A stretch of 64,000 nucleotides of DNA. It comes from Acidobacteriota bacterium (GTDB lineage Bacteria > Acidobacteriota > Terriglobia > Bryobacterales > UBA6623). Within the stretch, counting starts at the first letter, position 1. Each line of letters starts with the position of its first letter. A model generated the notes under the pieces. It saw nothing but the letters and a program-made list of their open reading frames with translations, was not told the origin of the DNA and did no database searches. Location of the stretch: NCBI GenBank assembly GCA_016125275.1, contig WGMB01000005.1, forward strand, positions 315,001-379,000, written 5' to 3'. Of this stretch, positions 1 to 64,000 are shown piece by piece. Both the position numbers and the translations under genes were made by a program.

Positions 1-738
1 CTCCACGAAGACCGGCGCGATCCCCGCCTGCTCCATCTGCAACGCCCAAGCTTCGTGGTCATAGGCGACGCGGCGAATCTCGATCGACGGCGGCGCCTCC
101 GCCGAGAGGCGCAGCATCGCGTAGTGCACCGCCGGGTCGCCGTCGTGATCCGGCTTTCCCACCACGCCGCAGTTGGCGGCAAACCGGCCGTCGCCCAGCA
201 GGCGCACCCAGGGCAGGCCGGAGTGGGTGCAGACGAAGCCAACCACGCCGAACTGGTCGAGCCAGGCGTCCAAGCGCAGGTCGTCGAGCTCGGATTCGTA
301 CAGGAACTCGCTCGTCTGTCCGGGGCTGCCGTGGCACAGCAACACCCGCCCGCCTTCCATCTCCACAACCTGCCGGTCCGGCCAAGTCGCCAGCCAGTCC
401 CGTTCGGCGTCGCCCAGGGCGGCCGTCGCGATCTCAAAGGCCTCGCAACTGATCTTCTCGTCGTCCGGCGAGCTGTATCCGCAGCCGCAACTGGTGGAGC
501 GAGCGACCGCCTGCTGCTCATGGTTGCCCGCCACGAACAGGTCGAAGCCTTCGCGAATCATCCCGACGACTTCGTTGCTGTGGCCGCAGCAGCCGATGCT
601 GTCGCCCGTGAACGCCTTGAGGTCCGCCTGCAAGCCCTCGGCGTCGCGCAGACAGCTCCGCAACGCCGAGAGGTTGCCGTAGGCGCCGCCCATCACGGCA
701 AGGGTTCGGGGAAAGATGCCTGGAGAGTTGGCGTTCAT
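1..738 (-). CDS. Metallophosphoesterase-like protein, C-terminus cut by window edge
   Basis: The frame opens with ATG at 738 and stays open to base 1, so the C-terminus is missing. Calcineurin-like phosphoesterase motifs are visible: FTGDSIG, VAGNHEQ, LLCHGSP and a late CTHSG. The family's first metal motif, normally D-x-H in a GDIHGN-like context, reads MGGAYGNLSAL here, so both the Asp and the His are absent. It is probably a YfcE/ApaH-like fold with altered or lost metal site 1. It overlaps the upstream ArsR gene by ATGA, so the two are translationally coupled and the regulator probably controls this gene. Substrate unknown. A pseudoenzyme or regulatory role is possible. Confidence 0.8.
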   Translation of the reverse strand, partial: MNANSPGIFPRTLAVMGGAYGNLSALRSCLRDAEGLQADLKAFTGDSIGCCGHSNEVVGMIREGFDLFVAGNHEQQAVARSTSCGCGYSSPDDEKISCEAFEIATAALGDAERDWLATWPDRQVVEMEGGRVLLCHGSPGQTSEFLYESELDDLRLDAWLDQFGVVGFVCTHSGLPWVRLLGDGRFAANCGVVGKPDHDGDPAVHYAMLRLSAEAPPSIEIRRVAYDHEAWALQMEQAGIAPVFVE

Positions 739-1055
739 CGGGCTCCGGTCTCGATCTTGGTGAACTGAAGATTGCAGCAGCCGAGGTTGATGCCTCCGCC
801 GGCGGCCTGCAGCGCAACGCCCTCGGCCAGCGCGTAGCGCACCGCCTTGCCGTCGCGATCGGCGACCACCAAGCCGGCGTCCCGCAGCACGCGCAGGTGG
901 TGCGACAGTAGGTTTTGGGCGATCGGAACGCGCCGGTTGATCGCCTTCACGTTCTGCGGCCCGGCCAACAGGATCTCCATGACCGACAAACGCGTCGGGT
1001 CGGCGAGCACGGCCAGCTTCGTGGCGCAGTCGCCGGATGGATCGGATCGGCTCAT
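735..1055 (-). CDS. ArsR/SmtB-family transcriptional regulator
   Basis: 106-residue winged-helix protein of normal ArsR length. It begins with the family's 'LADPTRLSVMEILL' helix, and the recognition region around AQNLLSHHLRVLRDAGLV is clear. The C-terminal tail carries a Cys pair (GCCNLQF) and there is another Cys near residue 10, which could form an inducer or metal site, although the ligand is unknown. It is first in a two-gene unit with the metallophosphoesterase (4-base ATGA overlap). A perfect inverted repeat at 1107-1122, just upstream, is a plausible autoregulatory operator. Confidence 0.88.
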   Translation of the reverse strand: MSRSDPSGDCATKLAVLADPTRLSVMEILLAGPQNVKAINRRVPIAQNLLSHHLRVLRDAGLVVADRDGKAVRYALAEGVALQAAGGGINLGCCNLQFTKIETGAR

Positions 1056-1106
1056 CGTTCGATAAGTTGCTTCGAAGCCGACATCCTAGCTCCAATGGAA
1101 ATTGAA

Positions 1107-1122
1107 ATCAACCGCCGTTGAT
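1107..1122. promoter_or_regulatory. Inverted repeat, candidate ArsR operator
   Basis: ATCAAC and GTTGAT flank a CGCC spacer, giving a perfect 6-4-6 repeat (equivalently ATCAA-N6-TTGAT). It lies 51 bases upstream of the ArsR start and about 105 bases upstream of the divergent gene at 1227. ATCAA-N6-TTGAT-like sites are typical of several ArsR-family regulators. Binding here is inferred. Confidence 0.5.
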
Positions 1123-1226
1123 ATCTGGGCTGCGGCCGTTTCGGTCTGGTTTCGAACGTTCGCTCGGAGGCTGATTCTGGAACAAAATCGCAATGTACGG
1201 ACAATGAGACCAGCCCCGAACACGGT

Positions 1227-2993
1227 ATGAACGGGTTTCTACTGATCGCATTCCTGCTCGCAGCAGCCGCTCTGCCGGCCTCGGACGCCTCGCACGCCGA
1301 GTGGGAGAGGCAGCGCTTCGACGGCGGCGTGGAGCTCCATACGCTCTTCTCGGTGACGCCCGATCCGGCCGGAGGCGAGGCCGAGCGCACGCCTGTGATC
1401 AGCGTGCTGCGCGACACGCTGGGCGACGACGACCCCAACAACGACCGGCTGCGCTACGTCTGGCTGCTGGCCGGTCAAGAGCGCCGGGGCGTGATGAAGT
1501 GGCTCATCCCGGAGCCGGAGCTCGGGGACATGCCGAAGCCGTTGGTCGACTTGGCGGCGCCGGGCAAGGGCGTCTGGAAGACCGTGCTGCGGCGGGCCGT
1601 GCAAGCTTCGCTGCTCGATCCCAGCGGAGTCGGCGTGCGCATCTCCTCGCGCAGCTACTGGTCGGGCCGGCGGGCGTCGCGGACGGTGCGGCTCTATGAG
1701 GCCCTCTCGGTGATGCTCCTCCGCGAGCAAGCCTCCGCGCCGGGCGGCTTGACGGCCGAGCAGCGCAAGCAGGTCTTGGCGCGGACGTTTCTGGCGGACT
1801 CCACCTTGGGCGGGCTGGCGCCGGATTCGAGCCTCGACCGGATCGTCGAGCAGGAGCTCAGCGCAAGGCGCCAGTCGCTGGGCCGCAACTGGGAGCTGCT
1901 GCGCCAGCGGGCCGAGGAAGAGGGACTGATCTTCCAGCCGATCGGCATGGACGACGAGCCCGCCATCGCCGCGATGCTCTGGGTTTCTCGCGCCGACTTG
2001 GAAACGCCTCGCGGCCCGTTTCGCTCCAAGTTTTTGGGCATCTCCGACCCCTGGAAGGATCCGGCCGTGCATGAGTGGGCGGGCTACACCGAGATCTGGC
2101 GCTTCGATTCCGACGGCCGCCGTACCGACGACGATGCCGCCGCGGTCCGCCGCGAGGAGCTGATCCCGCTGGCTCTCTACAGCCTCGATCACCCCAAGAT
2201 TCCTTTCCTGCTGATCGACTTCCGCAGCTCCTGGAAGCCGGCCTTGCGTGAGACCGCGCGCCGCACTTTGGAGGAGGCCCCGCGCACCGTGCTGGGCATG
2301 ACCGCCTACGCCAACGTCGAGCTGCGGGCGGCGCAGTTCGCGTTGACCTTCATCCGCAGCAGGCGAGGCGCCCCGGTGCAGCGGCGTGACCGGCTGCGGG
2401 CGACCGTCGCCGTGCGGCAGACCGCGCAGGCGGTCGATCCGGTGGCGCCCGCCTTGCGCGAACAGTTGGCCGAGCGGCTCGGGACGCCGACGTCGCCTTC
2501 AACGCGGCGATACGAGTCCCTGCTCGCCTGGGCCGGGGCGCCGGACGGCTTGGCGCGGCGGATCGAGAAGGATCGCGGCCGCGAGCTGGCGCGCTTGCTG
2601 CATCCGGGACGGGCGCGCTGGACCCAGGCGCTCACGGTCGCCACCGTAGGCCTGTACCGCTATCGCGAGCCGCTCTCGCCGGAGCGCTTGGCGCTGCTGG
2701 ACCGCGAGCGCCGGTTGTCGACCGCGGTCGATGTGCTGGAGACCGCCGTCGAGTCCAGCCCGCGGATCGACGTCGGCGTCGAGCTGGACTCGGTTCGCTT
2801 GGCCGCCCGCGAGCTCTCCGGCGAGCCGTCGCTCGACTCCGACACGCGCAAACGGGCCGATGAGGCGCTGCGTGCGCTCGCCGCCCAACCGCTCCCCGAG
2901 GAAATGCGCCGGGAGCTGGCGGCCTGGAGGAATCAGGGCCCCGAACGCGTGGCCGCCGGCCGCGCTCCCCTGGAGGGAGGCGGCCTGGATTGA
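1227..2993 (+). CDS. Hypothetical secreted protein, 588 aa
   Basis: The N-terminus (MNGFLLIAFLLAAAALPAS) is a good Sec signal peptide, so the protein is probably periplasmic or secreted. The mature part is Arg-, Leu- and Glu-rich, mainly helical in appearance, and includes a tryptophan-rich patch near residues 265-290 (DPWKDPAVHEWAGYTEIW). I do not recognise a family. Its stop overlaps the TTG start of the phosphatase-superfamily gene (TTGA), so the two are very likely co-translated and may act together. No catalytic motif was recognised. Confidence 0.75.
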   Translation: MNGFLLIAFLLAAAALPASDASHAEWERQRFDGGVELHTLFSVTPDPAGGEAERTPVISVLRDTLGDDDPNNDRLRYVWLLAGQERRGVMKWLIPEPELGDMPKPLVDLAAPGKGVWKTVLRRAVQASLLDPSGVGVRISSRSYWSGRRASRTVRLYEALSVMLLREQASAPGGLTAEQRKQVLARTFLADSTLGGLAPDSSLDRIVEQELSARRQSLGRNWELLRQRAEEEGLIFQPIGMDDEPAIAAMLWVSRADLETPRGPFRSKFLGISDPWKDPAVHEWAGYTEIWRFDSDGRRTDDDAAAVRREELIPLALYSLDHPKIPFLLIDFRSSWKPALRETARRTLEEAPRTVLGMTAYANVELRAAQFALTFIRSRRGAPVQRRDRLRATVAVRQTAQAVDPVAPALREQLAERLGTPTSPSTRRYESLLAWAGAPDGLARRIEKDRGRELARLLHPGRARWTQALTVATVGLYRYREPLSPERLALLDRERRLSTAVDVLETAVESSPRIDVGVELDSVRLAARELSGEPSLDSDTRKRADEALRALAAQPLPEEMRRELAAWRNQGPERVAAGRAPLEGGGLD

Positions 2994-5407
2994 TCCGTGC
3001 CGGTCTCGCCCTCGCCCTATGGCTGACGGCGACGGCGCTGCTGCCCGGCCAAGCCCGCAGGGTGGTCGTGCTGAAGGCCGACGGCCTGCCGGGCTGGCTG
3101 GTGGAGCGGATGCTGGCCGAGCGCGACCCCGACACCGGCCGCTCGCCACTGCCCTGGATCGAGCGCACCTTCGTGGAACGGGGCGTCTGGGCCCCCAATT
3201 TCTACTCGCGCGGCGTCAGCCTTTCGGTCCCTTCGTGGTCGATCCTCGACACCGGCCGGCCGATGGTCATCCACGGCAACGTCGAGTATGACCGGTACAC
3301 CCTGCGCGCTTTCGACTACCTGAACTTCATCCCGTTCTACTTCAAGTCGGCGTTCTCCAAGGCGGCGGACATGCCGGCCGTCGAGCTGCTCGACGACTTG
3401 CAGGTGCCGCTGCTGGCGGATCGTTTCGAGTGGTCGGCGACGCGCCAGAGCTTTCAGATCTTCCAGCGCGGCATCCCCTGGACAACGCTCAAACGAGCCG
3501 TTCGCGGCCCCTTCCCGCTGGCCTCGCCCCGCCGTCTGATCGGCGAATGGCAAGCCGGCTTCGAGTTCTCGCAGTCGATCCAGGACGAGCTGGAGCGCAG
3601 CCTGATCGCGGCGCTGGCCGACGAGCAGATCCGCTACCTCGATCTCTACACCGGCGAGCTCGACCACGTGGCCCATCTCGACAACTCCGAGCAGGCCCAG
3701 CGCGCCGTGGTCGAAGGCATCGACGCCCTGGTCGGCCGCGTCTGGTCGGCCATCGAGCAGAGCCCTCTGGCCGACGAAACCATCCTGGCGCTGGTCTCCG
3801 ACCACGGCATGAACACCAGCCCGGACGCTTACAGCCAGGGCTACAACCTGGTGGAGCTGTTCCGCGGCGCGGCCGGCGGACGGCACCACGTGGTCACCAA
3901 CCGCCACCCGTTGGCCGACTACAAGCTCAAGGGGCTGTATCCGTTCGTCCACAAGGTGCTCAGCTCCAGCGACGCCTCACCGTACGCCGGAGAGTCGCCG
4001 AAGGACTACCCGACGGTCCTGCTCGATCTCGACGGCAACGAGAGGGCCGCCATCTCGCTGCGCAACAGCGACCTCAACCGCATCCACCTACTGCTGCTGC
4101 AACTGGAGAGCGAGGACCTGGAGCCGAAACTGCGGGCCGCGGCCGCGCGGGCGTACGCCGACGCCATCCGGGCGTACGAGGACCACAGCCGACAGCGCCT
4201 CGACCGCCTCGAGCTCGAGCTGGCCGTTCTCACCCGGCAGATCGCGGGGCTCGAGGCCCAACTGCCGCACATCGCCGACGGGATCGAGACCCGCCGCGCC
4301 AAGGCCCGCCTGCGTTCGTGGAAGCTCGATGCGTCCGACTACCAGGACGCGCTCGAGGCCTTGCGGACGCTGTTCGCGGCCGAACCCGGCGCCGGAAAGC
4401 CCGCCTCGAAGACCGTACCGAAGCGCTTCCTGGGCGAACCGAACAGCATCGGTCAATTGCAGCGCTACGCGGTCTCGCTGTCGCCCGGCGGTTTGCGGCT
4501 CGGCGCCGACGGCAACCTCGACGAGGAGCGCAGCTTCGAGCGCGTGGACTACTTCCGGCTGCTGCGCGACCTGCGCGTCCGCAACGTCGTGCAGGAAGGC
4601 GTCGGAGCCCGCCCGGTCGATTTCGTCGCCGCTCCCGTGCCGGTCGAAGCTCTCGCCGGCCTGCCGCCGGGCGATGAGGCGGCGGACTTCGCGGTTTGGC
4701 TCTACGGCGGTGCGCATCGCCAACTCTTGATCCTGGTGCGGGGCGAGCCGTTCGAGATCAAGGCGATCCCGGCGGCCAATCTGACGGACCGGGGTGGCCG
4801 GATCTCGTTCGAGCGCACGGAGTGGGGCCCGGGCCTTCCGCTCGCGCTGTACGAGGACCCGGGCTTTGCAATTCCCGCGGCCGAACGCGCGCAGTGGCTG
4901 GCGGCGTGGCGTTCGGAGCGGGACTGGCTGCGCGCCTCCCACCGGGCACGCTATGCGAACGCCGTCGTCGGCCTGGCCGAGCAGCTTCGGCCGCCCGAGG
5001 GGCCGCATCCCGGAGAGACCTTCCATCAGGCGCGCCGCGAGCTCGTCCGGCCGGATCTGCTCGTGCTCGCCGGCGACCATTGGAACTTCAACGCCCGCGG
5101 GTTCAACCCGGGAGGAAACCACGGCGGCTTTCTCCGGGCCTCGGCGCACTCGGTGATGATGCTCGCCGGCGGGGATTCGACCGGATTGCGGCGGGGCGTT
5201 CGGGTCGACGAACCCTATGATGCGCTGAGCTTCGCGCCCACCTTGCTGGGGCTGCTGGGCTTCTGCGAGCCGGACCTGCCGGGCGTCCCGATCCACGAAG
5301 CCGGCCCCGCAGCGTGCGCGGACGGCCTCGACGAGGGCGGGCGAGCGTCAGAAGCGCAGCTTGAGCTGGACCGAGACCTGCCGGCCGGGGGCCAGCGCCG
5401 TCCCTGA
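2990..5407 (+). CDS. Secreted alkaline-phosphatase-superfamily protein (type I phosphodiesterase-like)
   Basis: 805 residues from a TTG start overlapping the previous stop. A signal peptide (LALALWLTATALLPGQA) is followed by the superfamily's N-terminal metal strand (VVVLKADGLPGWL) and a candidate nucleophile region (SVPSWSILDTGRP). Later metal ligands are visible as TGELDHVAHL and LVSDHGMN, and a C-terminal His appears in NPGGNHGGF. This pattern fits nucleotide pyrophosphatase/phosphodiesterase or phosphomutase-like enzymes. A helical stretch around residues 365-425 interrupts the core. Substrate unknown. The last 60 bases overlap the convergent TonB receptor gene. Confidence 0.8.
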   Translation: MIRAGLALALWLTATALLPGQARRVVVLKADGLPGWLVERMLAERDPDTGRSPLPWIERTFVERGVWAPNFYSRGVSLSVPSWSILDTGRPMVIHGNVEYDRYTLRAFDYLNFIPFYFKSAFSKAADMPAVELLDDLQVPLLADRFEWSATRQSFQIFQRGIPWTTLKRAVRGPFPLASPRRLIGEWQAGFEFSQSIQDELERSLIAALADEQIRYLDLYTGELDHVAHLDNSEQAQRAVVEGIDALVGRVWSAIEQSPLADETILALVSDHGMNTSPDAYSQGYNLVELFRGAAGGRHHVVTNRHPLADYKLKGLYPFVHKVLSSSDASPYAGESPKDYPTVLLDLDGNERAAISLRNSDLNRIHLLLLQLESEDLEPKLRAAAARAYADAIRAYEDHSRQRLDRLELELAVLTRQIAGLEAQLPHIADGIETRRAKARLRSWKLDASDYQDALEALRTLFAAEPGAGKPASKTVPKRFLGEPNSIGQLQRYAVSLSPGGLRLGADGNLDEERSFERVDYFRLLRDLRVRNVVQEGVGARPVDFVAAPVPVEALAGLPPGDEAADFAVWLYGGAHRQLLILVRGEPFEIKAIPAANLTDRGGRISFERTEWGPGLPLALYEDPGFAIPAAERAQWLAAWRSERDWLRASHRARYANAVVGLAEQLRPPEGPHPGETFHQARRELVRPDLLVLAGDHWNFNARGFNPGGNHGGFLRASAHSVMMLAGGDSTGLRRGVRVDEPYDALSFAPTLLGLLGFCEPDLPGVPIHEAGPAACADGLDEGGRASEAQLELDRDLPAGGQRRP

Positions 5408-7756
5408 GAACAGGCCGCTGAAGTTGATCACGTTGAGCCGGTCGGTGGCGTTGCGCAGGTCGACCTGCAGCGTCGCCGACCGTTGCTCGCGCTCCCATAC
5501 GCGCGCTCCGACGGAGAAGTCCAAGCTGAAGTTCGGGCGAACCCGTCCCCGTTCGAAGTTGACCCGGTCGAGGATCGCCTGCGGAATCGGCTGCACAGGG
5601 TTGTCGTCGTCCTCGTCGTCCGCCAGCGCCTCGGGGGAATCGTCTTCGTCGTCGTCCCCATCGCCGTCATCGTCGTCGGCGTCATCCTCCAGCTCGACCG
5701 GCAGGCCGCTACCGTAGCGCACGCCGGCGGAAAGCCACATCCGGCGGTGCGGCTCCACGCGCACCTGGGCGGCCACGGTGTTGCGCTGATCCTGGGTGAT
5801 CGGAAAGTGCTGGACGACGTCCCGCAGCTCCTCGGCTTCGCCCCCTTGGATGAACAATCCGCCCGTGACGGGCGACGTGGCGCGGCCCATCATGTTCGAG
5901 TAGCTGACGAACGAGGAGACGCGCTTCCAGCGAGGCATCTCCAGCCGCACCTCGGTTCCCTCGATGCGGGCGGTGTCGAAGGTGATGGGAAAAGAGATGC
6001 CGGTGTTGAAGAAGACATCGTCGTCGATGTAGTTGCGGAAGGTGCGCCAGTAGTGGCTGGCGTCCAGGCGAACGGCGCGGCCCAAGGGCTTGCGCAATCC
6101 TACCTCGAAGAAGTTGGCGCGGCTGGCCGGCACCGCGACGGCGTCGTCCACATTGTCGAGCCCGAGTCCGGCGGCCCCGCTGGAAAGCAACAGGTTCTCG
6201 ATCGGCGGCGGCTGGAAGATGCGGTCATAGGAGGCGTAGAGCTGCAGGTCGGCCTCGCGCACGTAGTAGCTCAGCGCGACGCGCGGGCTGATGGCGTTGT
6301 CTTCGATCAGCAAGGCGTAGTGATCGAAGCGCACGCCCAGGTTCGCCGCGAACCGTCCGAGGCGGATCTGGTCCTGGACGAACAACCCCACCTCGGTGCT
6401 GCGGCGCTTGTCGCCAAACTCCAGGTCCGTCTCGGGCAGCTCGTCGGGCTCGGCCAGCAAAAACCGCTCCCGGATGTTGTTGAGCCGCAGGTCCCCACCG
6501 GCCTTGAAGGTGTGATGCTCGCCCTGTACCGTCAGGTCGCCGATCACGGCGCCCTCGCGGAAGCCTCGGTCCTGGTTCACATAGACGGGCGTGGAGAGCG
6601 TGTTGCTCCACAAGCGGCTGGTGAGGTCGCGCACCATGCCGCGTACGGAGCCGAGCGCCCGCGAAGAGAACGTGTGCTGGTAGTGAATCTGCCCGGCGGT
6701 CTCGGCCGAAGTGCGATCCTGCCGCTGCCCCGCGGCCTGCTGCACCAAGTCGTTCGGTACGAGGAAGCCGGCATGGTTGGAGCGCAGGTAGAACGTCAGC
6801 CGGTCCCGGTCGGTGAGATCCTGCTCGAGCCGTGCATTGAAGCCCGACGACGAGCCGTGGTTGGTGAAGTTTTCGAGCGACGGCGGGTCCAGGTAGCGAT
6901 CCGTCTGCCCGCCTTGCAGGCCCAGCGAGACCACCGTGCGCTCGGCGGCGTACTGGTGCGAGGCCGAACCAAGGTAGGTGTCGTAGCTGCCGCCCTGCAG
7001 GTCGACGGCGGAGCGATGGCCGCGATAGTTCGCCCGGCGTGTGTCGAGTGCGATGACTCCGCCCAAACGGCGCCCGTACTCGGCCGGGATGCCCGCGGTC
7101 AGGATGTTGACGGCCTCGAACTCGCTGTTCTCGAAGGCCGGCGCGAAGGCGATCGAGCGGTTGTCGTAGACCGGCATGCCGTCGACGACGTACTGCGTGT
7201 CGTACTCCGAGCCCCTCGGATGCAGCACGGCGTTGGCTTCGAGCAGCCAGCCGGGCATGGTCGTGACGACGTCGATGGTGCTGCGGCCCAGCGTCGTGCC
7301 GAGCGTCTCGCTGAGCTGCCGGCTGCCGGCCCGCATCGGCCGGGAGGGCTGCAAGGGGTCGAGCAGCGGCGGCTCCGCCTCCACGGTGACGGCGTCCCGC
7401 ACGGCCCCGAGCTGCAACTGGATCTCTATGGTCTGCGGCACGGCCGAGCGGATCTCCACCGGCTCCACGGCGTCCTCAAAGCCCGGCTGGCGTACCAGGA
7501 GCTGGTAGACGCCCGGCGGCAGACGGCGCAGCGCGGCCCGGCCTTCGTCGTCGGCTTCGGCGGTCGCCGAGAAGTCCGGGCTCCGGCCTTCCAACCGCAC
7601 CGAGGCGGGAACGGGCCGTCCACTAGGGTCGGTCACCTTCACTTCGAGGCGGCCGTCCATGACCTGGGCCGACAGGGCGGCCGTCAACAGAGCGGCAAGC
7701 AGGGGCAGGGCGAAAAACAGCGGGGTGACGAGGGTTCTACGGGCGGACCAATGCAT
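5348..7756 (-). CDS. TonB-dependent receptor with N-terminal carboxypeptidase-regulatory domain
   Basis: 802 residues. After the signal peptide (ALPLLAALLTAALSAQ) comes a carboxypeptidase-regulatory-like beta-sandwich (about residues 35-120: DPSGRPVPASVRLEG, LPPGVYQLLVRQPGF). A plug domain follows (VVDGMPVYDN, ILTAGIPAEYGRRLGGVI), then a long beta-barrel ending in the aromatic LKLRF. This architecture is common in Acidobacteria and Bacteroidota outer membranes, usually for glycan or oligomer import. Around residues 688-720 a strongly acidic run of Asp/Glu interrupts a barrel loop. It is divergently transcribed from the ECF sigma factor, which may regulate it. Ligand unknown. Confidence 0.9.
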   Translation of the reverse strand: MHWSARRTLVTPLFFALPLLAALLTAALSAQVMDGRLEVKVTDPSGRPVPASVRLEGRSPDFSATAEADDEGRAALRRLPPGVYQLLVRQPGFEDAVEPVEIRSAVPQTIEIQLQLGAVRDAVTVEAEPPLLDPLQPSRPMRAGSRQLSETLGTTLGRSTIDVVTTMPGWLLEANAVLHPRGSEYDTQYVVDGMPVYDNRSIAFAPAFENSEFEAVNILTAGIPAEYGRRLGGVIALDTRRANYRGHRSAVDLQGGSYDTYLGSASHQYAAERTVVSLGLQGGQTDRYLDPPSLENFTNHGSSSGFNARLEQDLTDRDRLTFYLRSNHAGFLVPNDLVQQAAGQRQDRTSAETAGQIHYQHTFSSRALGSVRGMVRDLTSRLWSNTLSTPVYVNQDRGFREGAVIGDLTVQGEHHTFKAGGDLRLNNIRERFLLAEPDELPETDLEFGDKRRSTEVGLFVQDQIRLGRFAANLGVRFDHYALLIEDNAISPRVALSYYVREADLQLYASYDRIFQPPPIENLLLSSGAAGLGLDNVDDAVAVPASRANFFEVGLRKPLGRAVRLDASHYWRTFRNYIDDDVFFNTGISFPITFDTARIEGTEVRLEMPRWKRVSSFVSYSNMMGRATSPVTGGLFIQGGEAEELRDVVQHFPITQDQRNTVAAQVRVEPHRRMWLSAGVRYGSGLPVELEDDADDDDGDGDDDEDDSPEALADDEDDDNPVQPIPQAILDRVNFERGRVRPNFSLDFSVGARVWEREQRSATLQVDLRNATDRLNVINFSGLFSGTALAPGRQVSVQLKLRF

Positions 7757-7791
7757 CGGAGTACACTGGCTACATTCCCCGGAGGGCTGTT

Positions 7792-7835
7792 TTGTTCAGC
7801 CTCTTTTTCGCCGCGCGGCGAAAAAGATTGAACAA
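7792..7835. promoter_or_regulatory. 44-base two-part inverted repeat between TonB receptor and sigma gene
   Basis: The inner arms TCTTTTTCGCCGC and GCGGCGAAAAAGA form a perfect 26-base palindrome (7802-7827). Outer arms TTGTTCA (7792-7798) and TGAACAA (7829-7835) extend it across a 3+1 base interior loop. It could be a DNA operator for the divergent pair or an RNA hairpin or attenuator in the sigma transcript. A TTG codon with a GGAGG upstream sits exactly at its left edge. Confidence 0.65.
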
Positions 7836-7851
7836 GCTGGGGGCGACAGGA

Positions 7852-8487
7852 ATGTTGAAAGTGAAGTTCGGACGCTTCTGGCCCGGACAGGGGCGGGGGA
7901 GCGGCGCCGCGGGCGCGCTCTCTCTACCCCTGGAATCGGCCGCGCCCGCAGTGGAGCTCCGCGACGCGACCGGCATCGAGCAAGAAGTCGCCGACATCGA
8001 GCAGCAAGTCACGGATCTGTTCGACGAGCTGAGGGTTCCGGCGCTGCGCTATCTGCTGTCGCTGGGGCTGTCGGCGGCCGACGGCGAGGAGATTCTGCAA
8101 GAAGTGTTCCTGGCGCTGTTCCAACACCTGCGAAACGGCCGGCCGCGCACCAGCCTGCGCGGCTGGGTGTTCCGTACGGCGCACAACTTGGGCCTCAAGC
8201 GCCGCAAGAAGGTTCACACGAACCCGGCGCCGGCGGTCGAGCCCGAGCTGCTGGGCCGCTCGGCGGATCACCGCCCGAACCCGGAAGAGCGCCTTCGCGA
8301 GCGCCAGGCGTATGAGAGGATGAGGGCCGTCGTGAACGCCCTGCCGGAACGCGACCAAGCCTGCCTGAGCCTACGGGCGGAAGGTTTGCGCTACCGCGAG
8401 ATCGCCGAGGCGCTGGGAATATCGCTGGGCGCGGTGTCGCTGTCCATCCAGCGGTCGCTGGCCCGGCTGCGGGAGGCGCGCCCATGA
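7852..8487 (+). CDS. ECF-type RNA polymerase sigma factor
   Basis: Sigma-70 region 2 is seen in SLGLSAADGEEILQEVFLALF with the region 2.4 follow-on TSLRGWVFRTAHNLGLKRRK. Region 4 is seen in LRYREIAEALGISLGAVSLSIQRSLARLRE, a clear helix-turn-helix. The ATG at 7852 gives 211 residues. An in-frame TTG at 7792 has a better Shine-Dalgarno (GGAGG, 6-base spacing) and would add 20 residues, but it lies in the stem of a strong inverted repeat, so I prefer 7852 without certainty. Its stop overlaps the anti-sigma gene by ATGA, which indicates a coupled sigma/anti-sigma pair. Targets unknown. The divergent TonB receptor is the obvious candidate. Confidence 0.88.
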   Translation: MLKVKFGRFWPGQGRGSGAAGALSLPLESAAPAVELRDATGIEQEVADIEQQVTDLFDELRVPALRYLLSLGLSAADGEEILQEVFLALFQHLRNGRPRTSLRGWVFRTAHNLGLKRRKKVHTNPAPAVEPELLGRSADHRPNPEERLRERQAYERMRAVVNALPERDQACLSLRAEGLRYREIAEALGISLGAVSLSIQRSLARLREARP

Positions 8488-9311
8488 GCCGGCCGACCGA
8501 CCATGCCGCCGAAGAGGATCTCGTCCTGCTGGCGATGGGCGAGCTGCCGCCGGACCGCTCCGCCGCCCTCGAGAGTCACCTGGAAACGTGCGTCGGCTGC
8601 CGACGCGCTCACGAGGAAGTCCGTGCGGTCCTGGCGAAGTTCGCCGACGGCCGGCGAGAGGAGCTGGACGCGCGCCTGCCGCCGGCCGGTCCCGCCCGGG
8701 CGGAGCTGCGACGCCGCTTGGCCGAGCAGGCGGAGGGTGCGGCGCCGCAGCGGCTGCCGAGCCTCTTGACGAGCCCGAACCTGCGCGTGGCTCTCGCCCT
8801 CGCCGCACTCGCGCTGGTGGCCGGCGTGGCGGTGGTGCAGTGGAGCGAGACCCCGGCCGGCGCCGTGGCCGCCCGCTACGCGCCCGACCCGCGACTGACG
8901 CCGGGCCTGGCGACCAGCGCTTCGGCCCGCGAGCTCTGCGCCTCGCCCGTCCCCGACGAGGCTCTGCCGGTCGCGCGGCCGGTCGCCGTCGGGGTCTTTC
9001 GGGCCTACGGCGTCGCCGATCCCGAGCCGCGCGCCTACGAGCTGGACTACCTGATTCCCCCCGAGCTGGGCGGGGCCGGCGACGCCCGCAACCTCTGGCC
9101 GCAGCCCTACGGCGCCGAGCCGTGGAGCGCCCATGCCAAGGACGCTCTCGAGGACCGGCTGCGCCATCTCGTCTGCCAAGGAGAGCTGCCGCTGGCCGTA
9201 GCGCAACGTGACCTCGCGAGGGACTGGACGGCGGCCTACCGCCGCTACTTCCGCGTCGAGGAGCCCTTGGTCGAGCACGCCGGCTTTCTGAAGGATCAGC
9301 CCTGGGAGTGA
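8484..9311 (+). CDS. Anti-sigma factor with zinc-finger, TM helix and HNH-like C-terminal domain
   Basis: 275 residues. The N-terminal anti-sigma zinc finger has the pattern H-x3-C-x2-C (SHLETCVGCRRAH) and should bind the sigma factor in the cytoplasm. One TM helix (about residues 95-115, LRVALALAALALVAGVAVVQW without its last residue) separates it from an exported domain. That domain contains YELDYLIPPELGGAGDARN, then LWPQPYG and a helix ending LVCQGELPL, which resembles small HNH-like proteins reading ELDHLIxxELGG..NLWPQ. The usual His after Asp is Tyr here, so nuclease activity is doubtful. The domain may sense a signal. It is coupled to the sigma gene by a 4-base overlap. Confidence 0.82.
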   Translation: MSRPTDHAAEEDLVLLAMGELPPDRSAALESHLETCVGCRRAHEEVRAVLAKFADGRREELDARLPPAGPARAELRRRLAEQAEGAAPQRLPSLLTSPNLRVALALAALALVAGVAVVQWSETPAGAVAARYAPDPRLTPGLATSASARELCASPVPDEALPVARPVAVGVFRAYGVADPEPRAYELDYLIPPELGGAGDARNLWPQPYGAEPWSAHAKDALEDRLRHLVCQGELPLAVAQRDLARDWTAAYRRYFRVEEPLVEHAGFLKDQPWE

Positions 9312-9324
9312 CCTGCGCGCGGGC

Positions 9325-10692
9325 CTACGGCTTGCCGCGCCGATTCCGCCGGACTTCCTCCTCCCACTCCTCGTACAAGCCGCGAAGCCGCGCCAGCTCG
9401 CCCGGCCGGTCGCCCCGCAGGTCTGTCTTCTCGCTCGGGTCGGCGGCCAGGTCGAACAAGTACTCGTTGGTCTCCGCGCCGTTGGTCTCGCTGACGAACT
9501 TGAGCGAGCCCTCGCGCATTCCCTTCCAGAGGGTCTGGCCGCGGGGCTTGCGCCAGAAGAGCGTGCGCGCGAAGTCCGGTTTGCCGGCGGCGAGGTGGTC
9601 GATGATGTCGACTCCCTCAAAGGGCTTCTCGGGCGAGGGAGAGGCTCCCGCGAGGCGGGCGATCGAGGCCGAGAAGTCGAACGTCGCCGAGACCTGACCG
9701 GAGACCGTGCCGGGCGCGATGACCCCGGGCCAGCGCACCATGGCCGGGACGCGGATGCCGCCCTCGAACGTGCCGCCCTTGATGCCGCGGAACGGGGCAT
9801 TGCGGGCGCTCTTGGTGCCGCCGTTGTCGCTGGTGAAGATGACGACGGTGTTGTCGGCGAGCCCCAGCGCCTCGATCTTGTCGAGCACGCGGCCGACCGA
9901 CTCGTCCAGATGCTCGATCATGGCGATGTAGACCGCCGGCGGCGCCTGGCTCTGCTTCCACAGCCGCGAATCGAGCGGCAAGGGGTTGGGCAGCCGGTCG
10001 CCGGGGCCCTGGTAGGGCGCGTGCGGAACCGTGTAGGGCAGATAGAGGAAGAACGGCCCGCCCTTCTCCCGCTCCAGGAAGTCCATGGCCTCCTCGGCTA
10101 CCAAATCCGTGAAGTAGCCGTCCCGGCTGATGGGATTGCCGTCCTGAAACAGGTTGTAATAGGCCGCCGGGTCGAGATAGTGGAAGTAGTCCATCTCGCC
10201 GCCGGCGCAGTAGAAGGTGTAGTCGAAGCCTTGCAGGTGGGGGGCGAACTTCGGGTCAAAGCCCAGGTGCCACTTGCCGATGATGCCGGTGCGGTAGCCG
10301 GCCTTGCGGACCAGCTTCGGGAGGGTCTGCTCCTCGGCGGGCAGCCCCAGCTCATGCGCGTTGCTCAGACGGAGCGCGTCGTCATAGCGGCCCACGTTGC
10401 CGGTGCCGATGGCGCATTCCAGGCCGCCCACCCACTGCTGGTAGCGCCCGGTGAGCAAGGCGGCCCGCGTCGGGGTGCACTCGGGGCCGTTGGCGTAGTG
10501 CGCGGTCAACTTGGCGCCTTCGCGGGCCAAACGGTCCAGGCGAGGGGTCCGGATGTCCGGGCGGCCGTAGGAGGCCAAGTCGCCGTAGCCCAGATCGTCG
10601 GCCAGGATGAAGACGATGTTGGGGCGCTCCGCCGCGGCCAGGTTGAGGGCGGCCAGGCTCAGAGCGCCCATCCAAAGGGCTAAGACTCGCAT
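9325..10692 (-). CDS. Exported sulfatase (arylsulfatase family)
   Basis: 455 residues with a signal peptide (LALWMGALSLAALNLAAA). The sulfatase N-terminal metal motif NIVFILADDLGYGD is intact. The formylglycine signature reads CTPTRAALLTGRY, a C-x-P-x-R type with Thr where Ser is more usual. The late metal motif is VIFTSDNGGTKSA. The enzyme would need conversion of Cys to formylglycine by a sulfatase-modifying enzyme, which is not in this window. It is probably periplasmic and acts on sulfated polysaccharides or sulfate esters. It ends 14 bases from the convergent anti-sigma stop and is divergent from the esterase at 10747, with 54 bases between them. Confidence 0.92.
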   Translation of the reverse strand: MRVLALWMGALSLAALNLAAAERPNIVFILADDLGYGDLASYGRPDIRTPRLDRLAREGAKLTAHYANGPECTPTRAALLTGRYQQWVGGLECAIGTGNVGRYDDALRLSNAHELGLPAEEQTLPKLVRKAGYRTGIIGKWHLGFDPKFAPHLQGFDYTFYCAGGEMDYFHYLDPAAYYNLFQDGNPISRDGYFTDLVAEEAMDFLEREKGGPFFLYLPYTVPHAPYQGPGDRLPNPLPLDSRLWKQSQAPPAVYIAMIEHLDESVGRVLDKIEALGLADNTVVIFTSDNGGTKSARNAPFRGIKGGTFEGGIRVPAMVRWPGVIAPGTVSGQVSATFDFSASIARLAGASPSPEKPFEGVDIIDHLAAGKPDFARTLFWRKPRGQTLWKGMREGSLKFVSETNGAETNEYLFDLAADPSEKTDLRGDRPGELARLRGLYEEWEEEVRRNRRGKP

Positions 10693-10746
10693 CGCTCCAG
10701 AGTGTAGCGGGCGGCGCAGGGTCGGCGCGCTATCCTAGCGGCCAGC

Positions 10747-12747
10747 ATGCGCTCCCTCTCCCTGCTCCTGCTGACCGTCGCGGTCGCCTCGGCCCAGAAT
10801 CCCTACGAGCGGATGCTGGCCTCCCAGCAGATGGTGGAGCTCTACCTGATCGCCGAGGCCCGCAAGCTCACCGACCGCTCGGCCGCCGAGATGCGCTCCC
10901 GCCAGGATTGGGAGCCGCACATCGAGCAGCGCCGCCGGGAGATGCGGGAGATGCTGGGCCTGGAGCCGCCGCCGCCCAAGACGCCGCTGAATGTGCAGAT
11001 CACCGGCCGCATCGAGCGCGACGGCTATGTGATCGAAAAGATCGCCTTCGAGAGCCTGCCGAAGGTCTACGTCACCGCCAACCTCTACCTGCCGACCGGC
11101 GAAACCGGCAAGGTTCCCGGCATCGTCTACGTCTGCGGGCACGCCTACTCGCCGCAGGGGTCCAAAACCTACTACCAGCGCCACGGGCACACCCTCGCCA
11201 AGGCCGGCCATGCGGCGCTGATCATCGACCCCATTCAGATCGCCGAGCTTTTCGCGCTGCACCACGGCATCCACAACAACGAGATGTACGACTGGTACGC
11301 GCGCGGCTACACGCCGGCCGGCGTCGAGGTCTGGAACGTCATCCGAGCGCTGGACTACCTGGAGACCCGGCCGGAGATCGACGCCTCGAAGCTCGGCATC
11401 ACCGGACGCTCGGGCGGCGCCGCCATGAGCTGGTTCCCCACCGCCATCGACGAGCGGCTGAAGGTCGCCGTGCCGGTGATGGGCATCAGCACCTACGCCG
11501 CCAACGTCGAAGCCAATACCCAGAAAGGCCACTGCGACTGCATGTTCTTGGTCAACAGCCGCATGCACGACATGCTGCACCAGGGCGCCCTGATCGCGCC
11601 GCGCCCCTTGCTGATGGGGCACGGCGTCAAGGACGCCCTGTTCCCCGTGCCCGGCTACGAGGAGTTCGAGCGCACGATGAAACGGCTCTACTCGAGCTAC
11701 GGTCGGTCGGAGCAGTACCGCAATATGGTGGTCGACACCGGGCACGCCGACTCCGACTACCTGCGCGCCGAAGCCGTCAAGTGGTTCGACCAGCACCTGG
11801 TGGGCCGGCCGGCGAGGGAGATCGACGTCTCCTACGAGGAGGTCGCCCCGGAGGAGCTGGCGGTGTTCGGCGGACATCCCCCCGAGGACGCCCTCAACTA
11901 CCGGGTCCACGAAGTCTTCGCGCCGCCGCACCGAATCGAGCCGCCCTCCACTCTGGCCGAGTGGGAGACGCGCCGCACGGAGCTGCTGAAGACGTTGCGC
12001 GAGAAGGTCTTCATGGCCTTTCCGGACGAGCCGCCGCCGCTGAACATCCGGGCCGGATCGACGCCCGCCCCGAAGGGCTTCGAGGCCTTGGCCTTCGATT
12101 CCGAGGAAGGCGTGACGATCGAGGCCCTCTGGCGCAAACCCGAGGGCGCCACGGGACCGGCGCTGGTCTGGGTGGCTTCGGACCGGGAGGATCTGGACGC
12201 CATCTCGCGCACGCTCCGGCAGGTCTCCGGCTCCGAGACGAACCCGCTGCTGATCGTCTGGCCGCGCGGCGTGGGCGAGGTCCCCTGGCCGAAGACGGTT
12301 TGGAAGGACATGCTCCGCAACTCGATGCACCTGGGCCGGTCGGTCGACTCGATGCGGCTGTGGGATGTGCTGCGGGCTGTGGAGGTCGTGCGTGAGCGGG
12401 CGCCGGGCGCGGAGGTCGCCGTGGCGGGCGACGGAGCCTCCGGCGCGCTCGGCCTCTACGCCGGCGTGCTGGACGAGGGAATTGCGCAGGCGATCCTGCT
12501 GAACGCGCCGACCACGCACTTCCAGGGGCCTCTGTTTCTGGACGTTCTGCGCTACACCGACTTGCCCGAGGCCGCCGGGCTGATGGCGCCGCGACGAGTG
12601 ACGTTCTACGGCAAGGTCCCGCCGGAGTACGCGATGACGCAGGGCGTCTTCACCCTCTACGGCAAGCCCGGAAACATGTCCCTGTCAATGAGCATCGAGG
12701 GCGCGCTGAACGGCCGCTTCGGCCACGACTACGCCTCGGGCTTGTAG
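10747..12747 (+). CDS. Secreted alpha/beta-hydrolase, acetyl-xylan-esterase / prolyl-oligopeptidase-like
   Basis: 666 residues with a short signal peptide (LSLLLLTVAVASAQ). The alpha/beta-hydrolase nucleophile elbow is GITGRSGGAAMSW (Ser near residue 223), with candidate acid GHGVKDALFPV and His in VDTGHADSDY. A second C-terminal alpha/beta-like region (about residues 430-650) contains VAVAGDGASGALGLYAG, apparently a duplicated, possibly non-catalytic half. This two-part architecture is known in acidobacterial and planctomycete secreted esterases acting on plant or microbial polysaccharides. Exact substrate unknown. Confidence 0.8.
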   Translation: MRSLSLLLLTVAVASAQNPYERMLASQQMVELYLIAEARKLTDRSAAEMRSRQDWEPHIEQRRREMREMLGLEPPPPKTPLNVQITGRIERDGYVIEKIAFESLPKVYVTANLYLPTGETGKVPGIVYVCGHAYSPQGSKTYYQRHGHTLAKAGHAALIIDPIQIAELFALHHGIHNNEMYDWYARGYTPAGVEVWNVIRALDYLETRPEIDASKLGITGRSGGAAMSWFPTAIDERLKVAVPVMGISTYAANVEANTQKGHCDCMFLVNSRMHDMLHQGALIAPRPLLMGHGVKDALFPVPGYEEFERTMKRLYSSYGRSEQYRNMVVDTGHADSDYLRAEAVKWFDQHLVGRPAREIDVSYEEVAPEELAVFGGHPPEDALNYRVHEVFAPPHRIEPPSTLAEWETRRTELLKTLREKVFMAFPDEPPPLNIRAGSTPAPKGFEALAFDSEEGVTIEALWRKPEGATGPALVWVASDREDLDAISRTLRQVSGSETNPLLIVWPRGVGEVPWPKTVWKDMLRNSMHLGRSVDSMRLWDVLRAVEVVRERAPGAEVAVAGDGASGALGLYAGVLDEGIAQAILLNAPTTHFQGPLFLDVLRYTDLPEAAGLMAPRRVTFYGKVPPEYAMTQGVFTLYGKPGNMSLSMSIEGALNGRFGHDYASGL

Positions 12748-12768
12748 CGCGCGCCTCCAGGCGAGCCG

Positions 12769-12789
12769 CGTAGGCCGTCCCGGCCTACG
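12769..12789. terminator. Hairpin between convergent genes
   Basis: CGTAGGCC and GGCCTACG pair with a GTCCC loop, a perfect 8-bp stem in the 56-base gap between two convergent genes. No T-run follows on either strand, so it is at best a weak bidirectional terminator. The sequence could also be one copy of a dispersed repeat. A related CGTAGGCC core recurs at about 21118. Confidence 0.4.
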
Positions 12790-12803
12790 TCCCACGATAG
12801 GAC

Positions 12804-14240
<1,437 letters not shown>

Positions 14241-14281
14241 GGCGAGCGCTTCTTATCCTAGCGGAGACCAAGCGCGCCGCC

Positions 14282-14322
14282 AAAAAACAAAAGGACGCTC
14301 CCGCTGCCAAACGGGGCGCCCT
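14282..14322 (-). terminator. Intrinsic terminator of the cytochrome c'-like gene
   Basis: Read on the minus strand, AGGGCGCCCC pairs imperfectly with GGGAGCGTCCT around a short loop and is followed directly by TTTTGTTTTTT. It lies 27 bases downstream of the cytochrome gene stop and in front of the DUF1501 gene, which suggests the two are transcribed separately. Confidence 0.7.
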
Positions 14323-14348
14323 TGAACCCACCGGACTGCCGGAGGTCT

Positions 14349-14759
14349 TTAGTTCTTGAAGCCGAAGCTGCCGTCGGCGTTCTTGGTGCGGTGGGACGTG
14401 TGGCAGCTCTTGCAGGTGCCGCCCAGGGTCCCCATGGCGGCCTTGGCCGCGGCGGCGTCGCCGGCGTCGGCCGCTTTGCGCAGGGCCATCGCCGCCTGAA
14501 TGCCTTCATCGGAGATCTTCGTGGCGGCGTCGCTGCCGTGCCCTTCCCACCAGGCGGCCATCACCGAGTAGTGCCGGGCCAGCATGCCGGCGTTCTTCTT
14601 GACGGTGTCCATGTCGCCGGCCTCGATGGCCGCGTTGGTCGGCTTCATCACCTTCGCAACGCCCTTCATGGCGGTCTCATAGTGCTCGTGGGCGGCGATC
14701 CCCGCCGCGGCAAACAGTAGCGATGCGCCGCAGGCGGCGAGTAGAAGCTTTCGAATCAC
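14349..14759 (-). CDS. Cytochrome c'-like (class II) protein
   Basis: 136 residues. A signal peptide (MIRKLLLAACGASLLFAAAG) precedes an all-helical domain with a single heme-binding motif CKSCH near the C-terminus (about residue 118), which is where class II cytochromes c (cytochrome c', c-556) carry it. It would be a periplasmic mono-heme protein, assembled by the cytochrome c maturation system. Roles in the family include NO binding and electron transfer. Which applies here cannot be told. It has its own downstream terminator. Confidence 0.85.
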   Translation of the reverse strand: MIRKLLLAACGASLLFAAAGIAAHEHYETAMKGVAKVMKPTNAAIEAGDMDTVKKNAGMLARHYSVMAAWWEGHGSDAATKISDEGIQAAMALRKAADAGDAAAAKAAMGTLGGTCKSCHTSHRTKNADGSFGFKN

Positions 14760-14882
14760 TAGGGCATCCTCCTTCGGTCGACTCTCTATTCCTCTCTTTT
14801 CGAGCCGGTACGGACAGAGTCCGGCTTCAGCGCTAAAGAGTGTAGAGGATTCCCGAGCTTCGTGCAGAAGAGTTTGCGGGAG

Positions 14883-15623
14883 CTAGCGTTGCGAGAGTCC
14901 CTCGACCGTGAACCCGCTGTTGAAGCGCGCTCCCAGCAACTGAATCGACGACACCGCCCGGCCGTTCTGCGAGATCGACGTGCGGTAGGGCAGCCGGACT
15001 CCGTCCAGCGTCCGAAAGTCTCCGAACAGCTCCACGGTCTCCGGCGCCTGGCCCTGCAAAACGACGCCGTCGTAGGCGATGCGGAACAGGTCGCCCGATT
15101 CGGCGTCGATCCAGACGCGGACGGACTGGTTCAGGCTCTTGGAAGCGATCTCCAACTCGCCGGCGGCCCTTCCGTCCTGCTCGGTTTCGCCGAGAAAGCG
15201 CACCGTGCGGGACTCGTCGCGGTCGGAGAGCAGCAGCGCCTCCCGCGCCCGAAACACCTCGCCCTGGGCCTGCCGCAGTTGCAGCGGAGGCATCTCCATA
15301 TAGCCCTGCGGCCCGTCGATCCAGCCCTTGTCGCCGGAGAGGAAGACCGCCAGCCGGCCGAAGTCGAGCTGGCTCTGCTGCCGCAGCGTCCCGGGCAGGA
15401 TGTAGCGGACCAACTGCGTCCCCGACAGGTTCTGGAGGATGCCGGCGCTCGAGACGCGTCGTTCGAGCTCCACGTCTTGGATCTCGGCGAGCCGCTCGGC
15501 CCCCCCGGCGGCGGCCTGCGCCTTGGCAAGCCAGGCGGCGGCGCGTTCGTCGGTCTGGGCCGAAGCCAGGAGCTGAAAGCCGAGAACGGCGCAGGCGGCG
15601 AGCGTTGCTGTCGACCGGGTCAC
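14883..15623 (-). CDS. Exported LolA-like / outer-membrane lipoprotein-sorting-like protein
   Basis: 246 residues with a signal peptide (TLAACAVLGFQLLASAQ). The mature protein shows repeated beta-strand patterns such as LSGDKGWIDGPQG, SVRVWIDAESGDLFRIAYDG and FRTLDGVRLPYRTSI, typical of LolA/LolB-fold periplasmic proteins of Acidobacteria. These proteins bind a hydrophobic ligand in a half-open barrel. It is not a clear LolA orthologue, being longer and lacking a lipobox, so function is open. It is divergent from metX with a 73-base gap. Confidence 0.7.
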   Translation of the reverse strand: MTRSTATLAACAVLGFQLLASAQTDERAAAWLAKAQAAAGGAERLAEIQDVELERRVSSAGILQNLSGTQLVRYILPGTLRQQSQLDFGRLAVFLSGDKGWIDGPQGYMEMPPLQLRQAQGEVFRAREALLLSDRDESRTVRFLGETEQDGRAAGELEIASKSLNQSVRVWIDAESGDLFRIAYDGVVLQGQAPETVELFGDFRTLDGVRLPYRTSISQNGRAVSSIQLLGARFNSGFTVEGLSQR

Positions 15624-15696
15624 TGCTCTCGACGCTAGCGCAAGGTCCTCGGCGTTGGCAAAGGAGGGGCTATCCTGAGAAATTGGGTCCCCGTCG

Positions 15697-16797
15697 ATGA
15701 TCGTCCAGCGCCAATCGGTAACGTTTCCCTCGATCGAGCTCGTTTCCGGCGAGACCTTGAGCCCCGTGACAGTGGCCTACGAGACCTACGGCGAGCTCAA
15801 CCAGGCGCGTTCCAACGCCATCTTGATTGAGCACGCCTTCTCCGGCGACGCCCACGCGGCCGGCATCAGCGACCTCGACGGCAAGCCCGGCTGGTGGGAC
15901 AACATGATCGGGCCGGGCAAGGCGTTCGATACCAGCCGCTACTTCGTCGTTTGCTCGAACGTGCTCGGCGGCTGCAGCGGCACCACCGGCCCGGCCTCGA
16001 TTGACCCGGCCACGGGCAAGCCCTACGGCCCGCGCTTTCCCTTCGTCACCGTCGCCGACATGGTCAAGCTGCAGGCGATGCTGATGGATCACCTCGGCGT
16101 CGAAAAGCTCCTGTCGGTGGCGGGCGGCTCCATGGGCGGCATGCAGGCCCTGCAGTGGGCCGTGTCGTACCCGGAGCGTTGCGCCTCGGTCGTTCCCATC
16201 GCGTCCACGCACCGGCACTCGGCCCAGCAGATCGCCTTCAACGAGGTGGGACGGCAGGCGATCGTCGCTGACCCCGACTTTCAAGGCGGCAACTACTACG
16301 AAGGCCCCGGGCCGGCCCGCGGTCTGGCCGTGGCGCGCATGGTCGGCCACATCACCTACATGAGCGACGACTCGATGCGCGAGAAATTCGGGCGCCGGCG
16401 CCGCTTGAGCGAAACCCCCAGCGGCGAGTCCGAGCTGTTCGAGGTGGAGAGCTACCTGCGCTACCGCGGAGGGCAGTTCGTCAGCCGCTTCGACGCCAAC
16501 TCCTACATCACCATCACCAAGGCGATGGACGTCTTCGACCTCGCCGGCGAAAACGGCTCGCTGGCCGACGCCCTACTGCGCTGCAAGGCCCGCTTCCTGG
16601 CGCTCAGCTTCACCTCCGACTGGCTCTACCCCAGCTACCAGTCCGAGGAGATCGTCCGCGCCCTCCGAGGCCGGAACTGTGACGTGGCCTACGTCGAGCT
16701 CCCTTCCAACTACGGCCACGACGCCTTCCTGATCGAGGCCGGCGAACAGACCGACATCGTGCGCGGTTTTCTCGACGCGACCTTTCGCAGGCTCTAG
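15697..16797 (+). CDS. metX: Homoserine O-acetyltransferase
   Basis: 366 residues, normal for MetX. Alpha/beta-hydrolase fold with nucleophile elbow VAGGSMGGMQALQWA (Ser near residue 146), family strand NAILIEHAFSGDAHA, and catalytic Asp and His in FTSDWLYPS and NYGHDAFLIE. It transfers an acyl group to homoserine, the first committed step of methionine synthesis. Sequence alone does not settle whether acetyl- or succinyl-CoA is used. metW follows 83 bases downstream, the usual partner. No SAM riboswitch was recognised in the short upstream gap. Confidence 0.95.
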   Translation: MIVQRQSVTFPSIELVSGETLSPVTVAYETYGELNQARSNAILIEHAFSGDAHAAGISDLDGKPGWWDNMIGPGKAFDTSRYFVVCSNVLGGCSGTTGPASIDPATGKPYGPRFPFVTVADMVKLQAMLMDHLGVEKLLSVAGGSMGGMQALQWAVSYPERCASVVPIASTHRHSAQQIAFNEVGRQAIVADPDFQGGNYYEGPGPARGLAVARMVGHITYMSDDSMREKFGRRRRLSETPSGESELFEVESYLRYRGGQFVSRFDANSYITITKAMDVFDLAGENGSLADALLRCKARFLALSFTSDWLYPSYQSEEIVRALRGRNCDVAYVELPSNYGHDAFLIEAGEQTDIVRGFLDATFRRL

Positions 16798-16880
16798 GGC
16801 GCCGTTGGGGCGTCCACGGACGCGCTTCACGGTCTTTGACGGGACCGTTGCAAAGCGCGGACCTATAATGCGATGAGGTC

Positions 16881-17522
16881 ATGTCGACCACCGCGGAACC
16901 CGTGACGGCCCCCGAGCGGCCCTTTGTGGCCGAGGTGCTGGCGCGCGAGGACTACCAAGTCATCGGCGAGATCGTGGAAAGCGGCTCGCGGGTGCTCGAC
17001 TTGGGCTGCGGCGAAGGCGAGCTGATGGCCTGGCTCGAGCAGTCCAAGGACTGTGAGGCGCGCGGCGTCGAGATCTCCGCCAAGAAGGTCCGCGTGGCGC
17101 TGGCCCGGGGCCTGTCGATCTACCAGGGCGACATCGACCGCGGCTTGGCCGACTACCCCGACGGCGCTTTCGACTACGTCATCCTCAGCCAAACCTTGCA
17201 GGAGACGCACCACCCCCGCGAGGTCCTGCTGGAGATGCTGCGCGTGGGCCGCCGGGCGATCGTGGCGTTTCCGAACTTCGGCCACTGGTCGGCGCGCTGG
17301 TCTCTGCTGCGCACCGGGCGGGCGCCCAAGACGCGGCATCTGCCCTTCGAGTGGTACAACACGCCGAACATTCACTTCGTTACGATTCCGGACTTCGAGG
17401 AGCTCCTCCGAAAGGAAGGAATCCGAATCGAGCGGTCGTACTTTCTGCGCGGCCCCCGGCGCATCTCGCTGCGGCCGAGCCTGTTCGCCGATAGTGCGGT
17501 CTATCTCCTGCGCCGCGACTAG
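16881..17522 (+). CDS. metW: Methionine biosynthesis protein MetW
   Basis: 213 residues with a class I methyltransferase fold: motif I VLDLGCGEGELMAWL, then FDYVILSQTLQETHHP and RRAIVAFPNFGHWSARW, a combination characteristic of MetW. It lies directly downstream of metX. MetW is known to work with MetX and increase its activity in several bacteria. Length and context agree with that role. Confidence 0.94.
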   Translation: MSTTAEPVTAPERPFVAEVLAREDYQVIGEIVESGSRVLDLGCGEGELMAWLEQSKDCEARGVEISAKKVRVALARGLSIYQGDIDRGLADYPDGAFDYVILSQTLQETHHPREVLLEMLRVGRRAIVAFPNFGHWSARWSLLRTGRAPKTRHLPFEWYNTPNIHFVTIPDFEELLRKEGIRIERSYFLRGPRRISLRPSLFADSAVYLLRRD

Positions 17523-17566
17523 ACGGGCCGCCGGCTCGGCCCGGCAGTGCTAGACTCTCTCGAAGC

Positions 17567-18418
17567 ATGTCGATCACACGTCGGAAGGCGGTGCGTTCCG
17601 CCGCGGCTTTCGGAATCCTGTCGGGGGCCACGAAGATCGGGTTGCAGGCCGAAGCGGCTTCGCGGGGACGGCTGAAGCAGTCGGTCTGCAAGTGGTGCTA
17701 CAAGGACCTGTCGATCGATGAGCTGGCCGCCGCCGGCGCCAAAATGGGGCTGCGGGCGATCGACCTGCTCACCGCCGAGGAGTGGCCGCTGCTCGAAAAG
17801 TACGGCCTGATCTGCTCGATGGGGTCCGGCATCTGCACCATCCCCGACGGGCTCAACCAGCGCGCCAATCACGCCGAGATCGAGGCCAACTTCCGGCGGC
17901 TGCTGCCGCTGGCCAAGAAGCACAACGTGCCGAACCTGATCTGCTTCTCCGGCAACCGGCGGGACATCTCCGACGCCGAGGCCTGGGACAACTGCGCGGC
18001 CCTGCTGCGCAAGGTGACCCCGCAAGCCGAGGATCTGGGCGTGACGATCGCCATGGAGCTGCTCAACTCCAAGGTCAACCACCCGGACTACCAGTGCGAC
18101 ACCACGCCTTGGGGCGTGGAGCTGGCCAAGCGCGTCGATTCGCCGCGCTTCACGCTGCTCTACGACATCTATCACATGCAGATCATGGAGGGCGACGTGA
18201 TCCGCACCATCCAGGACAACCCCAAGTTCCTGGGCCACTTCCACACCGGCGGCAACCCCGGCCGCCACGAGATCGACGCCACTCAGGAGCTCAACTACAC
18301 GGCCATCGCCAAGGCCGTCGCCGACACCGGATTCGAAGGCTACTTCGCCCACGAGTTCATCCCCGTGCGCGACCCGCTGACGTCGTTGCGCGAGGCCGTG
18401 CGCCTCTGCACCGTGTGA
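17567..18418 (+). CDS. Tat-exported hydroxypyruvate-isomerase-like TIM-barrel protein
   Basis: 283 residues beginning with a Tat-like signal (SITRRKAVRSAAAFGILSGA). The rest is a xylose-isomerase-like TIM barrel: AMELLNSKVNHPDYQC, FTLLYDIYHMQIMEGDVI, GHFHTGGNPGRHE and FEGYFAHEFIP carry the Glu, Asp, His and Glu metal ligands typical of hydroxypyruvate isomerase (Hyi) relatives. Export is unusual compared with cytosolic Hyi, but such Tat-tagged paralogues are common in Acidobacteria and Planctomycetes. Substrate uncertain. It is 45 bases downstream of metW and probably unrelated to methionine synthesis. Confidence 0.88.
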   Translation: MSITRRKAVRSAAAFGILSGATKIGLQAEAASRGRLKQSVCKWCYKDLSIDELAAAGAKMGLRAIDLLTAEEWPLLEKYGLICSMGSGICTIPDGLNQRANHAEIEANFRRLLPLAKKHNVPNLICFSGNRRDISDAEAWDNCAALLRKVTPQAEDLGVTIAMELLNSKVNHPDYQCDTTPWGVELAKRVDSPRFTLLYDIYHMQIMEGDVIRTIQDNPKFLGHFHTGGNPGRHEIDATQELNYTAIAKAVADTGFEGYFAHEFIPVRDPLTSLREAVRLCTV

Positions 18419-18464
18419 CGCCGCGTCGTTCCGGCGCGCCGTAGGACTTCCGACCCTTCGCCGC

Positions 18465-18525
18465 CCCCATCCCTGGTCCGGATAAGGGATTTCGGCGGGA
18501 ACCCTAAGGGCTAGAGAGGATGGGG
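18465..18525 (+). promoter_or_regulatory. Structured leader upstream of the LuxR-type regulator
   Basis: Outer arms CCCCATCC (18465-18472) and GGATGGGG (18518-18525) are exactly complementary. Inside, ATCCCT (18469-18474) and AGGGAT (18485-18490) form an alternative hairpin that competes for the same left arm. The element lies about 100 bases upstream of the regulator start. Mutually exclusive stems suggest a regulatory leader, but no known riboswitch class was recognised. Confidence 0.35.
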
Positions 18526-18623
18526 TTACCCTTCCCTCGCCCGTCATACTACTCCTCGATGCGGGTTCAATCGCCGATTTCCCCCGGGCGGCAAGGCTTC
18601 TCGGGCCTCAAGGAGCGCTGCTG

Positions 18624-19304
18624 ATGATAGGGGTGTGCGCTTGTGAGACGCAGCCGATCGTCATCGAGGGGCTGCGATCCAGTCTCGAAGACGCCGACGA
18701 TTTGATTTTCGCCGGCGCCGAGTCGACGACCGGCGCCGTCCTCGAGCTGATCGAGAGGGAACGCCCGCGCGTTTGTCTGATCGACAAGGCGTTGGGGACG
18801 AAGGCTGTCTTCCAACTGATCTCCGACCTCAAGGCCCGGGATCTGGAGACCGAGCCCGTGCTGTGGGCGGCCGAGGTCTCCGAGGTGGAGTCCTTTCGAG
18901 CGCTGCAGGTCGGCGCCCGCGGAATCCTCAAGAAGACCCTGCCGGTCGGCATCATCCTCGACTGTCTGCGGACGGTGGCCAAGGGCAACATCTGGATCGA
19001 GAGTTCGGTCTCGAACCAGTTCGTCGGCTTCATCAACCGCCGCTCTACGCCGCGGCTGACTCCGCGCGAGGAAGAGATCCTCACGCTGGTGATGCGCGGC
19101 ATGAAGAACAAGCAGATCGCCGACGCATTGTGCATCACCACCGGCACCGTCAAGGTGCACTTGATGCACATCTTCGAGAAGACCGGCGTAAAGGACCGCT
19201 TCGAGCTGGCGATGTACGGACGCAGGATCCGCGGCCTTTCTTCCGATATGGAAGATGAGCTGTCGATGCTGTCCTCGGGCGATTCGGATCTCGGCTCCTT
19301 TTAG
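18624..19304 (+). CDS. LuxR/NarL-type response regulator with atypical receiver
   Basis: 226 residues. The C-terminal LuxR helix-turn-helix is clear (LTPREEEILTLVMRGMKNKQ, then IADALCITTGTVKVHLMHIF). The N-terminal domain has receiver topology: a possible phospho-Asp in RVCLIDKALG and Lys in GILKKTLP. The usual N-terminal acidic pair (IADDHP in NarL) reads CACETQP, so magnesium binding may be weakened or phosphorylation-independent. No histidine kinase is adjacent. The polytopic proteins and Tad operon lie downstream, so control of surface structures is conceivable but not shown. Confidence 0.85.
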   Translation: MIGVCACETQPIVIEGLRSSLEDADDLIFAGAESTTGAVLELIERERPRVCLIDKALGTKAVFQLISDLKARDLETEPVLWAAEVSEVESFRALQVGARGILKKTLPVGIILDCLRTVAKGNIWIESSVSNQFVGFINRRSTPRLTPREEEILTLVMRGMKNKQIADALCITTGTVKVHLMHIFEKTGVKDRFELAMYGRRIRGLSSDMEDELSMLSSGDSDLGSF

Positions 19305-19328
19305 CGTCGGACGCGTTCGGTCCTCCGC

Positions 19329-21032
19329 ATGTCTCGCCGCGCGTTCACCCTCGGCGTCGCCGTCGTCCTGCTAGTCTTCGTCGCTACGGCTTCGCTGCGG
19401 CGCTCGCCGGACTGGTTCGGCTCCGTTCACGACGACACCATCTATTTCTCCACGGCCAAGGCGATGGCGTCGGGCGAAGGCTTCGTGCTGCCCAGCCTGC
19501 CCGGGGCGCCGCCGCAGACGAAGTACCCCGCGCTCTATCCGGCCGCGCTCGCGCTGGTGTGGCTCGCGGGCCCGGACTTTCCTGCCAATCTGGACTGGGC
19601 TTGGCTGCTCAACCTGCTTTTCGCGGCCGCGGCGATCGCCGTCTGGGCCGCTCTGGCGCGCCAACTCGGCTGCGGCCGTCGCGAGGCCTTGCTCCTCACA
19701 GCCCTGGCGGCGCTGAATCCCTACGTCGTCTTCTGGTCGAACACCCTGGTCAGCGACCTGGCTTTCACCGCGCTGGCGGTCGGCGGCGCCGTCGCGGCGC
19801 AGGCGGCTCTCGAGCGGCGCCGGGCGGGCGCCGCCGCAACGTCTTGGTGGGTTCTTGCGATCACTCTGCTCTGGGCGGCGTGCCTGACCCGCACGCTCGG
19901 GGTGGCCTTCGTGGCCGGCGTCGCCGCGCTGGCCGCCTGGCGCGGAGCCTGGTTGCCGGCGGCGGCGACGCTGAGCGCCTGCCTGGCGCCGCTGCTGAAG
20001 CTGGCGGGCGCAATGGGCCGCCCGGCTCTGCCTGCGGCCGCTTCGGCCTGGGAAGGCTTTCGGCAGAACCTGCTCTACTACAGCAGCTACGGGGAGTTCT
20101 GGAAGCTCTGCGTGCCGGACTGGGCGACCCTCGAACGGCAGGTCTCGGTGACCCTGGTCGAGATCCTCAAGCATCCCGCGATCGCGGTCTTCTTCCTCCC
20201 GGCCACGGGGCTGGTCTCTCCCGGGCTGCAACTGCTGGCCATCACGCTCTCGGTCGGCGTTCTGGCGGGACTGATCCGCCGCGCGCGCGCCGACGGTCTG
20301 CACCCGCTGCACCTGGCGGCGATCTTCTATTTCCCCATCATTCTGCTGTGGAACTACCCCTTGCTGACCCGTTTCGGGCTGCCCTTCCTAATGCTGTTCC
20401 TGGCCGGCGCCGCGGGGCAGCTCACGGAGCTCGGCCGGCTTCTCAGGCAGAGCTGGCTGCGCGGCCCCAAGGCGGATCGCGTCGTCGCGGCGGCCTTCGC
20501 GCTGGGGTTGGCCGCACTGCTCGGCTACGGCGTCCGGCGCATGCTATGGCAGGCGCCGCAAGGCTTTGCGCAGATGCAGCGGCAGCGCGCCGAGCTCTCC
20601 GAGCCCAAGCAGGAGGCCTACCGCTGGCTGCGCTCCAGCACAGCCCCGGACGAGGTGGTCATCAGCTACGAGGACGGCGCTCTGTACCTGTTCGCCGACC
20701 GCCGCGGGATGCGCCCGGCCTCTCTATCCACTGCCGCCTTCTTCATGCAGGACCGCGCGATCCTCGACCACGACTTGGCGCAACTCCAGGATACGGCCCT
20801 GGCCCTCGGCGCTCGCTACTGGCTGCAGGCGCCCGACGACTTCGACCAGGAGAGCGCCCCGGAGCTGGTCCGGGCGCGCATCGACGAGCTCCTCCAGGGG
20901 CTGCCGACCGTCTTCTCCAGCGCTGATGGGAAGGTGCGTGTGGTGGACCTGCAAACGGCCCGCTGGGCGCAGGCGGGCGCAGCCGAATCGGCCGCCCGTC
21001 GGGGAGAGTCCCATGACCCCCTGGACCCATAG
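19329..21032 (+). CDS. Polytopic membrane protein, GT-C/ArnT-like glycosyltransferase
   Basis: 567 residues. A TM helix at the N-terminus is followed by SVHDDTIYFSTAKAMASGEG, an acidic first periplasmic loop typical of GT39/GT83-type (GT-C) enzymes that use polyprenyl-phosphate sugars. About 10 hydrophobic segments follow, then a soluble C-terminal domain (residues 420-560, DEVVISYEDGALYLFADRRG). Donor and acceptor cannot be predicted. It starts 25 bases after the regulator gene and may be co-transcribed with it. Confidence 0.72.
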   Translation: MSRRAFTLGVAVVLLVFVATASLRRSPDWFGSVHDDTIYFSTAKAMASGEGFVLPSLPGAPPQTKYPALYPAALALVWLAGPDFPANLDWAWLLNLLFAAAAIAVWAALARQLGCGRREALLLTALAALNPYVVFWSNTLVSDLAFTALAVGGAVAAQAALERRRAGAAATSWWVLAITLLWAACLTRTLGVAFVAGVAALAAWRGAWLPAAATLSACLAPLLKLAGAMGRPALPAAASAWEGFRQNLLYYSSYGEFWKLCVPDWATLERQVSVTLVEILKHPAIAVFFLPATGLVSPGLQLLAITLSVGVLAGLIRRARADGLHPLHLAAIFYFPIILLWNYPLLTRFGLPFLMLFLAGAAGQLTELGRLLRQSWLRGPKADRVVAAAFALGLAALLGYGVRRMLWQAPQGFAQMQRQRAELSEPKQEAYRWLRSSTAPDEVVISYEDGALYLFADRRGMRPASLSTAAFFMQDRAILDHDLAQLQDTALALGARYWLQAPDDFDQESAPELVRARIDELLQGLPTVFSSADGKVRVVDLQTARWAQAGAAESAARRGESHDPLDP

Positions 21033-21250
21033 TACTAAGTTGTTTGAATACCACCCTTAGGGGCTCTCGTTTAATTCCTGTTTCTCGCGGTTTACCGATA
21101 CTTGTCGATGAGTGCGCGCGTAGGCCGTTTCCACGGTCTTACAGGGGTTTTCGAGATGCAAGGGCCGCCGGGCGGCTCGTTCCGATTCCGCCGGAAAAGC
21201 CTTCTTTGCGGACGCGTCTCACGCCTGCGCTGGGTACTAGGACCGAACTG

Positions 21251-22987
21251 ATGTCGATGGAACCCGCCTCCGCGCTTCGCGCGACCTCCGGCGCCGCGAC
21301 GGCCAATGCCGCCACCGCCGAGGGGCCGCGTGTGCGTCCCGGCGTCGCCACTCCGCGCTGGCTGCCGTCGATCTCCGACTGGACCTTTGCCGCCGTGCTG
21401 GGCTGGCTTTTCGCCGCCGGCGTCGGCGCGCAGTCGCTGCTGGCCGACGGCGACACCGGCTGGCACATCCTGGTCGGCGAGAGCCTGCTCGACACCGGGC
21501 GGCTGCCGCAGACCGACCCCTTCTCGTTCACGATGGCCGGCGTCGAGTGGTACGCCTGGGAATGGCTGGCGGATCTGGCGCTGGGCATAGCCCATCGGCT
21601 CAATGGGCTCGAGGGCGTGGCGCTGATGACCGGCGCCCTGATCGCCGCCATCGCCACGCTGCTGCTGCGCTTCCAGCTTTGGCTGGGCGTCAACCTGTTC
21701 GTCGCCATCGGGGCCACGATGCTGACCTCCGGCGTGACCACGATCCACTGGCTGGCCCGGCCCCACATGGTCACCTGGGCCTTCTTGCTGGTGACGCTGT
21801 GGCTGCTGGAGGCCGACCGGCGTAGCCCGACGCGCAAGGTGTGGCTGCTGGTCCCCTTGGCCGCCGTCTGGGTCAACGTCCACGGTGGCTTCATGGCCCT
21901 ACCGATCTCCGTGGCCGTGTTTGCGGTGGGCGTCAGCCTCGAACAGTACTGGTTCGGGGGGGCGGAGAAGGGGCGCCTTCCACCGCCCGCGCTGCTGCGC
22001 TACGGCGGCCTGCTGGCGGCCTGCGTGGCGGCCACGCTGGCCAATCCCTGGACCTACCATCTGCACCTGCATATCGTGCAGTATTTGCAGTCGGATTTCA
22101 TCCTGAAATACATCCAGGAATTCCAGTCTCCCAACTTCCAGAAGGAGTCGATGCGCTTCTTCGAGATCGCGCTGCTGCTGTCGGCGATGGCCTGTGGGCG
22201 CGCACTCTTCCGCGGTGAGTTCGCTTGGCCGCTGCTGGTCGGCGCTTGGGCGCACGCTTCGCTGACGTCGGTGCGGCACGTGCCGCTGTTCATGCTCGTG
22301 GCGGTTCCGTTCCTGGCGCGCGAGCTGACGCTGTGGATGCATGAGGGCATTCGGCGCGGCAACACCTGGCTGGTCACTTTGGACGAGATCGCGGCCGACT
22401 ACGGTGGAACGCGCAGCGACGGGCGGTCCTCCGCGCAGGGCCTCGCCCTGGGATGGCTGCCGCTGGTCGCCCTGGTCGTGGCCTTCTTCGTGCTGCAGCA
22501 TCGCTCCGCCGACCCCGCCGTGCGCGCGGAGTTCCCCGGCGAGCGTTTTCCCGCCGAGGCCTGCGACGCCCTCCAGAGCCGCTTGGTCGGCCGCAGGGTG
22601 CTGACCACTGACCAGTGGGGCGACTACCTGATCTACCGCCTCTACCCGCGCTACAAGGCCTTCATCGACGGACGCAGCGACTTCTACCGCCCGCAGATCC
22701 GTGACGACTATCTGGCGCTGATGGGCGGCCAGTGGAACTGGGAAGAGTTGCTGGCGCGCTACGACTTCCAAGCGGCCCTGTTGCCGGTGGACTGGTCGTT
22801 GGCCAGTCTGCTCAAAAAACAAAACGATTGGCGATTGATTTATGACGACGGCAGCGCGCTGCTGTTCGAGCGCGTAGGGGCCTCCACGCAGGCCGCCGAG
22901 GGGCCGCAAGAGCCTGTGTTTACAGCGCAAGACGTGGCCCTAGAGCAGGCCGAGGGGCCCCAGGGCAATCGTCTTAGTGCGCCTTAG
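21251..22987 (+). CDS. Polytopic membrane protein, putative GT-C-like
   Basis: 578 residues from the ATG at 21251 (a second ATG follows at 21257). The frame is open upstream to 21044, but the extra residues lack protein-like character. The first periplasmic loop contains DGDTGWHILVGESLLDTG, like GT-C family or related acidobacterial membrane proteins. Multiple TM helices follow, then a soluble tail with YLIYRLYPRYKAFIDGRSDF. It may modify or export surface polymers. Its position before the Tad operon may be coincidental. Confidence 0.7.
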   Translation: MSMEPASALRATSGAATANAATAEGPRVRPGVATPRWLPSISDWTFAAVLGWLFAAGVGAQSLLADGDTGWHILVGESLLDTGRLPQTDPFSFTMAGVEWYAWEWLADLALGIAHRLNGLEGVALMTGALIAAIATLLLRFQLWLGVNLFVAIGATMLTSGVTTIHWLARPHMVTWAFLLVTLWLLEADRRSPTRKVWLLVPLAAVWVNVHGGFMALPISVAVFAVGVSLEQYWFGGAEKGRLPPPALLRYGGLLAACVAATLANPWTYHLHLHIVQYLQSDFILKYIQEFQSPNFQKESMRFFEIALLLSAMACGRALFRGEFAWPLLVGAWAHASLTSVRHVPLFMLVAVPFLARELTLWMHEGIRRGNTWLVTLDEIAADYGGTRSDGRSSAQGLALGWLPLVALVVAFFVLQHRSADPAVRAEFPGERFPAEACDALQSRLVGRRVLTTDQWGDYLIYRLYPRYKAFIDGRSDFYRPQIRDDYLALMGGQWNWEELLARYDFQAALLPVDWSLASLLKKQNDWRLIYDDGSALLFERVGASTQAAEGPQEPVFTAQDVALEQAEGPQGNRLSAP

Positions 22988-23109
22988 GTAAGGAAACGCA
23001 GGAAATCGCAGGGTTCCGTGAATGTCGGTCAGTTGGGCGCTGCTTTATCAATGAAATGTCACCTTCCGCGCCGGCGTAAGGGCGGTCCGGGGGATGGGAA
23101 AACGGCGAG

Positions 23110-23598
23110 ATGATTTGGATGCTTTGGTTGAGCGTGGCGATCGGGTTGGCGGCTTCGGCCGAGGACCTGTGGCGGCGTCGCGTCTCCAATCTGATCTCGC
23201 TGGCGGCGCTGGCGGGCGGCGTGGGTTTGCACGCTTGGCTCGGGGGATGGTCGGGCGTCGGCGATTCTCTGCTGGGCGGTCTGCTGGGATTCTTCGTCTT
23301 CTTCGTCTTCTTCCTGCTGGGCGGGATGGGCGGCGGCGACGTGAAGCTGATGGCCGGCTTCGGCGCCATTTTGGGCGTCGAGCAAACGATTACGGCGGCC
23401 ATCATGACGGCGCTCATCGGCGGCCTGATGGCTGTGGGTTACCTGGTCGCAAAAAAGCTTTGGCGAATGGCGCGAGGACAGGCGCGGGCGGCGGGCGAAG
23501 CCGACCGCAAGGCCTTCATCCCTTACGCGCCGGCTATCAGCCTCGGCGTTTTGCTCTCGTTTCTGAGTGAGGAAGAGCTATGGACAAGCGTCTTTTGA
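23110..23598 (+). CDS. tadV: Tad-type prepilin peptidase TadV/CpaA
   Basis: 162 residues with about five TM helices. Both catalytic aspartates of the A24 aspartyl protease family are present: AEDLWRRRVSN near residue 18 and GGMGGGDVKLMAGFGAILG near residue 78. The enzyme cleaves the leader of type IVb (Flp) prepilins at the inner membrane. It is the first gene of the Tad operon. Its end overlaps the apparent native cpaB start codon at 23580. Confidence 0.92.
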   Translation: MIWMLWLSVAIGLAASAEDLWRRRVSNLISLAALAGGVGLHAWLGGWSGVGDSLLGGLLGFFVFFVFFLLGGMGGGDVKLMAGFGAILGVEQTITAAIMTALIGGLMAVGYLVAKKLWRMARGQARAAGEADRKAFIPYAPAISLGVLLSFLSEEELWTSVF

Positions 23599-23604
23599 CA
23601 AGTT

Positions 23605-24462
23605 GTGATGGCCGCGATTCTCGTGGCGCTGGTGATTACCGCGATCTTCTACCAGATCACGGTCGGCCGTCGGCCCGCCCAGGCGGAGATAGCGACGAAG
23701 ACTCTGGTCGTGGCTCGCGCCGAGCTGCCGCTGGGCTCGGTGATCTCCGCTGATGACATCACGGTCGTGGAATTTCCGGCGCAAGGCTACCCTCAGGGCG
23801 GCTTCGAAAACATCGAAGACGTGGTCGATCGATCGATCACGCAACCGATCCTGGCTAATGAGCCGGTCACGCTCGGTCGAGTTACCGAGAAGGGAGCCGG
23901 GTTTGGCTTGGCTCCGCTGATTCCCGAGGGCTATCGCGCCGTGGCGATTGCGGTCAACCAAGTGAGCGGCGTCTCCGGCTTCATTCTGCCTGGGTCCAAG
24001 GTCGACGTCTTGCTGTCGGCCACGCTCACCGGCGACGCCGATCGCCTGACCACCACGGTGCTCGAGAACGTGACCGTGCTGTCGACCGGCCAGAAGCAGC
24101 AGCCCAGCGCCAACGGCCAACCCGAGAACGTGCCCGTGATCAACATGCTGCTGACCCCCGAAGACGCCGAGCTGTTGACGCTGGCCACCCAGGAAGGACG
24201 GATTCAGCTCGTGCTGCGCAATCCCAAGGACGAATCGGAGACGGCCGAAGATCGGGCCGCCAAGACCTCGCGCGACTTGTTCCGCAAGGTGCTGCCGCCG
24301 AAGGCTCCGGCGCGAGCTCAGGCCTCGCCGCGCCCGGCTCCGCGCAAGGAACCCGAAGTCGTCGTGATGGAGCCGCCGGCCCCCAAGATCTTCGAGATCG
24401 AGATGATCCGCGGAAACAAGCGCTCGGTGGAGCCCATCGAGCAGTCCAAGTCCCAGAACTAG
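23605..24462 (+). CDS. cpaB: Flp pilus assembly protein CpaB (RcpC), 5' end possibly frameshifted
   Basis: About 285 residues. An N-terminal TM helix (MAAILVALVITAIFYQITVG) is followed by an SAF domain (TLVVARAELPLGSVISADDI) and the RcpC/CpaB C-terminal region (LIPEGYRAVAIAVNQVSGV, then FILPGSKVDVLLSA). CpaB is a periplasmic partner of the Tad secretin. The coding frame starts with GTG 23605 or ATG 23608 and has no good ribosome site. The ATG at 23580 would give the typical CpaB start MDKRLLTS but is one base out of frame, so an inserted base between 23600 and 23607 is suspected. Confidence 0.88.
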   Translation: MMAAILVALVITAIFYQITVGRRPAQAEIATKTLVVARAELPLGSVISADDITVVEFPAQGYPQGGFENIEDVVDRSITQPILANEPVTLGRVTEKGAGFGLAPLIPEGYRAVAIAVNQVSGVSGFILPGSKVDVLLSATLTGDADRLTTTVLENVTVLSTGQKQQPSANGQPENVPVINMLLTPEDAELLTLATQEGRIQLVLRNPKDESETAEDRAAKTSRDLFRKVLPPKAPARAQASPRPAPRKEPEVVVMEPPAPKIFEIEMIRGNKRSVEPIEQSKSQN

Positions 24463-24477
24463 TCCCAGGTGCACCCC

Positions 24478-25854
24478 ATGTCCTTGTCCCCCAAGCTCGC
24501 CAATCGATTCCGTAGACCGGCCCTGGCGGCAGCGTTGACGGCGACGATGATCGCCGCGTCGTGGGCAGCCGAGCCGCGTCAGGCGGCGCCGATGGGCGAT
24601 GAAATCCCACTGACGGTGGGTAAATCGATCGTCCTCGACATTCCCGACGAGATCCAGCGCGTCGCCATCACCGACGACGCCGTGGCCGACGCCATCGCCA
24701 TCTCCACGCGGGAAGTGCTCATCAACGCCAAGGCCGAGGGCATGACGACGTTGGTTCTGTGGTCGCGCACCGGCGATCGGACCTTCTTCACCATCACCGT
24801 CGGGGCCAACATTCGTCAGCTCCAGGACCACCTGCGGCAGGCGTTCCCGGGTGAGAACATCCGCGCGCACCGGACCGGCAGCGTGGTCACGCTCAACGGC
24901 AAGGTCTCCGGGCCCGACGTCGAGGAGCGCGTGGTGGCGATGGTGCAAGGGATGGGCGTGGGCGGCGTCGTCAGCAACCTCGAGTTGCCGATCCCGCCGG
25001 CCGACCGCCAGATCATGCTGCGGGTGCGCTTCCTCGAGGTGCAGCGCGGCGCGCTGGCCCAGTTCGGCCTGAATCTGATTTCGACCGGCGCCACCAACAC
25101 GATTGGCTCGATCAATACGCAGCAGTTCGGCTCGGCGCGTCCGCCGTCCATCACCGGCACGATCCCGGCGCAGTTGAGCGGCACCTCCAGCGCGTTCACG
25201 CTCACCGACGCCCTGAACATCTTCGCTGTCCGGCCGGACCTGAACCTGGCGGCGGCGATCAAGGCGCTGCAGAGCACCAGCATGGCCGAGTTGTTGGCCG
25301 AGCCCAACGTCATCACGACCTCGGGCAAGCAGGCCGACCTGCTGGTAGGCGGTGAGTTCCCGGTGCCGATCGTGCAGGGCGGCGCCTCGTCCGGCGCGGT
25401 CACCATCCAGTTCCGCGAGTTCGGCATCCGCATCGGCTTCCTGCCGGTGTTCACCCCGCGCGGCTCGATCCAGATGCACGTCGAGCCCGAGGTCAGCGCT
25501 CTGGACTTCAGCAACGCCGTGTCGCTGTCGGGCTTCGTGATTCCGGCCTTGTCGACCCGCCGCGTGGAGACCGACGTCGAGCTGATGCCGGGCCAGAGCT
25601 TCGTGGTCGGCGGCCTGCTCGACAACCGTACCGTCGAAAACCTGAACCGCATTCCCGGTCTGTCGAACATTCCGTTGCTCGGCGAGCTGTTCAAGAGCCG
25701 GTCGCGGACCAAGAACACCAGTGAGCTGCTGGTGGTGGTGACGCCGGAGTTCCCGGAAGTCTACGAAGCCGGCGAGCCCCAACCGGAGCTCTCCATGCCG
25801 CTCGAGTTCCTTCCTCCCGTCGAGGAAGACCCGACGTACGAGAAGAAGCGCTGA
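24478..25854 (+). CDS. cpaC: Tad pilus secretin CpaC (RcpA)
   Basis: 458 residues from ATG 24478 (an in-frame GTG lies at 24469). A signal-like N-terminus precedes an N0/N1-type domain (IPLTVGKSIVLDIPDEIQRV), a BON-like segment (VVTLNGKVSGPDVEERVVAM) and the secretin core: MAELLAEPNVITTSGKQAD, VPIVQGGASSG, QFREFGIRIGFLPVF and the closing NIPLLGELFKSR. It forms the outer-membrane pore for the Tad/Flp pilus. It follows cpaB by 15 bases. Confidence 0.93.
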   Translation: MSLSPKLANRFRRPALAAALTATMIAASWAAEPRQAAPMGDEIPLTVGKSIVLDIPDEIQRVAITDDAVADAIAISTREVLINAKAEGMTTLVLWSRTGDRTFFTITVGANIRQLQDHLRQAFPGENIRAHRTGSVVTLNGKVSGPDVEERVVAMVQGMGVGGVVSNLELPIPPADRQIMLRVRFLEVQRGALAQFGLNLISTGATNTIGSINTQQFGSARPPSITGTIPAQLSGTSSAFTLTDALNIFAVRPDLNLAAAIKALQSTSMAELLAEPNVITTSGKQADLLVGGEFPVPIVQGGASSGAVTIQFREFGIRIGFLPVFTPRGSIQMHVEPEVSALDFSNAVSLSGFVIPALSTRRVETDVELMPGQSFVVGGLLDNRTVENLNRIPGLSNIPLLGELFKSRSRTKNTSELLVVVTPEFPEVYEAGEPQPELSMPLEFLPPVEEDPTYEKKR

Positions 25855-25894
25855 GGTCCGCAGGAGCCAGCACGGCCGTGGAGAAAGGAGCGTA

Positions 25895-27082
25895 ATGAAC
25901 AGAGGATTGGCAGCGCTGATGGTTTGTCCCGACCGGGGCTTGGCGCAGCAGTTCCAGACCGGAACCGCTCGCAGCCAGAGCTTTCAGGTGCTCGAGGACC
26001 TGACGGCGTACCCGACCGCGCAGCAGTTGGATTCCAAGCTGCGGCAGATGCGGCCGGATGTGTTGCTGGTCGATCTGGGGACGAACCCGGACGCGGCTCT
26101 GGGGCTGGTTTCGACTGCCGGCGCAGCCTCGCCGCCGATCTATGTGATCGGGCTGAACCAGACGCACGACGCGGGCGTGATCATCCAGTCGCTGCGGGCC
26201 GGGGCGACGGAGTTTCTGGCCCCGCCGTTCGACCACGAGTCGGTGCATACCGCCGTCACGCGCATCCGCAAGCTGCAGGAGTCGCAGACCCGGCAAGCGC
26301 CGATCCGCGGCAAGGTGTTCGCCTTTACGGCCGTCAAGCCGGGGCAGGGCGTCACCACGCTGGCCTCGAACTTCGCCGCGGCGCTGGCCGACGACGGCAA
26401 GCGCCGGGTGCTGCTCATCGACTTCGACATGCTCGGCGGGACCTTGTCGTTCTGCTGGCGCGTCACGCACTCCTACAGCGTCCTGGACGCGGTGCAGCAC
26501 GCCGAGCGGCTCGACGAATCCCTGTGGGGCGCGATCGTGACCAACCGCAACGGCGTGGACTTGTTGCTGGGGCCGGATTCGCCCGAGCCTGCCTCGCTGT
26601 CGGGCGAGCGCTACGCCCGCGTGGTGGAGTTCGCCCGCAGCCAGTACGAGCTGGTCGTGCTCGACCTGCCCTGCGCCTACAGCGCCGAGGCCAAGGCTGT
26701 GCTCCCGGACGCCGACCATACCTTCCTGGTCTGCAACCCGGAGCTGCCTTCGTTGCACCTGACCCGGCGCTGCATCTCGCACCTGGAGCAGGACGGCTTC
26801 TCCCGCGACCAGTTCTCGCTACTGCTCAATCGGCTGAGCCGCCGCGGCGAGCTGGGACCACAGGACATGGAGCGCGTCTTCAACTTTCCGATCGCGAAGG
26901 TCCTGCCGGAGGACGAAGGAGCCGTACACCGCGCGCTGACGGCCGGCAAGCCGGTTCCGGACAGCTCGGATCTGGGGCGCGAGCTACGCGCCTTCGCCAA
27001 GGACATCGTGGGCAAAGGGCGCGAAGAGAAGAAAAAGGCGGCGGCCGGCTTGAGCCTGTCGGCGCTACTGTCCCAGGGATAA
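25895..27082 (+). CDS. cpaE: Pilus assembly protein CpaE/TadZ
   Basis: 395 residues. An atypical receiver-like domain (about residues 1-125, with DVLLVDLGTNPDAA) is followed by a ParA/MinD-type ATPase domain: FAFTAVKPGQGVTTLASNF, VLLIDFDMLGGTLSF and YELVVLDLP. The deviant Walker A of ParA proteins is normally KGGVGTT. Here it reads KPGQGVTT, so nucleotide binding may be altered, as in other TadZ proteins. TadZ localises the Tad machinery at the cell pole. Gene order supports the assignment. Confidence 0.9.
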   Translation: MNRGLAALMVCPDRGLAQQFQTGTARSQSFQVLEDLTAYPTAQQLDSKLRQMRPDVLLVDLGTNPDAALGLVSTAGAASPPIYVIGLNQTHDAGVIIQSLRAGATEFLAPPFDHESVHTAVTRIRKLQESQTRQAPIRGKVFAFTAVKPGQGVTTLASNFAAALADDGKRRVLLIDFDMLGGTLSFCWRVTHSYSVLDAVQHAERLDESLWGAIVTNRNGVDLLLGPDSPEPASLSGERYARVVEFARSQYELVVLDLPCAYSAEAKAVLPDADHTFLVCNPELPSLHLTRRCISHLEQDGFSRDQFSLLLNRLSRRGELGPQDMERVFNFPIAKVLPEDEGAVHRALTAGKPVPDSSDLGRELRAFAKDIVGKGREEKKKAAAGLSLSALLSQG

Positions 27083-27115
27083 GACCCCGGGATCGACGCT
27101 ATCGAGGGGAATCGT

Positions 27116-28495
27116 ATGTCGAGTATGGCCAGCAGGCTTCGAGACGGACAACAAGGCGAGCTGACTTGGGAAGAGCGGCTGCGGCGTGGCAGCGGTCGCA
27201 CGCGGCTGACGCTCAATCCCGAGTACCAAGAGCTGAAGTTCAAGCTGCACCGCAAGCTGCTGGACAAGATCAACCTCGAAGCGCTCGCGACGATCGAGAA
27301 TCAGAAGGTCCGCGTCGAGGTCCGCAACGCCTTGATGGCGCTGATGGACGAGGAGTCGACGCTGCTGAGCTCGCTCGAGCGGCAGCAGATCTGCGACGAG
27401 GTGCTCGACGAGGTCTTCGGCCTCGGCCCGCTGGAGCCCCTGCTGCAGGACCCGACCATCTCGGACATCCTGGTCAACACCCACAAGCAGGTCTACGTCG
27501 AGCGCAAGGGCAAGCTCGAGCTGACCAACGTCACCTTCAAGGACGACACGCACCTGCTGCGCATCATCGACAAGATCGTCAGCCAGGTGGGCCGCCGCGT
27601 GGACGAGTCCTCGCCGATGGTCGACGCTCGCCTCTCCGACGGCTCCCGCGTCAACGCCATCATCCCGCCGCTGGCCGTCGACGGCCCGCTGATGTCGATT
27701 CGCCGCTTTTCGACCGACAAGCTGATGCCGGACGACTTGGTGGCCAAGCGCGCGCTGACGGCCGGCATGCTCGAGCTGCTGCGCGCGGTGGTGAAGTCGC
27801 GGCTCAACATCGTGGTCGCCGGCGGCACCGGCTCCGGAAAGACGACCATGCTCAACGCCCTGTCGTCGCTGATCTCGCCCGATGAGCGCGTGGTCACCAT
27901 CGAGGACGCCGCCGAGCTGCAGCTCAAGCAGCCTCACGTGGTGCGGCTGGAGACCCGCCCGCCCAATATCGAGGGCCGCAACGCGATCCGGCAGCGCGAG
28001 CTGCTCATCAACGCCCTGCGTATGCGCCCTGACCGCATCGTCATCGGCGAGTGCCGCGGCGAGGAAGCGCTGGACATGTTGCAGGCCATGAACACCGGTC
28101 ACGACGGCTCGATGACCACCCTGCACGCCAACACGCCGCGCGACGTGATCTCGCGCATGGAGGTGATGGTGACGCAGGCTACCGCGTCGATGCCCGTCAT
28201 CGCCATCCGCTCCCAGATCGCCTCGGCCGTTGACTTGATCGTGCAGACCGAGCGCTTCAGCGACGGCACGCGCCGCGTGCGGAGCCTCACCGAGGTCACC
28301 ACGATGGAGGGCGAGCAGGTGATGTTGCAGGACCTGTTCGTGTTCGAAAAGCGCGGCTTGTCGAGCGAGGGCACCGTGATCGGACGCTTTGCGGCGACCG
28401 GCATTCGGCCCCGCTTTTACGAAAAGATCCTCGCCGCCGGGCTGCGGCTGGGCGGAGAGGTCTTTGAAGAAGTGGTCGAGGTGGGCGGCGACTAG
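27116..28495 (+). CDS. cpaF: Tad pilus secretion ATPase CpaF/TadA
   Basis: 459 residues. VirB11/GspE-type ATPase with Walker [19 protein letters not shown], an Asp box with [18 protein letters not shown], and a His box in [15 protein letters not shown]. The preceding N-terminal domain includes [20 protein letters not shown], which is diagnostic for CpaF. It drives pilin polymerisation at the inner membrane with TadB and TadC, whose genes follow directly. An internal ATG at 27125 is an alternative start. Confidence 0.95.
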
Positions 28496-28531
28496 CCGCC
28501 GGGCCGGATTGCGTATCGAGGAGAACCGACT

Positions 28532-29506
28532 GTGTCGCTTCTGATCATCTTCTTCCTGTTCCTGGCCGGAGCCATGGTGGCGACGATCTTTCTCGCCAAC
28601 AGCATGGTCCGCAAGCGGGACATCGACCAGATGAAGTCGCTGGTCTCGGGCAAGGCTGCGGCCGGTCCGGGGAAGAAGGGCGATTCCGCTCCGTCGCTGA
28701 TCAAGAGCGAGACGCCGACCCCGCGCGAGGTCTTTGCACAGTACTTCCTGGGCAAGAACCTCAACCAGAAGCTCCGCGACTACATCGAGCAGGCCGGCAT
28801 GGACTGGGACCCGGCGCGCACGATCTACCTGTCGCTGATCCTGGCCGTGGTCGGCTTCAACGTCTTCTGGTACATGATTCCGCGGGGCCAGCCGATTGCC
28901 ATCGTCGGCGTGATCCTCGGCGGCGGGCTGCCGGCCTTCATCCTCTACCGCAAGCGCGCGGCCCGGCTGCACGCCTTCGAGGAGCAGTTCCCTGACGCGC
29001 TCGAGTTCGTGGCGCGCGCGATGCGGACCGGCCACGCCTTCACGGTGTCGCTCGAGATGCTGCACAAGGAGTTCGGGCCGCCCTTGTCGATCGAGTTCCG
29101 CCGCACCTTCGAGGAGCAGAACCTGGGCCTGCCGCTGGAAGTGGCGCTCGAGCGCTTGGGCACGCGCGTGCCGCTGCTCGACGTGCGCTTCTTCGTCTCG
29201 GCGGTCGGTCTGCAGAAGCGCACCGGCGGCAACCTGGCCGGCCTGCTCGACAATCTCTCGTACCTGATTCGCGAGCGCTTCAAGCTGCGCGGCAAGATCC
29301 GCGCCATCAGCGCCCACGGCAGGATCTCCGGTCTGGTGTTGTCGATGATCCCCATCACGGTGGCGATCTTGATGTTCTACACCAACCCGGACTACGTGCT
29401 GTTCTTCTTCGACGATCCGGACGGCAAGGTCCTATTGGCCGCCATGATCATCTTGCAGTTCCTGGGCTTCGTGTCGATCAAGAAGCTCACCGACATCGGG
29501 GTGTGA
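28532..29506 (+). CDS. tadB: Tad inner-membrane platform protein TadB
   Basis: 324 residues from GTG 28532, preceded by GAGGAG. It has an N-terminal TM helix, a cytoplasmic helical region, two central TM helices, the type II secretion F domain (FPDALEFVARAMRTGHAF, SVGL-like VSAVGLQKRTGGNLAGLLDN) and C-terminal TM helices. It forms the inner-membrane platform with TadC. Confidence 0.93.
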   Translation: MSLLIIFFLFLAGAMVATIFLANSMVRKRDIDQMKSLVSGKAAAGPGKKGDSAPSLIKSETPTPREVFAQYFLGKNLNQKLRDYIEQAGMDWDPARTIYLSLILAVVGFNVFWYMIPRGQPIAIVGVILGGGLPAFILYRKRAARLHAFEEQFPDALEFVARAMRTGHAFTVSLEMLHKEFGPPLSIEFRRTFEEQNLGLPLEVALERLGTRVPLLDVRFFVSAVGLQKRTGGNLAGLLDNLSYLIRERFKLRGKIRAISAHGRISGLVLSMIPITVAILMFYTNPDYVLFFFDDPDGKVLLAAMIILQFLGFVSIKKLTDIGV

Positions 29507-29513
29507 ACCAGAC

Positions 29514-30437
29514 ATGAGCGCACTTTTCGCATCCATTCTGTTGTTCTTCATCATCTCGGTCGTCCTGTCGGTGATGGGCTTCCGGCTGTGGGTGCAGCCG
29601 CAGACGGCCCTCGAGCGGGTGATGGGAGAAGTCGAGGTCGCCCAGCAGAACGTGCGCGACCCCGCGCTGAGCTTCCGCGACCTGCTGCAGCGCATCGGCA
29701 ACATGGTGCCGGCCAATCCGGCCGACGTGGGCATCCTGCAGCGGCGCCTGCTGGCCGCCGGCATCCGCAATCCGCGGGCGCTGCGCCTGCTCTACGGCGT
29801 CAAGGTGTCGTTGGCGACGGTCTTCACCCTGGTCGCCGGGGGCGTGCTGTTCGGCTTCAATCTGCAGGACGAGATGGCCCCGTTCCAACTGCTGGCCGCC
29901 GCCGGCGTGGGCTGGGCCGGACCGAACTTCATCGTCTCGCGGATGGCCTCCAAGCGGCAGGACCAGATCAAGCGCGGCCTGCCCAACGCCCTCGACATGC
30001 TGGTGATCTGCGTCGAGTCCGGCTTGGGCCTCGACCAGGCGCTGATGCAGGTCTCCAAGGAGTTGCGCCACGCGCACCCGGAGATTACTGACGAATTTGC
30101 AGTGCTCAACCTCGAAATGCGCGCCGGCAAACGCCGGACCGAGGCCCTACACAACCTGGGCGAGCGCGTCGGCGTGGATGAGCTCAAGAAGATGGTGGGC
30201 GTGCTGGTGCAGGCCGACAAGTTCGGCACGAGCATCTCGCAGACCCTCAGGAACTTCTCGGACTACATGCGAGTCCAGATGCGACAGGAAGCGGAGGAGA
30301 AGGCCGCCAAGATCGGCGTCAAGCTGGTCTTCCCGATCTTCTTCTTCATCCTTCCGTCACTTTTTGTCGTCACGGTGGGCCCCATGATGGTCCGCGTGAT
30401 GCGCGACTTCCTGCCTCAGATCATGGGGAATTTCTGA
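29514..30437 (+). CDS. tadC: Tad inner-membrane platform protein TadC
   Basis: 307 residues, 7 bases after tadB. Type II secretion F domain with LPNALDMLVICVESGLGLDQ and GVLVQADKFGTSISQTLRNF, flanked by TM helices at both ends. It is the last recognisable gene of the Tad operon. No TadD, TadE/F or Flp pilin gene follows. Confidence 0.93.
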   Translation: MSALFASILLFFIISVVLSVMGFRLWVQPQTALERVMGEVEVAQQNVRDPALSFRDLLQRIGNMVPANPADVGILQRRLLAAGIRNPRALRLLYGVKVSLATVFTLVAGGVLFGFNLQDEMAPFQLLAAAGVGWAGPNFIVSRMASKRQDQIKRGLPNALDMLVICVESGLGLDQALMQVSKELRHAHPEITDEFAVLNLEMRAGKRRTEALHNLGERVGVDELKKMVGVLVQADKFGTSISQTLRNFSDYMRVQMRQEAEEKAAKIGVKLVFPIFFFILPSLFVVTVGPMMVRVMRDFLPQIMGNF

Positions 30438-30496
30438 TCCGAGATCGGGGGCGGTTAAACCAGAGCGAACGCTTAAGCAAAGGAGGATGAAAAGCC

Positions 30497-30592
30497 GTGG
30501 ATCCCAGTATGGTTCGAATCATTTGTGGTGTTTTGGCGGTTGTGTTGTTGGCGCTGATCATGATGCGCCGGCGCCAGCGCGCACAGCAGTAG
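30497..30592 (+). CDS. 31-residue single-TM membrane protein
   Basis: GTG start at 30497, 10 bases after a strong AGGAGG site at 30481-30486. The product is a single hydrophobic helix (VRIICGVLAVVLLALIMM) followed by a basic tail RRRQRAQQ, giving an N-out/C-in helix. It sits directly downstream of tadC in the same orientation. It has no Flp pilin features: no G/EE processing site and no GQTLAEY-like segment. The strong ribosome site and clean TM pattern support it being real. Function unknown. Confidence 0.6.
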   Translation: MDPSMVRIICGVLAVVLLALIMMRRRQRAQQ

Positions 30593-30608
30593 TCCCAGTC
30601 TGTCGGAG

Positions 30609-30676
30609 GGCGTTGGCGGGCGGTCACGGTTGAACCACGACCGCCCGCCCAGCGCCCGAAGCCGGCGGGGGCCGGC
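30609..30676 (+). terminator. Two consecutive hairpins downstream of the Tad operon
   Basis: GGCGTTGGCGGGCGGTC (30609-30625) pairs with GACCGCCCGCCCAGCGCC (30639-30656), with one bulge and one G-U pair. It is followed by GCCGGC-GGGG-GCCGGC (30661-30676). No T-run follows, so this is not a classical intrinsic terminator, but it is a strong structure separating the Tad operon from the next gene. Confidence 0.45.
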
Positions 30677-30776
30677 GAGAGAGAAAAAAACGAGCGGCCC
30701 ATGCCCGCAAAACGTTTCCCGGTGCGCCCGTCCCTCTGTGTCGGCCGTGGAATCGAAACAGGCGGAGCGCGGATGG

Positions 30777-33700
30777 ATGGAGCAAACAGAGATGCAGAGA
30801 GAGTCCCTGGTAAGAAAACTGATACTGACGTTGTGCCTAGCCGCCTGGGCGTCGGCCGGGGCCGGGCGCGCCTACGCACAGTTGGACGGACGCAACGCCA
30901 TCGGGCAGGTCGTCCAGTTGCCCGGCCAGATCAACGAGCTCTTCGTTGATGAATCGCGCGGGCTGCTCTATGCGGCGAACTTTACCGGCGGCCGCGTCGA
31001 AGTCGTCTCGATGACGACCCGTACGAGGCTGAGCTCGTTCCAGGTCAGCCCGATCCCCGCCGGCGCCTCCGGCATGGCGGTCTCCGCCGACGGCCGTTGG
31101 ATGGTCGTCACCAACCAGCCCGCCACCGTCGGCGTGCCCCAGTTGTCGAGCGTCGCCATCATCAACCTCAACGACCCGAGCGACCGCCGCCTGATCCCCT
31201 TTGACGAGGAGCCGGTGGCCGTGGAGTTCGGTCTCGACAACAAGGCGCTCGTGGTGACCACGGGCGGATTCCACATCCTCAACCCGATCGACGGCTCCTC
31301 TTCGAAGGTCTTCAGCCTCGACGGCGGCTCCTCGAACGTCGTTCTGCCGGTCGTTCCGCCGCAGTTCACGCGCGAGATGGTGACGGTGAACATGCACGCC
31401 TCGGCCGACCGACGCTGGATCTTCGGCGTCGCCGAGGAGTTCGTGTTCTCCTACCAGATCCGCCAGCCCGTCGGCTATTTGACGATTCGGCAGCGGGACT
31501 CCCTGGTCAACGACCCGATCTTCAACCAAGTGGCGGCCTCGCGGACCGGCGACTACTTCATGGTCGGCCAGGTGCTGATGCGCAATGACCTGCGCGTCAT
31601 CGCCGACTCCCCCGAGGCGCCGACGAGCAACACCGAGTTCATCGGCGGCACCGGCATCGACAGCAATATCGACACCGTGTACGCCTCGTTCGTCGAGGAC
31701 CTCCCGGCCGACGACACGCAGCAAGTTCCCGAGCACCCCGAGTACGCCCAGTTGCTCATCATGGACTCGGACAACCTCTACGTCCGCCAGCGGCTGCGGT
31801 TGACCGAGCGCATCGTGGGACGCATCGTCCCCGCCGAGAACGGACGCAGCCTCTACGCCGTCAGCGATTCCGGCCTGATGTACGTGCCGCTCGACCGCTT
31901 GGCCGACTATCCGATGCTGGAGATCCCGCTCGACCAGTTGCGGCTCTCCTACACCTTTGACTTCTGTAGCCGGGAGCCGATCACGCAGCAGATCCTGTTG
32001 CAGAACCCGACCGGCGGCAAGTCGGCGAAGTTCAGCCTCAGCTCGCCGATCCTCGAGACGCGGCCCGCGGTCCTCATCGAGCCCCACCAGGGCGAGACGC
32101 CGGCCGTCGTCAACCTCACCGTCGACCCCGGCGCCGTCGGTCCGACGCAGGGCGCCACCGACATCATCATCAACATCGAGACCGACGCGATCAACATCCC
32201 CACCGCGCCCGTCCTGCTGGCGAACATCCAAGACGTCGACCAGCGCGGCAACTTCATGCCCGTGGAAGGCCACTTGGTGAGCACCCTCGGGGACCCGCGT
32301 CGCGACCAGTTCTACGTGCTCGACCGGCAGCACTTCCGGGTGATGGCCTACGACGCGCAGATGCGCCAGATCGCCACCTTCCGCACCGGCAATACGCCCA
32401 CCTGGATGGCCCTGGACCGCGGAGGCAACTTCCTGGTCGTGGCCAACTCGCAGGGCGAGAACATGACGCTGATCGACCTGAACCAGATGAAGGTCTCGGG
32501 TCTGGTCTTCATGCCGTGGGAGATCCTGTTCGAGGGGCACTACCCGCACTCATTGGCGGCGACCAATCGCAACATCGTAATTGCCGGCGAGAGCTCGCTG
32601 GGCTTCTACCGCCTCAGCTTCCTCACGCTGCCCGCCCGCGCCGTGGCCACGCCGGACACGCTCGGCGTCTTCACCAACCAGTTCTCCGCCGGCGAGATCG
32701 CCCTGGCGGGCCATCCCGACGGGGACGACGTGCTCATCGCCGCCTCGAGCGGTGACACCTACCTGTATGAGACGACCTCGCAGCGGCTCATCATCAGCCG
32801 CCGCGACTTCGCCACGCTGGACGGGGCCATCGGAGCGAACACCAACTACTACGTTGTGGACAACCACGTCCTCAATCGCTCGTTGACGCCGCAGGGCGAC
32901 TTCCCCGACGACAGCGCCGCCCAGGAGTCCTCCGGCTTCGCGGTGCTGCCCGACGGCACCGGCGTCCGCTCGACCCGCCCCGGCACGGGCCAGGTCGACA
33001 CCGGCTCGCTGCAGAAGCTGGACCCCCGCGATCCGACGCGCCGCTTCAACGGCGTGCGCTCCGCCCAGCCGCCGCCGCGGCCGGCCCCGGACTACTCCTT
33101 CATGCAGACCTTGACGGCGCTGCGCGACGGACGCCTCATCTCGACCTCCAGCGCCGGCATCGTGGAGTTCCCGGTGGGCTATGACACCGGCATCGGCAAT
33201 CCGCGCATCGACGGCATCACCAACGGCGCCGACTTCACCACCAAGACGGCTTCCGGCGGCTTGGTGTCGGTCTTCGGCAACCGCTTGGCGGCCTCCAGCG
33301 TGGGCGCGGTCGACACCCCTCTGCCGACGCAGTTGGGCGGCACCTGCGTGTCCGCCAACGGAGCGCCGCTGCCGCTGCTGTTCGTCTCCAACGATCAGAT
33401 CAACGCCCAAATGCCGTTCGGCTCGGTCGGGCCGGTGAGCGTACAGGTGCACACCCGCTCGGGCATCAGTGACATCTTCGTCAAGCAGGTCGACCCGGCC
33501 GCCCCGGCCATCTTCGGCGTACGCGGTCCGGATTCGAACCGCTATGCCGCCGTCTTCCGGGAAAACAACACCCTGTCGACTCTGTCGAACCCGTTGCGGG
33601 AAAACGAGATCGCCGTCATCTACCTGACCGGGCTGGGCGGCGTGACTCCGATCGCGGTGGCCGGCGAGCCGGCTTCGACGACGATCCTGACTCGAACGCA

Positions 33701-33890
33701 GGAGATGCCGACCGTCGAGATCGGAGGCGTGGCCGGAGAGGTCAAGTTCGCCGGTCTGACTCCGGGCTACATCGGCCTCTACCAGATCAACGTTCTATTG
33801 CCCAGCTACGTCCCCAAGGGCCTCGAAGTGCCTTTGACGGTCACCATGGGCGCCAACTCCGCCACGGTCAACGTTCGGATCGTGGACTAG
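30777..33890 (+). CDS. Large secreted protein with propeller-like repeats and TIGR03437 C-terminal domain
   Basis: 1037 residues from ATG 30777 (GGAG 9 bases upstream); ATG 30792 is equally possible. The signal peptide is RKLILTLCLAAWASAGAGRA. Two regions (about residues 50-350 and 500-720) have YVTN/beta-propeller-like repeats such as IGQVVQLPGQINELFVDES and FRTGNTPTWMALDRGGNFLV. Between them is an Ig-like segment (residues 385-480). The C-terminal about 230 residues (GITNGADFTTKTASGGLVSV, VFGNRLA, YLTGLGGVTP) match the Solibacter C-terminal domain TIGR03437 as I know it. It is probably cell-surface or secreted, possibly adhesive. The link to the pilus locus is positional only. Confidence 0.85.
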   Translation: MEQTEMQRESLVRKLILTLCLAAWASAGAGRAYAQLDGRNAIGQVVQLPGQINELFVDESRGLLYAANFTGGRVEVVSMTTRTRLSSFQVSPIPAGASGMAVSADGRWMVVTNQPATVGVPQLSSVAIINLNDPSDRRLIPFDEEPVAVEFGLDNKALVVTTGGFHILNPIDGSSSKVFSLDGGSSNVVLPVVPPQFTREMVTVNMHASADRRWIFGVAEEFVFSYQIRQPVGYLTIRQRDSLVNDPIFNQVAASRTGDYFMVGQVLMRNDLRVIADSPEAPTSNTEFIGGTGIDSNIDTVYASFVEDLPADDTQQVPEHPEYAQLLIMDSDNLYVRQRLRLTERIVGRIVPAENGRSLYAVSDSGLMYVPLDRLADYPMLEIPLDQLRLSYTFDFCSREPITQQILLQNPTGGKSAKFSLSSPILETRPAVLIEPHQGETPAVVNLTVDPGAVGPTQGATDIIINIETDAINIPTAPVLLANIQDVDQRGNFMPVEGHLVSTLGDPRRDQFYVLDRQHFRVMAYDAQMRQIATFRTGNTPTWMALDRGGNFLVVANSQGENMTLIDLNQMKVSGLVFMPWEILFEGHYPHSLAATNRNIVIAGESSLGFYRLSFLTLPARAVATPDTLGVFTNQFSAGEIALAGHPDGDDVLIAASSGDTYLYETTSQRLIISRRDFATLDGAIGANTNYYVVDNHVLNRSLTPQGDFPDDSAAQESSGFAVLPDGTGVRSTRPGTGQVDTGSLQKLDPRDPTRRFNGVRSAQPPPRPAPDYSFMQTLTALRDGRLISTSSAGIVEFPVGYDTGIGNPRIDGITNGADFTTKTASGGLVSVFGNRLAASSVGAVDTPLPTQLGGTCVSANGAPLPLLFVSNDQINAQMPFGSVGPVSVQVHTRSGISDIFVKQVDPAAPAIFGVRGPDSNRYAAVFRENNTLSTLSNPLRENEIAVIYLTGLGGVTPIAVAGEPASTTILTRTQEMPTVEIGGVAGEVKFAGLTPGYIGLYQINVLLPSYVPKGLEVPLTVTMGANSATVNVRIVD

Positions 33891-33923
33891 GCGCAAAAGA
33901 AGAAAAAAAGGACGGATCCCCCC

Positions 33924-33943
33924 GGCGGGCTCTCGAGCCCGCC
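33924..33943. repeat. GC hairpin between the TIGR03437 gene and the beta-barrel gene
   Basis: GGCGGGCT and AGCCCGCC pair with a CTCG loop. An A-rich run (33893-33909) precedes it and the ribosome site of the next gene follows about 15 bases later. It is not a plus-strand intrinsic terminator because no T-run follows. It could be an intercistronic stabiliser. Confidence 0.45.
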
Positions 33944-33964
33944 GCCTGAGAGTGAGGTGGAAGG

Positions 33965-34645
33965 ATGATGGAACAACAATGGAAGGCGGCGCTGTGGACG
34001 GCCGTCGTACTGGTCGCGGGCGCCCTGGCACAGCCCGCCGCCGGTCAGAAGGTCGCTCCGGAGTACGAGATCGGCGCGCTGGGCCTGATCAGCGACTACC
34101 GCTCGGTCGGCGTGACCAACGGCGCGGGCCAGACCGGCTCGGTCGGGCCGGGCCTGGGCGTCTCCGGCGGCTTCGTGCTCGGCCAGCACATGAGCAACCG
34201 CTGGGGCGGAGAGTTTCGCTACCTGTACTCCCGCAACGAGCTCCAGCTCACCTCCGGGTCGCAGTCGGCGAGCTTCAACTCGCAGGCCCACCTGATTCAC
34301 TATGACGTGCTGTATTACTTCGCGGACCCCGACTCGCGCTTCCGGCCGTATGTCGCCGGCGGCGGCGGACTCAAGCGCTACCAAGGCGTGGGGACCGAGG
34401 ACCCGTTCCAGCCGCTCAGCAACCTGGCCTTGCTCACCAAGACCAGCGAGAACAAGCCGATGGGCGATTTCGGCGTCGGCGTGAAGTTCCGCGTCACCCG
34501 CCACGCCATCATCCGCGTCGAGTTCCGCGACTACATCACCGGCGTGCCGAAGGAAGTGATCGCGGCCGCTCCCGGCGCCAAGATCAACGGCGGCCTGCTC
34601 CACCAGTGGGCCCCGATCTTCGGCATCAGTTGGACTTGGCAGTAA
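33965..34645 (+). CDS. Outer-membrane beta-barrel protein (OmpA/OmpW-like porin family)
   Basis: 226 residues from ATG 33965, with AAGGATG upstream. The signal peptide (AALWTAVVLVAGALAQPAAG) is followed by alternating strands typical of an 8-strand barrel: YEIGALGLISDYRSVGV, GLGVSGGFVLGQHMSNRWGG, RPYVAGGGGLKRYQG, FGVGVKFRVTRHAIIRVEFR, and a C-terminal aromatic GISWTWQ. It is a small outer-membrane protein. Ligand or function unknown. It lies 74 bases after the large TIGR03437 protein and may be co-expressed. Confidence 0.82.
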   Translation: MMEQQWKAALWTAVVLVAGALAQPAAGQKVAPEYEIGALGLISDYRSVGVTNGAGQTGSVGPGLGVSGGFVLGQHMSNRWGGEFRYLYSRNELQLTSGSQSASFNSQAHLIHYDVLYYFADPDSRFRPYVAGGGGLKRYQGVGTEDPFQPLSNLALLTKTSENKPMGDFGVGVKFRVTRHAIIRVEFRDYITGVPKEVIAAAPGAKINGGLLHQWAPIFGISWTWQ

Positions 34646-34729
34646 ATCCTCCTGGGCAGACTCAGCCGAACTGGCCCGGCGTCGGGGAAAACCCCGCGCC
34701 GGGCCGATTTCTTGGGCGCGGTCGGGGAG

Positions 34730-35293
34730 TTACTGGCTCTGCTGGAGCGCCTGCTCGAGACGCTCGACGACTTGCAGGTGCCCGTTGTTGCGGGCGAAGG
34801 TCTGCGCCGAATCGCCGTCGCCGTCCCGCAAGGTCGGGTCGGACCCGGCCTCGAGCAGCTCCTCCACATTGGCAAGTTGCCCTTCGGCGGCGGCGATCAT
34901 CAGCGGCGTCCACCCTTCGATGTCGCGGCTGGAGACCGAAGCGCCCTTGGCCAGCAGCAAGCTGACCACGTTCGGAAAAGGCCCGCTGGAGGCGAAGAAC
35001 AGGGCCGTCCGCTGGTTCTCGTCCGCCGGATCGACCTCGGCGCCGGCGTCGAGCAGGGCCTTGACGACCTCGGCGTGACCCTCGAAGCTGGCCCACATCA
35101 GAGCCGTGTGCAACTCGTCATCGGCCCCGTTGGGGTCCACGCCGTCGGCCAGCAGCTTCTCCACCTGCTCCAGGTCGCCGGCATTGGCGGCGCCCCGCAA
35201 CTGTTCCTCGAGCTCCGGGCTCGTCCCCTTCTGCATCCCGGAGCACGCTCCCCAGGCCAGCACCAGCAGCAGCGACGCGGCGATCTTGCGCAT
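34730..35293 (-). CDS. Ankyrin-repeat protein, probably exported or lipid-anchored
   Basis: 187 residues from ATG 35293. Upstream in-frame codons exist but lack protein-like character. The N-terminus RKIAASLLLVLAWGACSG looks like a lipoprotein or secretory signal with Cys at residue 17, although Trp at -3 is atypical for a lipobox. Four ankyrin repeats follow: LRGAANAGDLEQVEKLLADG, TALMWASFEGHAEVVKALLD, TALFFASSGPFPNVVSLLLA and TPLMIAAAEGQLANVEELLE. Ankyrin repeats bind protein partners. The partner is unknown. It is a single gene next to the truncated tRNA-Ser. Confidence 0.87.
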   Translation of the reverse strand: MRKIAASLLLVLAWGACSGMQKGTSPELEEQLRGAANAGDLEQVEKLLADGVDPNGADDELHTALMWASFEGHAEVVKALLDAGAEVDPADENQRTALFFASSGPFPNVVSLLLAKGASVSSRDIEGWTPLMIAAAEGQLANVEELLEAGSDPTLRDGDGDSAQTFARNNGHLQVVERLEQALQQSQ

Positions 35294-35381
35294 GCCGCCC
35301 AGGCTACCAGATCCAGCCGGAGAGCCCCCGCATGGCGGCCGCCACGAGGGGACGCTAGGGGAAGCAGGTAAGATAGAAGAT

Positions 35382-35438
35382 GGAGGAATGGCCGAGCGGT
35401 CGAAGGCGGCGGTCTTGAAAACCGTTTGAGGTCCTCCG
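35382..35438 (+). pseudogene. Truncated tRNA-Ser (anticodon TGA)
   Basis: Bases 35382-35428 read as the 5' two-thirds of a tRNA-Ser: acceptor strand GGAGGAA, D-arm GCC/GGC, anticodon stem GCGGT/ACCGT with loop CTTGAAA (anticodon TGA at 35416-35418). The long variable arm and the T-arm are absent. Instead TCCTCCG, which could close the acceptor stem, follows at 35432-35438. It is therefore 57 bases instead of about 88-90 and should not function. tRNA-Ser genes are common integration targets, so this may mark an island junction or a deletion. Confidence 0.7.
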
Positions 35439-35730
35439 CGCAAGTCCTTCAAGATAAACCACAACCTCTTGTCAGTCAGTGACTTGCACCGTTTTCGACC
35501 TTCACTTGCTTCCTTCCGATTTCACTGGGTTTGACGGGTCTATGGTGACAAAGTAGTGACAAAATTGGCTCGTCCATCGATGGCGTCGACGATTGTCACT
35601 ATGGCCGCCCGTATCTGACTGATTGGCAGGGGGTTACCGCGTGATTTTCTGCTTCGAATCCCTGCGGCCTGCAATCGGTCCTCTGGCGGTAGGCCTTCCC
35701 AACGGTGACAGTGGGCGCACGTCCGGATGA
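35439..35730. other. Intergenic stretch after the truncated tRNA, no gene recognised
   Basis: About 290 bases with lower GC than the flanks. It contains an exact direct repeat GTGACAAA at 35545-35552 and 35556-35563, an 11-base period as seen for tandem OmpR-family boxes. A 64-codon minus-strand frame (35540-35734) is not convincing. Together with the tRNA remnant this may be a relic of an integration junction. No integrase was found. Confidence 0.4.
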
Positions 35731-36429
35731 TCACGGGTCTTCCGCCAATCGGTATCCGACGCCGGGCTCGGTGAGGATGTACCTTGGACGGGCGGGCTGC
35801 TCCTCGATCTTGCGGCGCAACTGCGACATGTGGACTCGCAGATAGTTGTTGTGCTCGACAAAGTTCGGGCCCCAGACTTCCTTCAACAACTGGCGGTGGG
35901 TGAGCATTCGCCCCGGGTGTCGAGCGAGCGTCGTTAGCAGCTTGTACTCGATGGGTGTGAGGTGGACGTCCTGGCCATCGACTCGCACCCAGCGCGCGGC
36001 CAGATCGACCTCCAAGCCGCCGGCCTTGAAACGAGTCGCCTCGGTACCGGTTCGAACAGTCGCTGCATGCCGCAACGCCACACGCAGCCGCGCCAACAGC
36101 TCGCCGACGCCAAACGGCTTGCTCACATAGTCGTCCGCCCCAGCGTCTAGCGCTTCCACTTTGTACTTCTCTTGTCCGCGCGCTGAGATCACAACGATCG
36201 GTGTGGCGCTCCAGCCGCGGACGCGGTGGATCACATCCACGCCATCCAGATCCGGCAGCCCGAGGTCGAGCAGGATGAGCTCCGGGCGTCGGGCCGCTGC
36301 TTCGATCACACCTTGCTCACCCGTTTCTGCAAAGAGCAGGCGGTATCCCTCAGCCTCCAGGATGACGCGGAGCCAGCGTCGCATCTCGCAGTCATCCTCG
36401 ATCAGCAGGATATTGGGGGGCGACATCAT
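35731..36429 (-). CDS. kdpE: KDP operon response regulator
   Basis: 232 residues, OmpR-family. The receiver has the acidic pair LIEDDCEMRRWL, phospho-Asp in LILLDLGLPDLDGVDV and Lys in DYVSKPFGVGELLARL. The C-terminal winged helix shows HLTPIEYKLLTTLARHPGR and YLRVHMSQLRRKIEE. It activates kdp transcription when phosphorylated by KdpD. Its start overlaps the kdpD stop by ATGA. Confidence 0.95.
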   Translation of the reverse strand: MMSPPNILLIEDDCEMRRWLRVILEAEGYRLLFAETGEQGVIEAAARRPELILLDLGLPDLDGVDVIHRVRGWSATPIVVISARGQEKYKVEALDAGADDYVSKPFGVGELLARLRVALRHAATVRTGTEATRFKAGGLEVDLAARWVRVDGQDVHLTPIEYKLLTTLARHPGRMLTHRQLLKEVWGPNFVEHNNYLRVHMSQLRRKIEEQPARPRYILTEPGVGYRLAEDP

Positions 36430-39110
36430 GCCCGCGCCTCAGGACCGAAAGGTGGCGGGTCCTCTGGAAGGGGCAGGGACACGCGGAGGCAAGCGCCCCC
36501 TCCGTCCCGGTTGCGGGCCTCGATAGTCCCGCCATGAGCGCGCACGATAGCGCCGCAAATCGTTAACCCAATGCCGGCGCCGCCCCTTTCGGTCGGTTGG
36601 GCGCGATAGAACCTCTCGAACGCTCTCCTCTCTTCACCAGGAGTGAAGCCGCGACCGCGGTCACAGATCTCCAGGACTACAACGCCCGGATCGCGCATTG
36701 CCTTGACTTCGATGGGGGAACCCGCCGGGCTATAGCGTTCAGCGTTCTCGAGCAGGTTAATCAGCACTTGCTCGAGGAGTAAGCCGTCGACGCGGATGAG
36801 CGACAGCTCCGGCGCAATGCTGATGCAGAGTTCGCGTCCCGCCAGACTCCGCTCCAGTTGTGACAGGGCTGCCCCGATGAGCTCCTCTGGCGGGTGCCAA
36901 TCAAGATTGAGCTTTAGGTCTCCCGACTGAACGCGCGTCAGGTCGAGGAGGTTGTGTACGAGCCGATTAAGTCGGTCGGCCTCACTCCTGGCTGTCTCGA
37001 GTAACTCCTTCTGCTGGTCGGCCGGCAACCGCTCCCCGCGCTCTAGTATGCCGCTCAACGCTCCCTGAATCGTAGCGAGCGGGGTCCTCAGGTCATGCGA
37101 CACAGCGCTAAGCAACGCGTTGCGCATCCTCTCTGTTTCCACTTCAACTTCAGCTTCTTGAGCAATATGAGCTAGCCGAGTCCTGTCGAGGGCCGCCCCG
37201 GCCTGCCCGACGATGGCTTCGAGCAGGCGCATGCGCTCAGGGTCCTGGAACCCGTGCACTTCCGCAGGCCGCACCGCGAGCGCTCCAAGTGTTCGCCCTC
37301 CAGCGCCTGGGATGGGTAGATGGAGGGCTTCCGCGCCGGACAGGGTGGCGGTTCCCAGGCCGGCGCGGCGCCCGTTGTCGGCAACCCACTGAGCTACGCC
37401 GATCTCGCGGGCGTTGATCCATTCGCCGTCGTGCGACGTTGTCCGCAAGACCACCCGAGAATGCTCCCCAAGCAGGAAGGCGGCGACCTCAGCTTCGAAT
37501 GTCTCGGCGATCTGACGAGCGGCGCTCGCCAGTACCTCCCCTTCGGAGCCTACGGCGGACAAGGAGCGAGTCGCTTCAAAAAGCGCATGCGTCCGCCGTT
37601 CCCGCTCGACCGCAAAGGACGCCTGGGCGCGCACTCGAGATGTCAGGCCGCTGATCGTCAAGCCCACGATCAACATCACGACAAAGGTAATTACGAACTG
37701 CGCGCGGTCGATCGCCAACGTGTAGTAGGGCGTAGTGAAGAAGAAATTGAATGTGGTCGCGCTGAGCAGGCAAGCGGCCAAGCCCGGGCCATGCGAGGTT
37801 CGGATCGAGACGCCGACGATTCCTAGCAGGTAGATCATCACCACATCCGCAAGGTCAATCCCCGGCTGCAGCGACAGGCCCAGGAGCGTACTTCCGAGGA
37901 CGACTAGGACCGCGACAGCGTACTCACGCCAAGGAATCTTGGATCTCAGCCCGTGGATCGGCGCGATCTCGCTTCCCTTGATCCTTGCGCTGACCGCGTA
38001 GATGTCGATCTCGCCGCTCTGGTCGACGAGCCGATCGAGAATGGAGCCTCGCAGGGCGCGTTTCCACAATGGCTCCGCCGGTTTGCCGATGAGGATCTTG
38101 CTGACGTTGCGGGAGCGCGCGAAGGCGAGCGCCTCGGTGGTGACATTGTCGCCACTCAGTGTGATGGTCTCGGCGCCTAGCTGCTCCGCTAGGTGGAGCG
38201 CCTCATATGCGCGGGATCGGACCGCATCGGGGAGACGACTCCAGTCTGGAGTCTGAACATTGACGACGATCCAGGCCGCATGGAGCTGCGTCGCCGTGCG
38301 CTTGGCGGCTCTCACGAGCTGCTTGGCGAAGGGACTCGGCCCGATGCAGACCATGAGACGTTCCGCCACCGGCCAGGTCTCTTGCACGGTGTGCGCTACG
38401 CGGTAACCGCGCATCTGCGCATCGACGTTTTCCGCGACCTTGCGCAGGGCCATTTCCCGCAGCGCGATGAGATTTCCTTTGCGGAAGAACTGCTGTGAGG
38501 CCAACTTGGCTTGGTCGGGAACGTAGACTTTGCCCTCGGAGAATCTTTGCAGGAGTTCGTCCGGGGGCAAGTCGACCAGTTCGATCTCGTCGGACTCAGC
38601 CAGGATGAAGTCGGGCACGGTCTCACGGACAGGAATCCCTGTGATGGCGGAAACCACGTCGTTGAGGCTCTCAACATGTTGCACGTTGATGGTTGTGTAG
38701 ACGTCGATTCCTGCGTCGAGGATCTCTTCGACGTCCTGCCAGCGTTTGGCGTGGCGGCTGCCGGAGCTGTTGGTGTGGGCGAGTTCGTCAACCAACAGCA
38801 CTTCCGGCCGGCGGGCGAGCGACGCATCGAGGTCGAGCTCGCGAAGGCTGGTTCCGCGATACTCGACCCGCTGTGGAGGAAGTTGCTCCAGGCCGGCGAG
38901 TAGGGCTTCGGTTTCCGGGCGCCCATGCGGCTCGACATACCCTATGACGACATCCCGTCCTGACTCGCGGAGGCGCCGCGCGGCCTGTAGCATGGCATAG
39001 GTCTTCCCGACGCCGGCGGCCATGCCGAAGAAGACCTTCAGCCGGCCGCGCGCTCGCTTCTGCTCCTCAAGTCGAACCCGTTGCAGCAACTGATCCGGGT
39101 CGGGTCTCAT
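36426..39110 (-). CDS. kdpD: KDP sensor histidine kinase
   Basis: 894 residues, normal for KdpD. The N-terminal KdpD domain has Walker A FGMAAGVGKTYAML (about residue 30) and LLVDELAHTNSSGSRHAKRW. A Usp-like domain follows (about residues 250-370), then four TM helices (about 395-500), a GAF-like domain, HisKA with SAVSHDLRTPLATIQG, and HATPase with ENAERYSPAG and DRGRGFTPGEE. It senses potassium limitation and turgor at the inner membrane and phosphorylates KdpE. It overlaps kdpC and kdpE by four bases each. Confidence 0.96.
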   Translation of the reverse strand: MRPDPDQLLQRVRLEEQKRARGRLKVFFGMAAGVGKTYAMLQAARRLRESGRDVVIGYVEPHGRPETEALLAGLEQLPPQRVEYRGTSLRELDLDASLARRPEVLLVDELAHTNSSGSRHAKRWQDVEEILDAGIDVYTTINVQHVESLNDVVSAITGIPVRETVPDFILAESDEIELVDLPPDELLQRFSEGKVYVPDQAKLASQQFFRKGNLIALREMALRKVAENVDAQMRGYRVAHTVQETWPVAERLMVCIGPSPFAKQLVRAAKRTATQLHAAWIVVNVQTPDWSRLPDAVRSRAYEALHLAEQLGAETITLSGDNVTTEALAFARSRNVSKILIGKPAEPLWKRALRGSILDRLVDQSGEIDIYAVSARIKGSEIAPIHGLRSKIPWREYAVAVLVVLGSTLLGLSLQPGIDLADVVMIYLLGIVGVSIRTSHGPGLAACLLSATTFNFFFTTPYYTLAIDRAQFVITFVVMLIVGLTISGLTSRVRAQASFAVERERRTHALFEATRSLSAVGSEGEVLASAARQIAETFEAEVAAFLLGEHSRVVLRTTSHDGEWINAREIGVAQWVADNGRRAGLGTATLSGAEALHLPIPGAGGRTLGALAVRPAEVHGFQDPERMRLLEAIVGQAGAALDRTRLAHIAQEAEVEVETERMRNALLSAVSHDLRTPLATIQGALSGILERGERLPADQQKELLETARSEADRLNRLVHNLLDLTRVQSGDLKLNLDWHPPEELIGAALSQLERSLAGRELCISIAPELSLIRVDGLLLEQVLINLLENAERYSPAGSPIEVKAMRDPGVVVLEICDRGRGFTPGEERRAFERFYRAQPTERGGAGIGLTICGAIVRAHGGTIEARNRDGGGACLRVSLPLPEDPPPFGPEARA

Positions 39111-39730
39111 TGAGCTCCGCGCGACGGTTTCGGGCGGTCCAGTAATTCTTGCTCGAGGGCGAGGTTCAGCATCAGAACATTCACCCTAGGCTGCCCCAGA
39201 AAACCCCAGGTCGGCCGTTCGAGATGGTCGTCGACGAGCTGCCGGACACGGTCGACCGAAATGGCTCGAGCATGCGCCACTCGGCTAGCTTGATAGTACG
39301 CCGCCTGTGGCGAGATGTGCGGATCGAGACCGCTCGCGGATGCGGTGACCAGGTCGATGGGAACAGGAGTGTTGTTCCCAGGGTCAGCCTTCCGTAGCGC
39401 ATCGGTCCGGGCGGCCGCTTGCTCGTGGAATGCTTTCCCGAACGGGCTGAGATTTGAGCCCGAAGATGCGTCCGCCCGATAGGGGACGGGCTCGGTGGCC
39501 GAAGGGCGACCCCAGAAGTGTTGGGGATCGTCGAACGATTGGCCGACCAGCTCCGATCCGACGAGTTGGCCCGCTAGAACCATCGGGTTTCCGTCCGCCC
39601 GCGAAGACATCGTCAGCCGCGCCAAGCCGGTCATGACCAGCGGATAGACGACTCCCGTGAGGAGGGTCAACAGCCCCAGCATCCCCAGGGCTTGACGTAA
39701 AGTTGCGGTCACGCTCACTTCCTCCTTCAT
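39107..39730 (-). CDS. kdpC: Potassium-transporting ATPase subunit KdpC
   Basis: 207 residues. A single N-terminal TM helix ([20 protein letters not shown]) is followed by [40 protein letters not shown] and [20 protein letters not shown], all KdpC signatures. It stabilises the KdpFABC complex. Four-base overlaps with kdpB and kdpD indicate translational coupling. Confidence 0.96.
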
Positions 39731-41799
39731 GCAATCCCGCCCGCCGCCAGGATCATGTCGATTATCTTGATGCCCAAGAAGGGCGCAGCGACCCCGCCCA
39801 GGCCGTAGATCAACAAGTGACGCCTGAGCAGGTTGTCCGCACTGTCCGGCCGATACTCCACGCCCCGCAACGCGACGGGAATCAGCGCGACGATGATCAA
39901 GGCGTTGAAAATGACCGCCGCGAGGATGGCGCTCGACGGGTTGGCCAGCCCCATGACGTTTAGAGCGTTGAGCTGAGGGTATGCGCTTGCGAAAGCGGCG
40001 GGAATGATGGCGAAGTACTTCGCGACGTCGTTAGCGGTCGAGAACGTGGTGAGGGCGCCGCGGGTGATCAGCATCTGCTTGCCCACTCGTACGACCTCGA
40101 GGAGCTTTGTGGGATTTGAATCGAGGTCGATCAGATTGGCGGCTTCCTTGGCGGCCTGCGTGCCGCTGTTCATCGCCACGGCGACGTCGGCCTGAGCGAG
40201 CGCCGGCGCGTCGTTTGTGCCGTCCCCAGTCATGGCCACCAGACGGCCCTGGTCTTGATACTTTCGGATGAGCGCCAGCTTGTTTTCGGGCGTCGCCTCT
40301 GCCAGGAAGTCGTCGACACCCGCCTCGGCGGCGATCGCTGCTGCCGTGAGAGGGTTGTCTCCGGTGATCATGACGGTCTTGATCCCTGCGCGACGGAGCT
40401 CGCCAAAACGCTCGCGGATGCCGCCCTTGACCACGTCTTTGAGCTGGATCACGCCGAGCGTATTCGACCCCTCGGCTACGACCAAGGGCGTGCCGCCCTG
40501 CTTCGAGATCATATCTACGCTGCGACGGATGGCCTCAGGGAAGGAGCCGCCCTCATTCTGGACAAACTTCTCGATGGCATCCGCGGAGCCCTTGCGGATA
40601 CGCAGGCCCTGGATGTCCACTCCGCTCATGCGTGTTCGCGCCGAAAACGGGACAAATCTTGCGCCCAAGGTCTCGATGTCCCGTTCACGCAGGTTGAAGC
40701 TTTTCTTAGCGAGAACCACGATGCTGCGCCCCTCGGGGGTTTCATCCGACAAAGACGAGAGCTGTGCGGCGTCGGCGAGCTCTTTCACGTCCACGCCCGG
40801 GGCCGGTACGAAGGCGGTCGCCTGACGGTTGCCAAGAGTGATCGTTCCCGTCTTATCGAGCAACAGCACGTCCACGTCGCCCGCGGCTTCGACTGCCCGC
40901 CCCGACATCGCTAGAACATTGGCCTGCAGCATGCGGTCCATGCCCGCGATGCCTATGGCCGAAAGCAGCCCGCCGATCGTTGTCGGAATAAGGCAAACCA
41001 GGAGCGCCACGAGTGTGGTGACCGTGATGGGCTTGCCGGCGCCGGCGGCCTGGACGCTGAAGAGCGAGAACGGCAGCAAGGTTACCGTAGCCAGGAGGAA
41101 GACGATGGTCATGGCGGCCAGAAGGATCGTCAAGGCGACCTCGTTGGGAGTCTTCTGCCGGGCCGCGCCTTCGACCATCGCGATCATGTGGTCCAGAAAG
41201 CTTTCACCCGGCTGCGAGGTGACGCGAATGACAAGCCAGTCCGAAAGCACCTTGGTGCCGCCCGTGACGCTCGACCGGTCGCCGCCGCTCTCGCGAATGA
41301 CCGGTGCGCTCTCGCCGGTGACAGCGCTTTCGTCGACGGAAGCCACTCCCTCAACGACCTCGCCGTCCGCTGGGATAATCCAGTCGGTCTCAACAAGGAC
41401 GATGTCGCCCGTCTTGAGCTCATCGGATCGAACGACCTGCCAGTCATCGCTGTATCGAGCATCTTTGAGCAGCCGCGCCGCGGTGGATGTACGGGCTTTT
41501 CTCAAACTTTCTGCTTGAGCCTTTCCGCGCCCTTCCGCCATCGCCTCGGCAAAGTTCGCAAAGAGGATTGTGAACCATAGCCAGAGCGTGATCGCCCCAA
41601 TGAACCACGCCGGGGCTTCGCCTTGGCCGTCGAGGGAGTCGAAGAAGAGCATCGTCGTGAGAGTGGCGCCTGCTCCCACGACGAACATCACCGGGTTGCG
41701 CACCTGAACGCGGGGGTCGAGCTTGGCAAAGGCGTCGCGCCCCGCCGAGAACAGGATGTCGCGGTCGAAGAGTCTCAGTTCTTTGGTGGATGTCGACAT
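39727..41799 (-). CDS. kdpB: Potassium-transporting P-type ATPase subunit KdpB
   Basis: 690 residues. P-type ATPase with phosphorylation site [13 protein letters not shown], actuator loop [20 protein letters not shown], hinge [20 protein letters not shown], and the membrane helices of the family. It hydrolyses ATP to drive high-affinity potassium uptake through KdpA. It lies 9 bases downstream of kdpA. Confidence 0.97.
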
Positions 41800-41808
41800 C
41801 GAAGGCCC

Positions 41809-43509
41809 TCAGTTCCCCGCCACCACCAGGTGTTCGGCGATTGGGCCCAGCGCCAACGCGGGGACGAAGGCGAGCGCCCCGACCACGACTACGACCCCTG
41901 ACAGGAAGAAGATGAAGAGCAGCGAGTGCGTCGGCAGCGTGCCTGGGCCCGCCGGGAGTAGCTTCTTCTTCGCCAACGAACCTGCAATGGCCAGCGCCGG
42001 CAAGGCGACCCAGTAACGCGCCGCGAGCATCGCGATAGCGCCCGTCATGTTCGTGGTCGGGGTGTTAGCGCCGTACCCGGCGAATGCGCTGCCGTTGTTG
42101 TTCCCCATTGAGCTGAAGGCGTAGAGGATCTCGCTCAGCCCGTGTGGACCGGCTTCTTGGACTCCGCTCAAGCCGTCCGGCGTAGCGGTCGCGATCGCCG
42201 CTCCGAGCAGCACGACTGCGGGTGGCGTCAGCACGGCGATCGAAGCCATCTTCACCTCGAACGCCTCGACCTTCTTGCCGAGATACTCCGGCGTTCGGCC
42301 GACCATCAGGCCGGCGAGGAAAACGCTGAAGATAACGAACATCAGCATTCCGTAAAGGCCCGAGCCGACGCCGCCGAACACCACCTCTCCAAGTTGCATC
42401 AGAAACATCGGGACCAGCCCTCCCAGCGGTGTGAAGGAGTCGTGCATCGAGTTGACCGAACCATTCGAGGCGGCCGTTGTCGACACGCCCCAGAGAGCTG
42501 AGTTCACGACCCCAAAACGCGTCTCCTTGCCCTCCATGTTGCCGAGACCTTGGTCGATGGGCAGGTCGGCCAGTGTCGGATTGGCCCCCGATTCCAGCCA
42601 GACCGTGACGAGCACGCAGGGAACGAAGACGAGCGCCATGGCAGCAAGGAGGGCCCATCCCTGCCGCACGTCTCCAACCATGCGGCCGAACGTGTAGCAG
42701 AGTGCGGTCGGGATGAGCAAAATGGCGAGCATCTGCAGAAGGTTCGATACCGGGGTCGGATTCTCCAACGGATGGGCCGAGTTGACGTTGAAAAAGCCGC
42801 CCCCGTTTGTCCCGAGTTGCTTGATGGCGATCTGCGAAGCGGCGGGGCCCATGGGCAGTAGCTCCTGGCCTCCCTCTAGGGTTGTGGCCGGCCGATAGTC
42901 GGACAGATTCTGGACGACGCCTTGAGAGACCAGGGCGATCGTCAGCATTGCGGACAGTGGGAGCAAGATGTGGAGGGTTGTCCGAGTCAGGTCGACCCAG
43001 AAGTTCCCGATCATCTCGGTTCCGCGCCGAGCGATGCCACGCGCCAAGGCGGCCAGCACCGCCATTCCGGTCGCTGCGGAGACGAAATTCTGCACGGTCA
43101 GCCCGACCATCTGGCTGAAGTAGCTGAGCGTGGTCTCGCCACCGTAGTTTTGCCAGTTTGTATTCGTCACGAAACTGGCGGTGATGTTGAAAGCCCTGTG
43201 GGGCTCAATGCCCACGAAGCCCCTTGGGTTGAAGGGCAGTAGACCCTGTAATCGCAGGCTGAAGTACAACGCCAGAAAGCCGGCGCCGTTGAACGCGAGA
43301 AGAGCGAATGCATACTGCTTCCATGTCATCTCCGCCTTCGCGGTCACTCCCCCTGCGCGGTAGATGATGCGCTCGACTGGGCCCAGGACCCAATCGAACG
43401 GAGGGTTTCCATCTGAGTACACTCGCGCCGCGTAGGCGCCGAGCGGCTTCACCGCCGCGAGCAGGACGAGCAGGTAGAAGCCGATCTGGGCAAAGTCCTG
43501 GCCGCTCAT
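41809..43509 (-). CDS. kdpA: Potassium-transporting ATPase subunit KdpA
   Basis: 566 residues from ATG 43509. The start is fixed by the typical MSGQDFAQIGFYLLVLLAAV and by a four-base ATGA overlap with kdpF. It has four pseudo-repeats with potassium selectivity loops, including FVTNTNWQNYGGE, LGTNGGGFFNVNSAHPLENP and SSMGNNNGSAFAGYGANTP. It forms the potassium channel-like subunit of KdpFABC. Confidence 0.97.
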   Translation of the reverse strand: MSGQDFAQIGFYLLVLLAAVKPLGAYAARVYSDGNPPFDWVLGPVERIIYRAGGVTAKAEMTWKQYAFALLAFNGAGFLALYFSLRLQGLLPFNPRGFVGIEPHRAFNITASFVTNTNWQNYGGETTLSYFSQMVGLTVQNFVSAATGMAVLAALARGIARRGTEMIGNFWVDLTRTTLHILLPLSAMLTIALVSQGVVQNLSDYRPATTLEGGQELLPMGPAASQIAIKQLGTNGGGFFNVNSAHPLENPTPVSNLLQMLAILLIPTALCYTFGRMVGDVRQGWALLAAMALVFVPCVLVTVWLESGANPTLADLPIDQGLGNMEGKETRFGVVNSALWGVSTTAASNGSVNSMHDSFTPLGGLVPMFLMQLGEVVFGGVGSGLYGMLMFVIFSVFLAGLMVGRTPEYLGKKVEAFEVKMASIAVLTPPAVVLLGAAIATATPDGLSGVQEAGPHGLSEILYAFSSMGNNNGSAFAGYGANTPTTNMTGAIAMLAARYWVALPALAIAGSLAKKKLLPAGPGTLPTHSLLFIFFLSGVVVVVGALAFVPALALGPIAEHLVVAGN

Positions 43510-43598
43510 GAAAACAGCTCCGGCTTGAGCAAGACGACGCTGAGGTAGACGAGAAGCCCCACAGCCAAGCCGGCTCCGATTGCGTACCATGGGTCCAT
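43506..43598 (-). CDS. kdpF: KDP complex small subunit KdpF
   Basis: 30 residues, MDPWYAIGAGLAVGLLVYLS then VVLLKPELFS, a single TM helix ending in the KdpF hallmark KPExF. Start ATG 43598 is preceded by AGGAGG. It overlaps kdpA by ATGA. KdpF stabilises the KdpABC complex. Confidence 0.9.
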   Translation of the reverse strand: MDPWYAIGAGLAVGLLVYLSVVLLKPELFS

Positions 43599-43612
43599 TC
43601 CGAGGGATCCTC

Positions 43613-43699
43613 CTACTGGATTCGATCCGACCAATGCACGAGCAGAGCCGAATCGAGGAAGAAACAGAGAGCGATAGCGATGTACAGCACGTCGAACAC
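43613..43699 (-). CDS. 28-residue membrane protein at the head of the kdp operon
   Basis: GTG start at 43699 with GGGAGG six bases upstream. The product reads VFDVLYIAIALCFFLDSALL then VHWSDRIQ: one TM helix with a polar, basic end. It lies 14 bases before kdpF in the same orientation. Small hydrophobic ORFs of this type (xDxLYxxxxLxFF) are often seen in front of kdpF in other genomes, as far as I recall. It may be an accessory subunit. Function unproven. Confidence 0.6.
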   Translation of the reverse strand: MFDVLYIAIALCFFLDSALLVHWSDRIQ

Positions 43700-43812
43700 G
43701 AGCGCCTCCCGGGTGGTCACGGGCCAACTCTGGCCCGACAGACCCAGATTTGCTTACACCTTCAGGCTGCAGGAGATTCCGCTAGCCCGGCGTTAAGAGG
43801 CGAGCGCCGGCT

Positions 43813-43828
43813 GTCAAGAAGACGTCAA
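43813..43828 (-). promoter_or_regulatory. Tandem TTGAC repeat, candidate KdpE site
   Basis: On the minus strand TTGAC occurs twice with an 11-base period (43828-43824 and 43817-43813), about 110 bases upstream of the small ORF that heads the kdp operon. Eleven-base direct repeats are the usual layout for OmpR/PhoB-family dimers, and KdpE belongs to that family. TTGAC could equally be a -35 element. Confidence 0.4.
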
Positions 43829-43877
43829 GAGGAAGGAGCTCCCTCATTGGGGACGGGCCCGATCCGACCTCGGCTGA

Positions 43878-44063
43878 TCAGTTTGCTGCAAGCGCCGAGA
43901 ATGCAACTCGTTGACTGAGGGCTACCCAGCCGAGATCGCTGACAGGGATGCCGCCGTTGTCCTGCAACTGCGCAAGGCGCTCCTGTAAAACGTCGCAAAG
44001 TCTGATCCGCAGTGAGACACCGTCCTCGCCGGACGCGGTACTTGACAAGCTTTCGCGATGCAT
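43878..44063 (-). CDS. Possible 61-residue hypothetical protein
   Basis: ATG 44063 lies 38 bases beyond the chelatase stop. The product has a helical stretch (SLRIRLCDVLQERLAQLQDN) and no recognised domain. It lies between the chelatase gene and the kdp promoter region, and could be chance coding. Confidence 0.25.
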   Translation of the reverse strand: MHRESLSSTASGEDGVSLRIRLCDVLQERLAQLQDNGGIPVSDLGWVALSQRVAFSALAAN

Positions 44064-44100
44064 CGCAGTTAGGGCACCGAGATTCGTCTCGCCGACCGGA

Positions 44101-47100
44101 CTAGGTCTTGGTGATATGAAGATCGCCGAGCGGCCTGCGGCGACGCATCCGCGCGGCCACGACGCATCCGGCGACCGTCGAACCAACGCAGCAGATCAGC
44201 AGCAACGCCAGGTTGTCGGCCAGAAAGTCGCGTGCGGAGTGGGCCAGGCGACGGATCTCCTCGGCCGTCATCTCCACTCTGGTGATCTTCATGTCGTTGA
44301 CTCGAGGGGAGGGGCCGCGTTCGGGCGTCCGCGTGGTCTGGTTCGCCGGAGCCGGCTTCACCGGGCTCGGCCAAGGCTCGAAGGCCCGCGCCATCTCTTT
44401 CGAGAAGTCTTCCAACTGCTCCGGAGCGATCCGGGATTGGGAGAGGCGTTGGGCTTCCCGCATCACGTGCTCCTGGAGCTTCCGGTTGCCGCAGGTGTTG
44501 CCCGAACAGGCCGGCCCCAGCTCCGACACCAGACGCACGTACTCCCCGACCAGCACCTCGCGCTGCTCGTCAGTGAATTGGTAGGTTCCCTGGCGATCGA
44601 CTTCGAGCAGCCGCGCCACCAAATTCTGGCGCCCGGCCGGGTTCGACTCTTCAAAGAACTCCGTCAGGCCCAAGTCATACTCATCGCCGACGTACACGTC
44701 GTAGACCTTCTGCCAAACCGTCGGAGAGATCGTCTCGGGCGCCGTCGCCTGCCAACCGTACAGATACTCGACGGCCTTCACCATCTCGCGGGCCCCGGAG
44801 TAGCCCTCCTTTTGCATTTCGGAGATCCACTGCGGGTTCCAATTCCGCGCGTTGAGCTCTCGGGCGATCGCGTAGCGCGCGTCTTCCACGCGCTCTTCCC
44901 CGGGCTTGCGTAGGTCGTTCAGGTACAGCCTGGGCTTTGCGCCGACCGATTCGGAAGCCACGCGCAGGCCGCCCATCCACTGGTAAACGTCGTCGTTGTC
45001 GACCGCTCCGTAGAGATTGGACGTACGGCTATGGAGGATCGCCGCGTTGTCCCGGAGGTGGCTCTCGAGCAGCTTCGGAGCCGACCGGCCCCACGACTTC
45101 TCGGTGTAGGCGAAATTCATCTTCGACAGGTAGAGCTCGGCCATCGTCTCCGGCTCCTCCACGTCACGGCTCTGCTCGACGAAGCGGCTGATGCCGAAGC
45201 CGTAGGCGCCGGGCGCCGTCGTGAACACGCGCGCCCCGGCCAGGTCCTCCGCTTCTTCTTCAGGCACGCCTTCGGCGATCAGCCGTTCGCGGACGTCCGC
45301 GTTCCGACGGCTCAGCGCGTTGTCGCCCGCTCCGGCTGCAAGGCGCGCCGCCCGGTCGAGCTGGATGATCTTCTCCGCCATGCCGTCGCGATAGAGGCCG
45401 CTGACCGTGAAGACCACATTGACCCTGGGCCGTCCGAGCTGCTCCTCGGGAATCAAAGCCAACCTGTCGACATAGCCCCGGGCGTTCCACTCGGGCCGAA
45501 CGCCCATCAGGTACAGCGCCTGGGCCTCCATCGCCCCTTGGTGACGGCCGCTCTCTCCCATCCACAGAATCATCGAGACGTGTTCGGGAATCTTGCCGTC
45601 GCGCTCGAGCTGTTTCTCGAGCAGTTGTTGCGCCAGACGTTTGCCGACCTCCCAGCCGGCCGGAGTAGGCATCATCCGCGGGTCGCCCTGGTGCAGATTC
45701 CGGCCGGCGGGCAAAGCGTCGGGGACGGCCAGCGGGTCTCCGACCAAGCCGCTCGGCAGAAACTCGCCGCGAAGCTGCTCCACCAACGCGGCGAGCTCTC
45801 GTCCGGGAGACTCTTGCAGCCGGTCGAGCCACAGGTGCGCTTCGTCAAAGAGGCGGAAAACCTTCTCGCGCAGCCCCTCATCGAACGAGTCCGGAACCGT
45901 CGGGGCCACTCCTTCGAAGACCGCGTCACGCCATGCATCGAGGTAAGGCTCCACCGTTTCGAGCTCCTCGGCCAGGAAGGCGTTGGTCAGCAAAGCCAAC
46001 AATCCCGCGCGACGGCGCTCCTCCGACGGCAGCGTTCCCAGCGTCGGCAGGCCGAGGGGAATCGGCGCTTCCTCCACGGACTCCAGAAAGTCGTGGACCT
46101 GGTTCATGAGCTCCTCCGCCGGCAGATTCTCGACGTCGAGTTGGCGGCCGAGATCGAGCCGCTCGATCTCTCGGAGGGCCGTGTTGGCGTACTCGGCAGC
46201 CAGGAGCGGCGAGTCCGCGTGGCTGTCTCTCCAGCCGTTGAACGCATCGTCGAGCGCCTGGAAGCGCTCCTGTTGCCCTGTCAGCGCGAGCATCGGGGTG
46301 AGGTGCGAGATGTCGACCGCCGCCCCGCGCCGCCGCGCCTGGATCGCTTCGCCGTCGCCGTCCATGATGTAGTAGTTCAGGTTCGGCAGGTCGCCCAAGA
46401 TCGCTTCGGAAGCGTCCCAGCCGGCTTGCCCCACATTCTTGCCCGGCAACCATTCGAGCGTGCCGTGACGACCCATGTGGATGACGGCGTCAGCCCCGAA
46501 CCGATGGCGGTAGAACAGGTAAGCGGCTACGTAGCCGTGGTGCGGCGGCAAGGTCGTGCTGTGCTGGACGCTGGTGTACTCGGCGGAGGATGCGCGGAGC
46601 AGTTGCGGCCCCAAGAAGACGTTGCCGAACTGGACGCCCGGGATGACAAAGAGCTTTTCGCCGTCCCGCGAAGTCGCCACCATGAGCTTAGAAGCCTCCG
46701 GCGGACCCCACCGGTCATTCACGGACTGGCGGAATTTTTGGGGCAGCTCCTCGAACCAGCCCTGATAGGTCTTCATCGGCAACAACGTCACGCCGCCTTC
46801 GTCGACCATCCGGCGCAGCTCTCCTGGAGCCCACTCCTCGACGTTGCGGCCGACTCTCTCGAGCTGATCGAGAATGCCGCCCGCCGTCGGCAGGTTCTGG
46901 CCGACGCGGTAGCTCTCCGCCTGCAGTCGATCCAGCACGGCGCGGATGCTCGGCGCCAGATTGAGATAGCTCGCCCCGATGTTCCCTTTCCCCGGCGGGT
47001 TGTTGTAGTAGAGGATCACCAGCCGCTTCTCCCAGTTGGGCTTTTCGGCCAACGTCACCCACCGGCGGGCGCGCTGGGCCGCCATGCGGACGCGCTCGTC

Positions 47101-48108
47101 GATCGGCCGGGTCCAGTCAAGGCCGCCGTCGGCGCCGGGTTCGGCCGTCGCTACGAGGATGGGCTCCACGGCGCCGTTCGGCTCCGGCGAACCCAGTGAC
47201 GTGGCCACTCGGCTCGGCGTCACGCCGTGGTCGCCCTCCGCCCACTCGGCATAGGACTGCTCGGTCGTCATCAGGTTGATGACGTGGACGTTCAAGCCCT
47301 CGAGAAATGCCGCGTCTTCCGGCTTCGAGATGGCCAGTGTGAAACTCAGCGCCACCTTGATGGGGTCATCGGCCGGCGTCTCCAGAACGGGGCCCAGCTC
47401 ATGGAGCGGCCAACCCGCAACGGCGGCCGCGGCCAGCCCCTCTCCCTCGAGCGCCACCACCACGGCATCGATGAACTTCAGGTCGCCCTTGAGATAGTAA
47501 GTCGGGAAGAACGTGACCACGGCGAGTGCGCCGAGACCGGGCTTTTGGGCCCGATACCAGGACAGGTATTCCCTCATGGTGGGAAACAGTCGCGGAGCGT
47601 CGGGGTGGTAGACGCCTGTGTCGGGGACCTCGACAGGCGGCGCAACTTCGAGCTGACGAGAGCCTCCCGCCTCCTGATAGGCTGCCAGGAAGAAGCCCAG
47701 CATGTTCTGCTCTCCCCCCGCGCGCCAGTACGGCAATAGCCGCAGAGCCAGCGGCGCGGAAAGCTCGAAGCTCCAGGCGCGCTGCACGATCGATGGCACG
47801 TCGGTGACCACCCGCAGCCCGCGGGCGACCCCTTCTCGAACAGGCTCTTCGAGACGATCCAGCAGCGCCTCGGAGGGATGCTCCAGAAACAGCAGTTGCG
47901 CTGCGGCGATGCGGTCGGCGGTCAACTCCGGGTGGCCGTCGGTGGCAAGCAAGCAGTCGCACGCGCCCGGGCCGATCCGCTCCAGGAAGGTCTGGAAAGC
48001 CGCGGGCGCGACCTGCGAGTTCCGCAACACGAACACCGCGTTGGGAATGTCCGCGGCAAGGGCCGCCGAGCACGAGAGCAAGGTCGCGACAGTCAGTTGG
48101 CGTAGCAC
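44101..48108 (-). CDS. Exported, membrane-anchored CobN-like chelatase (HmuS-like)
   Basis: 1335 residues from GTG 48108, preceded by GGGGAG and 8 bases after the receptor stop. The N-terminus LRQLTVATLLSCSAALAAD is a signal peptide. The body is CobN/BchH family: VILYYNNPPGKGNIGASYL, HHGYVAAYLFYRHRFGADAV, HMGRHGTLEWLPGKNVG, and late SRFVEQSRDVEEPETMAELY. A C-terminal TM helix (FLADNLALLLICCVGSTVAG) and basic tail anchor it. Cytosolic CobN has neither signal nor anchor and needs CobS/CobT. Neither is here. Signal, anchor and pairing with a TonB receptor match HmuS of Bacteroidota heme loci, reported to remove iron from heme. Heme is an inference; cobalamin or another tetrapyrrole is possible. 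Confidence 0.85.
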   Translation of the reverse strand: MLRQLTVATLLSCSAALAADIPNAVFVLRNSQVAPAAFQTFLERIGPGACDCLLATDGHPELTADRIAAAQLLFLEHPSEALLDRLEEPVREGVARGLRVVTDVPSIVQRAWSFELSAPLALRLLPYWRAGGEQNMLGFFLAAYQEAGGSRQLEVAPPVEVPDTGVYHPDAPRLFPTMREYLSWYRAQKPGLGALAVVTFFPTYYLKGDLKFIDAVVVALEGEGLAAAAVAGWPLHELGPVLETPADDPIKVALSFTLAISKPEDAAFLEGLNVHVINLMTTEQSYAEWAEGDHGVTPSRVATSLGSPEPNGAVEPILVATAEPGADGGLDWTRPIDERVRMAAQRARRWVTLAEKPNWEKRLVILYYNNPPGKGNIGASYLNLAPSIRAVLDRLQAESYRVGQNLPTAGGILDQLERVGRNVEEWAPGELRRMVDEGGVTLLPMKTYQGWFEELPQKFRQSVNDRWGPPEASKLMVATSRDGEKLFVIPGVQFGNVFLGPQLLRASSAEYTSVQHSTTLPPHHGYVAAYLFYRHRFGADAVIHMGRHGTLEWLPGKNVGQAGWDASEAILGDLPNLNYYIMDGDGEAIQARRRGAAVDISHLTPMLALTGQQERFQALDDAFNGWRDSHADSPLLAAEYANTALREIERLDLGRQLDVENLPAEELMNQVHDFLESVEEAPIPLGLPTLGTLPSEERRRAGLLALLTNAFLAEELETVEPYLDAWRDAVFEGVAPTVPDSFDEGLREKVFRLFDEAHLWLDRLQESPGRELAALVEQLRGEFLPSGLVGDPLAVPDALPAGRNLHQGDPRMMPTPAGWEVGKRLAQQLLEKQLERDGKIPEHVSMILWMGESGRHQGAMEAQALYLMGVRPEWNARGYVDRLALIPEEQLGRPRVNVVFTVSGLYRDGMAEKIIQLDRAARLAAGAGDNALSRRNADVRERLIAEGVPEEEAEDLAGARVFTTAPGAYGFGISRFVEQSRDVEEPETMAELYLSKMNFAYTEKSWGRSAPKLLESHLRDNAAILHSRTSNLYGAVDNDDVYQWMGGLRVASESVGAKPRLYLNDLRKPGEERVEDARYAIARELNARNWNPQWISEMQKEGYSGAREMVKAVEYLYGWQATAPETISPTVWQKVYDVYVGDEYDLGLTEFFEESNPAGRQNLVARLLEVDRQGTYQFTDEQREVLVGEYVRLVSELGPACSGNTCGNRKLQEHVMREAQRLSQSRIAPEQLEDFSKEMARAFEPWPSPVKPAPANQTTRTPERGPSPRVNDMKITRVEMTAEEIRRLAHSARDFLADNLALLLICCVGSTVAGCVVAARMRRRRPLGDLHITKT

Positions 48109-48116
48109 GGCTCCCC

Positions 48117-50417
48117 TCAGAACACCCGCAGGCGAAGGCCCGCGGACACCGTACGGCCCCGCGCCCGGTAGTACTGGAAGTAATTGCGGTCCAAGAGGTT
48201 CGTCCCGTCGACGAACACCGAGACGCGCCGATGAGCGTCGAACGTCAACGTTCCGTCCATCTCGAAGAACGGATCGTAGCCGCGAGGAACGCCGCGGGTG
48301 ACGTCGGTATTCGTGTCGCTGGAGTACTGCTTGCCGACATACCGGCCGGACCACGCCAACGTCCACTTCTTGTAGGCCGCGACGGCCAAGTACGAAGCGG
48401 TGTGAGCAGGCGTCCACGGGATGCGCGCTCCCACCGTTGCGGGGAGAGGATCGTTCTCGGCGATGACCGCGTCGACGTAGGTATAGGTTTCGCTGAGCCG
48501 CAACCAGGAGAACGGCTTTTGCTGTGCGGCGGCCTCGAGGCCTCGGATCTGGCCGCGGCCGGCATTGGTCAACCGTCGCGTGCGCCCGGACGGATCGAAG
48601 TCCAGGTCGGTGATGCGGTAGATCATGTCGGAGAGGCTGTTGTGAAAGTACGTGGCCGTAACGCTGTTGCCGGCCCCAAGCCGCCGCGTCAGACCCGCCT
48701 CGAAGGCCAGCAGCTTCTCCGGCTGGACGCTCGGATTGGCCAGCAGCAGCGACGAGCCGAGGACGAGGTTGCGGTAGAGCTCGTACACCGTGGGGGCGCG
48801 GAAGGCGTTGCCGACGCTCGCGCGAATCTGCCAGTTGTCACCCAGCGAATACAGCGCGGCGACCTTTCCCGTCAAAGCGTTCACGGATCGCTCGGGGTAG
48901 CCGAGAATGGGCTCGCTCGGGCCGGTCTGATTGCCGCCCTGGTAGGTGCGCCAGTAGTCCCAACGGCCTCCGGCCACGACGCGCAATCTCTCGAAGAGAC
49001 TGCGCTGGTATTGCACGTATCCGGCTTGGTTGATGGCCTTTCCGAAGGCCTGCGTCGAGACGGGGCTGAAATTTTCGCGGATTGCGTAGTTGTCGAGGTT
49101 CTGACCGGCGCTGCGAGCGCTGTCGTGACGCGTCTCGGCTCCGAAAGTGAGGACGCTGGCTCCCTGCGTATGGCTCGCTTGGACGTTGCCGTAGAGCCCC
49201 CGGCTGAAGGTGTTGGTGTACGAACCCGGGCCGCCCCGGAGGTCCGCCGAGGCCCCGCGTAAGACGTACCAATCGTGCGGGATGTCATTGACGCCGGCGT
49301 AGACGTCCAGATTCCAGGCCGAGGAGAGCCGGGCCAGTGCGTGCGCTTGGTAGATATTCGTCTCGGTTCCGCTCGGAACTCCGATGTAGCTACTGGGGGA
49401 GACCGTCAGATCGCGGCGGACTCCTCCGTCGAGGAACGAAACCCGGCCCGCGTCGACGGGAGAACCGTCGGCCGCCCGCAGATCAGTGGAGTAGGCGTCG
49501 TAACCCGACTTCCTTTCCTGCCGCAGATACTGCACGCTGGCGAACAGTCGCTCCGAGAACGAGTACTCGCTCCGAACCCGGAAGGCTTCCTGGTTGAACC
49601 AGTTCCGCCCCTGGTCGCCGACCTGGTAGGTCAAGCCGTTCGTGGGGGTGAGCCATCGAGTGACGCCGGTGACAGGGAGCCCCGATCCGTCCGAGGCTGT
49701 CGCACTGCCCAGGATCGGCTCAGCCGAGTAGCCGCCGGTCTGATAGCGGCTGTAGCCGCCGCTGAGCCCGAGTTTGCCAAAAAGCTGCTCCGCCCCGTGG
49801 ATCGAGTACTGGGTCGTGTCTTGGCTGCCGGTCTGGCCGGTCAGTTCCAGCTTTCGCCGGTCGATGGGTCTCGTAATCAGGTTGACGACGCCGCCCATGG
49901 CATTGCCGCCATACAGGGACGAGAACGGGCCGCGCGCGACTTCCACCCGCTCGAATTCGCTGACGCCGAACATCGACCAGTTCACGCCCCCGTAGTAGCT
50001 GGTGTTCATGGGTTGACCATCCAGCAGGATCAAGGTTCGGTATTGGCTGCCCCGCCCGGAAAAGCCCCGTAAGCCGAGCCCAAAGTCGCTGTCGGCCGGG
50101 CCTTTGGCGCGAGAGGCGTTGACGCCTTCCAAGAGGACCAGGGCCTGGTCGAGCTGCCGAATATTGCGATCTTCGAGCTCTTCCCGAGTCACCACCGAGG
50201 TGGAGACGGGCGTTTCGTCCGCCGGGAGGGGCCCGCGCGTGGCCGTCACGGTCACGGAGGTGCGGACGGGATCCAAGGGATCAACGATCTCCGAGCCGGC
50301 GGGCTTGGAACTGGACGAATCGCCCCCGGGGGCTGGTTCGTCGGCGGCCCAAGCCGTGGGGCAAAACGCGAGCGAGACCAGCAAGGCGAAAACGGATCGA
50401 GCGGGCGACAGAAGCAT
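48117..50417 (-). CDS. TonB-dependent receptor, probably for a tetrapyrrole ligand
   Basis: 766 residues from ATG 50417. The open frame continues upstream without protein-like character. The signal peptide is SVFALLVSLAFCPTAWAA. A plug domain is clear: ETPVSTSVVTREELEDRNIR, YRTLILLDGQPMNTSYYGG, FERVEVARGPFSSLYGGNAM. The barrel ends with NLLDRNYFQYYRARGRTVS and a terminal LRVF. There is no carboxypeptidase-regulatory domain, unlike the receptor at 5.3 kb, and its form is closer to HmuR/BtuB-type receptors. The chelatase gene follows after 8 bases, so they are co-transcribed. Confidence 0.92.
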   Translation of the reverse strand: MLLSPARSVFALLVSLAFCPTAWAADEPAPGGDSSSSKPAGSEIVDPLDPVRTSVTVTATRGPLPADETPVSTSVVTREELEDRNIRQLDQALVLLEGVNASRAKGPADSDFGLGLRGFSGRGSQYRTLILLDGQPMNTSYYGGVNWSMFGVSEFERVEVARGPFSSLYGGNAMGGVVNLITRPIDRRKLELTGQTGSQDTTQYSIHGAEQLFGKLGLSGGYSRYQTGGYSAEPILGSATASDGSGLPVTGVTRWLTPTNGLTYQVGDQGRNWFNQEAFRVRSEYSFSERLFASVQYLRQERKSGYDAYSTDLRAADGSPVDAGRVSFLDGGVRRDLTVSPSSYIGVPSGTETNIYQAHALARLSSAWNLDVYAGVNDIPHDWYVLRGASADLRGGPGSYTNTFSRGLYGNVQASHTQGASVLTFGAETRHDSARSAGQNLDNYAIRENFSPVSTQAFGKAINQAGYVQYQRSLFERLRVVAGGRWDYWRTYQGGNQTGPSEPILGYPERSVNALTGKVAALYSLGDNWQIRASVGNAFRAPTVYELYRNLVLGSSLLLANPSVQPEKLLAFEAGLTRRLGAGNSVTATYFHNSLSDMIYRITDLDFDPSGRTRRLTNAGRGQIRGLEAAAQQKPFSWLRLSETYTYVDAVIAENDPLPATVGARIPWTPAHTASYLAVAAYKKWTLAWSGRYVGKQYSSDTNTDVTRGVPRGYDPFFEMDGTLTFDAHRRVSVFVDGTNLLDRNYFQYYRARGRTVSAGLRLRVF

Positions 50418-50810
50418 GAGTTCCAGCGTCCGCGAAGCCTCCGGCCGGACCTCACCAAAATCCGATGTGCGGCCCAAGCGATCCCACAAGCGGGCGGCCG
50501 GGGCGCTTCGGCGGACGGGGCGGGCGTCGGATACGGCGCCCAGTCGGCGCGCAGGATCTTCCGGCGGCTCGAATGGATTCCGGAACCGCTGCCGTCGGCA
50601 GCACGTGAAGGCGCTTGACAAGGCCCGTTGGCTCCCTGCCGGCCGTCGTTTCTCGGCAGATTGCCGGCGGCGGTCGACCGTCATGTTACCCAGCCTACCT
50701 ATGGGAGTGAGAAACAAGGACCAGTCGTCTGTCTGCTGCGATCCCTTCTCAAAAGAATGTTCAACTCACCATTGACGGCCTTGAACGGTCGCACTATACT
50801 CAGTTCGTCT
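50418..50810. other. Divergent intergenic region between TonB receptor and padR
   Basis: 393 bases without a convincing gene. It includes several GC-rich inverted segments such as GCTGCCG-ACGGCAGC (about 50593-50608) on the receptor side and the padR promoter at its right end. I looked for a cobalamin riboswitch upstream of the receptor and did not find the conserved GCCACTG core. Confidence 0.5.
50772..50800 (+). promoter_or_regulatory. Sigma-70-type promoter of padR
   Basis: TTGACG (50772-50777) and TATACT (50795-50800) are spaced by exactly 17 bases. Expected transcription start is about 50807, only about 4 bases before the ATG at 50811, so the transcript should be almost leaderless. A TTGAAC lies between the two boxes. 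Confidence 0.7.
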
Positions 50811-51149
50811 ATGGGAACAAGAAAGGCCAAGGCCGAGCTCTTGCCTGGCACGCTGGACATGTTGGTCCTGCAGATCCTCCTGCGCGGACACTTGCATGGG
50901 TATGCCATCGCCCAACTGATCCAGCAACTGTCGGATGATCTACTCCGGGTGGAGGAAGGTTCTCTTTACCCGGCCCTGCAGCGTCTGGAGCTCAATGGCT
51001 GGATCGAGGGAGAGTGGGGCCTCTCCGCCAACAAACGGCGAGCCCGGTTCTACAAGCTCACAGTCGACGGGCGCAAACATCTCACGGAAGAGTCCACGCG
51101 CTACCTCCAGGTCACCGGGGCCGTAGCCCGAATCATGGGGTTCGCCTAA
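50811..51149 (+). CDS. PadR-family transcriptional regulator
   Basis: 112 residues from ATG 50811. The upstream frame to 50628 is not protein-like and the promoter rules it out. PadR features: ELLPGTLDMLVLQILLRGHL, HGYAIAQLIQQLS, the wing VEEGSLYPALQRLELNGWIE and KRRARFYKLTVDGRKHL. In Acidobacteria such genes sit directly before ADOP permeases, as here (5-base gap), and probably control them. Confidence 0.93.
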   Translation: MGTRKAKAELLPGTLDMLVLQILLRGHLHGYAIAQLIQQLSDDLLRVEEGSLYPALQRLELNGWIEGEWGLSANKRRARFYKLTVDGRKHLTEESTRYLQVTGAVARIMGFA

Positions 51150-51154
51150 TCGCC

Positions 51155-53794
51155 ATGCACGCCGATTCCTGGTGGAAGCGGTCTCGCCGCCGTCTGCAGT
51201 ATTGGCTCACCCGCAGCAAAAGGCAGCTCCTGCTGTGGGAAGAGATGGAATTCCATATCGAGTCGATGGTTCAGGACCTGATCGCGCAGGGTGCGCTGGA
51301 GCCGGAAGCCCGCGCTGCAGCGCGGAGGAAGTTTGGCAACATGACACGAACCTCTGAAGATGCTCGCTCTGTATGGATCGCACACTGGGTCCACGACCTG
51401 GCGCTGGACCTGCGCCACGCCTTCCGAGGGATGCGACGCAACGCCGGATTCACCGCGTTTGTGATTCTCATCGCCGGCCTCGGCATCGGGGCCAGCTCGA
51501 CAGTGTTCAGCGTGGTGAATGCACTTCTGCTGCGTCCGCTTCCGTTCCATGACCCGGAGCGTCTCGTGTGGGTTGTGAACCAGGAGTGGGGAATGCAGGT
51601 GGACAATTTCCGGGACCTCCAGGCGCAGAACAAATCGTTCACCGATCTGGCCGGGTTCGCAGGCGTTCACACGGGCGCCAGCGCACTCACCGGCGTGGGC
51701 GAACCCGAGCGGCTGACGAACTCTCCGGTCACCTGCAACTTCTTCACCTTGCTTGGCGTGCAGCCGACGATTGGACGATCGTTCGCTGCGGACGAGTGTC
51801 AGGAGAAATTCAACAGTCCGCCGGCGACGCTGTTGAGCTACGGCTTCTGGCGGCGGCGATTTGCTTCGGACCCGACCGTGGTGGGCCGGACGCTGACTCT
51901 GGGCGCCAAACCCGTGACGGTGGTGGGCGTACTGCCGGAGTCGTTCGATTTTGCCAGCATCTTTGCGCCTGGAACTCCGGTGGATGTATTCATTCCGTGG
52001 CCCCTTACGGCGGAAACGAACGCGTTCGGAAACACACTGAAGGCGATCGGCAGGTTGAGGCCGGGCGCAACGGTCGAGAACGCTCAGACCGAATTCAAGC
52101 TGCTGGCGGCGCAGCTCGAACACGAGCATCCGAGCCCTGAAAGGAATCCAGTGAAGCCGAGGCTGACTCCGCTACGGCGCCACGTCAGCGGGCGATTCGG
52201 GCCGGCCACAATGGTGCTGGCTTGCGCGGTGGGCGCGGTGATGCTGATCGTGTGCGCGAACCTTTCTAATCTGCAGCTGGCAAGGCTGGGTGCGAGACAA
52301 AGAGAGCTTGCGATGCGGGCGGCGCTGGGTGCGGGCCGTTCCCGATTGCTACGGCAAATTCTAACCGAGAATGTGGCGCTCTCGGGCTGTGGCGCCGTCC
52401 TCGGCGTGGCTCTAGCGGCGCTGGGCACACGCGCGATCGCTCATCTGGACGCCTTCGATATCCCCTTGTTGGCGAGTGTACGGCTGGACCTAGAGGCGGT
52501 GGGCTTCACCCTTCTAGCGGCGGTTCTGACCGGCGTGCTGTTTGGCTTGTTGCCGGCGCTGCGGGTGGGCTCGTTCGGGGAGGCGCAAGCGCTGAAAGAG
52601 GGCGTCCGCGGCTCGAACGGCGGCAGATGGCATGCGTGGGTCCGCAACGGGCTGGTGGTTTCCGAGATCGCCTTTGCCTGCACGCTGCTGGTGGGCGGGG
52701 GGCTGCTGGTCCGGAGTTTTCTTCGGGTGCTCGACCTGAACCTGGGATTCGAGCCGGAGAGGGCGGCCTCGATGCGGGTGGACCCGAGTCTTCGGTTCTC
52801 GGGGGCCGCGCAACGGAACGCTTATGTCGACGAAGTGCTGCGCCGGGTCCGCTCGCTCCCGGGCATCCGCACGGCCGGTCTGACCGACGTGTTGCCGTTT
52901 GCGGGGGACCGGTCCTGGCAAGTTTCCGGTAAGGGCCAGGTCTTCCCGAAGGGCCAGTTTCCTCCTGAACCCTACATTCGAGTGGTGACCGAGGGATACT
53001 TCGAGTCGCTCGGGATCCGTTTGCGGGAAGGAAGAGAATTCACCGAGATGGACCGCGCCGAGAGCGAGCCGGTCGTGGTTATCAATGAGACCCTGGCTCG
53101 CACTCTTTGGCCCGGCCAGAGTGCGGTAGGGCAGTTCGTCAGCCAAGACGGGGGCCGGCGGGTGGTGGGCGTGGTTGACGATGTGAGGCATATGTCGCCC
53201 GAACAGCCGGGCGGTCCTGAAATGTATATGCCCATGCGACAGACCGGCGACTATGGCGCAATGAACCTGGTAGTGCGCACCGCGATTGACCAGGAAGGGA
53301 TGGCGGCAGCGGTTCGAGCTGCGCTGAGGCCGCTGGATCCGAACCTGCCGGCGAGCGAGCTCAAGACGCTGCAGGCCTTTGTAGACAAGGCTGTGTCACC
53401 GCGACGGTTCCTGGCGATGATGCTGGCCGGCTTTGCGGGTTTCGCGCTGCTGCTTGCTTCCCTGGGGATCTACGCTGTGATCTCATACGCGGTGAATGAG
53501 CGAACGCAGGAGATTGGGATTCGGATGGCGCTGGGCGCTTCGGCGGCGAGTTTGCAGGGCCGAATCATCTTGCAGACGTTGGGGCTGACGGCGGTGGGGT
53601 TGGCGCTGGGAATGGCTGGGTCCCTCGTGTTGACGAGTACGCTGCAAAGCCTCTTGTTTGGGGTGAGTCCGGAGGATCCGATCACGTTCGCAGGGATTGG
53701 AGCGTTGCTCATCGCGGTCGCCGCCGGCACCGGGTTCATTCCGGCTCGGAGGGCGTCGCGCATCGATCCGATGGTTGCCTTGCGCTCGAACTAG
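51155..53794 (+). CDS. ADOP-type duplicated permease (MacB/FtsX family)
   Basis: 879 residues from ATG 51155. A cytosolic helical N-terminus (WEEMEFHIESMVQDLIAQGA) is followed by two MacB_PCD/FtsX units. The first TM helix is GFTAFVILIAGLGIGASSTV. Periplasmic MacB-like segments include LLSYGFWRRRFASDPTVVGR and VVVINETLARTLWPGQSAVG, and the last FtsX region has NERTQEIGIRMALGASA. This is the acidobacterial duplicated orphan permease layout, which lacks its own ATPase gene. Likely roles are export or mechanotransmission. Substrate unknown. Confidence 0.93.
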   Translation: MHADSWWKRSRRRLQYWLTRSKRQLLLWEEMEFHIESMVQDLIAQGALEPEARAAARRKFGNMTRTSEDARSVWIAHWVHDLALDLRHAFRGMRRNAGFTAFVILIAGLGIGASSTVFSVVNALLLRPLPFHDPERLVWVVNQEWGMQVDNFRDLQAQNKSFTDLAGFAGVHTGASALTGVGEPERLTNSPVTCNFFTLLGVQPTIGRSFAADECQEKFNSPPATLLSYGFWRRRFASDPTVVGRTLTLGAKPVTVVGVLPESFDFASIFAPGTPVDVFIPWPLTAETNAFGNTLKAIGRLRPGATVENAQTEFKLLAAQLEHEHPSPERNPVKPRLTPLRRHVSGRFGPATMVLACAVGAVMLIVCANLSNLQLARLGARQRELAMRAALGAGRSRLLRQILTENVALSGCGAVLGVALAALGTRAIAHLDAFDIPLLASVRLDLEAVGFTLLAAVLTGVLFGLLPALRVGSFGEAQALKEGVRGSNGGRWHAWVRNGLVVSEIAFACTLLVGGGLLVRSFLRVLDLNLGFEPERAASMRVDPSLRFSGAAQRNAYVDEVLRRVRSLPGIRTAGLTDVLPFAGDRSWQVSGKGQVFPKGQFPPEPYIRVVTEGYFESLGIRLREGREFTEMDRAESEPVVVINETLARTLWPGQSAVGQFVSQDGGRRVVGVVDDVRHMSPEQPGGPEMYMPMRQTGDYGAMNLVVRTAIDQEGMAAAVRAALRPLDPNLPASELKTLQAFVDKAVSPRRFLAMMLAGFAGFALLLASLGIYAVISYAVNERTQEIGIRMALGASAASLQGRIILQTLGLTAVGLALGMAGSLVLTSTLQSLLFGVSPEDPITFAGIGALLIAVAAGTGFIPARRASRIDPMVALRSN

Positions 53795-54257
53795 GAAGAC
53801 TCACTGCCCTTGTCGTCGGACTCCACGTTTGAAAATAACGTTACTCGATAGTCCATGCCTCGAATCGTGCCATCGTGTCAGGCAGTCGCCGCTGGGCGGA
53901 GCCGGCGACTTGGGTCAGACGTGGCGTCGCGGATCAGACGGTCCGTGCGCCGACCGGTGCAGAAGGGGTTACGAGACCCTTCTGGTCCCCGTCGACGGGG
54001 GGCGTGACGACTGTGCAATGAGTAGTGTTCTCGCGCCCTGGCCACGGCGTGACCGCCAGCCAGGGTTTTGTCGTTTATGGTTAGCCGTGGACTGTTTTGC
54101 GCAGATTGTTGCGAGATGGTCCGATGAGCCGGGTGAGGTTGGCGGCGCTTCTGCGTGGGATGGTTTCGACCAGGCGGGGAGGATGGGGAGGGACGCGAGT
54201 TCCGGCAGGGCCCGGCGGCCGTGGGACCGCAGAACGATACGAGCAAGGAGTTCTGTG
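53795..54257. other. Intergenic region with inverted repeats before the XRE gene
   Basis: 463 bases with no recognised gene. AGAAGGG and CCCTTCT (53961-53983) form a 7-bp stem with a 9-base loop, followed immediately by the palindrome CCCCGTCGACGGGG (53987-54000). A ribosome site AAGGAG at 54245-54250 serves the next gene. This is where the core-like region gives way to the accessory segment. Confidence 0.45.
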
Positions 54258-54731
54258 ATGTGGAGCGAGGACTTCCGGGAACAGCGATTACGGAGCACGT
54301 TGCGTGATCTGCGGGAATCGATGGGGCTCTCAAGGACGGAGCTTGCAGCACGGCTGGGGTTGGGCTGCCCGACCGTGGAGGAGTACGAGTTGCGGCGGTT
54401 CGCAGCCGACGTTCCGACGCTGTGGAAGTTGGGGCAGCTGGCGCGCTCAGGGGCGCGGCCCGATCTGGCGGCTCGGTTTGAAGGAGAGGCGGTGCGGCCG
54501 TTCGAACAGGGAACAGGAGGGTTGCCGACGCTTGTAGCGGGCGCCTTGGACCTGTTGCGCGACGAGATTCTTGCATCCGGCGATCCGCAGGCGGAGGCGC
54601 TGGCCTGTGTGCGCTACGTGCATTGGCGGCGGCATGCGGACCCGGAGGACGCTGCGCGGCTCGAGCGAAAACTAAAGGACCTGAGTGGGCTGGAAAGGGT
54701 GGACGTCGCGCCGCCGGATCGAGGACGATGA
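54258..54731 (+). CDS. XRE-type helix-turn-helix protein
   Basis: 157 residues from ATG 54258 (AAGGAG with 7-base spacing). The N-terminal HTH is RSTLRDLRESMGLSRTELAA followed by RLGLGCPTVEEYELRRFAAD, a lambda-repressor-like fold. The rest is helical (DPQAEALACVRYVHWRRHAD) without a recognised domain. It heads a small plus-strand group with the two zinc-ribbon genes in the accessory region and may be their regulator or a mobile-element control gene. Confidence 0.72.
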   Translation: MWSEDFREQRLRSTLRDLRESMGLSRTELAARLGLGCPTVEEYELRRFAADVPTLWKLGQLARSGARPDLAARFEGEAVRPFEQGTGGLPTLVAGALDLLRDEILASGDPQAEALACVRYVHWRRHADPEDAARLERKLKDLSGLERVDVAPPDRGR

Positions 54732-54793
54732 CCCCGGCGTCGTGTGGGCAAGCCTTGGCGTCGTTTGGGGTTGGGGGTGAGGAGGTGGGTGTA

Positions 54794-55003
54794 ATGGCCC
54801 GCAAGCCCAGTATTGTCTGCAAGAGCCGCGGCGAGAAGATCGCCATCGGCTGCGTCTACCGGAAAGCGAGCGATACCGTCTTGGCTTTCGCGTGGGGCTC
54901 GAGATCTCGTGCACGGTCGCTCCGTTGTGGTCACTGTGGTGCGGTGGACAAGAGTGCCGACCTGCTTCATGAGGATGCTGACCGACAGTGGGGGTTGAGG
55001 TGA
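54794..55003 (+). CDS. Small zinc-ribbon-like protein, paralogue A
   Basis: 69 residues from ATG 54794 with GGAGGTG upstream. The core CKSRGEKIAIGCVYR is followed by LRCGHCGAVDKSADLL. It is clearly related to the next gene, but the first CxxC pair is broken because Arg replaces the second Cys (CKSR rather than CKSC). It would therefore have lost one zinc ligand. Function unknown. Confidence 0.6.
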   Translation: MARKPSIVCKSRGEKIAIGCVYRKASDTVLAFAWGSRSRARSLRCGHCGAVDKSADLLHEDADRQWGLR

Positions 55004-55156
55004 CGCGGAGGTGGGCCCGCCGAGCGGGGTTACGCTTGGTGGGTACGCGCGGCAGTTTCCGGCTGCGGGCCGGATCGTGCGGCCCCGGATGGGCGGGGGG
55101 GAAGGAGAGTGTGGCAATGTGCTTGCGTGACGCAAGGTGCGTCGGAGGGAGGTTCG

Positions 55157-55456
55157 ATGTCCTACAGGCACACTTGTGTTTGCAAGAGCTGCGGCGAGAA
55201 GATCGCCGTCGGTTGCGTCTTTCCTAGGATGAGCCGGACAGTGATCACCATGAGGTGGGGCGCTGCGGCACGCGAGGTCGAGTGCTCTGAATGTGGAGCG
55301 ACTCATGGCTACGAGCGCCGCGATGTGCGGCGGGAAGAAATAGGTCCTGGGCGTGAGGTAGAACGAACCGCCGGGCGGGGCGACGCTGCGTGCGGGGGCT
55401 GGCAAGGCGAAGCGGCCGGATTGCGGAAGAGTTCTTACTGCGGGCGCACGGTTTGA
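55157..55456 (+). CDS. Small zinc-ribbon protein, paralogue B
   Basis: 99 residues from ATG 55157, preceded by GGAGGGAGG. The motif CVCKSCGEKIAVGCVF followed by VECSECGATHGYERRD gives two CxxC pairs, a plausible zinc ribbon. It is paralogous to the gene 150 bases upstream (shared CKSxGEKIAxGCV and CxxCGA) and has a longer polar C-terminal tail. DNA, RNA or protein binding is possible. Confidence 0.6.
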   Translation: MSYRHTCVCKSCGEKIAVGCVFPRMSRTVITMRWGAAAREVECSECGATHGYERRDVRREEIGPGREVERTAGRGDAACGGWQGEAAGLRKSSYCGRTV

Positions 55457-56071
55457 TTCCCGATCCTTGGGCATAGGTAGGACCAGCATATGCAAGTGTG
55501 CCGAAAGGGCATTGCCCCCTCATCACTCCGTCAGAATCGCGCTGCGCAGCGGTGCCCTCCTGTGGCTCCGGTGTAGGCCCGCGCTCTTCTGCCCGGGTGT
55601 CTTCGCCTGCTCTCAGACGTTACAACGCGCCCCCATGGCCCCTAACTGACTGAACCCGCCGACACGCTTGGTTGGACACGCCGCGAGTTCCTCAGGCGCA
55701 ATTGGAACCCCGAAGGTTCACCGAAGTCGGCCCGCGCCCGTGGTTGCTGGAGCCGGCCACGCTCACCAGCACCTGAAGGTACTTGACAGGCTTTCGTGGA
55801 GCGTCGATGCGGCACCAGAGGGGGTCCTGACGTGCCAGCGCATATCGCGGGCTTTCGCTGGCGAGCGTTGGGACCGTTGCAAGACCGTTAGCAGTTCTGG
55901 GATCTCGCCCCCGTCGACCAGCACGGGGAGAGTCCGTTAGCCACAGTCCTCAATCGGCATAAAGGAACGCAATTGCTCCTTGGAACGCTTTCCCGTTCCG
56001 GCGCCAATCTGCCGCATGCGCGTCGATTGCTCTGGTCGGGCGAGGCTTACGCTGGGGGCACGGTCCGAACG
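55457..56071. other. 615-base stretch without a recognisable gene
   Basis: Short frames on both strands lack protein-like composition or ribosome sites. Sequence composition is mixed. Given the decayed trb genes that follow, this may be degraded mobile-element DNA. No transposase, integrase or repeat of note was recognised. Confidence 0.4.
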
Positions 56072-56233
56072 ATGATTCTCCATCACCTATTTCCTGCTCT
56101 CCTCGTGGCCTTCAACATCGGAGCCGCTGTGACGAGCTTCATGGAAAAGGACTGGATGAAGGGCGCTTACTGGCTCTTGTCTGCGGCGTGCCTTGCCCTC
56201 GTTCACATGATGGACACCTCCGCCTCCCAGTGA
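56072..56233 (+). CDS. Small two-TM membrane protein
   Basis: 53 residues from ATG 56072: MILHHLFPALLVAFNIGAAV then TSFMEKDWMKGAYWLLSAAC and LALVHMM. It has two hydrophobic helices joined by a charged turn. No ribosome site is obvious. It lies next to the trbL remnant but on the other strand. Function unknown. Confidence 0.45.
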   Translation: MILHHLFPALLVAFNIGAAVTSFMEKDWMKGAYWLLSAACLALVHMMDTSASQ

Positions 56234-56271
56234 AGGGGGCCGACGCTCCCGAAGAAGCGGAAGCCACGGTG

Positions 56272-56990
56272 TCAGAGCGCGAAGTAGAACACAGCACGTC
56301 GCATATTTTGTGTGTGGAGAACTGTGCGGTCCATGGGCAGCGCGACGCGGGGTTCTGGTCCTGCAGTTGTCCGCGCTCGATCCTCAGGTGGTTCCCGCAG
56401 GGCCGATTCGCCGGAGCGGCCCGAGAAGATGCTGTTGACCAGCGACGGGATCTTCAGCACGCCGTAGACGAACGACAGCAGCAGGAAGACGAGCTGCACG
56501 AACAGGATGGCGATCGTGGCGCTGTCGAACGGCAGCGGGTAGAGGTCCAGGAAGCGCACAGGACGAGAAAATAGTGCACAATGTACACGCCTCGGAGGAG
56601 CGTGGGCCGCTCCATCGTCAGGTAAACCTCGGTCAAGCGCTGCTGGGTTTCCTCGATGGTCGAGACCTCGATGCGCCGGGCAAGGTAGAACGACTGGTCG
56701 AGGATCAGGTTCTTGAAGCTGACGCCGAAGCCCGGGATCGGGCTGTCGTAGTCGGTGATCATGGCGAACCCGAAGGCGATGGTGAGCAGCAGGCTGGCGA
56801 AGTTGCCGAAGTGGAAGGCATGGCCCTCGTGCTTGCTGGAGAGGGCCACTTTGGCGCCGAACCAGGAGATGAGGATGATCGTAAGGCCGCGGAAGAGGTT
56901 CCCGCCCATCGCGACGAACATGTCGGAATGGCGGGTCAGCAGCTCGGTGATCGACTGGACGATGACGGTGAAGTAGTTGTCGGGAGGCAT
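56272..56990 (-). pseudogene. trbL: Degraded conjugative-transfer membrane gene, TrbL/VirB6-like
   Basis: From ATG 56990 the frame encodes an inner-membrane protein: MPPDNYFTVIVQSITELLTR, GLTIILISWFGAKVALSS, FASLLLTIAFGFAMITDYDS, PTLLRGVYIVHYFLVL. At about 56570 the reading frame changes, and the other frame continues DSATIAILFVQLVFLLLSFV then YGVLKIPSLVNSIFSGRSGE to 56272. The pieces resemble the N- and C-terminal parts of a TrbL-type protein. The product is shorter than usual, so a central part is probably deleted as well as frameshifted. Confidence 0.65.
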
Positions 56991-57065
56991 GGATTCCCCT
57001 GCGTTTTCGTTTGGTAGGCATGTTCTCGAAAGTAGAGAGCCACTTGCACCGAAAAACCTCAGAAG

Positions 57066-57095
57066 TTACACTTCGCAAAATTCTCCCCTTAGGAT
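57066..57095 (+). promoter_or_regulatory. Candidate promoter of the ABC-3C-like cassette
   Basis: TTACAC (57066-57071) and TAGGAT (57090-57095) are spaced by 18 bases in a locally AT-rich segment, with the ATG at 57109 only about 7 bases after the expected start of transcription. Match to consensus is moderate. Confidence 0.35.
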
Positions 57096-57108
57096 TGTCT
57101 AAGCCGCA

Positions 57109-58338
57109 ATGTGCACCCCAAGCGAACTCGGTCCCAGCAGTGACGCAGGAGATGAGACCGCCCGCCGCTACCGCTTCCAGTGGACCTATGCCGCTGTCGC
57201 CTGCTGCATCATGCTCGACGAGACAGAGGATATCCACGAGCTCTTTTGCGAGCACCACGAAGACATCTTGTTGAGGCACTCCGATGGCACCTTCACGGGG
57301 GTACAAGTTAAGACGCGATCATCGGATCAAAGCGTTTGGAAGGCCAGCGACCAAGCTGTAGTCAGCTCTTGCGCCCGGTTCGCAAATCTCGAAGCCCAGT
57401 TCCCTGAGAGATTCCGCGCATACCGTTTCCTCACGAACCACCCCATCTACGGGGAGAAGAACGGGGAAGACCTCCGTCACGTCCTCCGCGGCATCAGGGA
57501 ACACTCGGGCGACGCAGGTCTTCCGCGGGGGGCGAAGCGCTTCGTCAAGAAGGTCGCTACGAAGGCCCAATGTCCAGAGCAGTGTGTGATAGCCGCCCTC
57601 TCAAAGGCGGAGGCGGACGACGACCTCCCAAAGCTGGCCGACGTCTCGACGCGCCTTGTCACCACCCTGACTCTTGTCTGGGAGCGCGCATCAGAGTGGT
57701 CGCACGCGTCGGTTTGCCGGGCAGCGCAATCGCTCGTTGAAGAATGTGCCCGGGCGTCATCATTAGCGCACGAGGATGTCTTGCCTGCGTACGTACCCCT
57801 CACTGCACGTCCAAGCCAAGCTCGGTCGACCGCAAGGATTGCGCAGAAGAGGTTTCGGAAGCATCGCGTGATCGCCCTGCTCGAAAAGCACACTGACGGT
57901 GTGGCGCCGCTTGATGGCCCTCCGGAGTCCCAGGTCGAGCCTGGTACCGGGGAGCCGAGCCTTCTATCGAAAAAACTTGATGCAGGAGGATTCTCGGCAG
58001 TCTCCCTGAACTCCGCTGACGATCTTCGCGACAAAGCTGACTACCTCGGACTGGTCTGGACACAGAAGTACGGGCGCGAGTCCGGCCTCCAGAGATACGG
58101 CCATATCCGCTCGGTAGTCCTCAACGATGCCGCGCGATGCTTTGAAGCAGTCCAGAGACCGGAGAGCAAGTTCGGACCTCAGATGCTCCGGGAAATGCGC
58201 CTCCGCTTTGCTGAGCGGCGTCGGGAAGGTTGTCAGCTCTACGATTGCAGCAATGAACACCTCGAAGGGTTCGCCTTCTCCCTTACTTCAGAGTGCAAGA
58301 TCCAATGGAGCCTTGAGCGTCCTTGGGAGCAAGAGTGA
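57109..58338 (+). CDS. DUF4297-like nuclease, effector of an ABC three-component-like system
   Basis: 409 residues. The N-terminal domain shows RRYRFQWTYAA (residues 19-29), then EHHEDILL with E51/D52 and, after a short hairpin, VQVKTR with Q66/K68. This E-D...QxK spacing is the PD-(D/E)xK active-site pattern of DUF4297/Cap4-type nucleases. The central and C-terminal parts are helical without a recognised domain and probably contact the partner proteins. The gene is first of three, joined by TGATG to the next. Predicted role: DNA cleavage on phage or plasmid invasion, held in check by the ATPase. Confidence 0.75.
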   Translation: MCTPSELGPSSDAGDETARRYRFQWTYAAVACCIMLDETEDIHELFCEHHEDILLRHSDGTFTGVQVKTRSSDQSVWKASDQAVVSSCARFANLEAQFPERFRAYRFLTNHPIYGEKNGEDLRHVLRGIREHSGDAGLPRGAKRFVKKVATKAQCPEQCVIAALSKAEADDDLPKLADVSTRLVTTLTLVWERASEWSHASVCRAAQSLVEECARASSLAHEDVLPAYVPLTARPSQARSTARIAQKRFRKHRVIALLEKHTDGVAPLDGPPESQVEPGTGEPSLLSKKLDAGGFSAVSLNSADDLRDKADYLGLVWTQKYGRESGLQRYGHIRSVVLNDAARCFEAVQRPESKFGPQMLREMRLRFAERRREGCQLYDCSNEHLEGFAFSLTSECKIQWSLERPWEQE

Positions 58339-58886
58339 TGGACTTTGTTGAGACAGTCGCCAACCTGGACCAGAATTCCGAGTTGCATGTAGCCCGCTTG
58401 CTAATCCTCCTGGAGGCGTTTGCCGAGAACGGAGACGCCGAGTCGATTGATGGATTGACCAAGCTGGCAAAGCTGGATTTTCTGCTCCGATATCCCGTTA
58501 TGCTTGAGCGTGCTCTCAGCGCCAAGAATCGGTCAACCAGGGCTGTCCAGTTGGAAGACCATGAGCGACACAGCGTCGAGTCCGAAATGGTGCGGTATCG
58601 CTTCGGCCCATGGGACCACCGCTACCGCGAATTCCTCAATCTCCTGGTCGCCAAAGGGCTGGCGACGGTCAGTGTCGAAGGTCGGAAGGTAGTAATCGCT
58701 CCTACGGATCTGGGTCGAGCGAGCGCTCGCGAGCTAGCGGCTAACTCACTATTCGAGCCATATATTCGCCGTGCGCGTCTTCTGAAAAATCATTTTGACG
58801 TTACAGGGACAAATCTCATGAAGTTCATTTATGACACTTTTCCCGAGGTCGTATCCCTTCGATCTAACGAGCGTATCTTGACATGA
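58338..58886 (+). CDS. ABC-3C-like middle component
   Basis: 182 residues from ATG 58338, which shares a base with the preceding stop. The N-terminal region resembles a winged helix: NSELHVARLLILLEAFAENG then GLTKLAKLDFLLRYPVMLER. The GLTKLAKLDFLLRYP segment is what I associate with middle components of ABC three-component systems. A later segment is FLNLLVAKGLATVSVEGRKV. It probably bridges the nuclease and the ATPase. It overlaps the ATPase gene by ATGA. Confidence 0.7.
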   Translation: MDFVETVANLDQNSELHVARLLILLEAFAENGDAESIDGLTKLAKLDFLLRYPVMLERALSAKNRSTRAVQLEDHERHSVESEMVRYRFGPWDHRYREFLNLLVAKGLATVSVEGRKVVIAPTDLGRASARELAANSLFEPYIRRARLLKNHFDVTGTNLMKFIYDTFPEVVSLRSNERILT

Positions 58887-60820
58887 GGATCATTCTCGTT
58901 CGCCTGATTGTCCGCACGCGCCGAACTGTGGAGAGCGTCTTCTTCTCCGAGAGCGTCACATATCTACATGGTCCTGTAGGAACCGGAAAGTCGACCGTGG
59001 CTCGGATGATTGACTTCTGTCTTGGCGGTGATCTTGAGCGCACACCCGCCATACAGCAGGAGTTCGTAGCCGCTGAGCTGGAGGTCGTTGTGGGAGAACA
59101 CCGTTGCGTAATAGAGCGTTCATCCGATGACACTCAGAGCGTGCGGGTGACTTGGGCTGGTCCTGGCGACGACCTCGGCTCCATCAGTGCTCCACTCGAC
59201 GCTGCGCCTGATCCAGTTCTCGACGCGGAGGTCTTTAATTTAAGTGATCTTGTGTTTCACCTGGCCGGCGTCGAGCCGATAAAGGTGCGTAGAAGAACTC
59301 GAGATGCCGATTCGCCTCTTGTGCGGTTAAGCATCCGGGATATCTGGAGATTTTGCTATCTGGATCAAGCCCATCTAGATTCATCCTTCTTTCGATTCGA
59401 AGACCCATTCCGAGGCCGGAAAAGCCAGGACGCAATGCGCTTTTTCACGGGACTTCACTCGGAGCGGTTGAGTCAGTTGGAGAGTGAGCTTGCAACGACT
59501 CTGGATGAACAGCGTAGCAAGCGACAGGCTGTGGAGCAGATTCGATCATTTATGAGCCGTTTCGACCTTGGATCGGAACTGGAAATAAGAGCTCAACTCG
59601 ATGAAGCGAACCATGCACTTGGCGAGTTGCAGAGACGGCGGGACGAACTAGAGCGGACACGATCGGCTGATACACATCCGAGCGATTCCCTGCGTCGAAC
59701 CCTTCGGTCTCTGGGATCGGAGGTGGATGACATACGTCGAGCGGTGATTGAATCCGAGTCGACCATTGCGGAACAGATCGCCTTGAGAGCGGAACTGATC
59801 ACCGCGAAGACGAAGGCCGAACGGGCCGATCAGGCTGGGCGAGTGTTGGAGGGCGTTGAGTACAAGCGGTGCCCGCAGTGTGGTACTGATGTTTCCGCAC
59901 GAGAAGTGGCTCCAGAACTTTGCGGTCTCTGCGGATCTGTCCGAGATGACTTACAGGCTGCACCGTCCCTGGAGCTGGAGGCGTTACGGAGAGACTTCAA
60001 CGAGCGCATCGATCGAATCGCCGAGTCCATCGGTCGCCGAGAGCGGCAGCTGAACCGCATGAAGCGGCAGCTAGCTCAGGCGGAAGAAAGGAAAGCTCTG
60101 CTTGATCAACAGTTGCAGGAGGAGCTTGAGCGCTACGACTCGTCGTTTGTGGAGAGCATACGCTTGGTCGAGAGGGAGTCAGCGACGTTGAGCGAGCGAG
60201 TCCGGTCGCTTGAGAGACTCCAGCACATGCCGGAGGCTATCGACGATCTGGAGGAAGAAGCCGGCGCTCTGCAGGGCCGCATTGATCGGTTGCGAAGCCA
60301 GTTGGAGGAAGAGCGTGCACGACTGCAAGGCGCTGACGAAAAAATCCGTGCAGTGGCGGAAGAGTTCAAGGATGTGATGCTCAGAGTGGGATTTCCGGGA
60401 GTGTCAGAGACGGACGACGTAACGCTTGACCCACGGAACTGGAGGCCGACAGTAAGCCATGGGGCGCAGGAGTGGAGCTTTTGGGATGTAGGGAGCGGCG
60501 GAAAGAAGACGCTCTTTAATGTCTGTTACGCTTTGGCGCTGCACGCAGTGGCGTTGCGACACGAAATGCCAGTTCCGAGCCTGCTAGTTCTCGACAGCCC
60601 CACAAAGAACATCAGCGAAGATGAAGATACGGAACTGGTCCAATCCCTATATACGGAGATCTACCAGCTCGCGAGGGACCGAGAAGGACAAGGCCTCCAG
60701 TTCTTGTTGATCGACTCTGACTTCTTTCCTCCTGGCATTGACTTGCCAAACTTCGTGGATCGTCGCATGGCCGGCACGGACGAGGCTCCTAGTCTAATCC
60801 CCTACTATGTGGGTCCATAG
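58883..60820 (+). CDS. SMC/Rad50-like ATPase of an ABC three-component-like system
   Basis: 645 residues. Walker A GPVGTGKST at 30-38, Walker B LLVLDSPTKN with Asp near 571, and a signature-like VGSGGKKTL at 536-544 in place of LSGGQ. Between them lies a long coiled coil (about residues 185-500) interrupted by CPQCG (C330, C333) and CGLCG (C347, C350), a four-Cys zinc-binding element comparable to, but larger than, the Rad50 CxxC hook. The head-coil-head form suggests a DNA-loading sensor. It is the last gene of the three-gene operon (ATGA overlap). Confidence 0.85.
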   Translation: MRIILVRLIVRTRRTVESVFFSESVTYLHGPVGTGKSTVARMIDFCLGGDLERTPAIQQEFVAAELEVVVGEHRCVIERSSDDTQSVRVTWAGPGDDLGSISAPLDAAPDPVLDAEVFNLSDLVFHLAGVEPIKVRRRTRDADSPLVRLSIRDIWRFCYLDQAHLDSSFFRFEDPFRGRKSQDAMRFFTGLHSERLSQLESELATTLDEQRSKRQAVEQIRSFMSRFDLGSELEIRAQLDEANHALGELQRRRDELERTRSADTHPSDSLRRTLRSLGSEVDDIRRAVIESESTIAEQIALRAELITAKTKAERADQAGRVLEGVEYKRCPQCGTDVSAREVAPELCGLCGSVRDDLQAAPSLELEALRRDFNERIDRIAESIGRRERQLNRMKRQLAQAEERKALLDQQLQEELERYDSSFVESIRLVERESATLSERVRSLERLQHMPEAIDDLEEEAGALQGRIDRLRSQLEEERARLQGADEKIRAVAEEFKDVMLRVGFPGVSETDDVTLDPRNWRPTVSHGAQEWSFWDVGSGGKKTLFNVCYALALHAVALRHEMPVPSLLVLDSPTKNISEDEDTELVQSLYTEIYQLARDREGQGLQFLLIDSDFFPPGIDLPNFVDRRMAGTDEAPSLIPYYVGP

Positions 60821-60864
60821 TCGCGGCAAGCGTGGCCAATGTGAAGGGCCGTGATAGCGAGTGA

Positions 60865-61683
60865 CTATAGGAGTGTGGATGTGCGGAGTGTGGTTGCGCT
60901 CCCGTTGATGCCGCGGCGCGCAACCGCTTGGCTCCGAGCGAAGGCCGCAATGTGGTCTGCGATTTCGGCCGCCTCGGCATCGCGGTGCCGCTTCGACTCC
61001 GCGATCTGGTGCTCAAGCACCGCCACAAGCAACTGATTCGTGTCCTGGCTCGCCCGCACTGCCATCATTCCAGCCGCATTGATCTTATTGAGGACGGCGA
61101 TGTGCGTGTTCATCTCGTCGGCAGTAGAGAGCGTCGCTGCTTCCAGCTCCAGGATGGCCCGCTGGTTCGCCTTGGCCTTGGCGCGCTGTAGACCGAGCAC
61201 CTCGATGCCGTGCAGGTTCGCCGCGTCGGTCAGCTCGACGGTGGCGTAGTCCGTCTTGACACGTTCGACCTGGTTGGCGGGGATGTTCGCGAGAGCGGCG
61301 CCGAAGGTGCGGAGCGGCTCGGCGGCGCGGTGGTAGCCGGGAATCACGCCCGCGCCGGTGTTGATCGCCTGCGTCCAGCCTCCGCTCGTGCCATAGATGT
61401 CGGTCGAACTGGAGTAGCGCCACGGCGTGTAGCTCAGCGCGTGGCGCGGCAGGCCGGGGAGCTGCTTGGCCATCCACAGGAAATGCTCGTACTCAAGGAT
61501 GAGTTGGGATGAGTTGCTCGTACTGCTTGATCATCTCCACGTGGCGCTTGATGGCGTTGGCGAAGTTGGTGGCGTCGAAGACGGGCAGGCCGCCGAGGAA
61601 CGGGACCTGTCCGAGGGCAACGGCGAGGGAGAGAACGATCAGGAGGGCGAGGGCGGCGAGCTTCTTGGTCTTTGCGGAGTCTC
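60865..61683 (-). pseudogene. trbJ: trbJ remnant split by a 10-base tandem duplication
   Basis: Two frames together give one VirB5/TrbJ-like protein. The N-terminal part reads KKLAALALLIVLSLAVALGQ (signal), then FDATNFANAIKRHVEMIKQY and EQLI. Reading must then change frame to LEYEHFLWMAKQLPGLPRHA and continue through IPANQVERVKTDYATVE to the stop at 60865. The break is an exact direct duplication, GGATGAGTTG at 61497-61506 and 61507-61516 (plus strand). Removing one copy restores EQLILEYEHF. The start codon is unclear. TrbJ is a periplasmic/pilus component of the conjugation apparatus. Confidence 0.78.
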
Positions 61684-62016
61684 CTCGGGCGGTTTGTCGG
61701 GTTGCGGTTGGGCGTCGGGCTGGGGCGCGGCGCCGGGGCCGAATGCGTTTTCCATGCCGTCGAGGGCTTCGGTCGTGCCGTCGACGCCGCCCTCGGCGGC
61801 TTCGCGCTGCTGGCGCTTGAACTCGGGCGAGACTCTCGATCTTCTGCTGCTCGCGGTCGGCCTGGACGGCGTCGCTGCAGCCGGTTGTGACGGCGGCGGC
61901 GGCGCAAGCGGCGGAGAGGACGGAGAGGACGGAGAGTTGGAGCGTTCGGTAAGGGGTGGAGCCTCCAGGTTGTTGCTTGTCACAAAAGGCGGCGAAAGGC
62001 TCCTAAGATTGGGCAT
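61639..62016 (-). pseudogene. Degraded small lipoprotein-like gene of the trb cluster
   Basis: A minus-strand segment between the trbI and trbJ remnants. One frame gives a lipoprotein-type leader (LQLSVLSVLSAACAAAAVTT, then GCSDAVQADREQQ), and an adjacent frame gives the rest (SPEFKRQQREAAEGG, then DGMENAFGPGAAPQPDAQ). The frame change is near 61830. Position and lipoprotein character recall TrbK-type entry-exclusion lipoproteins, but the assignment is weak. Confidence 0.4.
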
Positions 62017-62019
62017 GGC

Positions 62020-62945
62020 GGTGCGCTTCTCTACAGATCGCTGGGGCATCTGGTGGCGGTCGTAGGCGGGTAGCAGAAGGTCGCCCGAGAGGTAGATCTT
62101 GACGCGGTGTCCCTCGCGGATGGTGAGGGTGGGAGGATGTTGAGGAAGCGGTCGAGGATGCGCGGGCCGGACTGACCGAGGTTTTGGGCGGCGTCGGCGC
62201 GGTAGGCGTCCATGCCCGATTGGTTGAGGCCCTGGTTGGTGTTGTGGAGGCTGAAGCCAGCGATGGCGCCGAGGGCGAGGCTGGCGCCGAAGGTGCGGGT
62301 TGCTGGCGGGGTTGGTCCACGCGGCGGGATTCGCCGAGGACACGGCTGCCCTGGGGGATGAGGACGTGCTGGCGGTCGTGCGAATAGACGTTGGTGGTGA
62401 CCATGCAGTTGACCGGGCCGGTGAAGGTGGCGTTGAGCCGGTTGGTGAGGACGGCCTCGATCCATGTGCCTTCGAAGAGGCGGTACTGCTTGCCGGCGGC
62501 GCGGCTGCGGGAGTTGGCGGTTGGTTGGGTCAGTGGTGGCTCGGGCTGCGGCTGTGCTGGCGGCTTGGCTGATTGCGCCGTCGCAACCGCTGGTGGGGCC
62601 GGCGGCCAGGCGGTCGGGTAAGCGATAGGCCAGCCAGGGAGTGGCGGCCGGTATTAGGCCCAGTTCCTTCGGGGCTGTTGCGGTTTTCGTCGGCGCGTCG
62701 TCCTCGCGGTAGGCGAGCGCGACGTTCGATGCGAACAGCGATTCCGCTCCCGCTCTTGTTCGAGCGCCGTCTTCTGCGGCGGCGCCGACTGGCCGCCGGA
62801 GAAGGCGGGGACGCAGACCATGACGGTTGCCACGCCGATCAGAACCCACGCCTGAACTTTCTTCGAGAGCACTCCGGGGGGTTTGGGAGCCTTGTCGCGG
62901 ATGCCTGGGGGCCGGTTGTGGTTCTCTTGCTTGCCATCTGGAGAT
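62020..62945 (-). pseudogene. trbI: trbI (VirB10-like) remnant with several frameshifts
   Basis: Successive minus-strand fragments in different frames line up as one TrbI/VirB10-like protein: RDKAPKPPGVLSKKVQAWVL (N-terminal TM, about 62880); ESLFASNVALAYRED (62745); YRLFEGTWIEAVLTNRLNAT and PQGSRVLGESRRV (62490-62350); GASLALGAIAGF and DAYRADAAQNLGQSGPRILD (62290-62160); REGHRVKIYLSGDLLLPAYD (62110). At least four frame changes occur, and the part between GESRRV and GASLAL appears deleted. It can no longer encode a working channel component. Confidence 0.75.
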
Positions 62946-63184
62946 CTCCGTGCCCGTCGACCCGTCAGCGATCGGAACAGCCGACCAGCGCCAATCAATA
63001 GGAGGGCTCTTCAAACGCAAACCTCAGCCCGGATGGCTCCAGTTGGTCAGGCGGCGACGATGTGACCCTGGCTAAGATTGCTGACCAACTCCGCCCGTAG
63101 CTCCATGAGTAAGCTATCCCACATCCCAGCTGGCGAGGGACGTAGGCAATTCAACCGTGTCGCGTTATTTGAATCGGCGTCCTG
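62946..63184. other. Intergenic stretch between the trbI remnant and the SEC-C gene
   Basis: About 240 bases. GC content falls towards the right side. No gene, repeat or promoter could be supported. Confidence 0.4.
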
Positions 63185-64000
63185 TCAGGCTCCGTGGCAT
63201 TTCTTGTACTTCTTCCCTGAGCCGCATGGGCACCGTTCGTTTCGTCCGACCATCGGAACACGCGCCCCAATAGTCGGCCTTTCGATGACCAACTGCGCCA
63301 CGGCAATGCTTTCAATAAGCTGTGCCTGGTGTTCCAACTCACGGCGCCGGTCCTCGGAAACAGCGAACGCTCCAAGCTCGCGGATTAGGTCGCGCGCAGA
63401 ATCAATCTCTCCGCAATACGCTAAAACGACGGAATATTGTGCCCTCACCGGCACGACGTATTCAACAAGTCTATACTCCTGGACGATAGGAAGCAGCAAC
63501 GTTTCAATAAGGTGGCGAGCCGCCCGAGGGTCGTGCAGCAGGCCGATGAATTCGTTCACGACATCCTGACCGACTTTCATCAGCGACATCGGAACGTGCG
63601 CGATTTGGTAGAACTTCATCGCGTGAAGCCTACACAGCACCGAAGGTTTTCCTACTTCATTGAGAGCCCGTGCTCGCAAGTCAAGTATATCTGCAAGCCG
63701 CTTCACGTTGTCGAGGCTGTCGAAGTCCTTACCAATGTACTTCGCGAGCACCTCAATACTGTGGGAAAATACCTGATCTACGGTTAGGCGCAGAATGTCG
63801 TAGTACTCACCCATTAGTGGCGCCGTTATAGCTAGAGTTTCTTCTGGTTGATCGGTCATGTAGAAGGCGGCGGCAGCGTTGTACTGCGCAATGCGTCGCA
63901 AGAGAGGCGAATCTGCCAGCTGAAGCGACTTTGAAAAAAGAACCCTCATCTCTGCCTTTTTGCCATCCAGTGCCGCCTCCAGCATCTGCTTCATCACCAA
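63185..64000 (-). CDS. SEC-C zinc-motif protein, N-terminus possibly beyond the window edge
   Basis: At least 271 residues, open to the right edge, so the true start may lie outside. The C-terminus [20 protein letters not shown] is a perfect SEC-C motif (CxCx8CH). The upstream part is helical, TPR-like in character ([40 protein letters not shown]). SEC-C tails occur on SecA and on many unrelated proteins, where they bind zinc and mediate protein contacts. The gene is clearly AT-richer than the core region, which suggests recent transfer. Function unknown. Confidence 0.75.

Follow-up and report, generated by a model that had tools for sequence, protein, structure and literature searches.

A TonB receptor paired with an exported CobN/HmuS-like chelatase in an Acidobacteriota genome: a possible periplasmic system for corrinoid metal

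HmuS of B. thetaiotaomicron (PDB 9d26) is a demonstrated heme de-chelatase (PMC12583661). The available text of that paper assigns HmuU/HmuV to powering the receptor and states that most members of the HmuS family cannot be annotated reliably. The hmu operon is described as containing HmuY, a TonB receptor, a CobN-like protein, a hypothetical protein, a MotA/TolQ/ExbB protein and DUF2149 (PMC10434189). Exported CobN-like proteins are also described in Bacteroides fragilis, where BtuS1 and BtuS2 affect growth on heme iron; the same paper, citing Rodionov 2003, recognizes a third CobN type beside CobN and ChlH (PMC6460266). BtuS2 is equated with the HmuS of B. fragilis (PMC13227078). In Chlorobium/Chlorobaculum a CobN-BchHID cluster adjoins a cobalamin TonB receptor, and for Chlorobaculum the paper relays a speculation on cobalt insertion into cobalamin after its import (PMC8620254). 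Among the literature matches listed, a set with most subscription papers outside its coverage, there is no report of a corrin role for exported chelatases or of HmuS in Acidobacteriota.

Here we analyse a TonB receptor and a CobN/HmuS-like chelatase encoded in the window, i.e. the whole stretch of 64,000 nucleotides under study. Our tentative reading, whose chances we put a shade below even, is that the chelatase acts in the periplasm on corrinoid metal and is coupled to a dedicated importer in the outer membrane. L and G numbers below denote loci and genomes, respectively.

The receptor–chelatase pair and its host

The receptor stop codon (TGA, 48119-48117) and the GTG start of the chelatase at 48108 are separated by 8 bases, as read from the sequence, and the CobN-Mg_chel Pfam domain spans chelatase residues 127-1182 (Table 1). 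By hydropathy and by eye, the chelatase N-terminus MLRQLTVATLLSCSAALAAD resembles a signal peptide and the C-terminus LLLICCVGSTVAGCVVA, followed by ARMRRRRP, a stop-transfer helix. A closely spaced pair with these two terminal features had been proposed in a first-pass annotation of this DNA, and coordinates, Pfam matches and hydropathy confirm it. Both hydrophobic stretches recur in 23/23 scanned rows of the clade to which the protein belongs (the window clade, see below), at hydropathy of at least 1.92 for the N-terminal one and 1.66-2.71 for the C-terminal one. Net positive charge follows the C-terminal stretch in 21 of the 23, with zero in L055 and L056. All 11 cytosolic CobN/ChlH control rows are without a C-terminal helix (hydropathy at most 0.61), and one of the cytosolic control rows, L138, does have a hydrophobic N-terminal stretch (2.10). 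By these stretches the window protein is a predicted exported, membrane-anchored chelatase; that it is not a cytosolic CobN is borne out by the AU test below.

Table 1. Features of the receptor–chelatase locus, in window positions
Feature	Position	Strand	Basis
TonB-dependent outer-membrane receptor	48117-50417	minus	766 aa; Plug and TonB_dep_Rec_b-barrel Pfam matches
Exported CobN/HmuS-like class I chelatase	44101-48108	minus	1335 aa, GTG start; PF02514 E 1.7e-269; tree
Signal-peptide-like N-terminus of chelatase, residues 1-19, ending ALA	48052-48108	minus	hydropathy 1.92
Predicted C-terminal membrane helix of chelatase, residues 1302-1318, then ARMRRRRP	44155-44205	minus	hydropathy 2.44
His-548, equivalent of HmuS catalytic His-538	46465-46467	minus	alignment
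Asp-1040 at the HmuS His-1209 position, Asp as in CobN	44989-44991	minus	alignment, 152 rows
Cys-1201 to Cys-1206 (CSGNTC), C-terminal Cys pair	44491-44508	minus	alignment; common to most exported rows, absent in cytosolic rows

Neither CobS nor CobT was found among the 10 ORFs scanned around the locus, which bears out the absence of such partners that had been noted earlier. No B12 gene or cobalamin riboswitch was detected at the locus either, in the same ORFs and with Rfam. Directly downstream of the chelatase lie the potassium-uptake genes kdpABC and kdpDE (35731-43590; kdpA, kdpB, kdpC, kdpD and kdpE), and a divergent ADOP-type permease gene is found upstream of the receptor.

The pair lies in an Acidobacteriota genome, in line with the first-pass annotation (G000; 7.55 Mb, 20 contigs, 97.6% complete). 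This genome contains a single PF02514 gene, one ferrochelatase, 7 B12-binding domains and only 2 tetrapyrrole-methylase matches. The genome gave no match to CobT_C (PF11775; the same search was positive in 2/14 control genomes), to CbiZ or to DUF2149; a HmuY search found no match in the genome and likewise none in the controls. There are two cobalamin riboswitches, both away from the window locus: one stands upstream of a TonB receptor gene with a CobQ-like gene behind it, and the other upstream of the gene for a BtuF-like binding protein. Judged by gene content, the host apparently takes up corrinoids for its own use and does not make the corrin ring itself. The window pair is under neither riboswitch, and this counts against a plain B12-uptake role.

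Relation of the chelatase to CobN, ChlH and HmuS

Relatives were fetched as the best 80 of 575 matched places. The main tree (50 rows, 1126 columns), which has 17 locus ids fewer than a 67-row tree and agrees with it, splits cytosolic CobN and ChlH (11 rows) from an exported superclade (39 rows) with support 100/100. Within the latter, HmuS of B. thetaiotaomicron forms a group with L038 and L143 (100/99). The 16 rows of the window clade (100/100) come from Acidobacteriota and Cupriavidus, plus a single MAG labelled Chthonomonas, and in the best tree they stand on a branch apart from HmuS. Clustering with cytosolic CobN was the outcome that would have spoken against the first-pass annotation; tree and AU test place the protein outside that group, as a forced window+CobN clade was rejected (p 1.9e-6). 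A forced window+HmuS clade was not rejected (AU p 0.082).

Comparison with family models and structures gives a mixed picture. The best PDB sequence match of the window chelatase in phmmer is HmuS (440 bits), with ChlH at 367 and CobN at 349 bits. The top NCBIfam matches are CobN models (781 bits, below the CobN cut-off of 1248), and the BchH model scores 556 bits against a cut-off of 829. A structure model of residues 20-1215 (pLDDT 76, pTM 0.65) matches CobN with Z 32.1 (7c6o, rmsd 7.0), HmuS with 31.8 and 31.4 and ChlH with 29.8, the next unrelated fold having 8.8. At differences of about 2-3 Z the predicted fold does not separate CobN, HmuS and ChlH.

PF02514 is present in 25/297 genomes of the phylum sample, and the window type in three of them (the host G000, G061 and G281, the last belonging to the same class as the host). 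Genome G301 carries both a window-type gene and a HmuS-type gene (L143), so the two types are distinct paralogues. L143:1162-5133 and L038:7316-12121 (G206, same phylum as the host) encode chelatases of the HmuS type, in which His-254 and the LDH motif are present. MotA- and DUF2149-like genes adjoin each of them, L038 also lies just after a TonB receptor, and its insert is long but Met-poor. By their sequences these two loci would represent a heme-type system outside Bacteroidota. Other arrangements were also seen among the relatives. Two or three exported chelatase genes stand in tandem in the Deltaproteobacteria MAG Gx485_bin53 (L098, L120, L121). In five acidobacterial genomes the chelatase is found as separate N- and C-terminal ORFs (L044, L045, L046, L049 and L050 in G075, G009, G132, G197 and G259; the G259 halves lie on separate contigs), which looks like a conserved division of a CobN/ChlH protein.

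The marker residues of HmuS, taken from the available text of PMC12583661, were located in the window protein by alignment. His-538 is kept as His-548 and is conserved across the whole superfamily; Glu-577, Ser-1067 and Ser-1199 are kept as Glu-587, Ser-903 and Ser-1030. At the remaining markers the residues differ: His-254 (HGR) corresponds to Leu-258 (motif TLAI), His-1209 to Asp-1040, Glu-1212 to Gln-1043, Trp-1202 to Tyr-1033, Gln-1198 to Thr-1029, Ser-1014 to Met-850 and, in a weakly aligned region, Met-79 to Pro-78. The counterpart of LSLDHxxEFMGG reads AVDNDDVYQWMGG. The Met-rich insertion of HmuS domain IV (at least 22 aa) is absent, and residues 700-790 of the window protein contain 0 Met.

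Position 1209 was read from an alignment column over 152 rows, which are related and not independent trials. It is His in 3/3 HmuS-type rows and in 27/28 ChlH/BchH rows (one Arg), and Asp in 25/25 CobN rows. The 26 window-clade rows have Asp (24) or Glu (2), the 66 other exported rows Asp (65) or Glu (1), and a further group of four rows Asp (3) or His (1). On these counts protoporphyrin enzymes carry His and corrin enzymes Asp, and we infer that the residue at this position is probably tied to substrate class. The C-terminal Cys pair is present in 26/26 window-clade, 64/66 other exported and 2/3 HmuS-type rows, and in 0/4 rows of the group of four and 0/53 cytosolic rows. L031/L072 and L051/L147 are the same genes and enter the 26 rows with both copies (as loci they are counted once each); the other exported rows include the overlapping pairs L089/L033 and L098/L121. 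L073, a split ORF, is part of the neighbour counts below and lies outside the alignment counts.

The receptor family and the neighbourhoods of relatives

The window receptor scores 148.5 bits against the NCBIfam B12-receptor model TIGR01779 (cut-off 599.7) and 141.7 bits against the heme-receptor model TIGR01785 (cut-off 316.85). B12, heme and siderophore models each match all ten receptors of the family, over which the best single E-value belongs to the heme model; at sequence level the ligand models do not discriminate. In the structure model of the receptor (pLDDT 77), BtuB entries take ranks 1-10 (Z 38.1-36.5), followed by Fiu (36.3) and FoxA (36.1), with the heme receptor ChuA at 34.9. 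The modelled fold leans slightly to BtuB and does not decide the ligand. Seven of the 10 receptors paired with chelatases of relatives are 41-58% identical to the window receptor, the other three being only distantly similar. In both L056 and L130 the TonB receptor adjoining CbiZ is related at 41-42% to the host receptor that a riboswitch precedes.

The chelatase directly follows a TonB receptor in 10 related loci (L051, L032, L072, L069, L052, L054, L055, L066, L067 and L070), at a spacing of -4 to +9 bases where both ends are clear. With the same direct order in 10 related loci, the pairing exceeds chance. Three close relatives encode small membrane proteins with an H...HCxxC motif upstream of the receptor (L032:14029-14394, L069:7170-7514, L072:7173-7466). 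No clear counterpart was seen in the 2 kb upstream of the window receptor, where one chance-like HxnCxxC occurs.

Context counts for the window clade refer to 24 loci besides the window, leaving out L063 and L068, whose contigs hold no full-length ORF. B12-gene matches lie within the fetched flanks of 14/24 loci, 11 of the 14 being from Cupriavidus; CobN follows the exported chelatase in 11/11 Cupriavidus loci, and CobW is found in 10/11. Pfam-confirmed CbiZ is located immediately 3' of the chelatase in L056 and L130. In L070, CbiZ and CbiB, both Pfam-confirmed, are divergent from the receptor–chelatase pair and are followed by a cobalamin riboswitch and a BtuR match. Cobalamin riboswitches occur in 3/19 clade loci scanned, the window included: besides L070, in L032, where it separates the chelatase from a second TonB receptor, and in L057, beyond the CobN genes and upstream of a NicO-type transporter. 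Since the Cupriavidus loci represent one lineage, the window clade has four independent B12 links. No B12 gene or riboswitch was found in 10/25 clade loci (window, L051, L052, L053, L054, L055, L066, L067, L069 and L072). Among 20 arbitrary 20-kb control regions from genomes of the phylum, 1/20 had a B12-gene match (a CobW-like GTPase) and 0/20 a cobalamin riboswitch.

The CbiZ neighbour cluster comprised nine loci at first; in L112 and L126 the frames overlapped the chelatase and were dropped, leaving seven Pfam-confirmed ones. A crude B12-box pattern was set aside, as it matched inside chelatase genes and missed 2/3 of the Rfam riboswitches. Outside the window clade, Pfam-confirmed CbiZ is found near L080, L091, L116 and L122, corrin-synthesis matches near L079, L088, L098 and L106, other B12 matches near L083 and L092, and nickel genes near L112, L115, L132 and L133. 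L132, on plasmid pRUNSL01 of Runella slithyformis, places an exported chelatase, a TonB receptor, MotA and DUF2149 in a NiFe-hydrogenase hyp cluster, which suggests a nickel-linked family member.

The operon form varies within the clade. In 11 loci, the window and the 10 listed above, the receptor is directly upstream and MotA/DUF2149 are missing; in five (L053, L056, L130, L071 and L073) MotA and DUF2149 lie beside the chelatase. The remaining loci, all from Cupriavidus, have neither a direct upstream receptor nor MotA/DUF2149. Among all exported-chelatase loci, MotA and DUF2149 are both present in 56/85. Within the clade they go with the chelatase and not with an adjacent receptor, and may therefore serve the chelatase. 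We speculate that MotA/DUF2149 could be a proton-driven substitute for the AAA+ motor of the chelatase.

Substrate, metal and described systems

Action on a metallated tetrapyrrole other than heme, which the first-pass annotation had given as its alternative, fits the results best. In the corrinoid reading a tetrapyrrole of the corrin type would enter the periplasm through the TonB receptor. The chelatase, fixed in the inner membrane by its C-terminal helix and with its bulk outside the cytosol, would hold the ring between His-548 and Asp-1040. No ATP-driven CobS/CobT motor would be involved in the transfer of metal between ring and periplasm. HmuS is the only exported member with proven chemistry, and by analogy with it we guess that the metal is a little more likely to be removed or exchanged than to be inserted into corrinoids that lack a metal or contain a wrong one. 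Insertion would suit an importer of corrinoids that has no ring synthesis of its own. Pulling cobalt out of an intact corrin is very difficult, which speaks against simple removal.

Several observations point to a corrinoid: the well-supported window clade, apart from CobN; the apparent replacement of the HmuS His/His pair by the CobN-type His/Asp pair; B12 genes and riboswitches beside relatives, against 1/20 and 0/20 in the control regions; a host genome in which corrin-ring synthesis and CobT left no trace, but which has B12-binding domains and cobalamin riboswitches; the kinship of the CbiZ-adjoining receptors of L056 and L130 to a riboswitch-preceded host receptor; and the predicted receptor fold, for which BtuB is nearest by a small margin. 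Against it stand the window locus itself, which has no B12 marker, like the other clade loci without any, the unrejected window+HmuS clade and the E-value of the heme model over the receptor family. Asp-bearing exported rows near nickel genes (L112, L115, L132) also weigh against it; Asp may mean just "not protoporphyrin".

A heme de-chelatase pair of the HmuR/HmuS kind was the main proposal of the first-pass annotation; heme would be taken up and its iron released in the periplasm, by an active site that has diverged. We consider it unlikely, although HmuS is the best PDB sequence match (440 bits against 367 for ChlH and 349 for CobN), the protein is exported like HmuS and keeps the catalytic His-538, the HmuS clade is not rejected and the heme model is best over the 10 receptors. 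His-254, His-1209 with its LSLDHxxEFMGG motif, Glu-1212, Trp-1202 and the Met-rich insert are all missing, DUF2149 has no match in the host genome, no heme-uptake gene was identified beside clade members, and G301 carries a HmuS-type paralogue as well as the window type. On these absences and the separate branch, HmuR/HmuS identity is not supported, though the forced clade retains p 0.082. It is also improbable that the receptor imports a metal complex from which the chelatase-like protein strips or carries nickel or zinc. The identified neighbours of the window clade itself are B12 genes, and L112, L132 and L133 fall outside that clade in the trees; the idea draws on exported relatives near NikR (L112 and L115 by BLAST, L133 by annotation), on L132 within its hyp cluster, and on the Zur-linked genes PA1922-PA1925 of P. 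aeruginosa, which are described as induced by zinc starvation (PMC4542158, PMC8531726). If the protein were simply the CobN subunit of a cobaltochelatase for cobalamin synthesis and its end helices were spurious, the top NCBIfam rank of CobN models (781 bits) and the CobN-like Asp-1040 would be explained. This reading is hardly credible, as the score stays below the cut-off of 1248 bits, the AU test rejects the CobN grouping, CobT_C has no match, the end helices are conserved in the clade and 2 tetrapyrrole-methylase matches leave no corrin pathway to serve.

The corrinoid reading can be extended, more doubtfully, to corrin chelatases outside the cytoplasm in general. Corrinoids would be imported by bacteria without ring synthesis, and their central metal would be removed, swapped or inserted in the periplasm with no AAA+ ATPase involved. 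In many relatives a MotA/ExbB-type proton channel and DUF2149 adjoin the gene and could supply the chelatase with proton-motive force; in the window lineage both are absent from the locus, and the receptor is coupled directly to the chelatase. That an exported chelatase is able to strip heme of its iron is established by HmuS. Should Asp versus His at position 1209 distinguish enzymes acting on corrins from those acting on protoporphyrins, a large number of genes currently annotated as CobN could be sorted. If our reading is true, handling of corrinoid metal outside the cytosol is new to B12 biology and bears on the salvage of damaged or metal-free corrinoids by bacteria that depend on others for B12. 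G301, with both paralogue types in one genome, offers a clean two-gene test case.

Compared with HmuS and hmuYRSTUV, the window locus shares an exported membrane-anchored class I chelatase, an adjoining TonB receptor, His-538, the C-terminal Cys pair and the lack of an AAA+ partner. It differs in lacking His-254, the Met-rich insert and His-1209, in whose place it has Asp like CobN; DUF2149 has no match in its genome, and the TonB receptor is there but not the full operon. Its separate branch in the best tree is not a significant exclusion from HmuS (p 0.082). BtuS1 and BtuS2 are likewise exported, membrane-attached CobN-like proteins outside CobN and ChlH (BtuS1 being compared by description); growth tests in the available text of PMC6460266 tie them to heme iron and not to corrinoids. 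CobN has the same fold (Z 32.1 against 7c6o, rmsd 7.0) and Asp at the 1209 position, but is cytosolic, works with CobS/CobT and lacks the Cys pair in 25/25 rows, and a window+CobN clade is rejected. In P. aeruginosa PA1922-PA1925 a TonB receptor is also followed by a CobN-like gene, PA1923, compared by description; this locus is Zur-linked and has the extra genes PA1924/PA1925 (ExbD-like, hypothetical) (PMC4542158, PMC8531726). The Chlorobium/Chlorobaculum cluster, as described in PMC8620254, resembles the window in its CobN-like chelatase beside a TonB receptor and differs in its adjoining BchI/BchD-like motor genes, none of which were found at the window locus. The kind of protein is thus already known from HmuS and BtuS; what is new is an Asp-carrying, corrin-linked clade with its own receptor.
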